DNA of 64,000 bases from Bryopsis sp. KO-2023 (taxonomy: Eukaryota; Chlorophyta; Ulvophyceae; Bryopsidales; Bryopsidaceae): positions 186,001 to 250,000 of the forward strand of contig BSYQ01000001.1 in the NCBI GenBank assembly GCA_030272585.1. The letters run 5' to 3'. The notes below the pieces were generated by a model. The model made no database searches and had not been told where the DNA came from. It saw only the letters and a list, made by a program, of their open reading frames with translations. Of the stretch, positions 1 to 64,000 are shown one piece after another; position 1 is the stretch's first letter, and each line of letters opens with the position of its first letter. The position numbers and the translations under genes were made by a program.

Positions 1-3000
1 TGGCAGCAGATGGCCGAGCAGATCTGACCTAGTCACAGTCCCATCGATGTCCGAAATAACCAGCCGTGACATCCAGTTGATCATATAAATATACGCTTGG
101 ATCCTGATATTACTCCCGATGTGGAATTCTATAACATTCCGGCCATTCTTGAGATTCAAGACCCCCAACTGGTCCGATGTGGGGTTCAATGTTTTCTTGG
201 TCACCACCCGATGTTTCTTTCGGCTTGATTTGTATCGCAGGTTGGATGGTGGGTGAGTCATGAAGGGGTCATTCGGCTCTGGGGCGTTTCCAAACCTATC
301 TGGGTCGGTTGGCGAAGGGGGGATTTCTGTGTCGATTGGGGACAAGTCCCCTGACTTATTAACTGGCCGGCCTCGCCATGAGCCAAAAGGCCAGAGCCTC
401 CATCCACCCGACACCTGAAATTCGCAACCAACGAACCATGAAAATCATTCACCAACTCATTATGGAGAGGAGCTGCAAGAAAGGGGGCCTTGAGAGGCAA
501 AAGCTATAGATATTTTCAAAAACTTTCTCTGGGACAGTGCACAGCCTCCATTTGATATTGTGGCAAAAATTAGAAGGGACAAAAAAAGAAACAAATATGG
601 ATAGATGGGATGCAGAGAAAGAGGGCCAGGGGGCTTTTTTCAGTCACAGGAAACAAGAAAATGGGGTTGTATTTCTATTTTCTTGGTCCCGTCGGGGGTG
701 ACTGGATGTTTTTGCTTCCTTTTTTTCGATTGGAGTACAAAACACCATAGCCATGACTGGAATGCCTCACCTTCCGGGCTAGTGGGCTGCCCTTGCTGAT
801 AGGGCTACCTCCGACTGAATATCTGGACCCATCTTGAATCAGACTATCCCAATTCCCCCCAAATGCAAGCATGCCAAGCACCATCGGAGCAGCTGCATTC
901 CAAGGATACAACGTCCCGCCAATTCGACACACTAGGTCCGGAGATTTGCAAAGAGTCAGTCCACACAGAGCAAATTGATCCTGCGCAGACCGGAAAGGAC
1001 AAAATCAAGCTGCACTCCCAGTAGCTCTATCAAAAAAACAATCGATAATATGAGTTTCCCTTTCTTTTTGCTCCCCTTGAGGCATTCGGAGATGGTTTTG
1101 CATATTCTTTTCAAAACTACTTTACGCGAAAATTTTCTGGCAAGATGCAGGAAATTGACAGGAAATCTCTCTATATATAAATTTGAGACAGACAGGCAAT
1201 GGAAGCAAGAGAGTATTTTTTTGGTGCAACAAAAAAGGCACAAAAGAAAAACAATACGGCCGAACCAAGTGTCTTTTTACTTTGTGTATCATGTTCTCTT
1301 CAAAGGCAGCCTGAGCTTCAGCGGGCAGCATATCCCGCCTCAGCAAATGTCCACATAGAGACAACTGAAATTCCCTTAAACCCTCCAACCCCTCCATCCT
1401 CTGCTCCGCTGCTGAAGTGGGGGATGCAAACCCAGTCGTGGGTTGATCGCTATCCCCCAAATATCCATCACTTGGAGCAGCATCCACTTCTCCCGGCAAT
1501 TTCAATGCCAGCCGTCTTTTTGTGCTGCTATCTCCGTCCTCTGTCCCTATGTCTACTGGGGCAGAATGGGTCCTGGAAACATGATGATTAGGCTCACATT
1601 CTATCTGACTGGAGGTGCTTCTCGCCACATTCACTACGAACTGTTCGGACTGCGAGGTTTCCAGCACCTCCATGCTGCTCCCCAGAAATTGGGTATTATC
1701 ATCAAACACGGCTTCCTCTGGAATTTCCAGATCTGCCTGCGAATCCTTCGAAGGACCGAAATCGTTGATTGATGAACCTCGTGCATCCAAATAAGGAAAT
1801 TCAATGGAGGTGGATGATGTTGCTAATCTCAACATTCTCGTGTCCTCTTCACGAACAGCAGTCAAGCAGGTTTCCTCAAATGCCTCCCCAGCTGACACCA
1901 GATCCAAAGCCGAGCACTCCCCTTTCATTAGAGTTGAAGAAATTCTGATTTCCTCCACCTCGACATCAAATCTAGTGGACAGCCCCTCCTCCAGACACTC
2001 GAACCCCCTTTCGCTGCATTCCTGGGGATTATGTAATCCAGGTGCGAATGGAGAGTGTGGTGCCGATTGGCTTGGTGTGTTTGATGCTCCCACATCTGCA
2101 TCGTCCCCATGCTCTTCCACAGATTGTGATGGATCCCGTGCAACGCCCATTAGAAGCGCTTCCTCAGGGCCTTCGGGCATATCCAATCGAATACTGCTGA
2201 GCTCACGGTCGCTCTCACAGTTGCTTGAGCTGTCTGGAATGCTTCCCTCAACATTGCCTGCATGTGTCAATTAATCACAATCTCAATATGAATTCTCCGA
2301 AGCACTCGTTTTTTGTTTTCAGTACATTTTATCTTGTGAAAGTCCAGAAATTTGAACCGGTGGAGGCAAAAACTAGCATTTACGTCGATCCTCATGTGGT
2401 GCTCTGTTTCAAAATTTCGATTTCAGTGAGTCTCCAGAGGCGCAACCAGGATTCAGGGAAGGGGGAGTTCAAAAAAAAAAAATTTGGGGGGGTCCATGTT
2501 TTTCATTTTGATAAAAAAACAATTGGTTGAGGCATAGTGTTGTAGATTTCAGGGGGATTCTTTTGCTTTGCTCGCTGGCTTTTTTTTAGGGGGCCCGAAA
2601 TTTTTTGTAGGCCCCCACTAGCTGCGCCTGTGGTGGTGGGACTTATTCTCCCATCACAGCTCTCAAAGCATCTTCCTACTAGATATGATACGATTTCCCT
2701 ACACACAAAACGTACGGACCCATGGTTTCTCCTTCTGCCATGACAGTCTGGGTGCTTTCCACAGTTATTGTTTGCTCCTCCTCTTTCCTCAAGAGATCTA
2801 TTTCAGTTCGCACTGAATCCACCAAATCAGCGTTAGCATATGGCGTGTCTATTTCCCCTGACGAATAGCCACTAGGGGGGGATATCATCCCAGACAAGGC
2901 AGCCTCCTCTTCAGAACCTAAACCAACAGTTTCCAGATAATTCACAACAGCTCCATTTTTTAGAAATCAAACTTCGTTGAATTTCTCACATTTTCAGACT

Positions 3001-4218
3001 TGAAAACAATCCACACTTGATGTCACTTTGAATGAAAAAAAGTCTCACCACTGTACACTTCAGAATATTCCGCAACAAAATATGCTTGTCCATAGCTTCC
3101 CAAATGCATTTGCAGCACAGTTTCTTCACCTGAGCACCAGTTTTCATATATCAAATTTTAACTCAAGAAGAAATCTCCAAATACTCACCACACTTTAGAA
3201 AAAGGGCGCTGTATGGAATGGAATCGAAGAAGGTGGATTTTCACCAGTGTGCATACAAACATATTTCTGCTAAAGTTGAAATAGAGAAACACACATCCAA
3301 GCGATTGTCAAAGAATACGAAAGATCGAAATCTTATTTGCGAGTCATTGAACACAGCTTCATGGCTGGCAAATTGACATGCTAATTCTCCTACTATTGTA
3401 CAATTCCGTTATTTTCATCCAATAAATTGACCTCACCATTTACTGAGATGCTCACAGTTCTATCCCTCGTTCTGTATGAAGTGTATTTCCCGAAGCGGAC
3501 TGCAAACAAAAAAACAATGAGAATGCCACGAAGGAAAACAATTTGCGTTGGAAAATATTTCAGGATGAAGTTTTTAAACTTCAAACACAAGAAGCTTTGA
3601 GCTTCCACTGACGCAACCAATCAGTTAATTTATTTCCTCACTTCTTGCATTTATCTGTCTTTTATCTTGGTTTCTTAATTTCTTTTCTTCAGGTGAAAAA
3701 TGCGTTTGATTTGGGAGCAACTCCTGCACAACTTTTTATATTATTAAAACACAGATCATGGATTTTCCATAATGTGTTGCTGGTTAATCTCTTTTAACCA
3801 TTTTTCTTTATTGATATTATCTTCAACAGGAAGCATTTCTGCTGCTAGAGAATCTGTGACTGACTGCCAAACCTTCTAAGGTCTTGAACCTAATATCCAA
3901 TCACCGTAAAAGGGCGAACTCTTGAGGGAGCCGTCGGGCTGTTTCACAACCATTATATCCACAGCTCCCGCCAGGTGAGGGGTGATTGCGTTAACGCCAT
4001 TAAAGATAGCGCTCCCACTGTATACCACCCCGCTCTGCAAAAACAATAAACGAAACAGCTAAGCCTCCTTTGGAAATGGGCCGACTGTTGACAACCCATC
4101 CATCCAAGCATAAGAACCGATATAGCAAGCGGAGGGGGACGCTATATTTCTGAATTTTTTTTCCCTGTTTCCACCCCACCTTTAATGCGCTCGCAGCTCG
4201 CCCCGCCCGGTACGACAT
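1..4218 (-). CDS. PAH: Phosphatidate phosphatase, lipin/PAH family (C-terminus cut by window edge)
   Basis: Lipins remove phosphate from phosphatidate to make diacylglycerol for membrane and storage lipids. I read eight exons: 4218-4180, 4034-3905, 3499-3437, 3129-3049, 2950 to about 2712, 2257-1281, 980-771 and 414 to beyond 1. The N-lip domain (residues 1-100) shows GAVDIMVVKQPDGS and VRFGKYTSYRTRDRTVSISVNG, then GSYGQAYFVAE. A long acidic, Ser-rich linker fills exon 6. The middle motif RIGGTLYPWNAAAPMVLGM and then GWRLWPFGSWR follow. The HAD catalytic motif DIDGT lies at 40-54, near residue 700. The remaining catalytic domain is outside the window. Exon 1 codes only 13 residues (MSYRAGRAASALK); its ATG is the first in frame and matches the lipin M-x3-G-R start. 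The exact 3' end of exon 5 is uncertain. The family call is very secure. Confidence 0.95.
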
Positions 4219-5994
4219 TGGGGCGGCTCCGACAACAAGCAAGGCCGTCTACTGTTTGGAATAAAGGTGCCGGAGATTCAGTTCTTTCACAGCTTCACTT
4301 TTTGTTTTTGCTTGAAACCCAACGCGCAGGAAAGTTGTGCAATAGTACCACGAAATCTGCAAATCGCTTTGGGAGTCGCGTTTGAACCGACAAACCAGGA
4401 TTCGAGTAGGATACACGTCACGCCATGTGAATTTGTAACAATTTGAATTCAAACCCACTAATTTGAATCTGGACTCAGAGACCTCAAGGAGGCACACTTT
4501 GGGGAAGAGAGCCCTCCGACCCTTCGGAAAAAAAATCGCCATGGCAGCGTGTGTTGTGAGGTCAGAAATCGCGAAGACTGGACTAACAGATGACACTTGC
4601 ACCCCATAACCCAATTGAATGCGAATGGGTCTGACATGCATGTCGTGGGGTGAAGTTCTATGCAAGAATCCCTTGTGTTGCTGGGATGGTGAATCATAAT
4701 TGCGTTCTAACTGTTTGGACCACGCCCCCACCCATTTCGAACCTTTCGAATTCATTGGAATAGAGGGTTATTACAAAGTTTTATGATTCCCCCCCTCCAG
4801 ACCCCAAAACATTGAAAATCTTGAAAGGAGGTGAAACAATAAATCAGCTCGGTGGAGGATCAGATCACTTGCTCAAATTCCTTACCAGGTTCGGTTAAGG
4901 TCTTTACCTACTTTCGCAAAACTGGAGTAAAATTCCCCTTTCTGAGGGACCTTTTGCTGAGTTCTCTGCTGTAACTTGCACAATGCGTTGGTTTGTAGCA
5001 GAAGCTTTACACTTTTTCCCCACACTGTGATCAGAAATATATTCATCCTATCAACATGATTGATTACCTTCAGTTTGCCCACCAAACCAAACCGACCTCT
5101 TCAAACAAAAAAAAGAAAAGCGCAACCTATTCATTGTTAAAGATCCACCCACCACAACAATGCTTCTTGCTTGTTGTCTGAATCTCCCAAAATAAACAAT
5201 AGCAGTATAAAAAAGATCCACAGCCCCCCTCCCTTCATAAACCACATAAACAGAAAACCGGAAATACTCCACCAAGTTTTTGTTTTGTTTTTTTCTTGGG
5301 AGACTGCTGAAGTCCGTGCTGATGGGAAATATATATTTCCACTGAATATTGACATATGAAAAATGCGAGGGAAACAAAAAGGGGCAACACCTCTGCATTA
5401 TGTATCTCTTTGGCATGTGTGGGAGAAAAAAAAACAAAAAGAAAACCCAATCCACACCAGGCCTGCCAACCTTACTCTTCAAACATTCCTAAATATAATC
5501 CATAGCGGGATCAGCAGCTTCTTTTCACAAAACATAGAAATGAACACCAATGATAACCCCAAGCGCAAAATAAACGCCAACCATGTTTTTTTTCGTTTTT
5601 TTGCCATTTTTCCCTGTTTCTTCCCATTTCCCTTTTTTTTTTTATGAATGCATAGAATAGAAATGTGGGTTGCTGTCACTCACCCCTGAAAAACATGCTG
5701 GAAAGACATGATCGATATATCAAATCGGGGGGAGCATTATAGATATGAAACCTTTGCAATGGCAAAGCTTCACTCCACTCACAGTCAAAGCCAGCCTCCC
5801 TCTCCCCCCTCCCAAGAAACAAAAAAACAAAAACAGCATTTTCTTTTTTTTTTCCACCTTGATGAGAATTTTGGGTAAACACGATAGGGGAGTAACGATC
5901 TGTATAAAATTAAAATAAGAACAAATTGAATGCACATATTTTTTTTCTGCGATTTGTTTTTTCTTTCTTGCTGGAGCTCCCTCCCCCCTTTTAC
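4219..5994. other. Intergenic: lipin 5' side to 3' end of two-TM gene
   Basis: This 1.8 kb lies upstream of lipin and downstream of the next minus-strand gene. It holds several homopolymer A/T runs. A minus-strand open frame of about 168 codons (4755-4249) sits directly before the lipin start, but it shows no recognisable domain and no splice link to lipin. It is more likely 5' UTR or promoter. I see no other gene here. Confidence 0.5.
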
Positions 5995-8682
5995 TCAGCA
6001 TCCTACCACCCTGCGCACTTCCTTCAACTTGGCCCTCATTAAAGCAATGCTTGCCAGAGACTGGGTGTCAGACTCAATCCCCACAGCATCACATAAACTG
6101 CACAACAGATCAAACACTGTCGTCAGCACTGCCAATCCAAAAGCCAGCAATTATTATGTTGCTGAATTCAACATTATTCATAGCAACTCACTTTCTGATT
6201 TGAAGTCGGAGCTCACCGACCCCGCTGCCATTGGTCTGTTTGGGAATGGACCTGTCCCCCAGCACCGCAAATTTGACGACCTCCACCTCCCTCGCCAAAA
6301 CTGCATAATCCCTGTTTCCACTTGCATGCAAATTGATGGCAGCTGACGAAGGCTGGGAACCTTCAGCAGTGGGAGGTCTCGCGTTTCGATGATTTGAGGA
6401 GTCCGCTGCTTCAAAAAAGTTAACGGAAAAAAAAGAAAATCATTCGTCAGTTCTGCTTGCATTTCATTGTGAAGGGTTTCGTTTTCAGTGGCAATTCAAA
6501 TGTGTAAGTTTGACTCACAGATGGAAAACCTAAGGATACCCAAGTGAATCCAAATCACACCAAGGGAAAACGAGTAACACAAAAAATCACAAAAACTGAT
6601 TTCACAAAAAATGATTGGATGGGTAAAAGGCTAGCAACGAACCTGACTCTGCGCACTCCGCAACAGCTGCCAGGAAATTGTGCGATTCAGGGGGCATTCT
6701 TCCATTATGTCCAATACGGAACGATGCAATTCTATTTTTAGCAGAGGTCTCTTCTTCCCTTCGCCTGCTCGAGTCGACTTTATCAGCCCAGTACAATAAC
6801 CAGGCCCCCAGCACACCCACGATGAAAACGAACAAAAAATTCCCTTTCCCGGAGTTGGCCATGTGTCTCAAAACATACAACCATGCTGGAAGTACCAGGA
6901 CTGCCAGATGAACAGCCACTCCAGCCAGGAAAATCAAGCTGGTTTTCGTGAGTCCAACCAATGATTGCATCTCCACACAGCGAGGGAGGTTTGGGAAAAG
7001 GAGCCACATCAGTTGGTCATTCAAAGATGGCTTGTGTCCTGAACATAGCAAAACGCATGTTCATATTCAAGCAGCGAGGGTGTTGGTATTAGTCAGGGTT
7101 TGTTCCATCCAATTCAAAGTGGGCAATGAACTTCTCAGTCAAATAGTCAAACATATTCCCCTAGCAATGAAAAGCGAAATTGTAAGTCGAATTTTACTTG
7201 TTTTGATCATGTTTTGGCAATCAATTTTAATTTTTTTTTTTGGTGATCCTGTTGAATTCAGAATTCAGTATCTTGAACAAAGTAAAAAAAACCCAACTGT
7301 GCTGCAACTGAAGAAAAAAAAATCCGATAACAAAGTGAAACGCCCCCCCCCCCCCCACACACTCACATTTGGACGTTGAACAAAACAAAAGGTATGTACA
7401 GACTGAGTTTTTAGCTCTATCAATGACTTACTGTTTGCCACATTTCGAGACTGGCCTTTCGAAGTTGCTACCATCTAGTTCCGCAAGACACAAAAAAAAG
7501 TAATAAGAATCATAAAATAAAATCCTGCTAGATTCACTTGTGATATTTCCAGTTGTTGAATTGTTGATTTCTATCAAAATGAAAAATGAAATTCTGCAAA
7601 GCAGATGGAACACTACACAAATGGCCAAAAACTTATTTTCTGAACAGCCAATCACACGATACTTAACAAAACTTTTAAACTCACACGAACGCGGTTTTCA
7701 CCTTGTAATACTCTGTCAATAGGGTTTCCACACCACGGTGGCGTAACTGGTCTGGGAGTGCTTGAGATGCCGACTCCGCCTCACCGGCACCTGTTTTCAT
7801 CCACCCAAAAAAAAGGAAAAAAAAAATTCTGAAATATGAACCACTCAGAGGGTTGAGTTTGTTGCAATTATTCCAAGAAAAAAAAATAAATGGTCAATTT
7901 GTTGATTACTGTGCACATGCATTAGATATATTTGTGTTGTGAGGGAGAAATTATATCTTTCAAAGTTTTCAGAGGGGGGGGGGATCTCCTTGGCTACGTT
8001 TCTGTAATTTCTTCTTAAACAATTTTCCTTGGTTTTCTCATCCAGTAGAAACCCCCCCACTGAATCCAGGACATTGACTATCAATTTTCCTTCCTTTTCT
8101 GGAAATGTGCAAACAAGAAAGAACACTGAAACATATTATGCAAGGAAATTCAAACCCATTTGTTTTATTTTTTTGGATTTGGTCTGGCAGTACCTTTCAG
8201 GGATATATTAAATAAAGTGAACCTCCCCCCCCTCTGTCTTCGTTTTAGCGCCCCACTGATACTAAAAAACTTCAAAATTGGCGTTGGCTGTAAAGACGTC
8301 AGGATTCTACAGTGCGTCGCAGAATACGTGCTTGAACCCGGCAACGATTAAGAAAAAGAGCAAATCTACCTGAACTCCGAGGCGCCACTGTCTCGACTGG
8401 CGGGGGTAAGGAGAACGGCTCGCCTTCTGTTGATCTCCCCACTCTGTATCCGATCCCAGACGACTCCCCCTCGACACGCGACTCTTGTTCGTTGCGTTCC
8501 TCGTCAGTCTCGTGACAAAGCAGGCCAGCCACGACTTGCAACGACCTAACCGTGTCGTCGTCCTTTAGAAAGTCCTCCACTGGGGGTCGACCCAGGTGAC
8601 TGGGATTGTCCAGCCAAGATGCGACCAACGCAAGCGACTCCGGCGAGGGCGGGCACTGGTGCTTCGAGGGATTTCTCCCCAT
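5995..8682 (-). CDS. Unrecognised protein with two predicted membrane segments
   Basis: I do not recognise this family. Six exons join in one frame: 8682-8370, 7790-7702, 7474-7432, 7038-6643, 6408-6217 and 6128-5995, giving about 388 residues and ending in TGA. The N-terminal ~100 residues are charged and begin MGRNPSKHQC. Exon 4 carries two hydrophobic stretches, SLIFLAGVAVHLAVLVLP and NFLFVFIVGVLGAWLLYWA. They are separated by a short charged loop and followed by an Arg/Glu-rich tail. The C-terminus (LASIALMRAKLKEVRRVVGC) looks helical. No cleavable signal peptide is evident, so an internal-membrane hairpin protein is the simplest reading. The fourth intron donor and fifth exon acceptor were chosen to keep the frame. 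The gene is divergent from the TPM gene, with 388 bp between start codons. Confidence 0.65.
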
Positions 8683-9070
8683 GCAGCAAATACTCGCTGC
8701 TTTCTTTTTCCCCTTCGTTTATTTCTACGTTTTTACGCTATCTTTTTTTTTCCAACTTTTTTTATCGATGCGATCTCGGAACCGAAAAGGAACACACCGA
8801 CCGGATAAAAAGCAGCGGTGTCTCTCTGAAAGCTGTCCGTCCAAACTTCTGGTGAAGTTTTTTTCTGCCCCAACCCTCTCGTCGCTATATTTTTCGTGCG
8901 AAGGCTGACATGACACGACAGCTCAAAACAATTAAGGTATCGAAATGAAATATCGCAGTACTCCCCTCTTAAACATTAATGGACCTCTAAGATCGTCACT
9001 TTTACACCTCCCCTCCACAACCAACAGAATCGTATCCCGACCCAACCCAACCCAACTTGAACGTGCAACC
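8683..9070. promoter_or_regulatory. Shared divergent promoter region
   Basis: The 388 bp between the start codons of the minus-strand two-TM gene and the plus-strand TPM gene must hold both promoters and 5' UTRs. It has T-rich tracts on the left and a short CCCAA repeat just before the TPM ATG. I see no convincing TATA box. Confidence 0.5.
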
Positions 9071-11135
9071 ATGGCGCAGGTCCAGACTCAGTTCGCGGTT
9101 TCCCCCGTTGGTCTCGCTCCACTCAGATCGACACCTCGTCGAGCCCCCGTCGCCCGGCGGATCGCTTGCCGAGCTGAGAAGGTGGGTGTAAATTTTTCTC
9201 GTTGCGCTTCTTTCGGTTCGCTCCGCGCCCACAATGTCCCATCGTTTCACAAACACAAAACGCGCTTGATAAATCGTTCCGTGCACAGCATTTGATCCGC
9301 TTTCTGCTGCCCTCGTGTCATCTCTTATCGCCTTGAAGTCTGCCTTTATCTTGTTCAGAGGAGGTCCTTTCTTTTGCCACAAGAACAACGGCATTCTTTT
9401 GTGTAAGTTCCACTTTTTCAGAGCTTGAGTGAACAGCGTGCATTTGTATTCGTGTTTCGAGCAGAACGACCAGAGCGTCTTTCAGGACGTCGGCAAGGCG
9501 ATGACTGCGTTCGCGGCCGCGTCTTGCTTGTCGCTTGCACCGCTGTCCAGTCCCGCCCTCGCCTCCGAGTTCGACATCCTGACAGCGCCCAAGCCCACCT
9601 CCAATTACGTCATCGACGACGCTAAAGTGATCAACAAAGCCACGGAAAATAGTCTCAACAAACAGCTCTTCGATCTCGAGGTAGGAAGCAGAAGCCAAAC
9701 AAGCATTCCCCCCCCCCCCTTTCAAAACCAGACTTTCCCAGACCTTGATAGGTTTCCCTCAAACCCAACCTCTCCAGAAAGATAATATCAGACATGCAAT
9801 CTAATTAGAATTGGCATGGATTATGGTATTGGAGTGCATGAAGTGGGGATGGACTGTCTGATACGAGCTTTGATTTGAACTTGATGATCTTATCAAAACT
9901 ATGGTATTTTTCTTGAGTGAATTTTTGATGCTTGGCATTTTTCCAGGCCAAGACTGGCTTCAGGCTCGAGGTGGCTACTGTGAGGAAATTGGAGTTTGAG
10001 ACTGATGCTTTTGCCTTCGGAGATAAGGTGGGTGGGTGTTCAAATCCCATGAAGGATCATTTCTCGTCGGTGCAGGACCTTGTGGGTTACAGAAAAACAA
10101 AAGAAATAAAAATGGCCAGTAGATTGAGGGGATCACATTGGAGCAGTATACTGCCTACAAGAAATAATATGTTCAGTGAGAAACATTTTATTGGGAAATA
10201 ATTTGGCCGCATGAGATTCAGTTGCTAATGATATGAGGATATTCCGTCGTGAGTTCTTGTGCAAGGATATTGGGGTTTATTAAATGTAATGTTGGGCTGT
10301 GGAAGTCCCCGAAAAAGGTCTGTAAGTAGTGACCTTAAATGTGAAATGTTTTTTTGGAACGCTCCCCTACAAACTAGCAATGATATGTTTTTGGATTATC
10401 AAGGTGCTTTCCAGGAGGTGTTTGACTGTCAGAGGCTGAGCTCTCTTCTTTTTTAATCATTTTTCCTCAGGTGATCGAGAAGTGGTATCCTACTCTGGAG
10501 GAAGGTACCAACAAGGGTATTTTGGTGGTGGTCACCACCGCCAAGGACGGAGCAGTCACTGGCGGTCCTGCATTTCTGAAAGCTGTGGGGGATGATTTGA
10601 TCGATAGCATCATCAGTGACCAGATCCCCATTTTGACCGAACAAGAAAAGTTCAACGAAACCGCCACCTCCACAACCAAAAGACTTGAGGCAGTTTTGTC
10701 CGGAAATGCAGATCCAGGTCAGTAACAATGGGGATTTCATTTCACAGTAATGTTTGAAAACTTGTTTTCACTTTCTTGTGCAAGAGTGGTGCTTCGTTGA
10801 ATGACAGTCTCGATCATGAGGACAGAACCGCCTGTTATTGACAGATCCTTTGCTAGTTTTTTTCATCCAGCAAGTACACATGATAGCCTAATTTCCATTT
10901 TCTTATTCCAGAGTGGTTTCATTTCACTTTTGAGGGACGGCAATTGATTTTTTTTGCGTGTTTTTGTTCATAAGGTGGTCCTAGCAGAAAGGATGATTCT
11001 CGTGTCAGAACCTATCGTACCAAGGATGAAACAAGCAAAACTAGGGGAGCCACCTCCACTATTGTTCTGACTCTCTTGTTCATCGCTGTGGTTGTCCCAA
11101 TGATCCAGTACTATGGATACACTGCTAAGGAGTAG
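9071..11135 (+). CDS. TLP18.3: Thylakoid lumen TPM-domain protein (UPF0603/TLP18.3 type), plastid-targeted
   Basis: TLP18.3 proteins act in the thylakoid lumen in photosystem II repair and turnover; plant members have reported acid phosphatase activity. Five exons (9071-9181, 9465-9680, 9947-10027, 10471-10717, 10975-11135) join in frame to 271 residues. Residues 1-37 form a Ser/Arg/Pro-rich stroma-targeting peptide. A hydrophobic lumen-targeting stretch follows, ending near SSPALAS with an AxA-type cleavage site. The TPM domain runs from about residue 80 to 230, with YVIDDAKVINKATENSLN, AKTGFRLEVATVRKLE and NKGILVVVTTAKDGAVTGG. A single C-terminal membrane helix (TIVLTLLFIAVVVPMIQYYG) anchors it, as in plant homologues. 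The start is the first ATG that gives a targeting peptide. The gene converges on PSF2. Confidence 0.95.
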
Positions 11136-11999
11136 AGGAAAAAAAAAAGGAAAAGAAACAGTGGAAGGGAAGAAAATGATGTTTAAAATCGCAGCCGAGG
11201 GGGAGATTTTCGATCTGGTGTTGGGTTTTCTTTGTATTGCTAACTGAAAGAAAGGTGGTAGGTTTGGAAAAACAACAGAAAGGATGCAAGATTTTCTTTC
11301 CCTGTCAGTTTTGTATTGTTAGCTTTGCCGGACAGTTCTTAAGTTTTCCTACGGTTTTTGTTTTTGTTTTTTTTTGAGGGGATTGAATATGTTGGGGTGT
11401 GCCTTGCTTGACAGCACATTTTTTATTGGATGGTGTATCATGTTGTTGCAGGCTCTTTGTTGTTTTGTTGAACCTGATTCCAAAAATCAGAAAAAGGCAT
11501 GCATCTCAGGAGAGGGTTGTAAGGGATTTGTGAATTCTTCGACCGTCTTCCAAATTGACGAAAAGAAAGTGAAACTGCTGAGGTCTCGAAAAAGCCTTTT
11601 CAAAGTTGGGTGATGATACCAGATTTGGTTTTCCTTACTCTGTTCCTAATTCCCATCAGAAATGTAGTGGGAGGTCAACAGTTTGTCCTGAGATTGTGTT
11701 GGGTATTGTTGTTCCAATATTTCAAAATATCAGCCGCCAATCATCACATCCATGCAAAAACTTCAGGACTCAAGAATCTATGACAGAACCAGTCTGAAAA
11801 CAAATACTAAAGATATTACAGCCCCACTGTAACCAACAAGCAAAGAACGCCCCAGCCGCCCAGTTTTTTGTTAGTTTTTCTCTGACAGATGTACACTATC
11901 ACCGTCAAGATCTTTCCTGCATCTATGTGAAAACACAATATCTTTTCTACCTCCTGTCAAACAATTGGAATGAATTCTATAAAGGGATTCATGAAAAGA
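11136..11999. other. Convergent 3' intergenic region
   Basis: This 0.86 kb separates the TPM stop from the PSF2 stop. It is T-rich on the plus strand near the TPM end. No gene, repeat or structured element is recognised. Confidence 0.5.
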
Positions 12000-13026
12000 C
12001 TATTGCATTCTCAATCGCCTGATTGGTCTTTCCCCATCATCCAAAGCCAGGTCATCAATACCAAGCCCAGACTCTCTGGAAAGATTCCTTTTTCTGCTAT
12101 GCCGTTGCGGTGCCCTTTTCGTCTTTAACCTCAACACCTGAATGTAAAGAAAGGGGGGAACGTTCAGACTCCACAAAATATACCAGCTTAAGTCGACTTC
12201 AAACGAAACTGTAACCCGCACACTCAACAAGTATAAGTCCAACATTTCACACTGTGGAGCTCAGAAAAAGTGAGAGTTACAGAGAATATCTAATCCGGTG
12301 GAAGAAATGCAGTACTTATCACACCCCACCCTTCCAATGAAATCAAAGAAGCCAGAGCACGTTGAAAAGAATTTTCCCACTACCTCTTGCCAGACGTCTC
12401 GTATTCTCTCCAGCTCGATGGAACCAATGTTTCGAAAACTAGCCTTTTCGGGCTCCTTCAACTTTTCCTCGATCTTCCTCATTCTGTTGTAGTGAATCGC
12501 ATTGATTAATTCTCGGACACCAGCAACGTCCTCCAGCGCCCCTGGGACCGCCCCCATAGTTTGAAACATTTCGTAGTAATAAAACGGCAGACTCGAAGAG
12601 AATTCCTCTTCGTCCTGTTCAAACTTATGGGCTTCCCTCAATTTCTCTTCGTCCATCCAGTCAGGTTTCACCAGATGCACCAAGCTATTTTCCAACAAGA
12701 TCAGCGCTGCCCACAAAGGCAACTCCGCTTGGTAGTGGGTGGCCATCGGCCCCACCTGAGGAATAACTTCACACCATAGTCCTTGGTTGTTCCCTTTGTT
12801 TTTTTCATCCTTACAAATACAAACAAGAAGAACTATGGCCCAAGCAGTGCTGGGAATGCAACACTGAGAAATATACCTGGCAGGACATCAAGTCCATCCT
12901 TGGAATTGGGCGAATGGAGGTCACTTTGACCAGCTCATCCTCTGCGGAGTTCAGCATTCTAGCCCCTTCCGTTGTTCGCTCAGGTTGTTCGGTTGGTCTC
13001 GCAGCCCTCGCCAGGCAAGAATCCAT
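12000..13026 (-). CDS. PSF2: DNA replication complex GINS subunit PSF2
   Basis: PSF2 is one of four GINS subunits of the CMG replicative helicase, acting in the nucleus at replication forks. Three exons (13026-12877, 12755-12330, 12137-12000) join in frame to 237 residues. The family signature is clear: AEDELVKVTSIRPIPRMDLM, then ELPLWAALILLENSLVHLV, KPDWMDEEKLREAHKFEQ, FYYYEMFQTMGAV, and the helical segment VRELINAIHYNRMRKIEEKL with NIGSIELERIRDVWQEVVGK. It is slightly longer than typical PSF2 (about 200 residues) because of a 24-residue N-terminal extension and a basic tail. An internal ATG (MLNSAEDEL) would remove the N-terminal extension and is a plausible alternative start. The gene is divergent from the GYF gene, with 212 bp between start codons. 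Confidence 0.9.
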
Positions 13027-13238
13027 GCACCAAGGCCACTAAAAAAACTGGATCAAGTGCGAATCGAAACGATCAAGATCATGGCGGGGGGAAGATTTTG
13101 AAGTGAGGGGACGGAAGGGGCAATCAGAGTTAACGACTGTTGAATTTTCCTGGCGTGAGTTCCTCAAGACGAGACGGTGGGGTTAGATTTTCCCGGCGGG
13201 AACGGCTCTGACAACGGGCTTTTTGCACGCCACCCGAC
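13027..13238. promoter_or_regulatory. Compact divergent promoter between PSF2 and the SR/GYF gene
   Basis: Only 212 bp separate the two start codons, so the two transcription units probably share regulatory DNA. The stretch is relatively G-rich on the plus strand. I do not see a TATA box. Confidence 0.5.
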
Positions 13239-16200
13239 ATGGCCGTTGAAGAACACTCTGGTGAAGAGGACAGTTTGATAGCGGGACACCCCCAGGAAGA
13301 CGTGGTGGAGATCGAAACGACTGGGCACGCCGCAGGTTCGAAATCGACCGAGCACGGGGCTACGCATGATCATGGAGCGTGGGGAGTGCCCGATGGATAC
13401 GAAGGAGGGCGGTTTCCCAACGCGGAGCACGAAGTTGGTGATGGAGAAGCAAGGGAGGAGTGTGAAGTGGAGGATGCTGGCCACGACCACCACAACAACG
13501 CGGCAGCGAGGGACGAATTCTTGGAGGAGTATGATGGAGAAGGCGCTATGAACGGCCAAGAAGGGACGCAGGGAGGATTTCACCCAGAAGACAGGTGTGC
13601 TAGACGGGAGGGGCGACCGTGGATGAGAATGCGATAAGAAAGAAAAGAATGATAAAAAAAACCGTGGATGACGTGACGGTTCGGATGCTGGGCGTGTTAT
13701 TTGGGGGCACCGCACGCCGGTTGCTAGTTGAGACGATAAGATCGAAAAAGAGAAAAGAAAAACAGCTGACGAAAGAGATCGTTACCGTGTTGGCGTGCGT
13801 TTTCTTGGCGTCTCCCCCCCTCCCCCCCCGCCCCCGCCCCACCACGGTCGAGCCCATAGAGCTGAAAAATGTTCCGATATAAAACCTCCTGGTTGCGTCG
13901 CCACCTTGGTCGGATGCTCTTGGAGGGAAAAGGCGGTTTTACTCTGCGACCCTGTTTGGAAATTGAGCGGAGGGACCGTTGCGCACCGTACCTGTGTTAT
14001 AGCCTGAGAGTTGCTGCCCCCATCCATACCTGAAATCACCAAATAGAAAAACTGGGGGAGGAAAAGGCACCATTTACATATGTGTCTCGAGTGTGAACAG
14101 AGAGGCTGAGACCCAAAATGGTGTGAGAAACTCTGATGAGGACAGGGGGTCTTTTGCTGGGGTCTGGGGGGGGGACCCCTGCACACTCACACACAATGGA
14201 TGTCCCTTCTATGGCGTGGTGAAACTCTCATGCATGTTCAAATGCCCATTTTGATGTCTTGGATTTTGGATTTCTCATGATTGCCACTCTCGTCAGTCAG
14301 TCCCTCGGCTCTTGGTTCAAGATATGCGGTTGACTGTTAAAGCTTCGAGCAGTCGAGTACTTATTCATTGGAGATATCGAAAAAGGCCCGTGCGTGCACC
14401 CTCACCCCCTCCCTTTTCTTAGGAAAACCCCACGGAAATCACCTGTGAGGGAGTGGTTTCCATCTGACGAGTAAGAAAATCGGGGGTGAGAGTGGTATGG
14501 ATGTGCACGAGGTCCCTGCTGAGGGCTATATCACCAGATCGGGTCAGACATACCGGGAGTTGTGCATTCTATCTGAGTTAATCTGTTCTGGACCTCCTGC
14601 AGGGGTGATGGCTACAGTGAAGGCTGTCCTGGGCGTATGGATTTGGACGAATCAGAATTGGATGGGGATGGGAGATCTGACGAGGAGGGTCGTCGGAAAC
14701 ACAAAACCATATCATGGAATGCATGGCGGAAACCTCCCGGTCCAGGAGAAGACTGCAATGGCCTCGGGGAGGGGTACGATAGACGGCGACGGGATGGGCT
14801 CAGTAGCGTCATTGTGAAAGGGGCGGAAGGGAGACCCCCGCCGCCGGGTCCAGTCCAGAACGGGGAAAAACGGCCGGAAGAACCTCATGTTGCTGAGGTT
14901 GCTGTCTCAGAGCAGGTGGATGCGAAGTGGCTTATGGACGAAGATGAGGGTGCTGCTGGGGAGCCTCCAAGGGAGGTAATAGAGGAGAAGAGGACAGATG
15001 TGAGGCCGGATATGAGGGCCGATATGAGGGCGGATATTCGGGTGGATCGAAAAAGGGAAAGGTCAAGGTCACGATCCCGGTCTCGATCCAGGTCAAGATC
15101 ACGCCTTCATTATCGAGGCAATCCAACACCCCCACCCCCGCCCCCACCCCGACCGAGACGAGTACCCATCCGAATGGGGGGGAGAACAGGTGGCTGGAAC
15201 CCAAGAAAACGGTTATTCTCTCGGGGGGGCAACAACCCATTTCTGCAAGGAAGGGGCCACCATCCAATGATTGTGAGACCCCCTCCTCGTCCTCCAATGC
15301 ACAGTCGAATGCATGGTCCGATGCCGAAGATGAGAATGCCCCAAACACTGCCCAGGCGGCTGTCAGGTGCTGGAATGGGACCTCGTGGAATGCCACCTGG
15401 AGTGGGAATGAGACATATTATTCGTCCCCCACCTAGAGTTGTTACTATGCCAGGCAGGCCTCTTCCACCTGGTTATGGCCCTGGACCAGGGAGGAGAGGA
15501 TCACGAAGGCCTCGGTCTCCTGCACGATCAGCAGAGAACTGGCAGCCAGATGGTCCTGTCTTTGTTTGGAATCGAAGCGATATGGATCATCGTATTCGTG
15601 GCCGTCCAGAGCCGATGGAACCGATTCGCCCACCACATCGTGACCTTCGATCAGGACCTGATCGAGACCGTGGTCCAGTTGATGGAAGAAGGGGGTGGAG
15701 AGGGGTTTCACCTGTGAATCAGAGGGTTCCCATGCATAGAAGTCCGAGAAAGAGAATTCCTCGGGACATGCGAGTATCGCCACCAAGTTCACCAACCCAT
15801 GCCAGGCAATTTCTCTCTCCACCACTACAAAGACGAGTTCGCATGCCGAGCCCTGGAAGGCCTAGGCGGGGTCCCCCACCACCCCCACGGGATATTCCAC
15901 CTCAATCGAGGTCCACGTACGGGCATGATAGAGTTGGCCGAGATCACAGGATGGAGCCTTCGTATCGCCGGGGGGAGGTCGTTCAGAGGCGGGGAGAGTC
16001 GACACAGCGAAGGTCAGAGCCTGTTCACAGGAGGTCTGATCATGTTTCCCGAAAAGACAGTCAACTGCATCGGAAAGAGGATGGCCTTTCATCAAGGAAA
16101 GATGCCCAACTCTCAAGAAGGGAGGACCACATCCATCACGGGCCTGGAAAAGAGGTTCATGGACGGGATTCTGGGCAGCAGCACGTGATGAGAGGGCACA

Positions 16201-16853
16201 CTCGCCAATACCACATGGATGTTGCTCCACATGGCTCTCGAGACAGAGAGAGGGACTCCCCAGAACCAAAGCGTCGAGCAATCTATCGTGAGGTCCCACC
16301 AAAGAGAATTGCAAGAAGCGGTGAATGGGAGAGGAGGGAATCGCCTCGGGAGAGGCAAGGCGCAGACCCACGAGCTTACATGTCCAGCCGCCGGCCAGAA
16401 ACCCATGATCGGGTGCCACGAGAATCCCGAGAAGTGAGGGAGCGCCACAAATCAGAATCCCCGCGAAACTATCAAAAACGGGTGATTGAGAGGTCCCCTG
16501 AGCGTCACAGGATGGGGCGAACAGCTGTCGAACCCAGTAGAGATGATGGCGAGCGACGGAGGGGAAATGGGACTGGGACCAGAACTGGAAATGTTGAGTT
16601 TTGTTACCCTGAGGATGAATGTGCTTGGTTCTATGTGGATCCCCAGGGATCAACCCAGGGTCCTTGCACAATTGAACAGTTCAGGGGCTGGCTGAAAACA
16701 TTGGCGAAAGACCCTCAGTTTAAGGAGGAGCACAAGCAATTTATGTCGGTGAACGTATGGAAGGAGGGAATGCATCGTAGGTTTCCCATGATGGCATTTT
16801 TAGATGAGAATCGACCTCCAGGGGGAGGGGGCCGGGACCGAAGTTGGATGTGA
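13239..16853 (+). CDS. SR/Arg-Pro-rich protein with C-terminal GYF-like domain
   Basis: Two exons (13239-13594 and 14603-16853) join at a phase-2 intron to give about 868 residues. The N-terminal 120 residues are acidic and His-rich. Near residue 260 there is an SR run (RSRSRSRSRSRSRSR), then a Pro-run, and then a long Arg/Pro/Met/Gly-rich region with many PPPRP-like segments and RS/RR-rich blocks. The last ~80 residues hold a GYF-like fold: CAWFYVDPQGSTQGPCTIEQ, then FRGWL and, further on, VNVWKEGMHRRF. GYF domains bind proline-rich peptides, and SR tracts place proteins in splicing or mRNP complexes, so a nuclear RNA-related adaptor is inferred. The canonical phenylalanine after QGP is Cys here and the second half of the motif is divergent. 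Long open frames on the opposite strand are compositional shadows. Confidence 0.85.
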
Positions 16854-17592
16854 GCCGTATTAAAACAGCTGTGTCGGGGAATTGTTGGGTAATCAAGGGA
16901 ATTAGGGGAGAAAAGAGACTGGACAGCAACATGGGGTTCTACTTCAGCACGGCAGATCAGAATTGGGGAAAGATTCGGTGCGATAGCTGGTGGCTTCATG
17001 TTTCTCGGTGGCCTTGGTTTGTTATATGTGCTTGATACTAGGGTTGTAGTGTCCGCTAATACCACTGTATGATGGTTTTGCTTATTGTGAAAAAGAGTTG
17101 GGTGGGGTAGAGGGGCGTTCATTTGGTGGTGGCGATTTTGCCTGGAAACTTTGTTGATTGATCACATGGGGGGAAAAAAAGGTCCTGAACGGATACAAAA
17201 AGGAAAAAAGAAAAAAAGATATCGATTCAAACAGCTGTAAAATGCCCTCAGGCTGCACTAGATAGGTCACGACGTTTTTTTTGGATGGCTGGGATATTCG
17301 TACTTGATCGATTAATCATTAAATCTGCATATGTTGGTTTCGAAGGGGTTTAGATCAACCCTCCTGAATATTTGTGAAGAAAAGTATAAGTCTTGGTGGG
17401 AGGGGGTTTTGCAATTTGGGAAGGATTGAGCAACTCCCCCAGCAGGTCCCTTGCTGCTTCTTTTCCTGCTTGTGCCATTCAACAGGAGACTTAGTTTCAC
17501 AGCCTTATTTTTGAAAGAGAAATAAGCTGCTTGCATACGTTAGTCTGTGTGGAGAATCTCAACCATGAAAAAAGCCACTCCCCTTATCCCTG
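16854..17592. other. Intergenic: GYF 3' side to PPR-SMR-cyclin 5' side
   Basis: This 0.74 kb lies between two plus-strand genes and presumably carries the GYF 3' UTR and the PPR gene promoter. There is an A/T homopolymer-rich stretch near 17170-17290. No other feature is recognised. Confidence 0.5.
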
Positions 17593-20500
17593 ATGTCCAA
17601 GGACATGCGTACCACGGTCCATTTACAGTCCTTTTCGCTCCGTTCTCTACCCCTTGGGAGCAAATGCTTCCCAAAAGCCATTCTCACTCCCCTGCGAGAA
17701 ACTAACTACTTTTCCAACTCAATCTCCGCCACACGGAGTTCACAGCCGGCTGGGCTGCGTTCGGCGCCGCGGCTTTTGCTCCAGGAGGAGCAAGAGCCGC
17801 GGAATGTGGAGGAAGCTCCCCACATTTTCAATGCCGAAGTCCAGTCAGCCCCCCCTAACCTACCAAGGTGTTCTCCGTTACAACCGCCGACAGGACATAA
17901 TCCTGGCGCTTCAGAAGCAAGCTGTCAAAACGACAACTGCTGTGCTTGTAGCTTTTACTGGAGGGAGAAGACTTCAACTGAAGTGGAAAGAGGATTTCCT
18001 TCTGCAGGGGGTTGCCGTTTCCAGACAGGGTTGTGGCAGGGGACAAGGCGATGGGTGATTCGTCATACATTGCTCGGGACGCCCCTTCGAGCGTCGACGT
18101 CGTGTCGAACGCGCTGGACGAGTTTCGATTGGACGGGGAGTGCACAGACGGCAAGTGGTACGACCGGTCGTCTCATTCGACTCAAGATTCTTTCGCTAAG
18201 AGGAGCGTCAACACCATCACTGGCGAAAACTCGTCGACAACTGTGGGTTGGGCGGGGGGCGACCTGCTTTCGGTGGAATGCCCTCACAAGCAGTCCAGAG
18301 CCCCATCGACATCGTTGGCATTGCGATTGAGCGACGAGGCGGCTCCTCTGACGTCTTCGAACCAAGCTCCTCAGGTACATTCGACACGGAGTGGTCCGCG
18401 AGGCGTTCGCTCCAGTCGAGGCCGCTGGCGAGGGGATCCCCGCCGTGGGCGTGCATACAGGAAACTTTGGGAGCAAGTGACTAAGGTTGGTTCTGGAGAA
18501 GGGCTGGTAGACGGGAAACTGGGGGTGTTCGAAATGTCGGTGGAGGATATCGTGCGTCTTGTGCAGTCGCTGCCCCCCGATACCGCGGTTGGCCCCAAGG
18601 TTTCGCAAGCTCTGTGCTATTTGGACTCTCGTGCCACGGCTGCGTTGCTGAAGGAACTGGCGAAGGTCGGGAAAGTACAACGTGCAGTGGAACTGTTCGA
18701 CTGGCTGCGAGCGTTGGACACCCGGCACGAGTTGACGGCGCTGTGCGACGTGTATACGTACACCACGGCGATTTCCCTGTGCGGGCATCAAAAGGAACTG
18801 CGACGGGCGCTCGAGCTGCTGGCGGAGCAACGCAACAGAGGCGTCCAGTGCAACGTGCACACGTACAGCGCGTTGATGAACGTGTGTATAAAGTCGGGGG
18901 AATTAGATCTGGCGTTGGACGTGTTCAAACAGCTGCGAGCGGAGGGGTGCAAACCGAATGTCGTCACGTACAACACGCTCATCGACGTCTATGGAAAGCT
19001 GGGACAGTGGCGACAAGCCTCAGAGGTGTTGGTGACGGTAAAGGCCGAGGTGAGCCAGAAATCACACAGGCCGCGCCCGCCGCGGAAGATCACGTGACTG
19101 TTTTGAGCATAGTGTGATTGTTTTCTTTCTGTCCAACGTCCGACACCACATCCACAGTGATGCAAATGACAACGGGGAGAACGTCTTTCGGCAAAAAAAA
19201 ACGATGACCAGAAGTTCAGAAATGTTGAAACAGATTTCACAGTCCCTACCACCCCAGACTAACACCTAATATCCACTGTTTATCCAATTCGACCAACTGG
19301 TGGAATCTGCAAATCGTTTCTCTAAAATTCTGATGTCTGTCAGGGTGTGGTCCCCGAGATTCGAACCTACAACACAGCCCTGATAGCATGCAATATGTGT
19401 AATCAGCCATTGGAGGCCCTGAAGGTAAGATACATCTTCCCTACATTCAAATCCTTATGCAGAACTTTTGAGTGTTTGTGCCTGCTGGTGAGAATCGATG
19501 AAAATTGAAATCCGAATGTTGTAGTACTGCATCCACTTGATCATATTTTATTTTATACATGTTCGTTTTTTCCTCAGGTGTATGACCTCTTGATTGGAGC
19601 TGGGCTGCAACCATCAGCGACCACTTGCACAGCACTAATTTCAGCCTATGGGAAGGCTGGGTTGTATCAAAATGCATTCGACACTTACGACAAAATGGTG
19701 GCCAAAAAAATGGAACGCAGCATCATAACGTACACTGCTCTCATGACGGCTTGTGAAAAGCTAGGAGATTGGGAAAAAGGTCTCCAGTTCTTTCGGGACA
19801 TGCAAAGCCAGGGGTGCCAGCCCACCACTGTGTTGTACAATTCCTTGATCAGCGTGGTTTGTCAGGCCAGGGAGTGGAAAAAAGCAAATGCAGTTTTTGA
19901 TGGGATGAAACTCCATCACTGCAAACCAGACAACACCACGTTGATGCACTTGCTGAATGCATATGATCGGTGAGTGGAAGATTTTTTTTTTTACTGTTAG
20001 AGCAACCAAGCGAGAATTTTTTCGTTTTGGTTGAAAATGTGCTACACCATGGCTGAAAAACACTATTTATTTTTATATGGAGCCCGCCTACAGTGCAAGA
20101 AAGAGATCTAATTTCCGTGTGCTGCTTTTCTTGTTGTGGGGTTGTTCAGGTGTGGTGAATGGATTCAAGTGTCCAGTCTATTCGATGAAGTGCACCGGAT
20201 GGGTTTGAAGCTGGATTCCTCGTTTTACCATGCGGTCATTGATATGCTATGGTGCAGCGGGGTTACCCAGGCACAAGCAAAAGCGGTTCAGATTTTCACT
20301 GGGGCTACGAAAACCAGCAAAGCCCGGGTGGGGTTGCAGTCGAACCAAGAAATAGGGGTGTTGGAAGTTTCGGTCCAGCCGATTCGATTGGGTGTAGCGG
20401 TGATTGGCCTCCACAAATGGTTGATTGAAGTGAGGTGAGTGTATGCGTTTGAAGCTGTGCAGAGTTCTATTTTTGCCATTGCACCTTAAGTCACCTCAAG

Positions 20501-22611
20501 GGATATCCGCTAGTCAAACAGCAAGGACGACTACTTTTTTTCCTTTGGTTTTGGGCCGAAACTTTGGAACGATAACAAGAATTCCCAAGCATCGTTTCGC
20601 AGTTTTCGAAAACCTCCATTTTTCTTGCATATTCTTTTTATGTACCACAGAGAACAATCGAAGTACAATTTTATTAAAGGCATAGCAAAAATTTATTTTC
20701 TATCGGTTAAGACAGTCAAAATCCCATCAGTAAAGGATTAATAGTTTCTCGCTGACTTCTCCTTGCTTGTGTGATTTTTTTTCAGTGAGATGCTGGGCAA
20801 TGATTCCACATATTTGTTGAATTGTGATGTGTCTATTGTGATTGGCCGAGGCCGCAATGGAAGAGAGTCTGCATGCAAAGCAATGAAAGACTCTCTCCTT
20901 GGCATGTTTCAAGCATTGGGTGCTCCATTCAGGTACTAAAAGAAACTAAAATGAAAAACTTGATAAATCAATCTTGTGTTTCATTTCCACATACCGGTTT
21001 TGCTTTCAACAGTAAGATCAATATTGCATTAGGTTGCACCAACCCTAACCCCTGACCATCACAGTCGCATCGTACTGCACCAATCTTCAATGGCCACGGC
21101 TCCCTCGAATGTCTGACTGTATCAAAGACCTACGTATTTGATAAGATCAGTTCCTTTTCGGTGCGTTTTTCTTCCAGGTCTTGCAGTGATGATGGTCGCG
21201 TTGTGCCGACACTGGAGTGCTCCGGTTATTCTTTTCGAATGTGGTTGCAAAATCCGGACAGCTTTGCCCTGGTGAAAGCGTTGGTGTGCAGCGATGAGCA
21301 GGAGGGGTTGGATAGGGGTGACATTCCCGAACGGTTGCTCCCGGTTGATGAAAAATTCAGGGAGGCGTACGGAGTGATTGTGAAATTTGAGGAGACTCAC
21401 CGATTAAACTACGAGGTGAGGTTGCTGAATGATTTATATGTTGCTTGTCGTTGCCTTCCAGCCGAGTGTCCAGTGGGAAGAAGGTTTTGTGAGAGGAGGT
21501 GGTGTCCAAAAAGATTAATAGAGGAATTTTGAATCATCTCAATTGTGGTGGCTGGGTGCAGGCCATGGGAGAAGAGTATGTACAAGTGAGATCGCAGCTT
21601 GTGGCTGTTGCTGGAGGCCTTGGCCACCGACTTGGGCTGAAAGAGGAAACTATACATGATGCCGTTTTGTTGATGGACAGAGTGATGTCGACTGGAGCAA
21701 GGGTTAGTGCTGTAGAAAGGGGAAAAATTATGGATGTTCAATATCTTGAATAGCAGTTTTTCGGCACTGTGGCTGAAACAGCAAAACAGAAATATCGCCT
21801 TGATCAGACCACTTTGCATATCTCTGAGGACATTTTGCTGATATCTTTTAGATTGCTTGAAATTTTTGCATCAGCTTCTTTTTTTTTTGTTCCCAGAAAC
21901 CAGACGCTTTTTTTTTTGGATACCCATATGGATTAGTAGATATGACTGTCCACTGTGTGTTGCTCCAGTTTCAGGAGGGTATTTCAACAGTGGTGGTTGC
22001 GGCCTTGATTCGAATAGCTGCGGAAGCCAGCGAACATCGGCAATCTATCCCAACCCCGCAACAAATGGATCTGCTGGCCCAATTCCCCATGGGATCAGTC
22101 CAAGAGCTGGAAAACCAAATCGAAGCAGCACTGGGCTATGACACAGCGGCAATATCGGCCCTTCGAGTGACGAAACTGTACATGGAATGGTTGGGATACG
22201 AAGCAGTCCCGGAGTGGAGCGCTCCGGCAGCGATTCACATCCAGTCCATGTTGAGTGATGCGTTATCCTCTCCAGCATTTTTGAATTTCAGGCCTTCAGT
22301 GCTGGCGGCAGCTATTCTGTATCACGATCGATCGACAAGAGGCTGGGTTCCCTATTGGCCAACCAGTCTCGCCCAAATAACAGGTACGTCATCTGAGTAG
22401 GGCTTTTACACACACTGTATCATTCTCGTTCCACAAGAAAATGAAAGAGGACAGGATTCACTCTGTTTTGTTAATTGTGTTTTTTTTTTGTTGTTGTGTA
22501 GGGTATGGTGATGTGACATCTCCTGAGATGAGAGGAGCCATTCATGCCATCATTGACCTGGAGCAATCAAACCATTGTCCCAGAAATCACATTTTAGCTT
22601 TGACCTTATAA
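17593..22611 (+). CDS. PPR-SMR-cyclin fusion protein, probably plastid-targeted
   Basis: Ten exons join in one frame to about 1,039 residues: 17593-17867, 18008-19049, 19344-19424, 19578-19969, 20150-20434, 20786-20932, 21178-21415, 21562-21702, 21975-22383 and 22502-22611. The first ~60 residues are Ser/Thr/Arg-rich with few acids, like a chloroplast transit peptide. About eight P-type PPR repeats occupy residues ~300-640, for example NVHTYSALMNVCIKSGELD and NVVTYNTLIDVYGKLGQW. An SMR domain follows at ~665-735, with LEVSVQPIRLG and VSIVIGRGRNGRES; its usual LDLH is replaced by LEVS. The last ~300 residues resemble a two-part cyclin fold, ending AQITGYGDVTSPEMRGAIH. PPR-SMR-cyclins have been described in green algae. 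A role in organelle RNA or nucleoid metabolism is inferred; the cyclin part's partner is unknown. Confidence 0.88.
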
Positions 22612-23439
22612 TCACCTGCAGGCACTCTAATTCATAGGCCCCGAAAAGCAGGTTTAAAAACGATGTCCAATATGGAAACTGTAGCACAGGACGATTAGAT
22701 TTATTTGGTAAAGAGTAACAGTGTGGAAGGATTGTTTTTCCCAGAGCAGATTGGGGAGAACAAGAAGAAAATAAATGAAGGACAAAAGGGAACGAGAGTG
22801 ATCTTTTCTTTTTACATAGTGTCGTTTTCATTTTCTGGAATTTTCTAGCTGTGGTTGGGTGGGAACCCAAGAGTATGAGCTTTTTTTCTTTTTTAGAGTT
22901 GTGTCTTGTGGTTTGAGGAAAACATATCTGAGAGTTTTGCTCTTGCAAATGATGAAAAAAAAAAGGAAAAGAAAAGAAAAAGAATTGAAAAGAAGAAGAA
23001 AAAAGGAAGGAAGAAGAATGAGCAAGGTGTTTATTGGTGTTTGAACGATCAGGGCTATTTAGCCCGGAAGTAGTTTCTGCTGGTTTGTGTGCTTTTTGAA
23101 GAATTCTGCCCTAGATGGATGAGGACGGGCTACAGTACAGTGTTTTCTGAACGAAATGTGGGAAAAGGAAATTGCTTTGAGGGGGTGTATCGATCAAGAG
23201 ATAAAAAATAGGAGAAAAAATTGGTGGCATCTTTTTTTTGTGATTGTTGTTCTGTTAAAGAAGCGATGTCCCTGGCGTCCAGGGTTAATGATTTTTGAGA
23301 GCGTTTACTTCGCAAAATGGCTAGACAATCAACAGAGGGTCTGTTTGTGTAGAGATGTGCAGTGACTGCGAGTAGGAGCAATAATCTGGTGTCACTTCAG
23401 TCTAGTGTGATTTGTTAATTTGTTCAATTTCATTTCATA

Positions 23440-23724
23440 GTGCTTGCTGGAGGGTTGGGGGTTTGTCGCAGTGGTGGGATTCTCAAGAAAGCAGTGTTAA
23501 GGAAAACTAGTGAAGAAGATTGGCAAGTGATTATCGATGAAGTGAAAAAGAAACTGCTGGCAGTGCTGGACAAGAGGAGACCAATTGTTCAGCAATCGAA
23601 ACATTTGGTGCCATTTATTCCTCTTCCTTTTTCACGAGCAAGAGAATCGAATGCTGGAGAGGTAGTTTGTTGTCATTCTTTTCATTTAGAGAATTTGAGG
23701 ACTCAAGTTGATGGTTGGGGATAG
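23440..23724 (+). other. Short open frame, possible alternative 3' exon of the PPR-SMR-cyclin gene
   Basis: About 94 codons open just after a T-rich tract and an AG. The peptide is basic and partly helical (EEDWQVIIDEVKKKLLAVLD). It has no ATG at its start and no recognised family. It could be an alternative last exon of the upstream gene, part of a small unrecognised gene, or chance. Confidence 0.25.
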
Positions 23725-24633
23725 ATGTTGAGTGTTGCACACTCACTTTTTTCTTGTGCCCTCCCTTTATTTGTTGCAACTAGGTATTGCACAAAAGAAT
23801 CTTTGATAGGGTAGCTGATAACTTGCAAAAGTTTTAGCTCAAATAGGGAGTCCACTGGGCTTTCTTCGGGGTTTGAGGGTGCATTGTTTAAAAAAGAAAA
23901 TAACTTATTTCTTGGTCCTAGGCCAGGGCTTGGTGTTTGTCACTGTCACGTATATTGATTAAATCACATTTTGACGAGTAACCAACTCAACACATGCTCT
24001 CTCTGACACGAATTATCCTTCAATTACTGGAAAAAAAAATCAGTCAGAAAATCTCACAATAAAAGACCACAATCGGAAGTCTGATTGAGTACAGTCGTTC
24101 CCTGACGTTGGGCTACAAACATGATATGCATCAGATTCATTTTTGTGCAAAACCTCCACTGGAAAAGAAGTAAAATTTTCAGGGTCTTTGAAATACACAT
24201 CTCTCGGGAAAGAAAAGGAAATAAACAAAACATCCACCACCATCACAAATCCATAGAATACCCCTTATTTTCCAGACCCACTGGGTTGACCAAAACTGGC
24301 CACCGGCAACCAGCCAAACAAGAATTCATTTTAAAAAAGCGCAGTTTCCAAAAACCGCTGCAAGGATCAAACTGACCTTGCCACTCTACACCAATCAACA
24401 ACCTAAAAAAGTTTCTCCTTTGTTTGTTTGCATGTATTTTTTTTCTTTTTTAAATGCAAATAAAAAACAGACCGGGGTGAACTTATTACAATCCGTCACC
24501 CCTCTCACAGGCATTGTTTTCACTTTTTTTTTTTCTCCTCTAACCTTCTGTTTTTTGGTTTTTTTTTGTTTTTATATATAAATCCCATTTATTTGGTTCT
24601 AGGGGTTTTAGGGACACATCGTTGCAACAAAAA

Positions 24634-24730
24634 TCAAGCCAATGCAAAAACAAAGTGTCATTTCCCCCCACAACGGCATTTTGATCAATTTTTTTGCCTG
24701 CAGACACTTTGTTCATTCACATTGGCTTGA
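24634..24730. repeat. Imperfect inverted repeat (hairpin-forming)
   Basis: The arms 24634-24659 and 24703-24730 pair as an 11-bp outer stem (TCAAGCCAATG with CATTGGCTTGA), a small unpaired bulge and a 10-bp inner stem (ACAAAGTGTC with GACACTTTGT). The loop is about 43 bases. It could be a small foldback element, a hairpin RNA precursor or chance in AT-rich DNA. Confidence 0.5.
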
Positions 24731-26170
24731 CAGAAAATCACCACTAAAAAAGCACGACCAAAATGTCCCTGAACAAAAACACCCTAACCAAAGAATCATC
24801 ATCTCTTTTTCAACTTAGCGTGAAATGTGCGGATGACCATTTTTATGCAAGATAGGCACAAATTATTTCCCCACCCATCTGTGTGAGGGGATTCGCTTTG
24901 TTTTTTGTTTTTTTTTTCTTCCTTTGTTGTTATGTTTTGGTTTTTTTTTCTGTTCGTTCTGAAATTCTAAAACAACCGACTCCGATTTTCATTTATGCAT
25001 GAAAATTGAAAAAAAGCAAAAAAAAAAAAAAAAAGAACCCACAAAAAAATGCAAAATAAAAGAAACGTCAATTTTTTTTTCCTTTGCAACAACGATGTAT
25101 TTTGACTTTTTTTTTCTTGCGAGTTTTCCTTGTTTTTTCTGATTTTTCCTTTTTTTTTTTGCTCAAATGGTATGTGTATATAAAAAGGTAATCGCAACCC
25201 AACCCAAAACTAAACTGCGATATGCAAAAGTCAAACGAAAAAAAAAATATCATGAAAGTTGAAAAAAGCAAGAAAAAATCTAACACAACCAAAAAAAGGG
25301 AGGTGCAGGAGAGGAAGGGGGACCGTTGCTTCTTTTTTTCACTTTAGTCTTACATTGTGTACCCCCCGGTCCAATTACCCCTCCTCCCCCCCACCTCTTT
25401 TCCCCCTGTCTTATCCCCTCCTTATAGCTCTAAATGTCTTTTTCAGCATTTGATCACGAGCTAAACTTCAAAAACATGGTCATTTTCAAATTACCTTCAT
25501 CTCTTTTTTTTTTTTTTTTTTTGCCCTTTGTTCTCTTCTTTCTGGGTACACTTTTGCATTACGTAAGACCACCATTATGACAAGGCATATCCTAAAGGCA
25601 TCTGGGGAAAGCTAAAATCATGGAATCAAAAGAACTTGTTGCCGCCAAGGCCATCCAGATTCTTGAGAAAAATTTTATTGCGTTTGGGAGCGCCTGGCAT
25701 CTTTTATACCTGGAGAGAAAACAAGATACAACGTCAGGGGACAGTATCTCTCTTGAATGTATAAACGTAGGGAAGACCCTGGCTTATCTTTGAGCGTTCT
25801 GACACCAACTGCAGGCATTTCAACAGAAAGGATAAAACTTCCATGTCGATTTCAAAGTATGGTCAAACATCTCTTTCAAAAAAAAAAAAGAATGATAATT
25901 TATTTTTCCATGAAAAATCACTATCCAATAACTAAAACAGCTTTCTCTGAACCGCAGCAATTTTGCAGAGACAGGTGGGAACAGAAAAATATATTTGTAT
26001 AAACGATTTTCCCCCAAGATTTCTCTGGTTTTCTGTCCCCACCTGTCAGTCATAACTACTTTTCGACCAACTTTCGCAACAGGGGCCGGTTGGTTCAATG
26101 TGTGTTCGTTCCCTTTCTCTTCCCTACCTTGGATAAATAATCATTTCATTTCATGGTGCTCTGCCCCACA

Positions 26171-28552
26171 TCAAGTGCAGCATGGCAACCGGCATGGCTT
26201 TCCTTTACAGTTTGGAGCATGGACACTCATCAGCAATCCCAGCCAGCGGCAAGAAGAACAATTCCCACCGCGGTTCCTGCACCTCCTCACATGGTCAAAC
26301 AATTTCTTCAACTGCTCGCACATCGTCGTGCAAGGATATTGACGGCACTCGTACGCATGAGTCAACGGGTCGACCTCCTCCGGTAACACATCAGGGAACA
26401 GCGTGCTGTCCAGGCCCATTTGCAGAGACAACCCCGACGAGGATGAGTAGTACTCCTTCCTGGTTGGATAAGGTGAGGGTTGGCTCGTGCGAGGGGAAAC
26501 GAGATTCGGCATCAGCCAATCAGATCCCCTTTGGATGCCTGCATGACTGACTGGCTGCATCATATCCAGGCCGGGAACGAAGGCACTGGTCAATGAAGGC
26601 AACGATCCCACAGATTCGCGTACTTCCAGGTGTGTTAACCCCATGTGAGTTGCAGGATGCATGGATCTAGACACTGGTTCAATCGTTTGAGTCATCAGGC
26701 TGGGCGGAACAACCCCCTGGTAGACCTGGGGCTCCGGGTATGGCATGTCCATCATCGGTCCATTGGTGGGCAGAAGCCCCTCGGCGCAAGTTGCAAAATC
26801 ACCAAAAGATGATGGGGCCAAAATCTCAGGATCGGGGAAAATCTCCTGTGGAACGGTTGAGGCAGCAATGTGCTCCTCCAGTTCCGGCACCTCGTCCCAT
26901 GCATTCACACATGGGAACGATTTATCTGCCAAAAAATCATCATGAAGCCATGACAAGTCACCCGAGCTGAAATCAGGCTCTGGAAATACTTCGTCATTCT
27001 GTCAGCACCAAAACACAGAAAAGAAATCACCAACAATTGATTAGTGATTATAGCCTGTTTGCATGGTTGGGCTCTAGGTATATTTCCATCTCCATTTCCA
27101 CATATTTCTAGTTGTTTTTTTCAACGTTGCTTGAGAAGATGCTTTTGGTTAATAAGTGTTGGTTGCTGAATTTTTTTTAATGTAGTTGAAAACAATACCA
27201 GGATTCCAGCCAAGGGTCCTGCTTCGAAGCTCGAATCGAGGCACTCCCATGGCTGGCAATTTGGAACTGCAAAAAAAAGGAAAAAACATAAGGGTGAGCC
27301 CTTCATGTGTTCTGTGCACCACAGTTTGCTGAGAGCTGAAATTGGAAAAGGGTGATCAGTCATTTTCTGACATAGCTTATGGAAATTTTCTGCCCCTTCA
27401 CAAGCACTAGAAAAAATAACGAACCACACATAGTTGAATCAGGGGTAGGGTCAATACCTTCCGGCTCTTGCGTCACGTTTTCAGCATTCTGCATCACCAA
27501 GACAATGATGTTATAAATTGGATGACTAATATCTTTACTGGCCACAGCAAACACTGTTGACAGACATGGATGGAGAATCCTTGTCAAAGACAATACATGA
27601 ATTCCATCTATGGGTAGGTTGATTTCAAAAATTTCAGATTCCAATGACAAAATGGGGCCAGGGGAGGCGGTTGGTGGAATTGGGCGCTAATAATAGCTAC
27701 GTGGTGTTGACGCACTTGATTGGTCGGTTCCTCGCGTTTCATCAAACTGAAGTTTTCCAACCGCTGTTCTCCCACACCAACGCCGTACGTGTCCCCCTCC
27801 GCCTTGATTTTCGGCACGTGTTGACCGCCCGAGAAACCAAAGTCGAGACTTCTGTTCAAACTATCCTTGCGCTGGTCCAAAAGCAAGTCACAGCCGACTC
27901 CAGAACACCGCGCATCGGGGACGTTCCAAACCATCTGGTTTTCTCCAACCAATGTTGGCGAAAGCTTACACCTGCTCGAACCTGACGGGTTCACGGCCGC
28001 CGAGTCACTCCTTCGCTTGCCGGGACGCGAGTGGCTTTTGCGCGACGGGACAGCCGTCGTACTCATATTTCGTTGAATATTCGACTGCCCGTTCATGTTC
28101 AAGGAGCTCTGTTGCTGTTCAGTTCTCGTGGTCGCCACTGTGCGTCCAGCCTCTGGGCTGCTTTCATCCGACACGGCAATTTCCGTGCGTCCCGAAAGAT
28201 TCGACGTGTCAGTCGGAGCATTGCTTTCAGGTGAACTCGTCGGAGACAGACGCTTCGCACAAACCTTGAGCCTATCCAAAAGCGTCGACCGGTCGACGTA
28301 TTCCTCCTGCGACAGGGGGTCAGGGTTGCGATATAAGAAAACACGGAAAGTTGACAGAATAAATGCAGGGGTTGAAAACAGTGAGGCAGAGATGGCAAGT
28401 GCTGTTTCCGACGACAATGCGCGACTCACCTCGGACTTGGCGTTCTCGTAGAGCACCAGCTCGAGCTTCTTCACGAAATTAGGAAACGCCTTTTCCGAGA
28501 CCAACCGACTGTTTCGCTCGGCGAAGAAGTTTCGACTGGCCACACAACGCAT
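26171..28552 (-). CDS. KIX-like plus TAZ zinc-finger protein (transcriptional coactivator-like)
   Basis: Five exons (28552-28430, 28306-27716, 27488-27458, 27266-27199, 26998-26171) join in frame to about 546 residues. The N-terminus resembles helices 2 and 3 of a KIX domain: FVKKLELVLYENAKSEEEY followed by LLDRLKVCAKRL, comparable to the MYESANSRxEY region of CBP/p300. A polar, Ser-rich linker follows, then an acidic middle section (EVPELEEH and neighbours). The C-terminal ~60 residues form a TAZ finger with three H-x3-C modules (HAYEC, HVRRC, HAPNC) and further paired cysteines, ending CRLPCC. KIX and TAZ domains recruit activation domains of transcription factors; here no HAT, bromodomain or ZZ domain accompanies them. 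KIX helix 1 may lie in an unseen upstream exon. The stop right after the last zinc-ligand region is early for a TAZ fold. Confidence 0.8.
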
Positions 28553-29246
28553 CACAGAAAGTCAACACAAACTGCGTCCAGAAGAGACACAGCTCGAGCC
28601 AGCGCGTCCTGACGCTGACAGCTTTTCCACCTACATCTCGTTCACCATTCCCTTTCTTAGGGGCCAATCGTCCTCCGACTGCCACATAAATTCGTGAAGC
28701 ATACGGGGTCCTCTGGGGAAGGCGCTAGACTAGCCAAGAGCCGGTTTGTCCAAACAGCAGCAAGTGGGGACTGATTCTAGAACCAAGGTGGCCCTGTCTC
28801 GTTTTCAGTCGCACATCAGTGTGAGATAATCATTATTCTCAAGAAGAATCATAAGATTGGCGAAGCAGCGCTCACAAATCAGCACAGGCCGCTTGTCGAC
28901 CTCATCTAACTTTGCCTACCCTTTGTCTGACCCCAATTCCCCAAGGCTGGTTTGCTGCCGACGTCCTCTCGTGGCCCCAGAAACAATACCTGCCAGGAAA
29001 GCGGGGGGGGGGTGAAGTAAGAACTCTTGCGGACTGGAGAAGTAACTGTGGAAAAAGTGAGCTCCAGAATAGGAGTAGCCCAAAACGGGCGAGTTTATTC
29101 TGACTTTGGGTGAGGGATTTATTCGATCCATGAGTTGGGCAAAGGGAGGACATACAACACCAGCAATAGACCCCATCATACAATTCCCATACATCCAGTC
29201 CATATTCAATTCTGGTTACAAGAAAGAAAGAAAATCCCCAACATCG

Positions 29247-31041
29247 TTACAGCTCATCATGTTCCGGGGGCGATGGTTCAGAGAAATAGATCCCTTCTGC
29301 AGCAGTCCAGAGGCTTCCTTTGCCTTTGTCTTTCTTGGCACAAACTTCTTGTTGGCCATGGATGGGATTTGAGTACTTCCGATTGTGAGAGAGGAGGAAT
29401 GCTCCAGTGTCGACATGTTTGAACCTCACCTGATAAAAAAAAAAAAAAAAAAAAAAAACACATTGAACAGATTGACCAATAGTGAAATCAACCCGACATA
29501 AAGGAAGGCACCCTGGCAGCTTTCATTGAGAGGGATTGTATTGTGTTGGTTTCGCCTTTAGATCAAACATTTCATTCTACAAAACAATCAATATTGAATT
29601 CCATCAGGCTAAAACACAAAAGCACAGAAATCAATCTAAGTGCAATCAAAGTCCTGGTTCTTTCAAAATTTTCAAACTGGTTTCCAAATAGCTAGAAAAC
29701 TGTGTAAAAAAAGCCCAGTCACCTTAGTATCCCTCTCCCAGGATTTGTTTCGAGAATCCCACTCAATTGTCCAAACATCGCCAGTGTCACTTTCATCATC
29801 ACCACCAAAGGCACTAACCTAAATGCCATTACAGTGATCCATCATTTACACAGCACATGACTTCAGCATGGTACTTGCACCATTTACAAATTACGTGTTT
29901 TTTGTGGAAAATAGAAAAGAAAAAGCCATCAATGGCATTTATCTATTGCATCCTTCCCAATCTTCAATTTTCCAGGATCTGTACAGCACAGTACATGCGT
30001 TCATAATGATAATTTACATATATGTGATAAATTAGTTTCAGTTTTCAAAAATCAAGAACTTCCCAAAGGAAGTCATGACAAACCCAGGCAGCACGCATTG
30101 CACCGAAAGAAACCATTCGTAGCATAGAGACTCACTTCTTGATTTTGGGACAACGGGGATTGGTGGAGATGACTGTGAAGCCACCGCCTGGTGGGGGCAT
30201 GCTGCAGCCGCAACTGTTGACTACGTACTATGGCTGCACCCTGTTTACAAGGAGCATCCTGATCAACACCACCAAAACAACCGTCATTCAAGAGCAATAA
30301 TACTACAAATACTGGGAAACAGTGTCGATAACTTCTTCCCTTAAAATATGAAGAGATTTTCACAAACTCACTATAGCAACACAAGGCTCGATTGCCAGCT
30401 GGGCTTCACTGCATTGAATTCTTGCTTTTGGCCATCTGCATATTTAAGCAGTCACATCCGACAGACACTTGGTTGGAGATATATGCCTTTCACTAATTGG
30501 AACAATTCAAAAAGATTCCCATTTCACACCTTGCTTATTCTCTTCAAATGCAGAAACAGAGGAAACAATCTATTTGAAAAAAAATCACTAAAAAAATGGA
30601 GTTCTGATTTCCCTACCAGTGTTCCCCTGACTATCCAATAGCTGTTGGTGTCATCACCCTTGGGGAAGCCAGTAACTGATTGCTGTTGACTCCCAGAGCC
30701 ATAAGGCAGGTCGTGGGAGTGTAGCCGAAAGCTGGTGGTTTCATGTATAAGCTTTAATACACTGCCACAAGTCACCTTGCAAAAATGCAGCCATCACCCT
30801 CACTCAATCTCACCCTCAATATCCTCCATACTTTTCGTCCGCTAGAGGAAACTCGATCCTTGACAGGAAGAAGATTGGTGGAGTGTGTCACTCCCCCAGT
30901 GATCGAAGCTGGGCAGAAATCTACGCGTTGGGTTCGCCTGTTACCACCATAGAGAGGAGATTGTTCTATTACCTCAGAGGATGTAGCCGCAGCGATGGAA
31001 GCCAGACAACACCAGAACAAAACTGTGACGGAGACCCCCAT
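29247..31041 (-). CDS. SDF2: Stromal cell-derived factor 2 (SDF2)-like ER protein with MIR repeats
   Basis: SDF2 works in the ER lumen in glycoprotein quality control, and in plants in receptor maturation. Five exons (31041-30973, 30775-30617, 30258-30136, 29818-29723, 29429-29247) join in phase 0 to 209 residues, the usual family length. Residues 1-22 are a signal peptide (MGVSVTVLFWCCLASIAAA). MIR-repeat hallmarks follow: VTCGSVLKLIHETTSFRLHS, HDLPYGSGSQQQSVTGF, LRLQHAPTRRWLHSHLH, FGGDDESDTGDVW and VRFKHVDTGAFLLSH. The protein ends in HDEL, a classical ER-retrieval signal. The first intron (30972-30776) was recognised because removing it joins the signal peptide directly to the first MIR repeat, as in plant homologues. 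The gene lies upstream of and in the same orientation as the KIX-TAZ gene. Confidence 0.96.
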
Positions 31042-31257
31042 CCTTTCTGTCGTGTGTCGAAATCAGTTGCACTTTTGGCGAAAGGGAAGGGGACAGAGCT
31101 TCTGAAAATGTGGAATTTGGGTACGGCACTGGAATTGCGGCGTTACGAAGCAGGGTGAAAGGAAACGCCGTCCAATCGTGCGTTACCCTTGTGTTCTTTC
31201 TCTTACCCTGCCCAAAGAAAATAAGACGGAGGAGGAAAGGGACACATTTCCCGTGCA

Positions 31258-31630
31258 GACGACATCACTCTTATCCGTGATGTAGCCATCTATGATCTCT
31301 TCAACATTTAGGGCCAATTTCTAAACAAACAAAACATGCACAACACCAAAAATTTACCACCAGAAAAAAATTAGGTGTAAAACAGGCGAAACAGCTGTGG
31401 GAGGTATCCCCCTATCAAACTTTGTCCCCAGTCTTGTATATGAAACACTGAGTGTGTGGATAGAACAGAAATCATCGAGCAACTAGAGGGTAACTTCCGA
31501 AATTCATTGTCTGAAAACTATAAAACAGGTACATTTGTCGAATTCGATAATAGACAAGAATAGACTCACCGCATGCTTTCGAGAACACCAACGAGCAGAA
31601 TGTCCACAATTTCTTGTCAACTTACTCAAT
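31258..31630 (-). repeat. Extra tandem copy of two exon-like blocks at the outer end of inverted arm A
   Basis: This block matches about 32385-32745 in direct orientation, including the sequence around CATGCGGTGAGTCTA on the minus strand and the block GCCCTAAATGTTG. It lies about 1.1 kb beyond the first copy and has no counterpart at the end of arm B. Differences between units look conservative when read in one frame (IVDILLVGVLESMR here, IVDIVLVGFLQRMR in the other), which suggests the block was coding. Confidence 0.75.
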
Positions 31631-32269
31631 AACAGAAACAAAGCCATTTCCTAAGGAGGACTAGGATCTCATATTCACTGAATTTTGTCCAAATCATGAA
31701 TCATCAGCACTCTTCTCTCCGCATCTTTTTGCAAAACGGGCACAAATGTTCCTCTGCTAAATACCATTCCCCCAGATGAACTGCAAATATCCACCACCGT
31801 CTTTTTTTTTCGTTTCAGCTTCTACTCACAAACCCCTCTCAATTTTTTTCACTCTCTGTTTCCTTGTCTTCATCCTTTCCCTTTTCTTTGCCATTATCAA
31901 ATTCAAATCCCAAACCCTATTGCTTCATTTGTACCTTCCCCCCTCCTTTCTCTTTCTAAATCCACCACAACCAATTTTTTGTTGTCCTCTTGTCTTCCTA
32001 ACAATTCCTCCAGAAGATGGAATGAATTTCACTCCATGGTGATCTCCATTGGGCCGATAACCTCACAAACAAACCTCATATTTCCATCCAACTGATGTGA
32101 TTTGGTGGATGTACTGGATGGACATGTTTTGTCATATCAGTGACCAAGCTCCAATTCCAATGCTGTTCCAGCAGTTCCTTTTGAGAAACCGAGTGTCCTC
32201 CTTTTCCGAAATTTTCAAGTATTTTCCGAATGCTGTTCTCCTGCCAATCCAATGCTGAGTGTCCTCCCT

Positions 32270-35200
32270 TTCAGAAATTTTCAAGCATTATCCGGATGCA
32301 GTGAACTAAACAGTTTCCCTCTCTTGTGCTTCCATCCTTAAATCCCATATGACCTGATTCAAGGTCAAGACTGACAGCAACATTTCTTGTATCCGCGATG
32401 TAGCCATCCATGATCTCTCCAACATTTAGGGCGAATTTCTAAGCAAACAAAACACGCACGAGTCCAAAAATTTACCACCAGAAAAAATTAGGTATAAAAC
32501 AGGCGAAACAGCTGTGGGAGGGATCCCCCTTTCAAACTTAGTCCCCAGTCTTGTATTTGAAACACTGAGTGTGTGGATAGAACAGAAACCATCGAGCAAC
32601 TAGAGGGTAACTTCCGAAACTCATTGTCTGAAAACTATAAAACAGATACATTTGTCGAATTCGATAATAGACAAGAATAGACTCACCGCATGCGTTGGAG
32701 AAAACCAACGAGCACAATGTCCACAATTCCTTGTCCTCCATAAAACCAGTTCCTTCCTTTTCCATTATTAATATCTTTAGGAGAGTAACAACAAACACGT
32801 GTCTCTCTTAGAACAAATGTGCATGTATGAATTTTCTCTTTTACAAAACAATATACTTTGATATACATTAGATCCATATGAATGCTAAACTTACTCAATA
32901 AAAATGATTTCAAGTTTTCCTTACCTCTCCATCTTTTTAGGCCGCCTCCTTTCTCCACCGCTGATTTAGGTGCCTGGGCTGAGGAAGCCACAAAAAAAAT
33001 TGAATTAAGCCCTTAATTGATGTACATGATATTTTGGAGGAATGGATTTTACCCAGCAACTGCTAGTGTGGTTGAAAATCATACACTTTCAGAAGAATAG
33101 AATTGCTGGTGCTACTGGGACATGAAAGTTTGCTCGACAAGGGAAAATTGTAGTACCCACAATGCTTTCACTGGCTCTTCGTGAAGGAACATGCAATCTG
33201 GTCCAAATTTGCAAAATCCTTTCTCGAACTCCCTGCAGAGAACATTCTTCTTTTTGCGCCTCCTGGATGGCATGATTGATGGGGGCCTCTGAACAACAGC
33301 CACTCCTTTGGACAAGTCTTCCATGTAGTCGCCCCAGCTGGTTCCCTTTGGAATTTCGTCCGTCGTTTCTTCCTTTTTGATTTCACTCTTTTGGGGGGGG
33401 GTCTTGAAAAAGAAAAGAAAACAGCTCGAATCTCAATCTCTTTGACCAGAAACCTCACATCAATTATCATCTGTAAGCTAACCAAAATGCCGCAACATAT
33501 TGCTTATGCAATATGTCACGAGGCTGTGTGACAGACTGAGCCATAGACCTTCTCAGGCTCAGGACAAAAGATCACAATCAAATGCCCTCATGAAAAAAAG
33601 ACACCAACAGAACAACCAACGAACAAGGAATCAGGTTACTTTTCCTTTCGCCAAAAATTGAGGTGTATGCTCGAAACAGAGATGATATTTTTCAGTACCT
33701 TCCTAGTGTTGTTGCGGACTCCCACAGCAACTTTGTTCATTGGTTTACCAGAGGCTTTTTTGGACACCCATGCACCAGGGGGGTTCACAGGACCCCACCT
33801 GATTGTCTTGCTCCCAACAGGATCACGTGATGAGATCTGGAACAACACAAAGCCAATTGTTGACAATAATTCTCTTGAAAACCATCCGGTGCATTTGTAC
33901 AGGTTATTGCATTCCTCCCATAGCATTATATTTTAATTGAGCATTCATAGAAAAGTTCTCACTGAGGACTCATACACCACCTGCTATAGATCTGTTTGGT
34001 TCCATGATCCTATTTCGCCATAAATAGATGGAAAGAGATCTTGACGCCAAAAGGGCATCAATCTCTTGTCTTTTTTTCCCTCACCTGTGGTTGCCTGACT
34101 GCTTGTGTTGGCTTCACTCTCTTTGGCTCCACGACCACTCTGTGGTCAACGTGGGCTTTCTCTGTTTTCAGCACCTGCATGAAAACACATTCGATAAGCC
34201 ACAATTCTGCAATTTAAGGGACTACGAATAAATCAATCAATCATCGTTCTTGGCCTCTGAACTCATATCCAAATCAACCCCTGACCTGAGTACAAGCCTC
34301 CTCTTTGAGATCAGTGCTTTTCGCATTGTCAAAAAAAAAACAGAACACCAAGATAGTATATCCCTAACCACAATCAAACAGAATTTTCTTTCTCTCTTGA
34401 GGCTGATTCATACCTTCACCTCCACTGCAGTATCCTTGGCCACCGGCACCGAGATCGATTCTTCGTTGGAAGGTTGGGTGGCTCCTTCTGTCGGCACTTG
34501 CTCCTCGTCCACCACCACAACCATCATGATGACCTGGCTGGCCTGGAAAAACACACGAACATCCAATTGATACAGACATGCAAAAACCAAGCATGGTTCT
34601 GGCTAGCAATAAATGTGAAATTCATTTGCAGCCCAGCAAATTAACCCCCACAGCAAGGGATCAAAATGTATCCATCCATTTCTTGGCTGGTTGATCGATC
34701 AATTCACAGAAGCAACATTTCCTTTCTTGTTTCCGGCTTCATCCTTTCTTTCACCCATTTTCACATGAATTTTTTACATCTTCAATGACTTTTCCCAGAA
34801 ATATTATGAAGAAACATAAAAGCAGAATCGCAGTTCCAAAATCGTCTGGTTATTTGGTGCCAAAGTCGAGAAAGAATCACAGGAATCAAATCTGCCCCCT
34901 TTCCTTCCTCCCCCAGAAAAAAAGAGACATGTTAGAATTGTGTTTCGACACAATTTGTAGGCATTGAAAGACATGTAAATTGCCATTTTAAGAGTGCGAC
35001 TCAATCAAGTATCCTTAAGTACCCACCATTTTCTCCCTCTCTTGAAGCTGCTCCTCACTTTTCTTCAGCTCCCGTTCGCGCTCTTCCAGGGCTGCCTGCC
35101 ACTGCTTCAGGTCACGCTGGGGTTGGGCCTGGATGGGCTCCAAACTCCAGATACCCAACCCGTAACCTATTTAAGCAATCCAATGTCCAGTTGGAATCTT

Positions 35201-35785
35201 TGTTGCAACAGAAGGAATTCAATGGTCCATAAACTCCAATTGCACCTCCAGCAGATTTAAAGCAAGTTGATTGTGCATGTACCAAAAGATCCAGCATCGA
35301 TCGTTTCATTCACTTTTTGTTCGATTTCGATAGATTTCCCTCCATGCCCGAATCCCACAGCAGGCGAGCGTTACATGGACCTTAACCCGTACGAGTCGGC
35401 CATGCGCGTGGCCTTCACCATCGATTCCTTCCGGCGGATCGCATGTGAGTTTGCCGAGTCGCCAGAATCCGTGAACATACAGAAACGGACTTCGCGGATT
35501 GAGTTCGCGGAGGCAAATGATACATGCAGTGAATCGCAGGGAACAAAGTTGTTCGGTTGAGTCGCAACGAGTCGTCCGTGCGTATAACTGGCTTCGATAA
35601 ATATGGTCGTAACGGATTCATGAGACAAGTCGGCTTTCGAAAATGGGACAAAAACTAGGCAGAGAACGAGGTAGCAAACTTTCGATTCGATTCGATTCTT
35701 GGTGACCATACTTACGTTCCTGGTAGAAGGCATCAACATGCCTCACCAGGTCCCGGGTGCGGTTAAACAGGCGACCAAAAAACAT
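32270..35785 (-). CDS. CCCH zinc-finger protein gene, copy A
   Basis: Exons I can support are 35785-35747 (MFFGRLFNRTRDL), about 35139-35027 (coiled-coil, QWEAALEEREREQKKREEE), 34542-34420, 34174-34085, 33836-33699 (IRWGPVNPPGAWVSKK) and 33402 to about 33172. The last carries the finger CREFEKGFCKFGPDCMFLH, spacing C-x7-C-x5-C-x3-H. A further exon near 32976 (APKSAVEKGG) and one near 32,770-32,690 (GRNWFYGGQGIVDIVLVG) continue the frame; a block near 32,430-32,270 (ALNVGEIMDGYIADT) may be the end. CCCH fingers of this type usually bind RNA. The join between exons 1 and 2 and the 3' end are uncertain. Relative to copy B, the 34174-34085 exon lacks three codons (QPV). Confidence 0.7.
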
Positions 35786-35919
35786 TGTCTTCACCGAGCT
35801 CCAAAAACACCAGAAGAAAAAAAAAGGGGAACACGAGAATCGAAACGCCGCCTTTTTCAACAATCGAACAAGAGTCGATTTTACCGAAATTGAGAAAAAT
35901 ATCGATTTCACAGGAAGTT

Positions 35920-35950
35920 CAGTAGTGGGCAAGCTTTTCGCCCACTACTG
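35920..35950. repeat. Perfect 11-bp hairpin upstream of copy A
   Basis: CAGTAGTGGGC (35920-35930) and GCCCACTACTG (35940-35950) are exact inverted repeats around a nine-base loop. The site lies about 140 bp upstream of the copy-A start codon. The matching site in arm B (near 50,330-50,355) lacks the outer part of one arm. Confidence 0.7.
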
Positions 35951-36310
35951 GGAACACAGCGAACGATTCGACTCAATTTGCTTGGTTTGGTTTAGAGGTG
36001 ATTGGGTTTGAATCGCCCAAATGCAGGAAGAGCTTTTTCCCATACTGTCGAGAAAGAGAACCAAATGGATTGAAACTACCAGGTATAGGGTTCTTGTGTG
36101 GAGTCTGTGGGGGATAGAAGTGTCAGTGAAACGGTGTGCTCTTCTGCGAGAATATGATCCTTCAAGTTTAGTTACACTGGTGTTGGGTTGATCTAGACCC
36201 CAGTCTGTACTTGCAGCATCATTCTGCTACATTAGCTTTTAAGGGGATTTAACTCTCACTCCTCCCCATTCCTTTCTGCGCATCGGACTCTCTATCATAG
36301 GGAAAAAAGC

Positions 36311-37250
36311 CATCTGCTTTCTGCAAATTTCTAAACATCATGGCAACCGGAATGTTTGAATGTGTTGAGATTCACGTTTAATGACTGTTAATCAACTTCA
36401 GCCACTTCTTATGAAAAGTGGGACTTTTTTGAAAAATAATAATTCTTTAGGAAGGATGCGGGCTGGGAGCACTCGAGTGGTCCGAACTGAAAAGAACGAC
36501 AACAGGTAGGCATTCATGAGGGTTGAGAAGTTAGGTCTGAGAAGTGGAATGCCAGCGGAGAACGAAATCTGAAATGTATTGTTTTCACGCCTGATGATCC
36601 AGGAAAGGTTCGAGTGCCACTTTAAAACAAGCAACAAACGAGCAAACAATGGAAAAACTTTATTAAGAGGCGCGCTTCCGTCCGGAAGATGGCAACCTCA
36701 CGAACCCCAAAAGCTTTTCTTGTCAAAAACTGCACTGCATAACGTTTTCTTTGAACATGCAGATTTTCCATGTTGATACAGAGTCGGGGGAGTTATCCCA
36801 GGTCTTCTGACATTCAGAAAACGAACACCAGTCCAGGCTTTTGAGGGTTTCTTTTGAGCGCACGCCTCCTGAAATTCCAAAAATAAGTGCAGGCAACTCG
36901 TCAGAAGCTCAGTAGGGAGAAAGGTGCCCCTCTTGGCCGCGCACGCTCCCCGATTCCTTTTCGGAACAAAACACAGATTTGTTTCTTGTGTCCTTTTCGC
37001 AACTGGGATTTCACGGGGGTGTCGGAGCGCTCGCTTATTGGCTGAGGTGTCCCTTTTTCTTGAAAAAAAGAGCAACAAAGATACGACAGCTTGGCTTGAA
37101 AACAATTCGGTGCCGTACTAACAGGGCAATTTTCGCGACCAGGGTCCTTCCTAGCGTTTCCCTCGTCGTTCGGATTCCCCACCGAACGTAGAAAGAAAAG
37201 AACAATCCTCTTTTTTGTGCCCCTCTGCTTTTGTTTCATTTACTGTCCCG
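36311..37250. other. Intergenic: inner edge of arm A to PITH gene
   Basis: This 0.94 kb contains the PITH promoter and perhaps the promoter of CCCH copy A. Several short open frames are present on both strands, none with a recognisable domain. Confidence 0.5.
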
Positions 37251-38556
37251 ATGCCTCCAACCGCCTGTGAAGACCTGCTGGACCTCGTCGATTTTTCGTC
37301 AGTGGAATGTTTAAACCAGGACCCGAAACATGGCATTGAAAATGCCCTGAAGCAGGTGAGGGCCCCAAGGATCGTCAATTTCGTTCAGGACTTCGTTCAG
37401 CCGATTGAGACCCTTGGTACTGTGAACGTAGGGGCGGCTTTGTTTCGCTTATTTCTCGGTGTCGTGAGTCGCACTGACACTTTCGCCAGTGAGAGTTTTG
37501 GGGTTTTCTGGTTTGCAGGGACTGCGAGAAGATGGTGGCCTCTTCCTGGAATCTGACACGGATGAACAGCTTCTCATGCATATCATGTTCAAACAAGGTC
37601 TGTTTTAAGAACAGAAATGTTTTGGCTGTTACCTGATAATTGTCAGAGTCAAATTGAGCCAAAATCACCTGAACAAGGGCTGGCAGTCATTCTTGGTGCA
37701 ATTGCTTGAGTTCGATCAATGACAGACCAACAATCTGTCTTCGGGGGTTTTCATGATCTGTTGTGTCATTGACCTGGAATATGTATGGGCATCCAGCATT
37801 TGGTTTCAGCACATCACAGCTCCTTTGCTCACCAGCTTTCAGATCTGATATTTTGTTTCTTTGTTTGTGTGTTCAGCCGTGAAAGTGCGCTCAGTGTGCA
37901 TCCTTGGCCCCGAGGACGGCTCTGCACCTAAGTTTGTCAAAATTTTCATTAACACCCCAACATTGGGATTCTCTGAGGCGGATGAAAATCCAGCGACTCA
38001 GCAGTTCGACTTGACTGAGGAGAATCTGAAAGGAATCCCTGTCGATCTCCGGTAAGACTGTGGATGAGTGGTGGTAGTCATACTTGTTTTGAACGAACCT
38101 AGATTCAATCGAACAGTGGAATATGCTGCCAGTGGGCAGAGTGTTGATATCAGGATATTGTGTGTGAAGGATTCTCACTTTCTTTTCTTTTTTCTTTTTT
38201 TTTTTTTTGTGTGCAATTTATTCATGCACAATATCCAGTCTTTTTAAGCCTAACAGTACAAAACGAGTTGGGCAATTTTTTGATGAGCAAATGATTCATT
38301 TTGAAGTGTGGGGGGTGGGGGGATGAAATAAATTCTGTTAATTGTGTTGCTGTGGATTGAAATGAATTATGTTTAACTGTGTTGCTGTGGATTCAGGTTT
38401 GTCAAGTTTCAGCAAGTGAACACCTTGACTTTTTTCATCGAAAGCAACCAGGGTGATGAGGACACCACGAAGATTACCAAAATCATCATTTACGGATCCT
38501 CTGGGGAAACCATGAATGTGTCAGATATCATGAAAAATCAGCAACAAGGAGGGTGA
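37251..38556 (+). CDS. PITH-domain protein
   Basis: Four exons (37251-37355, 37519-37597, 37877-38051, 38397-38556) join in frame to 172 residues, essentially a single PITH domain. The PITH (proteasome-interacting thioredoxin) domain was first seen at the C-terminus of thioredoxin-like TXNL1, which docks on the 26S proteasome; plants have stand-alone versions like this. Family features visible are LVDFSSVECLNQDPKHGIEN, ESDTDEQLLMHIMFKQAVKV, CILGPEDGSAPKFVKIFIN and FVKFQQVNTLTFFIESNQG, ending TKITKIIIYGSSGE. No thioredoxin CxxC domain precedes it, and the start is a clean ATG with no targeting peptide, so it is probably cytosolic or nuclear. The gene lies between the two arms of the inverted duplication. 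Confidence 0.95.
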
Positions 38557-40887
38557 ACGCGATACCTGTAGACAAAAGTCCTTGTTGAGAAAAATGGGGA
38601 TGGGGTGGGGGGGTAGGGGATATATAAAAACAACAAAAAGCCAACAAAACGCAAAAAAATGAAACAAAAGAAAAAGAAAGAAAGAAATATCGAGGCGAAA
38701 AAAAAAAAAGTGAAAAAAAAACAAAAAAAAGCACAGAGCAATGCACACGGATGATGAGGGCTCTGCAAAGAGGCTTATCGCCTTAGTAACCGATGTGGTT
38801 TTTTTTCTTTTTTTTCTCTCCAGTTAAGTGCTGCTGGTTCTTTTACATGTTAAAACAAAGTTCCGTGGCAAAATCGGCATGCTTTTTCGTCGATTTCTGG
38901 TGTTTCTTTCTTTGGGTATTCTTATCTGGTGGGGCTTTCGCTGCAGTTACGATTGGAATATGTGTCCGGGGATCTTGGGAGATCTCCGAGTCACTAATTG
39001 GATGAGTGCATATTCTTGATTATTTCCAGGGGCTGTCGTTCTTTCGATGGTTCACTGTTGAATTTCATTGTTGTCTGTCTTTTATTGGTTCTTTTTTTCG
39101 TTCTTTTTTTTTTTCTTTTTCTTGTGGAGGACATCTGGGATATTTTCCTGACTTGATCCAAAGCAGTGTGTAAGGTATTAGCCCAAAACAACCCCAAAAA
39201 AGAAACATTATAGCAAGTAGGTCCTGTGGATGTTTTGGGGGAGCACGAAAAGGAAAAAGGTAAAAAATACCGCTTTGAAAAAAGAGTGGTTGGTAGAAAT
39301 TTGGTTCATTCTGTCGTTGAATGGAATGAATAGCCGAAATGCTGCTGAAAAGAAACACGACCTTATAATTACAACATAAAGTAGAGTGGTGTTGTGGCGG
39401 GATGCCGGTTGGTTCTCACTCTAGGGAGGGGAGACAAAAAACGTACATTTTGGCTGTTAAGAAAGTATTGGTTTAAAACATCGTGTGGAATCAGCCAAGC
39501 AACCTTCTTTGGGTTGCAGGGTCAAGTTGAGGAAAGGAGAGAAACACACCACAATTTGCTCTCAACTTTCCTCCTTGGTGTTTGTTGTTGTGGGTTGGGG
39601 CCATTCCAGGATGCCAGCCCTTTTCTGTCCATGCAGCCATTGGGGTTCTTTCTCCCCAGTCTTGTTGGGTTGGTTTTTTTTATTTTGTTTTGCCAGCAGC
39701 CAAGTCGCTTTCCGGAAGAAAAGGATCGAGACGGCCACGGGAAAAGGTCATTCTGGCACACAGGGATTCCAGTTGGACGGTGTGTAGCAGCTGAAATGGT
39801 GCTGTCACAGGCTGTCTGTAGGGAACAACCAATGCTTCTATTTCTCTCACTTCATGCGTGACACATAGCAGACAAGGATCCAAGATCCTCAAATTTCCAC
39901 TAGAAATTTCTTCTGTTGATGAAATACTGGTTTATAACTTGCCAAAAATCTGTTCAGAAGACAAGGTCAACTTCCTCTTTCCCAATCCATCCTAAATATC
40001 AACTCAGATACTTTACTGTTCTCCTTTCAAACTCTGAGTCACGACCCCAAAGTCCAACCAAATCAACCAAAGTCCCTTCAAATATCACATCTCCACTGGA
40101 GTCCTAACAGGACAAACTATCAGCAGCTGATCTACTCCTTTCCACACTTCTCCATTTTTGAACATCAAATCCCCCACTTACCAATAATATGACCATCCAG
40201 AAGCTGCGGAACATCTCCTCGGAGCATTGCAGTCTTCTACCAACTGAACACTTTCTCACAGCAAAAGGTGGCAGGCAGATTTCATGGTTTGAAACTTTTG
40301 ACATCGTTGTGAAGAGTGAGCTGCTTCAGAACCATGTGTCAATGCAGACATTTATACCCATATATGACCCTCCCCTTCCCCATGCATAGGTCGATTCAGC
40401 TAAATTCAACGAACGAGAAATATCTTCAAATAAAGAAGATTGAAAAGAAAAACGTTCCGAAAGTTCCTCTCGCAAAGTAGCATCGGTACTGGAAGCAGGT
40501 AGCCTATCCAACCGATCCATTAAATTTTGAATTTGTTGTAAACCAGTTTGAACCTCCTCATACTGAACCCTTAACTGAGAAATCACTGTCTGTAAACGAG
40601 AAAAATCCCAATCTGTCATAGAAGACAACAAAGTCGAATCCAAGGAAAAATCACCAGGAGAAAAAGAAGCCATATGTTCCATTGGAGTTCCTTCATCATG
40701 AGAAGAAGCAATAGAAGAAACCACCTCTGAACCAGGTTGAACCTGGTTCAAAGCATTTTCATGTTAGCCTGGTTCAAGTACACCAGTCTTTCTGTCATGC
40801 CAATTTGCCAGCATCAGATGAGGTGATGTACGGCATATGCATTTAGGCAGATGGGAATTCGTCAGGCGGCGCTTTGGGAGACGAGAG
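38557..40887. other. Intergenic between PITH and RRP12
   Basis: This 2.3 kb begins with an A-rich stretch (about 38,630-38,740) and T-rich tracts (38,800-39,120). The right part contains a minus-strand open frame with coiled-coil character (40751-40326) and a short palindrome of AACCAGGTTGAACCTGGTT type near 40,730-40,750. A plus-strand open frame at 39394-39861 has no recognisable domain. Confidence 0.5.
40326..40751 (-). other. Orphan coiled-coil open frame, possible mobile-element remnant
   Basis: About 141 codons are open, but no ATG lies at the beginning. The middle is heptad-like (QTVISQLRVQYEEVQTGLQQ) with acidic Ser-rich flanks. The composition is reminiscent of structural proteins of retroelements, but I see no diagnostic motif, terminal repeat or enzyme domain. 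It may equally be an exon of an unrecognised gene or chance. Confidence 0.25.
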
Positions 40888-43800
40888 ATGGAAGGCCGAA
40901 ATCCCTTCGACTTGTTGGGCGGTTTCTCGACGGATGGCATCGATGGTGGTCTCGTGGAGGAGGTCAAGCGTAGGCATGGGAACAGCCAAGCCGCGGTGTC
41001 GAAGCAGATCATTACTGTGACCGGCACCGTTTTGGAAGTGCTCAAGGACCAGAACATGCAACCGACACCCACCGCGTTGTTTGCGGCGTTCGTGTCCACT
41101 CTCGAACGAGAACAGACCTTGAATAATCCGGAGGTGGGATCTCTATCCTAAAAATTCCTCGCTGTAGGGTGCTTCCACTATCTCCATACGTTGGACCGTG
41201 TCTGTCTTCAAACGTAGTGTCGTGGACAGCGACGTGGGGTTGCGGTTCAAGTTTAATTTGCATAATTTAGTGGCAAGGATTTTCGTGGGGTTGATCCAGG
41301 TGGTGGCTGCTGTTTGTAATGTGTTGTCGATGGCAATTGGCCGCCTCCCGGATTCCATGCTACAGAAAAAGCGCATTCCCATGCTGAGTTTGCTTAATGG
41401 AATCCTGGGCCGGCACCGCGGAAAGGTATTCATTTGATGAGTCATTGCATCTACTCGGCATCAACTCTGTGCACAACAGACTCCAATGGCAATCAATTTT
41501 GGACAGATTTCTACATTTTCAAGATCTCTTACAGTAATTCCAACAATGTTCCTCTAATGGAGCCCAGACAGTGCGATTTGCTCCAACTTTATATTGGGCT
41601 TGTTTTCCTCCAGTTGCACTGAAACATAGTTATAGAGTTGATGAAATGACTCACTGGGAGGCCCTTGTTTTTTGTTCAGCCATCTCCAGTGAAGGCAGCT
41701 TTGAGTTGCATCAGCCCCTTCCTTGCTGTCGCAAACTGTGAGCCAAACCCAGCAGCCAGTGAAGCATTCGAAACAGTGTTGAGTTTCGTGTGGGATTCTT
41801 CCCCGAAAGTCCGAAAACTGGTCGTCAAGGGTTTGCAGCAAGTGCTGGCAGGTCACAGGGATACAGCATCAGAGAAAGAAACTGTCGCAGCGATTGCAAA
41901 AGGTGTGACTAATCATGTGCTGTGACTTCGCTGTTGCACTTGGCACTCTCGGCAATCATCATTGAGAAAACCTCATATATAAAATTTTGTCTACCCCTTG
42001 AGGCTGGGTTTGATTTCCTGAGACATGCTGCTCAGCGGATTTATGTTTAGAAGAATGTCTATGCCCCTCAGCTATCCAGAGCCCTTCCAAACCAACAGAA
42101 CATCGATCTCTGGAATGGACTTCGGCAACAATCTCTTGCTGGCTTATGGATAGCATTTCTTTGTGTATGCAGTTTCTATCCAGCTTTTGTCTAAGCCGGA
42201 AGGTGCAGCTAATGAAGCTGCCAATGCCCCCAAAAAGCAAAGAATGGAAAAAGAGGATGAAATTCGAAAAGCGGTGGTGTGCTCGCTGCACTTAATGACT
42301 TGTCTTGCACAAATCCTGCCCCTAATGCAAGGTAGCTAATCCACAGCTTGTGTGTTGCCCTTCTTGATCTCCCCATGAGTTCATTTCCACTCAAATCTAT
42401 TCTCGTTGATCTTTCTCTTTGCAATGCGTGGTTCCGCCTTATTTGCATTTGTAATAGAAAATTCCATGTGGGATCAACACTGAATTTTCAGACATCCAAA
42501 CCAGCAAAGTCTTTATTTTGCCAATCTTTGGGTGCGTGGTCCCTGAATTCAAAAAAAAATCACAGGGTGGGTTTGTGTCTGAACAGGCGAGGCAGTCGTG
42601 GAAATTTGTGCGGCAGTTTGTCGATTGTTTCCATTACAACAAGAGTTGCTCTCCCTGAATGCGTGCGACGTATTGAAAGCCCTGTTTGCCTCACCACAAC
42701 AGCAACTGGCGGCACCAGTCCTGGCAAAACTTCTCAAGGTATCTGACGACATTGCAATTCTTTGGTCCTCCAAACGAGTAAATCATTTAGGCCATTGTCT
42801 GAAACAGTCTTATTATTATCACGCAGCTTTGTAATGTTCAGAGCATAGGCCATGAGTTTACTTGATGCAAGTTTTAAAAAATCCTGTCGACTGCTTCTGT
42901 CTAAAGAGTACTTCTCAAACGTGGGTTGAATAGGTGTGACATTCTGGCTCCAGGTTTTGATAGACGATGTTGCTGCAAGCAACATGAAAGTTAGGGAGCT
43001 GTCTGCAGCGCTCTGTGGTGTTTTGGACAGAGGCTACTGCAAGCTCTACAAAGTGGACAAAATGGTCTGCTATCAGGAGCTTCCCAGTGCCATTCACCAC
43101 TTGACGCAACAGGTGAGACCCATGCTGAAATGATTGCCTGGTTAAATATGCAACAAAAAAGTGTGCGTGTCTGCCCCACCCCACAATACAGCAATGGAAA
43201 GAAATATATCAAGAAAGGGTAAACAAGCATGGGGCAATTGGGCAATGGCCTGAAGTGGGTATTGGAGTGAATTTGGATTTTCCGGAAGAACCCAGCGGTA
43301 CATTGTTGAAAACTATGGCTTCTTTTCGATGCAGCTAGCAGCAGAGCATGATGGGGTCCGATATGCAGCCGTTCAAGCGCTCACCTCTGTCCTTGCCAAC
43401 TGTTTGGACGAGTCTATGGTGAGTTTGGCCGTCCAATCCCAGCCAGATGGCAACAAGGAGGTATCACCTCTGGTCAGCGTAGTTGCTGCTGTGGGGAGTT
43501 GTTTGGGGCCTCGGTATCAGGATGCCCAGGCAATGGCTTTGCCAGGTAAGCAATCACGACACTCGCCAGAGCCCGGGGTTGTCTTGTGTCTTTCAACAGC
43601 ATCCCGGGCGACTACCTAGGAAGCTGGGGGGAAGCTACTGGCATTGGTGATTGCACTCTCATTCCCTCGTCTTACATGTTTTGCCTGTGTCAGTCATGAC
43701 GCCTCTTGTCCCAAGTGGCATATTTTGTTTTCACTTTTCATTATCAGAGCCTCACATGAATAGAAAAGCTGTGGAGCACATTTCTTTCTTTGTTGTGGCA

Positions 43801-46800
43801 CGTTTTTCGGTTTTCGACAGAGGGTGCAGGTTTTGCATACTCTTTACACCATCAGTGCCGCCCAGTGTTCTCATACTTTCTGGTGTCATGATGTTTTGAA
43901 CCTGTTTCGAATGTAGTTGTTCGTGGCCTCATCGAAAAACTTGGAAGAGAAGGGGCACCCCTTGCGGAAGGTCTGGTGGAACAACTTGGGGTTGTCTACG
44001 GTGCACTAGTAGAAGCTGAGCAAGAAGAGGAAGCATCTGATGTAGGGAGATCAGTCAGCAAATTCAAAAGATTGACAGTGTTTTTTACTTGCCATGCACC
44101 CGTACACAACTCTTGAGTTTTCTGGGTAGAGCACTCTTTGGGGAATTACGAGGAGGGTTATGTAAGTCTTCTGTTTTTTTGTTTGTTACATTGAGAGTGT
44201 AGTATCCCACTGTGTTGATTGTGGCTTGAACAGGAGCTGAGGCATTACTTGAGCGTTGGAGAGTCAGCAATTGGTGCTGCTATCAAGCACATCGGGCCAG
44301 AGAATGTGTTGCAAGTTCTGCCCCTTAACATCCTTGAGGTGAGCAATGACACCAAATAAGTTGCTTAATATGCTTTTTTTTCTTCCTTTTTTTGCACTTT
44401 TGCCCTGTTGCATGATTTCGTTTCAGTAGTGAGCCTACTGAAACAAGATATCGGTGGTTTATGCATGAATGCATGATGGCTTCATTTGGTTCAATACCAG
44501 GGTCTGGATGGTAAAACCGAGGAGTACAGAACTTGGCTTCTGCCACTTTTCAAGAAATATGTGAAAAGTGGCTCACTTGCATTTTGGGGCTCTCAAATGT
44601 TGCCTTATGCTCGAGAGCTTGGCAACAGAGCAGCTGCTGCTGATGCGGCTGGTCAGAATCAGTTGGCTAGCAAGTGCAATGCTCTCGAAAGACAAATTTG
44701 GAACTCCCTACCAGCGTTTTGCTCCTGGTGTCGCGATGCTGACACGGCGTTCGGGTGGGGATGATTGAAGCCCCCTTCACTGGTTGGGCACAAACTTGTG
44801 AGGTGTTTTTAGGTTAGGTTAGATTTCTGGGCAGTTCTGGCAACTTGGGCAGTCCATTAGATTCTCCTTTGAAGCTTCACGCCAATGATGCATAACATAC
44901 CTACACCACCTGAGCAATATTTGCAATGAGGGGTGTTTTGTCACTACCTCTGAGGCTCGGACTAGCCAATAAAATCGCCGCTTAGGAATTTTCCCTAGAT
45001 GCTTGTTGTTGCCATATAGTTGATTGTAGCATCTCACTGCTAGAACATTGTTTCTTCCATTTGGGGTTGGTAAATTTGCCAGCTGGCTTTTCACAGCTGG
45101 ATCACCCTCATCTTTGTTTCTTTGTTATTTGGTCTACAGTGAATGTGTGCGGTCAATTGGGGGAGCCTTTAACAGAAGATCAGAGCTGAGGCATGTAATC
45201 TCTCAAGCACTTGTGAGGCTGTGCAGCCAGAGTTGTACCGTTTTGACATCTCATGGCATCAGGCCAGACCTTTGTGGATATTCAATCCCTCCTGGTAATT
45301 ACATGCCTTACTTTGAGAAACAAGTAATCATCAGCATTATGCCAACCAAGTTGATGGCCTCATTTCGACAGCTTCAGATTTCTGGATGTTTTGAAACATT
45401 GTTTGTGGGAAATGACTGCTTCGGGTCTGGGTGTCCATCATGATATTTTCTATTTATTATGGAGAATTGTTGTTTCCGTGGTTCATACCGAAAAGCATCT
45501 GGAAAAGTGATGGTGTGGCGTTTGAATTGCAGGGTTGGACAATCCGGACCAAAATCTGGAAGAAAGCATGCACACAGTTCCTTCGCACTTCACGCCAGAG
45601 TTAGCAGTGAGGTAAGCTGGACTTGAATACCGAAAAGCCAAATTGATTGACGGCGTCATTCACACAACCAGGGAATCTCTTGGATTTATCGGACAATTTT
45701 TTTTTCTATCATTTCATTTTCCCTGCTTGAGAGTGTCTGGTACTTTGTCCTTTGTTGCAATTTTTTTTTGCTGGTTTTTCCAATCAGAACGGTCGAGACG
45801 TTGAGAAAGCACTCTGCAGAATGGCTGCAAGCCTTGTATAATGCTTACATCAGCACAGGGCCTGACCAACGAATTCCCCTTTTTCAAGCCATCGCTGCAT
45901 ATTCTCGAATCACCGATCCAACAATCCTTGCAGAGTTTTTCAAGATGATATTGGAAAACTTGATCAAGGTGAGAGCCACCCCCTCGACCCAAAGAAATTG
46001 CAAGCAAAGTCGTTAATTAGTGTTTTTTTCCATTTTATTCCCTGGATGACTAAACAGGCTTGGTTTTTGTTTGCTCCAGTGTATGCAAGGGGGTGATGTT
46101 GTTTTGCCCAGCTCCTCTGATCCTATCGAAACTCAGTGTACATTCATTGAGCTTGCATCCAGCATTGCTGCTGGGCTGGATGATCAAGGAATTGGTCACT
46201 TGTACAAAGCCGCTCTTCACACCATGGAGGTATTGTTTCACACAATTGCCATAGTTTGATATCTGCAATTTTGCTGCTTGTTCACTTTTGATGCATGTAG
46301 TTATGATTGGCTCAGTTTATTTTCTTTTCACAGACAAATTTTCATATTTGCCTGAAAATATGCGTGTGTTTTTGTGCAGGTCAAGCATGTTGGCATCCAA
46401 AAGAGAGCATACAAGTTAATGGCTTACATTGTGAACCACAGAGAGGAATTTCTTGCTCAGAAATTGGAGGTACAGAGGAATTTGTTGGTCGTATCCACTT
46501 TGGGCTGAAGTCCCCTTTTCAAATGTCAATTGACCCAAGAGAAAACAAGCCAATTTCATTCATATTTTGTATGGTTTGGGGTTTATGTATTCCATTTTTC
46601 TGCTGAATTTTCTCTGTGTGGGGCTTTTAATGACAGGAATTGGTTGAGAAGATGAGAGCAGGGCTGACCACATGCATGTCTCCAGCCAAACGATTTCGCA
46701 TTCAATGTCTGGCACCTATTGTAAGGGCATTAGGATCCAAAGAGAATCCTTCTGAAGAAGAAAAAGAGGTTAGTTTTCCACAGGTTTTGTTGTTTTCCAT

Positions 46801-49800
46801 CAAGTGCTGTTCCATCATGGAAAAAGAAAATGTGGTTTGTGTGGATTGCTGAATGCGTGCAAGTCGCTTGTTGGAAGTTGCTTTGCTTCCATTTGTTGAA
46901 ATGCTGTATCAGAATGGACTCAGATTGCTAATCTGCCGGTTTTTTCCTACTGTTAGGTGGTTCGGATATTTGTGAGTGAAATCCTTATATGTACCAATGA
47001 GAAGAGCAAAAGAGCTGTTGACGAAGCATACAAGATCATTGTTGAATTGGCTGAAGCATCCATTGAAGGTCAGTGTCGAATTACAGTACCACTCAAACCC
47101 AATCAGTGCAGGGACTTTTCAAGTATCAGCCATCCAACCAACAATTTACCCATGCGGAGGTAGAAACTGAATGCTGAACAATTATCGACAGGTGCATATG
47201 TCAAACCTAACTCAGCTATGCCATTTTTCCTTGTACTGCGCAGGGCCTGAAGGATTCATTGGTTTCCTGAACATTGTGATGGCGGGTTTGCTCACTCAAA
47301 TTCCACACACAGTGGCTGCAACCGTGCATGGCTTGTCTCGCTTAGTCCACAAATACTATGGGCTCATGCATGGAGTTTCTGACCAACTGTTGAAAACCGT
47401 GTTGCTGTTGATAAGAGCCAAGTCAAGGGAGGTCGATTCTGCTGTTCTCGGCTTTGTAAATGTAAGTAACATTTGCTCCAGCAAGTGAACCCCCATATAC
47501 ATCAAAATCATGGTGATTTCATTCCTTTTTTTTCATTTTTTCATGGCCACAGTGGATTGAATATTTGCTCAACAGTTAATGGGATGGTATAGTCTGCTGT
47601 ATTTTACCATAGCTGGAACTGCATTCAACGACGCTTGCTTTACATTTGTGCTGGGTCTTTGACCTTTTTTTCAATGAAAAAAAATGGCCTTGCACGGCCT
47701 TAAGATCGCCTCCTCGCCTTTCATAGGCAAAATCCACAGGAGATGTTTGAGTCATTGCCGTGCAAAATGAAAGACAATTGTTTCTCTGCTTTGTTCTGCG
47801 TTGACCACTCCCCTGGCTGGAGCCCTTTACGGTCAATGCATCAAAAGCTAGAAACCACAGTCACCGTGTTGAATGTATGTATGGCAAGTTTGTCCATTAC
47901 GGAGATAAGAAGAGGAGTTGGAGAGAGTTTTTTGGCATTTTGCGATGTTATTGTACAGAAAAGATTGGGGCTAGATGAGGAATTCTTAATGTTGATCTGT
48001 CTTTTTTTTCGAACCTAGGTTTGTGCGATGAAATATCACACCTCCTCGCTGCTAGCCCTGTTGCCAGAAATCATGGATGCTCTCTTGGTTTGGAGGGATG
48101 ACCCCAAAAACAAGCATAGAGTAAAAGTGAAAATGATCATCTCAAGACTGGCATCCAAGTGTGGTTTCGATGAAGTGGAACGACTGATCCCAGCAAATTT
48201 CCAAAAACAGTATACCTACATCAGGAAAGACTCCAGGAGAAAGGATAGGCGGCGGCGAGAAGGAACTTCAGAAGTGGTGAGTAGGAGAATGAAGGTATTA
48301 TTATTCAGTATGATTTGACAGCTTGATTTGGATGGAGTGCAGATATTCATCCAGTATTGTCTTGAGGGATGTTGAAATGGTGAGAAGGGTGTTTGTTTTT
48401 TTCCCCCTGGGAACTGGCCTTTGCAGTGATGCCACAACTTCACGGTGTTGGACAATGATCTCACCAATGATTATTTCTTTTGGAAGATCTGAGCATGGCT
48501 GGCGGCCCATTCACCTTCTCTCATGAATTTGACTTATTGCATGCATCCCCTTCTTTTCATTTTGCATCAACACAAGCTAGAGTTGCAAGGAACTGGCAGC
48601 GAGGTTGACCTCTGAGTCTCACCAATGGATGGCAAGAATTGAAAATCTGGCAAAGAGAAAGCAAAAACTTGAGAAATGTTTTTCCCCGAAATTCAGGATG
48701 GAGAGCAAGATGGCATGGAGCTGGATGATGAGATGGCAGGAAGTGAATGGGCCCATTCTAAATTCTTCTCAAATGCTGGAGGGATGACCAGTGCAGGAAA
48801 TACAAGGATGACTGGTCGATCGAAGGCTGCTCCGACTTCTGTTAAGAGCGGAAAATCTGGACGGTCTCGAAAATCTGAATCCAATGCGTTCAGGTTTGGA
48901 AGGCTGGTGGAAGGAGGTGATCCCATGAACATGCTGGATCCTTCCACTTCTAGGTCATTGGCAAAAGCTGCAGCTGGAATGGGCGGTGGTGGTGCAAACA
49001 GGAAAGAGGAGGAAGCCCCCTTGCAATTGCCTGTTAACGACGAAGGAAAATTCCTCATCGATGTAAGTAGAGGTGGTGATGCAGGAAACCTCAAAAGCCA
49101 CGTCAGTTTTGAACGTTTTTGTTCTACATATATTTTGTAAGAAACAGTGCAGGAGGTTGGCTGATGATCTTCCAAATAATACGTGTTATGGAAATGCTGG
49201 GAATGCCCAAAATCAAGAACATAGCTGTTGCTGTTATTGAATTCTTATCTTATCTGAGACCTTTGTTGTGTTTGCAGGAGAAAAGTTTGAAAAAGGAGGA
49301 GAGGAAGGAAAACAAGAGGAAAGCCAGTACAATGGACGATTCTGATATGGACGATGATGTGAAAACCCACCGATCAGGCGCCACAACGAAAAGAAGCGGA
49401 GCCTCTGGGATCAGTAAAGGATCGACGAGGTCAAGGAAAACAACCAAAAGCAAAGTCAACTCTCATCATGGAGGCCAAAGGTAAACATCGTTTGGTTTGA
49501 TATGCCAAAACATGCCAGCCAGGAGAGTTTTTTTTTTAATGATGAATTGTATTAGTGCATAAGTCTGCAGGCACCCATAAGGAAGCTGGGACAGCTGTGA
49601 AACAACGGATCTAGCCCCTGATTGCTGTTTACGTTTACGTATTTTCCTAATGTAAAGTTTGTGTGTTTGATGGCAGGTTCAAGTCGAAGAAGGGTGCAGG
49701 AGGTGACAATCAGACAGGATCCAAGGTCGAGCCATTTGCCTACTGGAAGATGGATAGAAATCTGTTGAGCAGACGTCGAGGGAAAAAGGCTTCTGGGATC

Positions 49801-49872
49801 AAAGATTTGGACAAGGTTGTGAATGCAGTGAAAAGGGGAGCAAATCGGGCAAAAAAAATGAGGAAGGATTAA
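40888..49872 (+). CDS. RRP12: Ribosomal RNA processing protein RRP12 (HEAT-repeat, NUC173 type)
   Basis: RRP12 is a nucleolar/nuclear HEAT-repeat factor needed for export and maturation of pre-ribosomal subunits. I follow about 22 exons, e.g. 40888-41133, ~41198-41425, 41681-41902, ~42180-42332, ~42956-43110, ~44500-44760, ~45787-45968, ~46957-47069, ~47243-47461, ~48019-48276, ~48698-49062, 49279-49481 and 49679-49872, for roughly 1,200-1,300 residues. Family landmarks are LLSLLNGILGRH, SAIGAAIKHIGPENVLQVLP, EYRTWLLPLFKKYVKSGSL, IPLFQAIAAYSRITDPTILA, VGIQKRAYKLMAYIVNHREE and HRVKVKMIISRLASKCGFDE, leading to KQYTYIRKDSRRKDRRR. The C-terminal ~200 residues are acidic then strongly basic, as in RRP12, with several nuclear-localisation-like clusters. 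The start of exon 2 is unresolved. Confidence is high for identity, lower for each border. Confidence 0.93.
44819..45094 (-). other. Antisense open frame inside an RRP12 intron
   Basis: About 91 codons are open opposite RRP12 between two of its exons. The peptide is basic, with WLVRASEVV and a terminal CPSCQNC cluster. No family is recognised. It may be part of an inserted element or chance. Confidence 0.2.
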
Positions 49873-49974
49873 TGTGGATCATGGGTGTACAGAATTTCAT
49901 TTTAAAAAATTTCATTCAAGCCTTTCAAAGGACTGGTTAACGTGTCGCAGTTTGTAGCGGTGGATGTGGTGACA

Positions 49975-52900
49975 TTGAAATTTGCAAGAGTGTCCGGTAC
50001 ACAGAAAGGAATGGGGAGGAGTGAGATTGAAATCCCCTTGAAGCTAATGTAGCAGAATGATGCTGCAAGTACAGACTTGGGTCTAGATCAACCCAACACC
50101 AGTGTAACTGAAGTTGGAGGATAATATTCTCGCAGAAGAGCACACAGTTTCACTGACACTTCCATCCCCCACAGACTGCACACAAGAATCCTATACCTGG
50201 CAGTTTCAATCCATTTGCTTTTCTTTTGCAACAGTCTGGAAGGGGCTCTTCCTGCTCTTGGGCGATTCAAACCCAATCACCCCTAAACCAAACCAAGCAC
50301 ATTGAGTCGAATCGTTCGCTGTGTTCCCAGTAGTGGGCGAAAAGCTTGCCCAAGAACTTCCTGTGAAATCGATATTTTTTTTTCAATTTCGATTGTTGAA
50401 AAGGGCGGCGTTTCGATTCTCGTGTTCCCCTTTTTTTTTGTCTTCTGGTGTTTTCGGAGCTTGGCGAAGATGATGTTTTTTGGTCGCCTGTTTAACCGCA
50501 CCCGGGACCTGGTGAGGCATGTTGATGCCTTCTACCAGGAACGTAAGTATGGTCACCAAGAATCGAATCGAATCGAATCGAAAGTTTGCTACCTCGTTCT
50601 CTGCCTAGTTTTTGTCCCATTCTCGAAAGCCGACTTGTCTCATGAATCCGTTGCGACAATATTCATCGAAACCCACCGCCAGTTACACGCACGGACGACT
50701 CGTTGCGACTCAACCGAACAACTTTGTTCCCTGCGATTCACCGCATGTTTCAATCCGCGAAGTCCGTTTCTGTATGTTCACGGATTCTGGCGACTCGGCA
50801 AACTCACATGCGATCCGCCGGAAGGAATCGATGTTGAATGCGACGCGCATGGCCGACTCGCACGGGTTCAGGTCCATGTAACGCTCGCCTGTTGTGGGAT
50901 TCGCGCATGGAAGAAACTCAATCGAAATCGAACAAAAAGTGAACGAAACGATCGATGCTGGATCTTTTGGTACATGCACAGTCAACTTGCCTTAAATCTG
51001 CTGGAGCTGCAGTTGGAGTTTATGGACCATTGAATTCCTTCTGTTGCAACAAAGATTCCAACTGGACATTGGATTGCTTAAATAGGTTACGGGTTGGGTA
51101 TCTGGAGTTTGGAGCCCATCCAGCCCCAGCCCCAGCCCCAGCCCCAGCGTGACCTGAAGCAGTGGGAGGCAGCCCTGGAAGAGCGTGAACGGGAGCAGAA
51201 GAAAAGGGAGGAGGAGCTTCAAGAGAGGGAGAAAATGGTGGGTACTTAAGGATGCTTGATTGAGTCACACTCTTAGAATGGCAATTACATGTCTTTCAAT
51301 GCCTACAAATTGTGTCGAAACAAAATTCTAACATGTTTCTTGTTTTCTGGGGGGGGAAGGAAAGGGGGCAGATTTGATTCCTTTGATTCTTTATCGACTT
51401 TGGCACCGAATAACCAGACGATTTTGGAATTGCGATTCTGCTTTTATGTTTCTTCATAATATTTCTGGGAAAAAGTCATTGAAGATGTAAAAAATTCATG
51501 TCAAAATGGGTGAAAGAAAGGATGAAGCCGGAAAAAAAAAAGAAAGGAAATGTTCCTTTTGTGAATTGATCAATCAACCAGCCAACAAATGGATGGATAC
51601 ATTTTGATCCCTTGCTGTGGTGGTTAATTTGCTGGGCTGCAAATGAATTCATTCGCAGTTTCATATTTATTGCTAGCCAGAACCATGCTTGATTTTTGCA
51701 TGTCTGTATCAATTGGATGTTCGTGTGTTTTTCCAGGCCAGCCAGGTCATCATGTTGGTTGTGGTGGTGGACGAGGAGCAAGTGCCGACAGAAGGAGCCA
51801 CCCAACCATCCAACGAAGAATCGATCTCAGTGCCGGTGGCCAAGGATGCTGCAGTGGAGGTGAAGATATGAATCAGCCTCAAGAGAGAAAGAAAATCCTA
51901 TTTGATTGTGGTTAGGGGTATGCTATCTTGGTGTTCTGTTTTTTTTTGTTAATGCAAAAACACTGGTCTCAAAGAGGAGGCTGCTACTCAGGTCAGGGGT
52001 TGATTTGGATATGAGTTTAGTGGCCAAGAACAATGATTGATTGATTTATTCGTAGTCCCTTAAATCATCGTGGCTTATCGAATGTGTTTTCATGCAGGTG
52101 CTGAAAACAGAGAAAGCCCACATTGACCACAGAGTGGTAGTGGAGACGAAGAGAGTTCAGCCAGTGAAGCCAACACAAGCAGTCAGGCAACCACAGGTGA
52201 GGGGAAAAAAGACAAGAGATTGATGCTCTTTTGGCTGAAAATCTCTTTCCACCTATTTGTGGCAAAATACGATCATGGAACCAAACAGATCTATAGCAGG
52301 TGGTAGATGAGTCCTAGGTGAGAACTCTTCTATGAATGCTCAATCAAAATATAATGCTATGGGAGGAATGCAATAACCTGTACAAATGCACCGGATGGTT
52401 TTCAAGAGAATTATTGTCAACAATTGGCTTTGTGTTGTTCCAGATCTCATCACGTGATCCTGTTGGGAGCAAGACAATCAGGTGGGGTCCTGTGAACCCC
52501 CCTGGTGCATGGGTATCCAGAAAAGCTTCTGGTAAACCAATGAACAAAGTTGCTGTGGGAGTCCGCAACAACACTATGAAGGTACTGAAAAATATCATCT
52601 CTGTTTCGAGCATACACCTCAATTTTTGGCAAAGGGAAAAGTAACCTGATTCCTTGTTCGTTAATTGTTCTGTTGGTGTCTTTTTTTCATGAGGGCATTT
52701 GATTGTGATCTTTTTTCCTGAGCCTGAGAAGGTCTATGGCTCAGTCTGTCACACAGCCTCGTGACATATTGCATAAGCAATATGTTGCGGCATTGTGGTT
52801 TGCTGACAAATGATAATTGATGTAAGGTTAATGGTCAAAGAGATTGAGATTCGAGCTGTTTTCTTTTCTTTTTCAAGGTCCCCCCCAAAAAGGATGAAAT

Positions 52901-54635
52901 CAAAAAGGAAGAAATGACGGACGAAATTCCAAAGGGAACCAGCTGGGGCGACTACATGGAAGATTTGTCCAAAGGAGTGGCTGTTGTTCAGAGGCCCGCA
53001 TCAATCGTGCCATCCAGGAGGCGCAAAAAGAAGAATGTTCGCTGCAGGGAGTTCGAGAAAGGATTTTGCAAATTTGGACCAGATTGCATGTTCCTTCACG
53101 AAGAGCCAGTGAAAGCATTGTGGGTGCTACAATTTTCCCTTGTCGAGCAAACTTTCATGTCCCAGTAGCACCAGCAATTCTATTCTTCTGAGTGTGTATG
53201 ATTTTCAACCACACTAGCACTTGCTGGGTAAAATCCATTCCTCCAAAATTTCATGTACATCAATTAAGGGTTTAATTCGATTTTTTTTGTGGCTTCCTCA
53301 GCCCAGGCACCTAAATCAGCGGTGGAGAAAGGAGGCGACCTAAAAAAGATGAAGAGGTAAGGAAAACTTGAAATCATTTTTCCAGTAACACAATTTTTTA
53401 TTCAGTTAGTTAAGCATTCATGTGGATCTAGTGTGTATCAAAATATAATTTTGTAAAAGAGAAAATTCATACATGCACATTTGTTCTAAGAGAGACACGT
53501 GTTTGTTGTTACTCTCCTAAAGATATTAATAATGGAAAAGGAAGGAACTGGTTTTATGGAGGACAAGGAATTGTGGACATTGTGCTCGTTGGTTTTCTCC
53601 AACGCATGCGGTGAGTCTATTCTTGTCTATTATCGAATTCGACAAATGTATCTGTTTTATAGTTTTCAGACAATGAGTTTCGGAAGTTACCCTCTAGTTG
53701 CTCGATGGTTTCTGTTCTATCCACACTCTCAGTGTTTCAAATACAAGACTGGGGACTAAGTTTGAAAGGGGGATCCCTCCCATAGCTGTTTCGCCTGTTT
53801 TACACCTATTTTTTTCTGGTGGTAAATTTTTGGACTTGTGGGTGTTTTGTTTGCTTAGAAATTTGCCCTAAATGTTGGAGAGATCATGGATGGCTACATC
53901 GCGGATACAAGAAATGTTGCTGTCAGTCTTGACCTTGAATCAGGTCATATGGGATTTAAGGATGGAAGCACAAGAGAGGGAAACTGTTTAGTTCACTGCA
54001 TCCAGATAATGCTTGAAAATTTATGAAAGGGAGGACACTCAGCATTGGATTGGCAGGAGAACAGCATTCGGAAAATACTTGAAAATTTCGGAAAGGGAGG
54101 ACACTCGGTTTCTCAAAAGGAACTGCTGGAACAGCATTGGAATTGGAGCTTGGGCATTGCTATGACAAAACATGTCCTTCCAGTACATCCACCAAATCAC
54201 ATCAGCTGGATGGAAATATGAGGTTTGTTTGTGAGGTTATCGAACCAATAAAGATCATCATGGAGTGAAATTCATTCCATCTTCTGGAGGAATCGTTGGG
54301 AAGACAAGAGGACAACAAAAAATGGTAAGGTACAAATGAAGCAATAGGGTTTGGGATTTGGATTTGATAATGGCAAAGAAAAGGGAAAGGATGAAGACGA
54401 GGAAACAGAGAGTGAGAAAAATTGAGAGGGGTTTGTGACTAGAAGCTAAAACGAAAAAGAAAGACGGTGGTGGATATTCGCAGTTCATCTGGGGGGATGG
54501 TATTTAGGGGAGGAAGATTTGTGCCCGTTTTGCAACAAGATGTGGAGAGAAGAGTGCTGATTTTTGATTGGGGACAAAATTCAGTAAATATGAGATCCTC
54601 CTCCTTAGGAAATGGCTTTGTTTCTTTGAGGGTAA
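49975..54635 (+). repeat. Inverted duplication, arm B
   Basis: This is the reverse-complement partner of about 31630-36310. It starts about 100 bp after the RRP12 stop codon and ends about 0.9 kb before the secreted-protein gene. Relative to arm A it has a longer CAGCCC-type hexanucleotide run (near 51,118-51,150), one more GAATC unit (near 50,560) and lacks the extra tandem exon block of arm A. Confidence 0.92.
50470..54026 (+). CDS. CCCH zinc-finger protein gene, copy B
   Basis: Supported exons are 50470-50511 (MMFFGRLFNRTRDL), about 51,115-51237 (coiled-coil RDLKQWEAALEEREREQ), 51737-51859 (DEEQVPTEGATQPSNEES), 52098-52196, 52444-52581 and 52878 to about 53,105. The last contains TSWGDYMEDLSKGVAVVQ and the finger CREFEKGFCKFGPDCMFLH. 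Downstream, an exon near 53,310-53,356 (APKSAVEKGG) differs by one base in length from copy A. The frame therefore does not run on into the GRNWFYGGQG block as it does in copy A, and copy B probably ends differently. The block at about 53,861-54,026 (ALNVGEIMDGYIADT) stays open in its own frame and ends in TGA. An unusual CAGCCC repeat lies just before the coiled-coil exon or within its first codons. An RNA-binding role is inferred from the finger only. Confidence 0.7.
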
Positions 54636-55446
54636 GAGTAGACATTGCTCCTGTCAGTCATTCACTTTCAGCAGCATTTGCATATTGGAGCAAAATGTAA
54701 GTGTGGTAGTTGTCAACCGCACTACTGCCCAAGATTTTAGAAGCTGCTCCATACTCTGGTTTTCCATTCTGTGAGTGGCCCATTTTTACATGTTCTGGAA
54801 AGCTGCAGTCCACAATCATTGGCCTAGTCTGATTATCCATGGATAATCAAAGCAATATCGATATCTTTTAGCAAATGGTGGAAGGGACCTTTGGAGACAA
54901 TGCATAGATTTCTGTATGTGTTTCGTTGAGCAACCAATGATGTAGACAAAAACGAAAATGGATGCATACACACACACCAAGAAAATTACATGCTCAGACA
55001 TGAAAACGATGGATGCACAGTTCTCGTCGCTGTACTCTAAGCTCCTACCCTCCAGTTCTTCCACTGCCTTGAGTCCTACCAGGGTTTCCGGAGTGACTGA
55101 TCGAATTGAATTAAAAAAATTGTTTCAAACTCAGATTATCAACGATACCAAAGCCCCACACTCACACTCATTTACAGTCCAACCAGCATGGGGAGGTCTC
55201 GATGAGTGCACCCGCTATGGAGAACACAACCAAAATGGATTTGTCACGCGCCTATTGGGTACTCGTGGTGTGCAGCACAAAGGACGCAGGATTTCGTTGA
55301 AAAAAATTGAAGGTGTTTCTGCGGTACTCGCATTGATATCGTTGATGTTGTGAGCCCCGTACCCCATCAGCCGTTGTTCGCCCTGGAGGACAGACGCGCG
55401 TGGGCCCTGTATTGCGCGGGACCAACTGTACCTACCACACTGAACC
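54636..55446. other. Intergenic: arm B to secreted-protein promoter
   Basis: This 0.8 kb has a plus-strand open frame (54958-55353) without a recognisable domain. Nothing else is evident until the TATA box. Confidence 0.45.
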
Positions 55447-55454
55447 TATATAAA
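55447..55454 (+). promoter_or_regulatory. TATA box of the secreted-protein gene
   Basis: TATATAAA lies about 100 bp upstream of the start codon at 55552. It is followed by a pyrimidine/adenine-rich leader, as expected for a strongly expressed RNA polymerase II gene. Confidence 0.6.
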
Positions 55455-55551
55455 CCCAAACCCCTTCACTTTTATCCATGTTATCCATCCGCAAGCACCA
55501 GCAGCTCCAATTTTCAAAAAACCGTTCCAACTCGAATTGAAAAAAGCGAAA

Positions 55552-56948
55552 ATGATGAAGTTCACCGCCGTTGTTGCTCTCCTGGCCCTTGGAGTCTCTT
55601 GCGTCTCAGCCAGTGAGTTGTCGTGACGGAAGGCGTCTGCATCCTCGTCCAGACTGGAGCCTGCTGTATTTTCCTAGTTTGAAGGAATAACAAAGCGCTG
55701 ATCGCCTGTTGCAGAGTGTGGCGATCCCAACTGGGTGTGCTGCACCAACCGAGCTACCAAATGCGATTCCAACCTCAGATGTCTTGGAACGAGTGCGAAC
55801 AGTCCTGGAGGGTAAGAAGAGCTGGTGATCACTGCAACGATCAATACGCAGGATACTTCTTGTGGCTGACGCAGTTTGTATTTCTCTTGTGCAGTTGTTT
55901 TCGTCCAGGGTGTGGTGGCGAAAACAACAAGTGCTGCTCAAACAAGGCTCTGAAGAACATTTGCGAGGATGGCTTGGTGTGCAAGGATAGAAAGTGAGTC
56001 TGCTTGTCGGAGGATCTTAAAGAGCGATTGTATTTTGCACGTTTCGCTGTTGTTCTGACTAGTCCTCGTTCACGGATAACAGGTGCGTGAAGCCAACAGT
56101 CGTCACCCCAGTTCCCGCCACTCCAGTTCCCGCCACTCCAGTTCCCGCCACCCCAGTTCCCGTTACCCCAGTTCCCGCCACCCCAGTTCCCGTTACCCCA
56201 GTTCCTGGCAACCCAACCATTCCCACCATCACCGTGCCAGCCGGCTTGCCAGGTTAGTCACACCTTTGTATCACCAATCCTTACTTATCTTTCTTCAGTC
56301 ATGGGCGCTGTAATTTGACGGTTCGGCCAGAACGTCCGATGATCGATAAGGCTTGATTTGCACTGTAAAACCTGCATTTAAAGGTTCAGACTCTCAGCTC
56401 TTCTAAGGAAGAATTTTTCTGTGGGATATCAGCTGGTCAGGGTGGTCCTCTGTCCTTTGCCAACATCGGTGGTAATGCGATCACCCAGATTGCTTCGGGA
56501 ACAGCTGGTACCCAGGGTGCTGGAACTACCTTCTCGACCAAACTTGACGGTGGTGCAGCCACCACCCAAGGAACGCAAGGTGCTTTCGTGAACGGTGCTG
56601 GTCCAGGAGCGGGACAAACGGCTCTGTCTGGAGCTGCCACTCTTTTCCCAGGTACCAAAATATCCGTGCATTTCACAGGTTGTATGTCTCTCTTGTTACA
56701 CCAGTTGGGCTCTAACTGTGTATTGCTCATATTTCGCAGCGAACGGTGGCGTGAGTGCCTTCGAAGGAACTAGTCAGTCTGGTTTCCTCGTGGATGGTGC
56801 TGGTGCTGCTGCTACAACCGACAACGCCATCCAGGGCGCTGTGGGCCCCACTGTGGCCGTAGGCGAAGCTGGAAGTTCCACAATTGCCTCTGGCCAGAAC
56901 GGAGCCGCTGCATTCAACACTTTTTCCGTGAAGACTTTGGACCCATAG
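55552..56948 (+). CDS. Secreted Cys-rich protein with TPVPA repeats and a Gly/Ala/Thr-rich tail
   Basis: I do not recognise the family. Six exons (55552-55612, 55715-55811, 55895-55993, 56083-56252, 56433-56651, 56740-56948) join in frame to 284 residues. Residues 1-20 are a classic signal peptide (MMKFTAVVALLALGVSCVSA). The next ~65 residues are Cys-rich (CGDPNWVCCTNRATKCDSN, then CGGENNKCCSNKALKNIC), suggesting a disulphide-stabilised module. Then come about nine near-perfect five-residue repeats of the TPVPA/TPVPV type, encoded by a 15-bp tandem repeat. The remaining ~145 residues are rich in Gly, Ala, Thr, Ser and Gln (QGAGTTFSTKLDGGAATTQ) with no Cys. A cell-wall, scale or other extracellular-matrix protein is a reasonable inference; the Pro repeats could be hydroxylated and glycosylated. 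An AATAAA lies at 56999-57004. Confidence 0.82.
56100..56215 (+). repeat. 15-bp coding tandem repeat (TPVPA units)
   Basis: The 15-bp unit CCAGTTCCCGCCACY is repeated about eight times within exon 4 of the secreted-protein gene, with A/V alternation (GCC/GTT) in later units. Such in-frame minisatellites often vary in copy number between strains. Confidence 0.85.
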
Positions 56949-58283
56949 ACTGGGAGGAGAGAGACACCAATTCAATTCGAGTTAGAAAAATGGATGGCAA
57001 ATAAATGAGAACGCAAATGCTGCTTGGAAAAAACAACTAAAAAAACTAAGGAATAATGGAGCTGCCCATCTGCACAGGGGTATCCTTTTGCATCGAATAA
57101 CGAATTGTGCGAAGAATAATTGGAATTTAGGAATTCTTGTTTACTGTTCTTGTGACCATTTGAAAGAATTTACAGGAATAGTGGAGGTGGCTATCTGCAC
57201 AGGGGTATTCCTTTACATTGAGTAATGAAATATGCTAAGAATAAGCGAAGTTTGGGAATCCTTGTTTATTCTTGTGACCATTTTAAAGAATTTTCAGATA
57301 ATCATCATCAAACAATCTCTGTTGAGACAAATCGGAGTGTTAAAATGTCATAAAATCAATTGACCTTTGCAGTTGTACATGTTTCAATACCACGTCCAAA
57401 CAGAAGAGAAATAGAGACCGATAGATTGAAAAACATCTCATTGCCTGGTGTTGATTAGTGACAGCAAATTCACCACAGTAGGAAAAATATATATTGTGTG
57501 CTCTATTACCCTGAGGATTGAGCTAATTAAGGGCAGTCGGCATGTGTTGAATTCAGCTTCTAAGAATGTGAACCCCTTCATTTCTGACAAATTCGAAATA
57601 TTCAATTTAATGGTTCAGACAAATGCAACTGATCAGATATCTATTTGGTTGTGGCAGAATGGACAGTACAATTGTTGGATAAAGACATGTGCTTGACAGT
57701 GGACAAAATTGTAATCAAAAGAAGAGTCCACCCTTTCTCCCTTTCAAAACCCCAAATATCCCCTCCCCCCATATCTTCAGCCGAATTTACCAGATAGAAC
57801 TCCTTTTCATTGTTCTTTCCCAAATCCCCCGAATGTCAAGTATCACCTTGCTGTTTAATTCTCATTACTTCAAAAATTGAAATCAGGCCTGTCAAATGTA
57901 TGATTTCCATAGTTACAGTCCCGGTTGATATCCTCTTCTCCCCACAGCCCAACCCATCCCCTGAGCAATTCAAAGTATGGAATTGAATTCGAAAAACAAA
58001 GATGCCATTTTTCTTCCCTCGAAAAAGCAAATTAAGGTTCCATCACAATGCCTCCTTCAGTTTACAGAAAAATCCTTTGCACCGAGTCGAAATTCACCTC
58101 CCATGTGTGTGTTTTTTTGTTTTGTTTTTTTTTTTTTTCTCTCAGAGACCATACCCCATGGAACATGTGTATATACACACGTCATCAAATCTTTCTACGG
58201 CAACATCACCCTTAGTAGTACAATCTGAACCAATATCCCCATTTTTCGAGAAGAAAACTCTCTCATCGGCTTTCAGGCTTGGC
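56949..58283. other. Convergent 3' intergenic region
   Basis: This 1.3 kb separates the stop codons of the secreted-protein gene (plus) and the BAT2/RGG gene (minus). It contains a two-unit tandem duplication (57051-57299), described separately. No gene is recognised in the rest. Confidence 0.5.
57051..57299. repeat. Two-unit diverged tandem duplication of about 125 bp
   Basis: Units at about 57051-57175 and 57176-57299 align end to end. Shared blocks include ATCTGCACAGGGGTAT, the GAATAA block and TTCTTGTGACCATTT followed by AAAGAATTT. Scattered substitutions and small indels show the duplication is older than the large inverted one. Confidence 0.8.
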
Positions 58284-61200
58284 TTATGCTGAGGCCTTTG
58301 GAATCCATTCTTGCCGAACACGATTCCCAGCAGAGCTAGTATCACCACTACCCCCGCGGCCCCGCCCTCTTCCTCGGAAAGCACCACGACCCCGTCCAGT
58401 TCCATCTCTTCTTCCACGACCTCGGTCACCCCTACCACCATCTCGTCCACCTCGACCTCGACCTCTTTCACTACGTTCACCCCTTCCACCTCGACCACCG
58501 CCTCGACCAGCAGCACTGGTACTTTCTGGCTGAGGTTCCACAGTAGTCTCAGCAGGCTGAGTGGGTTGAGGTCTCGATGTCTCACCTTCTGGGGGACTTC
58601 TGGGATTCTCTTCTCTTCGGGGTTCTTGTTCTTCTTTCACCGGAGCGCCACGGCCTCCATCGACAGGGCCAGACCTCCTTCCTCGATCACCTCGGCCAGC
58701 ACCTCTGCCCATGCTTCTACCCCTACCTCCTTCGCCTCGTCCTGATCCTCTTCCACTGCCTTCGGATCTGTCATGACGGAAGCCATCCCCTCGGCCCGGG
58801 CCACGAGCAACTGTTCCTCCTCGTGATGGCCGATACCCATCTCCACGGCCACGACCTCCACCCTCTTGTTTTCCATGTCTGTATCCATCAGATCTTCCTC
58901 TACCACCCTCACCACGTCCGGGTCCATGCGACACCTCAGATCGAATATCTGGCCTCTCATGCTGGAATCCACTTCTGCCACCTCGACTTCCTCGGCCACC
59001 ACGGCCGCCTCCTCTCCGACCCCGTCCCCGCGATGAATGCTCATGTGTTCTTGGGATATTCTCTCGAGGTGTGTTGTCCAGATTATCAGGGAGAGATGCT
59101 GCTGACACAACATTAGAGGAAATCGGGGCAGGTGTCGATGGCTGTGGTGCTCTGTGATTTGGCACAACCTTTGGAGATGTATCTTGCATCAAGTTTCTGG
59201 GTAAGCATTGAACGCCTTGCCCAGTGGTCCCAATCTCATCAGCAGGCCTTGTGGTTGATGCTGAAGGCTGAGCACCACCATGAACCTGGTGTATGGTTAG
59301 GTCTCCAATGTGGTCTGGTAAAGCGAAAGTGTTACCAGGCATTCCTGATAAGATGGACTTCATGTGGAATTGGCCAAACTGAATAGGAGTATCCGCTGCA
59401 GGGCCAGCTTGAACGGGCTGCTGTCTGGGTGGAGCACTTCCTTGTGGTTCGCTGCTCACTCCTCTCTGAACTGCTTCTCTTTGGTTTCTTACTTGCTGTC
59501 CAGCCTGGGGGACCAAAAAAACATCCCATCAGGTGTGCACGATAGTAGGGACAGTAGATACTGAGTACTACGCAGCTCTCGACGTACTAATAAACTAAAG
59601 GAATCGGATGAGTGACGTACGTAAACCCTCAGTTTTGATAAGGTTGGTGTAAATGGATGGTTTGTGTTGGAGCTTCAGTGAAAAGTTGATTCTGAGTACT
59701 ATAACTTCAACCCACAATGTGCAGCAAGGCAAACAAAGTGGGCGAAGCAATTGAAAAGAAAGGTTGTTTCATGGACTTGTGGTAAATGGGCGGACAAAAT
59801 CCAACCCAAGTGCCAGGACAATTGATAAACTTAAGTAAGAACCACCCTAATCAGAACAAAGACTGGCTTCAAAACATACCTGATGAGGTGCAGCCATTGC
59901 TTGCTGTGCTGGCCTTTCAGTGACCACAGGTTGTCGATAGTGAGCTGGAGCTGGAGCTGGAGCCGGAGCCGGAGCTCTACCTGGGTCCACAGAGACACCA
60001 TGCCTAGCCGGAGTACCACCCCAATCACCAGTCGACACTCGAGCATCCTCAGGTGCATCCCTGGTGATTCTCTTCCCTTGCGAGCTTTGTTCCCTCCATG
60101 CTTCAGCCGTCTGGTAGTGTTCCCTGCTCCGGTCTCTTCCAGGACCACCACCTCTTGGACGATGTCCATCTCCACGACCCGGTCGATCATACCCAGGCTT
60201 CCTATCCTGCCTGTGGCCACGAGGAGGTCCACCACCCCCTCGTTGCCCACCAACATGGTGGAATCCACCCCGGTGAGGGTCACCGTGGACACTACTGGTT
60301 TGCGAGCTGGGTTGAGAATACCCATGACCTTGTGAGCTTTCACGAGACTCTTCTCGGGAAAAGGAAGGACCCACAGAGCTTCCCCGGGAATCTTGCCGTC
60401 CAAGAACTTGCCCAGTCGAGCTTCCTTGAGAATATGGACCTGGATGTGGTTGGTTTGGAGGAGTCCGCACGGGTTCTACCTTCACAGTGCCTGTATTGAT
60501 GGGCGGGATACGATTGATGGGTTGGTTTCGAGGACTTGGATGAACAGGGATTGAGTCATGGGTATGGCGGGTACGGTCACTGCGAGGAGTCGCATGCTCC
60601 ACGCTTGGCGGGCCACTTCGACCCCCTTCACGACCGATATAGTCACTCCTCATCTTCCCAAGGTGGTGTTTAGCTTCCACATCACGAGGCTGTCGCCAGT
60701 TATCTTGTTGATCAGCCCGAGATTCGTATCGACCACCCCCTCTACCTCGTCGTCCACGACCTCTGGGACCCCTTCCACCTCTCTCAATGTGAACATCCCT
60801 TCGATGCCGACCATCATCTCGACGCCCTCGAACATCCCTGTCATACTCAGACGGACCCCTTCCATAGCTACCGTCTTGGATGCGATTTGCCGAAGGTGGT
60901 GTTTGATGAACCACTGATCCCTCACCAGACTGGACACCTGTCTCAGTACTGTGCATTTGTCGAGGTGGGGGAGGTGGTGGCGGTGTTTGCATGACTGATT
61001 GAGCTTGTCGTTGAGCCTGCACTGACGCTGGAGGACGCTGACCCCATGGTCCCGGCACTCCAGGTTTACCCATCCCACCGTCCATGGCGACGTCCCCTTG
61101 GGACCTCTTTTCACCCCGAACCGCATTTCCCCCCTGACTCATTCGATCATTGTGAGACCTGGGGGTGTTTCGTAGAGGTGGTGGTGGTGCTGGAGGCTGA

Positions 61201-63940
61201 GCTTGTATCCCAATCGACTGTGTTTCCACTCCCCTTCGTGATGGCAGTTGAGATGGGGGATCCCGGGTTTGGACCTCTGCCCCTTTCCGAATGGGTTCCC
61301 TACTCCCTCTTTGTGCTGGTTTCAGCAAGGTCGGGGGTTCCAACCGCATTTGGGCATCTCGAAGGGCTCGTTCCCTCCGAGCAGCATTCGCCTTTTCTTC
61401 TGCATCCACCTGGGCCTCCCAATCCAGATCTTTCCATCCGCGGGAACCCTCCCTTCGCAAAAAGGGTGCTTCCAAGGAGTCCACTCGTGGAACTGGCTGG
61501 GTCGCCTCTTGAGATTCGGGGCTGTTTGAACCTCCTTTTTGCTCATCTGATGGGTCCACTTGAGAAGAAGACCCAGACGGCAAGTCCGGAGGCCGGTCGT
61601 CTCCTGGCAACTGGGCTAGACGGGATTCTGCATCCTGAGGGACACCACTTGGACGGCGAACCAACTTGACCCTACCATCAGCCTGTGAAGTGTAATCTTT
61701 CAAGGGTTGGAAGAAACCACATATAATACTGATACTATTTCAACCATTCTTTTTTGCTTCATTTTCTTTATATTCAAATGAATGTGGAGAATTTGATGAA
61801 TTTTCGGAAGTTCCCTATGAATACGGTTCAATGAATTCATGTTGCACATGAACAGCAATGTCTGTTTGACGGTGGTGAGTAGTTTACCCGTGGATCAGGT
61901 GGAGGCTGTGTGACTGGTGCGACAGGTTGAGAAGCCCCCTCTGAATCAGATTTCATCTGCAATTGGACGGCCAGCAACAAACAAAATTTTGAGGAGTCTA
62001 AAGAAGAACCGAGTAAAATTCAGGTGTCTGGGATTAACCCCACAGGCACCTGGGATGGCTTTTTTGCCATACTGGGATGCAAAACATGAAATATCTACTA
62101 ATAAATTCTTGTATTTTCCGTGGGCATGGGCGCCCTTGAATTTATTTTTGTGAAATTGGTGGAAAAATATCAGAGAATGGTTTTGATCACGTGATCACCA
62201 CCTTGGCGCCCAGCTCCATAGCTCTTTTCTTCAGCTCAGCATCATATTCTTCTCTTTCAGGATCTCGACCTTCATTTCGATGCTCATGACTCCCTTGCTC
62301 ATCAGCATCCTTTGGGGGTGGCGGCGGTGGAGGAGGAGGAGGTGGAAAAAGAGATCTATCCATGTATGGATCGCCCCCATACTCATATCCAGGTCTGTAT
62401 TCGTGATGGTAATGCCCCCCGGATACGTAAGCAGGTGGGTAGTGACCATGATATGTTGGTTCTCTGTGATGGTGATCTGGGTAAGGAGGACCCACCCCTC
62501 TGCCTTCATAATACCCTGAGTGGCCTTGTGCGGATTCTGGAGGTACCCCGTACATTCCTTGAGCATGACCATAGTATGCCCCATGTTGGGATGGGTAAGG
62601 GCCCCTGTTTCCATATGGGGGTGGCCGATACTCAGTGTCCCCCCAGGAAGAATAACCGAAAGATTCTGATGGGGCCAGCCTCTCGTCCTCATACCTACAC
62701 AGCATGCAAGATTTACCACTTTTGGGGGGAATGGAGGTCGAAAACAAGAATGCAAAGGCTCCGTGGAATGCGACTTCTTATTTTCATTTTTACTGTTTTT
62801 GATTTCCCAAATATTACATAAACAAGCAGACGAAGGACCATGATTGTATGAGCAAAACCAAGACAGAATCAAGTGAATTCTTTGTAATTCCATTTTTTGG
62901 CAAAAACACAAAGCACCTTTTCCATAATAATGAAAAATTATCGACAATTGCGAAACAACAATATTCTCTGTAAATTGGAACTTCGTCTGGAAGCAAGAAC
63001 AAATGAAATCACCCCTGTCTGCTTACCAGCGGCGTTGGGAGTGCCTATCATCCTCGCTCCAATCACCGCTGACCTCCTGCAAAAATAATGATACAAAATT
63101 ACTGATATGCTAACCAAGATGCTGTCCTTCAAGCAACAACGCAAATGTGCTTATTCCCATTCAAACACAGTTTATCGCATTGTCACTGTGCGGCTTCTAT
63201 GCACCTTCTTAGGCATGTCCCCTGAACCGGTGGGCGACTTCTCAGGTTTTTTCCCTTTTGTGACAGGCTTGTTGTGGGTGGCAGCCTCTAGAGTTGGGTA
63301 TTCCTCCTGATTCAAGAATTGTGAGCTCTGTCGGTCGAGCACGGTGCCCCCCTCAAGGGTCGGGTGGTGAACCACACTCGGTACAGCTTGACTTTGAGCT
63401 CTAGTACTTCCTCCACCACCAGCAGCCCCACCTCCAGAGGCATCTCCAGCACCATCCCCCCCGCCAGCAACAGGCCCCGCAGAACTTCCACTGCCAGAAT
63501 CTACTGGACCGCTTCCCCCACCCGTACCCGTACCCCCACCCCCACCACCTCCTGAGCTTGTTTGCCAAGCTCCAGACCCCCTTGCGCCTTGTAAGTTTTG
63601 AGGATGTCCAGATTCCATCCCAGCCTGGTGGTCTTCTACCTTATGCCAACTTCCTGACCCACCAGGAGCTGGAACCAACTGGGTGTTGGGATCATTGCCT
63701 TGATTTTCCTGTGTGGAATCAGAAATAGGCTCCACGTCACTGACCGTTTTCCCCGCAGTATTTTGGAAAACACGCCGTAAATGGGTCCAGCAGTCCCCTG
63801 GGGCAGGATGTGCGGAAAACCCCGATTTCGAAATTATTGTAGCGGGAAGATGGCTTTCTTACCTTGCGCAGTGAAGGTAGGTTGACTGGCTTGGGAATAG
63901 CCAGTTTTCCTTGAGACGGATGTGGGGCCAGACGGGAGCG
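58284..63940 (-). CDS. MOS1-like BAT2-domain protein with long RGG-rich tail (first exon beyond the edge)
   Basis: Seven exons (63940-63863, 63708-63205, 63076-63027, 62694-62202, 61956-61888, 61682-59880, 59504-58284) join in frame to about 1,405 residues. The start codon is at or beyond the right edge, because the first exon seen begins at a splice acceptor (TTTCAG). The BAT2 N-terminal domain is clear: GKLAIPKPVNLPSLRK, then ENQGNDPNTQLVPAPGGSG and later NQEEYPTLEAATHNKPV. Plant MOS1 and animal PRRC2 proteins share this block. A His/Tyr/Pro-rich segment with an 11-proline run follows, then a charged helix (DLDWEAQVDAEEKANAARRE) and hundreds of residues of Arg/Gly-rich repeats. BAT2 proteins act in RNA-granule and mRNA-related regulation, and MOS1 modulates immune-receptor gene expression; the RGG tail suggests RNA binding. 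Antisense open frames here are compositional shadows. Confidence 0.88.
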
Positions 63941-64000
63941 CTGAAATAGAGAAACAGAAAAGCTGTCAACACGTGTCGAGTGCATTGGACAGTTTCTTTT

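Follow-up and report, generated by a model that had tools for sequence, protein, structure and literature searches.

The PPR-SMR-cyclin protein described here is most likely the product of a single nuclear gene, one of three paralogs found in Bryopsis sp. KO-2023, and this gene joins the already named green-algal PPR-cyclin family. The protein would most likely act as an RNA-bound adaptor, and we regard it as an evenly balanced judgement, drawn from the sequence, that the PPR array makes the protein an adaptor on RNA, with SMR and cyclin parts that bind partners, neither cutting RNA nor activating a CDK.

Gene model, PPR array and paralogs

The gene lies within the window, a stretch of 64,000 nucleotides from assembly GCA_030272585.1 (contig BSYQ01000001.1, positions 186,001 to 250,000), to which all coordinates refer. 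In the rebuilt model ten exons on the forward strand (17593-22611), with nine GT-AG introns between them, form a single open frame of 1039 residues ending in TAA (Table 1). The continuous ten-exon gene proposed in the initial annotation is thereby borne out, with exon 1 and its start at 17593 uncertain.

Table 1. Exons and other features of the Bryopsis PPR-SMR-cyclin gene (window coordinates)
Feature	Position	Strand	Basis
Putative exon 1, transit-peptide-like, ~91 residues, doubtful	17593-17867	+	Open frame, usable splice sites; codon signal weak, ATG context poor
Exon 2: low-complexity lead with RG-containing stretch, then first PPRs	18008-19049	+	PPR register from residue 340 (18750)
Alternative start codon, context GCG ATG G	18051-18053	+	Sole in-frame ATG past upstream stop; G at -3 and +4
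Exon 3	19344-19424	+	Rebuilt model
Exon 4	19578-19969	+	Rebuilt model
P-type PPRs, ~9, spanning exons 2-5, introns included	18750-20321	+	Pfam PPR_2 E 1e-55; 35-residue register
Exon 5: end of PPR array and SMR-like start with LEVS (20361-20372); joins PPR to SMR	20150-20434	+	Rebuilt model
Exon 6: SMR-like core, carrying IGRGRNG (20841-20861)	20786-20932	+	Rebuilt model; pTAC2 match
Exon 7: SMR tail and linker toward cyclin; joins SMR to cyclin	21178-21415	+	Rebuilt model
Exon 8: beginning of N-terminal cyclin box	21562-21702	+	Cyclin_N from residue 828; cyclin A2 alignments
Exon 9: remaining cyclin N box (Glu 884, K266-equivalent; Glu 913, E295-equivalent) and most of C box	21975-22383	+	Pfam, cyclin alignment
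Exon 10: end of C-terminal cyclin box, TAA stop	22502-22611	+	Rebuilt model, Pfam

The gene model is a prediction, in which two adjacent genes might have been fused. Such an artefact is nonetheless extremely improbable and was rejected, because exon 5 runs from PPR into SMR, exon 7 runs from SMR into cyclin, and the two paralogs in the same genome, C3 and C7, have the same domain order and share some of the introns, two of which agree in column and phase across the whole set of three. Further relatives were found neither in the viral nor in the prokaryote contigs searched, as expected for a eukaryotic gene.

Pfam PPR_2 matches the whole protein with an E value of 1e-55, and the tandem 35-residue repeats of the P class, nine in number, share one register across residues 340-654. 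The array of about eight PPRs given in the initial annotation therefore stands, with the count raised to about nine and the last unit poor. The code pairs present include T/N, S/N, N/S, and N/D, and the best natural match of the PPRs in the PDB is the plastid protein pTAC2. Judging from the family, the most likely ligand of the array is a short segment of single-stranded RNA.

PPR, SMR and cyclin parts follow in one frame in the order of the green-algal PPR-SMR-cyclins, the SMR step depending on a marginal match to pTAC2. That the host is a green alga agrees with rbcL and with a green-type LHC, the latter recognised by eye, in the assembly. Three such genes were found in Bryopsis, and three, PPR3, PPR4, and PPR6, are reportedly described as green-algal PPR-SMR-cyclins by Tourasse et al. 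2013 (RNA Biology). A table in PMC9368121 names Chlamydomonas PPR4 (Cre12.g511400) and PPR6 (Cre10.g437150) ‘PPR-Cyclin protein’, in agreement with the earlier statement that such fusions are reported for green algae, and Cre12.g511400 is listed elsewhere as ‘Cyclin-related protein with PPR domain’ (PMC8448359); the likeness of these proteins to the Bryopsis gene is one of description and domain architecture.

The SMR-like region

Of the three elements in the PPR-SMR-cyclin identification SMR is the least secure, its homology being marginal. Pfam Smr gives no match to the whole window protein and none, with E values up to 10, to the SMR region of any of the three paralogs; NCBIfam leaves the SMR and cyclin parts without a match, and a PDB search with the SMR region alone found no SMR protein. 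When the region is extended by the last half PPR, all three PDB matches at E values up to 1 are to pTAC2/PAP2, with marginal E values of 0.015-0.034, and a profile of two PPRs plus SMR carries the pTAC2 match into the SMR region (query 6-168). The SMR domain of the initial annotation thus survives as an SMR-like region through the marginal pTAC2 match, but not through Pfam.

At the positions of the two SMR motifs, LDXH and TGXG, the window protein has LEVS (residues 668-671) and IGRG (within IGRGRNG, residues 711-717). The replacement of LDLH by LEVS noted previously is confirmed, with both paralogs likewise degenerate (LEAS and VEVN). The loop IGRGRNGRES, described as kept, does retain GRGRNG, yet the Thr of TGXG is Ile, and TGXG is altered in all three paralogs (IGRG in the window copy, VGRV, and TDKG).

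pTAC2/PAP2 is a member of the plastid transcription complex and is not known to have a cyclin part; nor are SOT1 and GUN1, in which a PPR array is followed by SMR as in the Bryopsis protein. pTAC2/PAP2 is the sole solved protein matched, marginally, through the Bryopsis SMR region, and its motifs are degenerate too, being VDVH and SVRG according to PMC6662315. The same paper attributes DNA cleavage by the plant PPR-SMR protein SOT1 to LDXH, which in SOT1 reads LDVR, and RNA cleavage to TGXG, which is intact in SOT1 (TGTG) and GUN1 (TGWG), in contrast to IGRG in the Bryopsis protein. Since LDXH of SOT1 serves DNA cleavage and is itself LDVR, the loss of LDLH says little on RNA cleavage, and the earlier argument for nucleic-acid binding without the nuclease motif, which rested on LDLH alone, is not supported. 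On RNA cleavage the altered TGXG says more than the lost LDLH.

A SOT1-like endonuclease acting on specific RNA sequences, with the PPRs selecting the RNA and SMR cleaving it, would accord with the GRGRNG retained in the window copy and with the cleavage of RNA through TGXG by SOT1, in which LDXH is LDVR (PMC6662315), however the Thr to Ile change in TGXG here, and VGRV and TDKG in the paralogs, argue against this activity, which we consider very unlikely. The SMR-like region, which resembles that of pTAC2 and keeps neither catalytic signature intact, would probably contribute RNA contact or stability, and not cutting.

As a side observation, the genome holds four Smr loci at E values up to 10, the three PPR-cyclins not among them; by eye, one of the four is MutS2-like, two have CUE/DUF1771-like surroundings, and one is without assignment.

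The cyclin part and CDK contact

The C-terminal cyclin fold is real. In Pfam searches with the whole protein the C-terminal cyclin box is found, with Cyclin_C scoring 25.9 bits over residues 959-1026 (cut-off 22), whilst Cyclin_N scores 15.4 bits over residues 828-923, below its cut-off of 23; the last 261 residues alone give 28.8 and 18.7 bits respectively. Comparison of the C-terminal part with the cyclin N and C models had been proposed in the initial annotation, and as Cyclin_C is matched, the objection that this part has no cyclin fold fails. Cyclin_N scores 17.1 bits in C3 and 39 bits in C7, so that C7 exceeds both cyclin cut-offs, whereas the window copy and C3 lie under that for Cyclin_N. 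Among the solved structures of the PDB, cyclin A2 comes closest to the last 261 residues (single-sequence E 0.0017), with all 18 matches at E values up to 1 being to cyclin A, and a profile of the three paralogs reaches a best E value of 9.8e-9 in a match covering both boxes of cyclin A2.

Structure prediction, also proposed earlier, covered single-exon pieces. AlphaFold models of exon 9 of the window gene (three paralog rows) and of exon 6 of C7 (two rows) are both poor, with mean pLDDT values of 47.3 and 63.1, and are not used as evidence; in a Foldseek search of the PDB with the C7 model, the better of the two, none of 31 matches was a cyclin, all having E values above 3.

Residues K266 and E295 of cyclin A form the Lys-Glu pair that contacts the CDK. 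In our alignment the K266 position is occupied by Glu 884 in the window copy, Arg in C3, and Lys in C7, and the E295 position by Glu in each (Glu 913 in the window copy). The window copy thus has Glu/Glu in place of the Lys-Glu pair, and differs from cyclin A2 in this as well as in its fusion to PPR-SMR; the K266 residue varies from copy to copy, whereas the lost LDXH and altered TGXG are common to all three. The Lys to Glu reading comes from one alignment through a poorly conserved stretch, and of two comparison cyclins from the same genome, one has Lys/Glu (L043) and the other Lys/Met (L044), the Met at E295 marking the alignment or the residue pair as an unsure guide; a third (L045, Lys and Arg) was left out owing to poor alignment.

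Because the CDK-contacting Lys is Glu, the window copy is probably no standard CDK activator. The suggestion that the cyclin part ties an RNA factor to cell-cycle or kinase control is therefore upheld as to the fold and weakened for the window copy as to CDK control. An RNA-tethered adaptor, with the cyclin part binding and activating a CDK and the PPR part targeting it to particular transcripts, would draw on the likeness to cyclin A2 and on C7, with its Lys and Glu and its scores above both cut-offs, yet is unlikely given Glu or Arg at the K266 position, and Cyclin_N scores under the cut-off, in the window copy and C3. As judged from the alignment, the cyclin fold of the window copy would probably act as a partner-binding module.

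N-terminus, compartment and significance

The transit peptide of the initial annotation fits in composition, the first 60 residues from ATG 17593 having 2 acidic, 16 Ser/Thr, and 9 Lys/Arg residues. The splice sites of exon 1 are usable, with its donor scoring above 5 of 26 known donors and the acceptor of the intron between exons 1 and 2 above 20 of 26 known acceptors. Start context is poorer at 17593 (CTG ATG T) than at 18051 (GCG ATG G), and the codon score, which is noisy, is -0.13 per codon for exon 1 compared with +0.07 for 18051-18350, although the frame of exon 1 scores slightly above the other two. Codon usage is in any case a weak test, since 120-base windows at 18349 and 18409 in the main frame are not best or are near the other frames, so that exon 1 is not disproved by scoring low. 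The first 60 residues of the paralog models contain 6 and 8 acidic residues, and neither begins in a transit-like manner; no in-frame ATG lies upstream in the same open stretch of either, though further upstream exons are possible. Residues 107-240 of the window protein align significantly with residues 1-110 of C3 (0.15% of shuffles reach the score). A resemblance by eye between the N-terminus from ATG 18051 and that of C7 (DEFRLDGE / NRLFLMDGE) was dismissed as not significant, with 17% of 2000 shuffles reaching the score. Context and paralogs, and weakly codon usage, favour ATG 18051 over 17593 as the start.

These observations bear on whether the protein is a chloroplast RNA factor, with exon 1 as its transit peptide, stabilising or processing a plastid transcript like other PPR-SMRs, and with the cyclin fold as a scaffold. 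The composition, splice sites, and frame score of exon 1 point in this direction, as does the plastid pTAC2 match, and the Chlamydomonas PPR-cyclin PPR4 (Cre12.g511400) is a photosynthesis-mutant candidate, one of the 253 of higher confidence that came from mutants requiring acetate, and is marked as also found in maize and Arabidopsis libraries (PMC8448359). However, the same source scores it ‘O’, with chloroplast entry predicted by neither PredAlgo nor ChloroP, so that the analogy speaks against a transit peptide; together with the start context, the lower codon score of exon 1, and the starts of the C3 and C7 models, this leaves a chloroplast role possible but rather doubtful.

A further reading of the sequences, which we hold to be highly unlikely, is that the paralogs are extra-organellar RNA-binding cyclins, with C7 carrying an active CDK to nuclear or cytosolic messages and the window copy, as a pseudo-cyclin, blocking or buffering that control on the same kind of RNA. 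If true, green algae would link transcript choice to kinase control via PPRs outside organelles.

In open-licence full texts we found no functional study of PPR-cyclins, a single entry in a mutant screen apart, and they constitute an orphan architecture, although one already named. With three paralogs, a graded CDK-contact residue, and differing PPR code residues, simple tests of CDK binding, RNA targets, and chloroplast entry are possible.

Gene model, paralogs and genome context

The gene at 17593–22611 (+) was rebuilt as a ten-exon model, with nine introns that are all GT-AG and a reading frame open over 1039 residues up to a TAA stop ending at 22611, bearing out the continuous set of ten exons described in the initial annotation. 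As exon 5 bridges the PPR and SMR-like parts, exon 7 bridges the SMR-like and cyclin parts, and two paralogs are alike, the region, to judge from the sequence, holds a single gene.

Searching the 91.1-Mb assembly with the SMR-cyclin part returned 13 matches and, besides the window gene, two loci, termed C3 and C7. Their hand-spliced models encode PPR-SMR-cyclin proteins of 894 residues (C3, 52% identity to the window protein) and at least 1078 residues (C7, 40% identity, modelled without a finished 3' end). Among the nine introns of the window gene, two coincide in column and phase across the three genes, and one of these falls within the SMR region. Another four are common to C3 only (one displaced at a gap by two columns of the alignment) and another one to C7 only. 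Two introns are private to the window gene, as are four to C3 and, of those mapped, four to C7. Together with the same domain order, the two introns common to all three genes suggest that the fusion most likely predates the duplications.

Positions of features, in window coordinates except for the two paralogs, which are placed in Mb
Feature	Position	Strand	Basis or content
C3 (paralog)	near 2.67 Mb	-	Assembly search with SMR-cyclin part
C7 (paralog)	near 5.57 Mb	-	Assembly search with SMR-cyclin part
758-residue open frame	14577–16853	+	Just upstream of window gene; Arg-, Pro-rich with RS-type repeats, sub-threshold GYF (Pfam)
Exon 5	20150–20434	+	End of PPR array and start of SMR-like region
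Exon 7	21178–21415	+	Tail of SMR-like region and lead into cyclin box
TAZ zinc finger, open frame	26171–27001	-	Pfam E 6e-9

Elsewhere in the assembly, rbcL lies on a 91,672-base contig; among solved structures it matches 8q04 best, followed by the Chlamydomonas enzyme, with land-plant enzymes ranking lower. The LHC proteins look green-type by eye at the one locus read, and the chlorophyll a/b-binding family gives 103 exon-level matches across many contigs, which points to a large LHC gene set. No DYW domain was found above cut-off in the assembly.

PPR array and SMR-like region

The PPRs of the window protein match Pfam PPR_2 (E 1e-55), and nine PPR-like units, the last of them poor, follow a single 35-residue register over residues 340–654, in agreement with the "about eight" originally proposed. 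In the PPR code, the residue 5/35 pair of each unit corresponds to a base. With the ninth unit unread, the pairs of the window copy give A-A-?-C-(a)-(a)-U-?, those of C3 A-A-?-?-A-(C/U)-U-?, and those of C7 A-A-?-(C/U)-C-A-U-G; these readings are predictions of low weight and, as they differ, the RNA targets of the three paralogs may differ also. The SACEK PPR motif occurs exactly in C7 (residues 411–415), with near-matches in the window protein (TACEK, residues 523–527, 19746–19760) and C3 (ATCEK, residues 378–382). This occurrence in a green alga lies beyond the range given in a 2026 review, according to which SACEK, apart from dinoflagellates, is confined to heterokonts and certain cryptophytes and haptophytes (PMC12787238).

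Pfam Smr matched the SMR region of none of the three proteins (0 of 3), and the SMR-like region alone retrieved no SMR protein from the PDB, its two matches being unrelated (E 1.4 and 1.5). When the last half PPR was included, all three PDB matches at E up to 1 were to pTAC2/PAP2 (E 0.015–0.034), a plastid PPR-SMR protein and the only PDB protein matched through this region. The alignment, in which LEVS faces VDVH, extends up to the GRGRN loop, and with two PPRs added to the query it continues from the PPRs into SMR. The region is likely, but not proven, to be a degenerate SMR domain of the pTAC2 kind.

At the LDXH and TGXG sites respectively, the window protein carries LEVS (residues 668–671) and IGRG, C3 carries LEAS and VGRV, and C7 carries VEVN and TDKG, with GRGRNG intact in the window copy, unlike in C3 and C7. 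The replacement of LDLH by LEVS, the main point of the initial annotation, is as annotated; the loss is common to all three genes rather than private to the window copy. The proposal that the domain binds nucleic acid without the usual nuclease motif is doubtful where it draws on the lost LDLH. In SOT1, according to a review, TGXG serves RNA cleavage and LDXH DNA cleavage, and its own LDXH site reads LDVR (PMC6662315), so that loss of LDXH is not in itself an argument against an RNA nuclease. The window copy, in contrast to SOT1, combines LEVS at that site with an altered TGXG, and the change of TGXG in all three genes speaks more strongly against an RNA nuclease than the lost LDXH.

Cyclin part

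Cyclin_C reaches 25.9 bits in the window protein (Pfam cut-off 22), whereas Cyclin_N, at 15.4 bits in the whole protein and 18.7 when only the C-terminal 261 residues are searched, falls below its cut-off of 23. Among solved structures, cyclin A2 is the top match to these 261 residues (E 0.0017), with all 18 matches at E up to 1 being cyclin A, and a three-paralog profile aligns with cyclin A2 across the N- and C-terminal boxes (best E 9.8e-9) and gives a weaker match to cyclin E1. The annotated cyclin fold is thus upheld, and C7 exceeds both Pfam cut-offs (Cyclin_C 40.3 bits, Cyclin_N 39 bits). AlphaFold models of single-exon pieces were uninformative.

The three paralogs were aligned with cyclin A2 and two comparison cyclins, L043 and L044, that Cyclin_N locates in this genome (E 1.7e-30 and 5.1e-15). 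At the position of K266, which with E295 contacts the CDK in cyclin A, the window protein has Glu (Glu 884), C3 has Arg, and C7, L043, and L044 have Lys; the E295 position is Glu in all three paralogs and L043, and Met in L044. If any paralog binds a CDK in the usual manner, C7 would be the most likely to do so and the window copy the least. C7 also has a long Ser/Pro/Ala/Gln-rich tail beyond the cyclin part (1008–1741, -, of its extracted stretch L031), absent from the window copy and C3.

Compartment and standing of the fusion

The transit-peptide-like N-terminus is supported by the make-up of the first 60 residues of exon 1 (2 acidic, 16 Ser/Thr, and 9 Lys/Arg) and by usable splice sites: the donor scores 6.8 bits, more than 5 of 26 known donors do, and the acceptor 10.5 bits, more than 20 of 26 known acceptors. 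Against it stand the context of the ATG at 17593 (CTG ATG T, compared with GCG ATG G at 18051) and the C3 and C7 models, which lack a transit-like start (6 and 8 acidic residues in the first 60) and contain no other in-frame ATG between that start and the upstream stop, though exons yet further upstream may exist. The codon-usage signal of exon 1 is likewise weak (-0.13 per codon; other frames -0.24 and -0.23) beside that of 18051–18350 (+0.07; other frames -0.31 and -0.20), in a noisy test where some 120-base windows of the main coding frame score down to -0.34. Taken together, the transit peptide of the window protein is in doubt. In PMC8448359, the Chlamydomonas PPR-cyclin Cre12.g511400 is scored "O", a location other than the chloroplast as predicted by PredAlgo or ChloroP; it also counts as one of 253 higher-confidence candidates for a role in photosynthesis that came from acetate-requiring mutants. 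A link to photosynthesis is thus possible for a PPR-cyclin with such a predicted location.

The PPR-SMR-cyclin architecture is already known in green algae, its original description reportedly being that of Tourasse et al. in 2013, and the window gene is an added member. Arabidopsis SMR11 and SMR4 are SIAMESE-RELATED CDK inhibitors. A table in PMC9368121, where Chlamydomonas PPR4 and PPR6 are printed as "PPR-Cyclin protein", pairs SMR11/SMR4 with PPR4/PPR6, apparently via the name "SMR", in what looks like a clash of names. No functional study of PPR-cyclins was found among the open-licence full texts listed by the searches. The analysis adds the three-gene set, the SMR decay common to all of its members, the series of Glu, Arg, and Lys at one cyclin-box position, and the doubt over the transit peptide.
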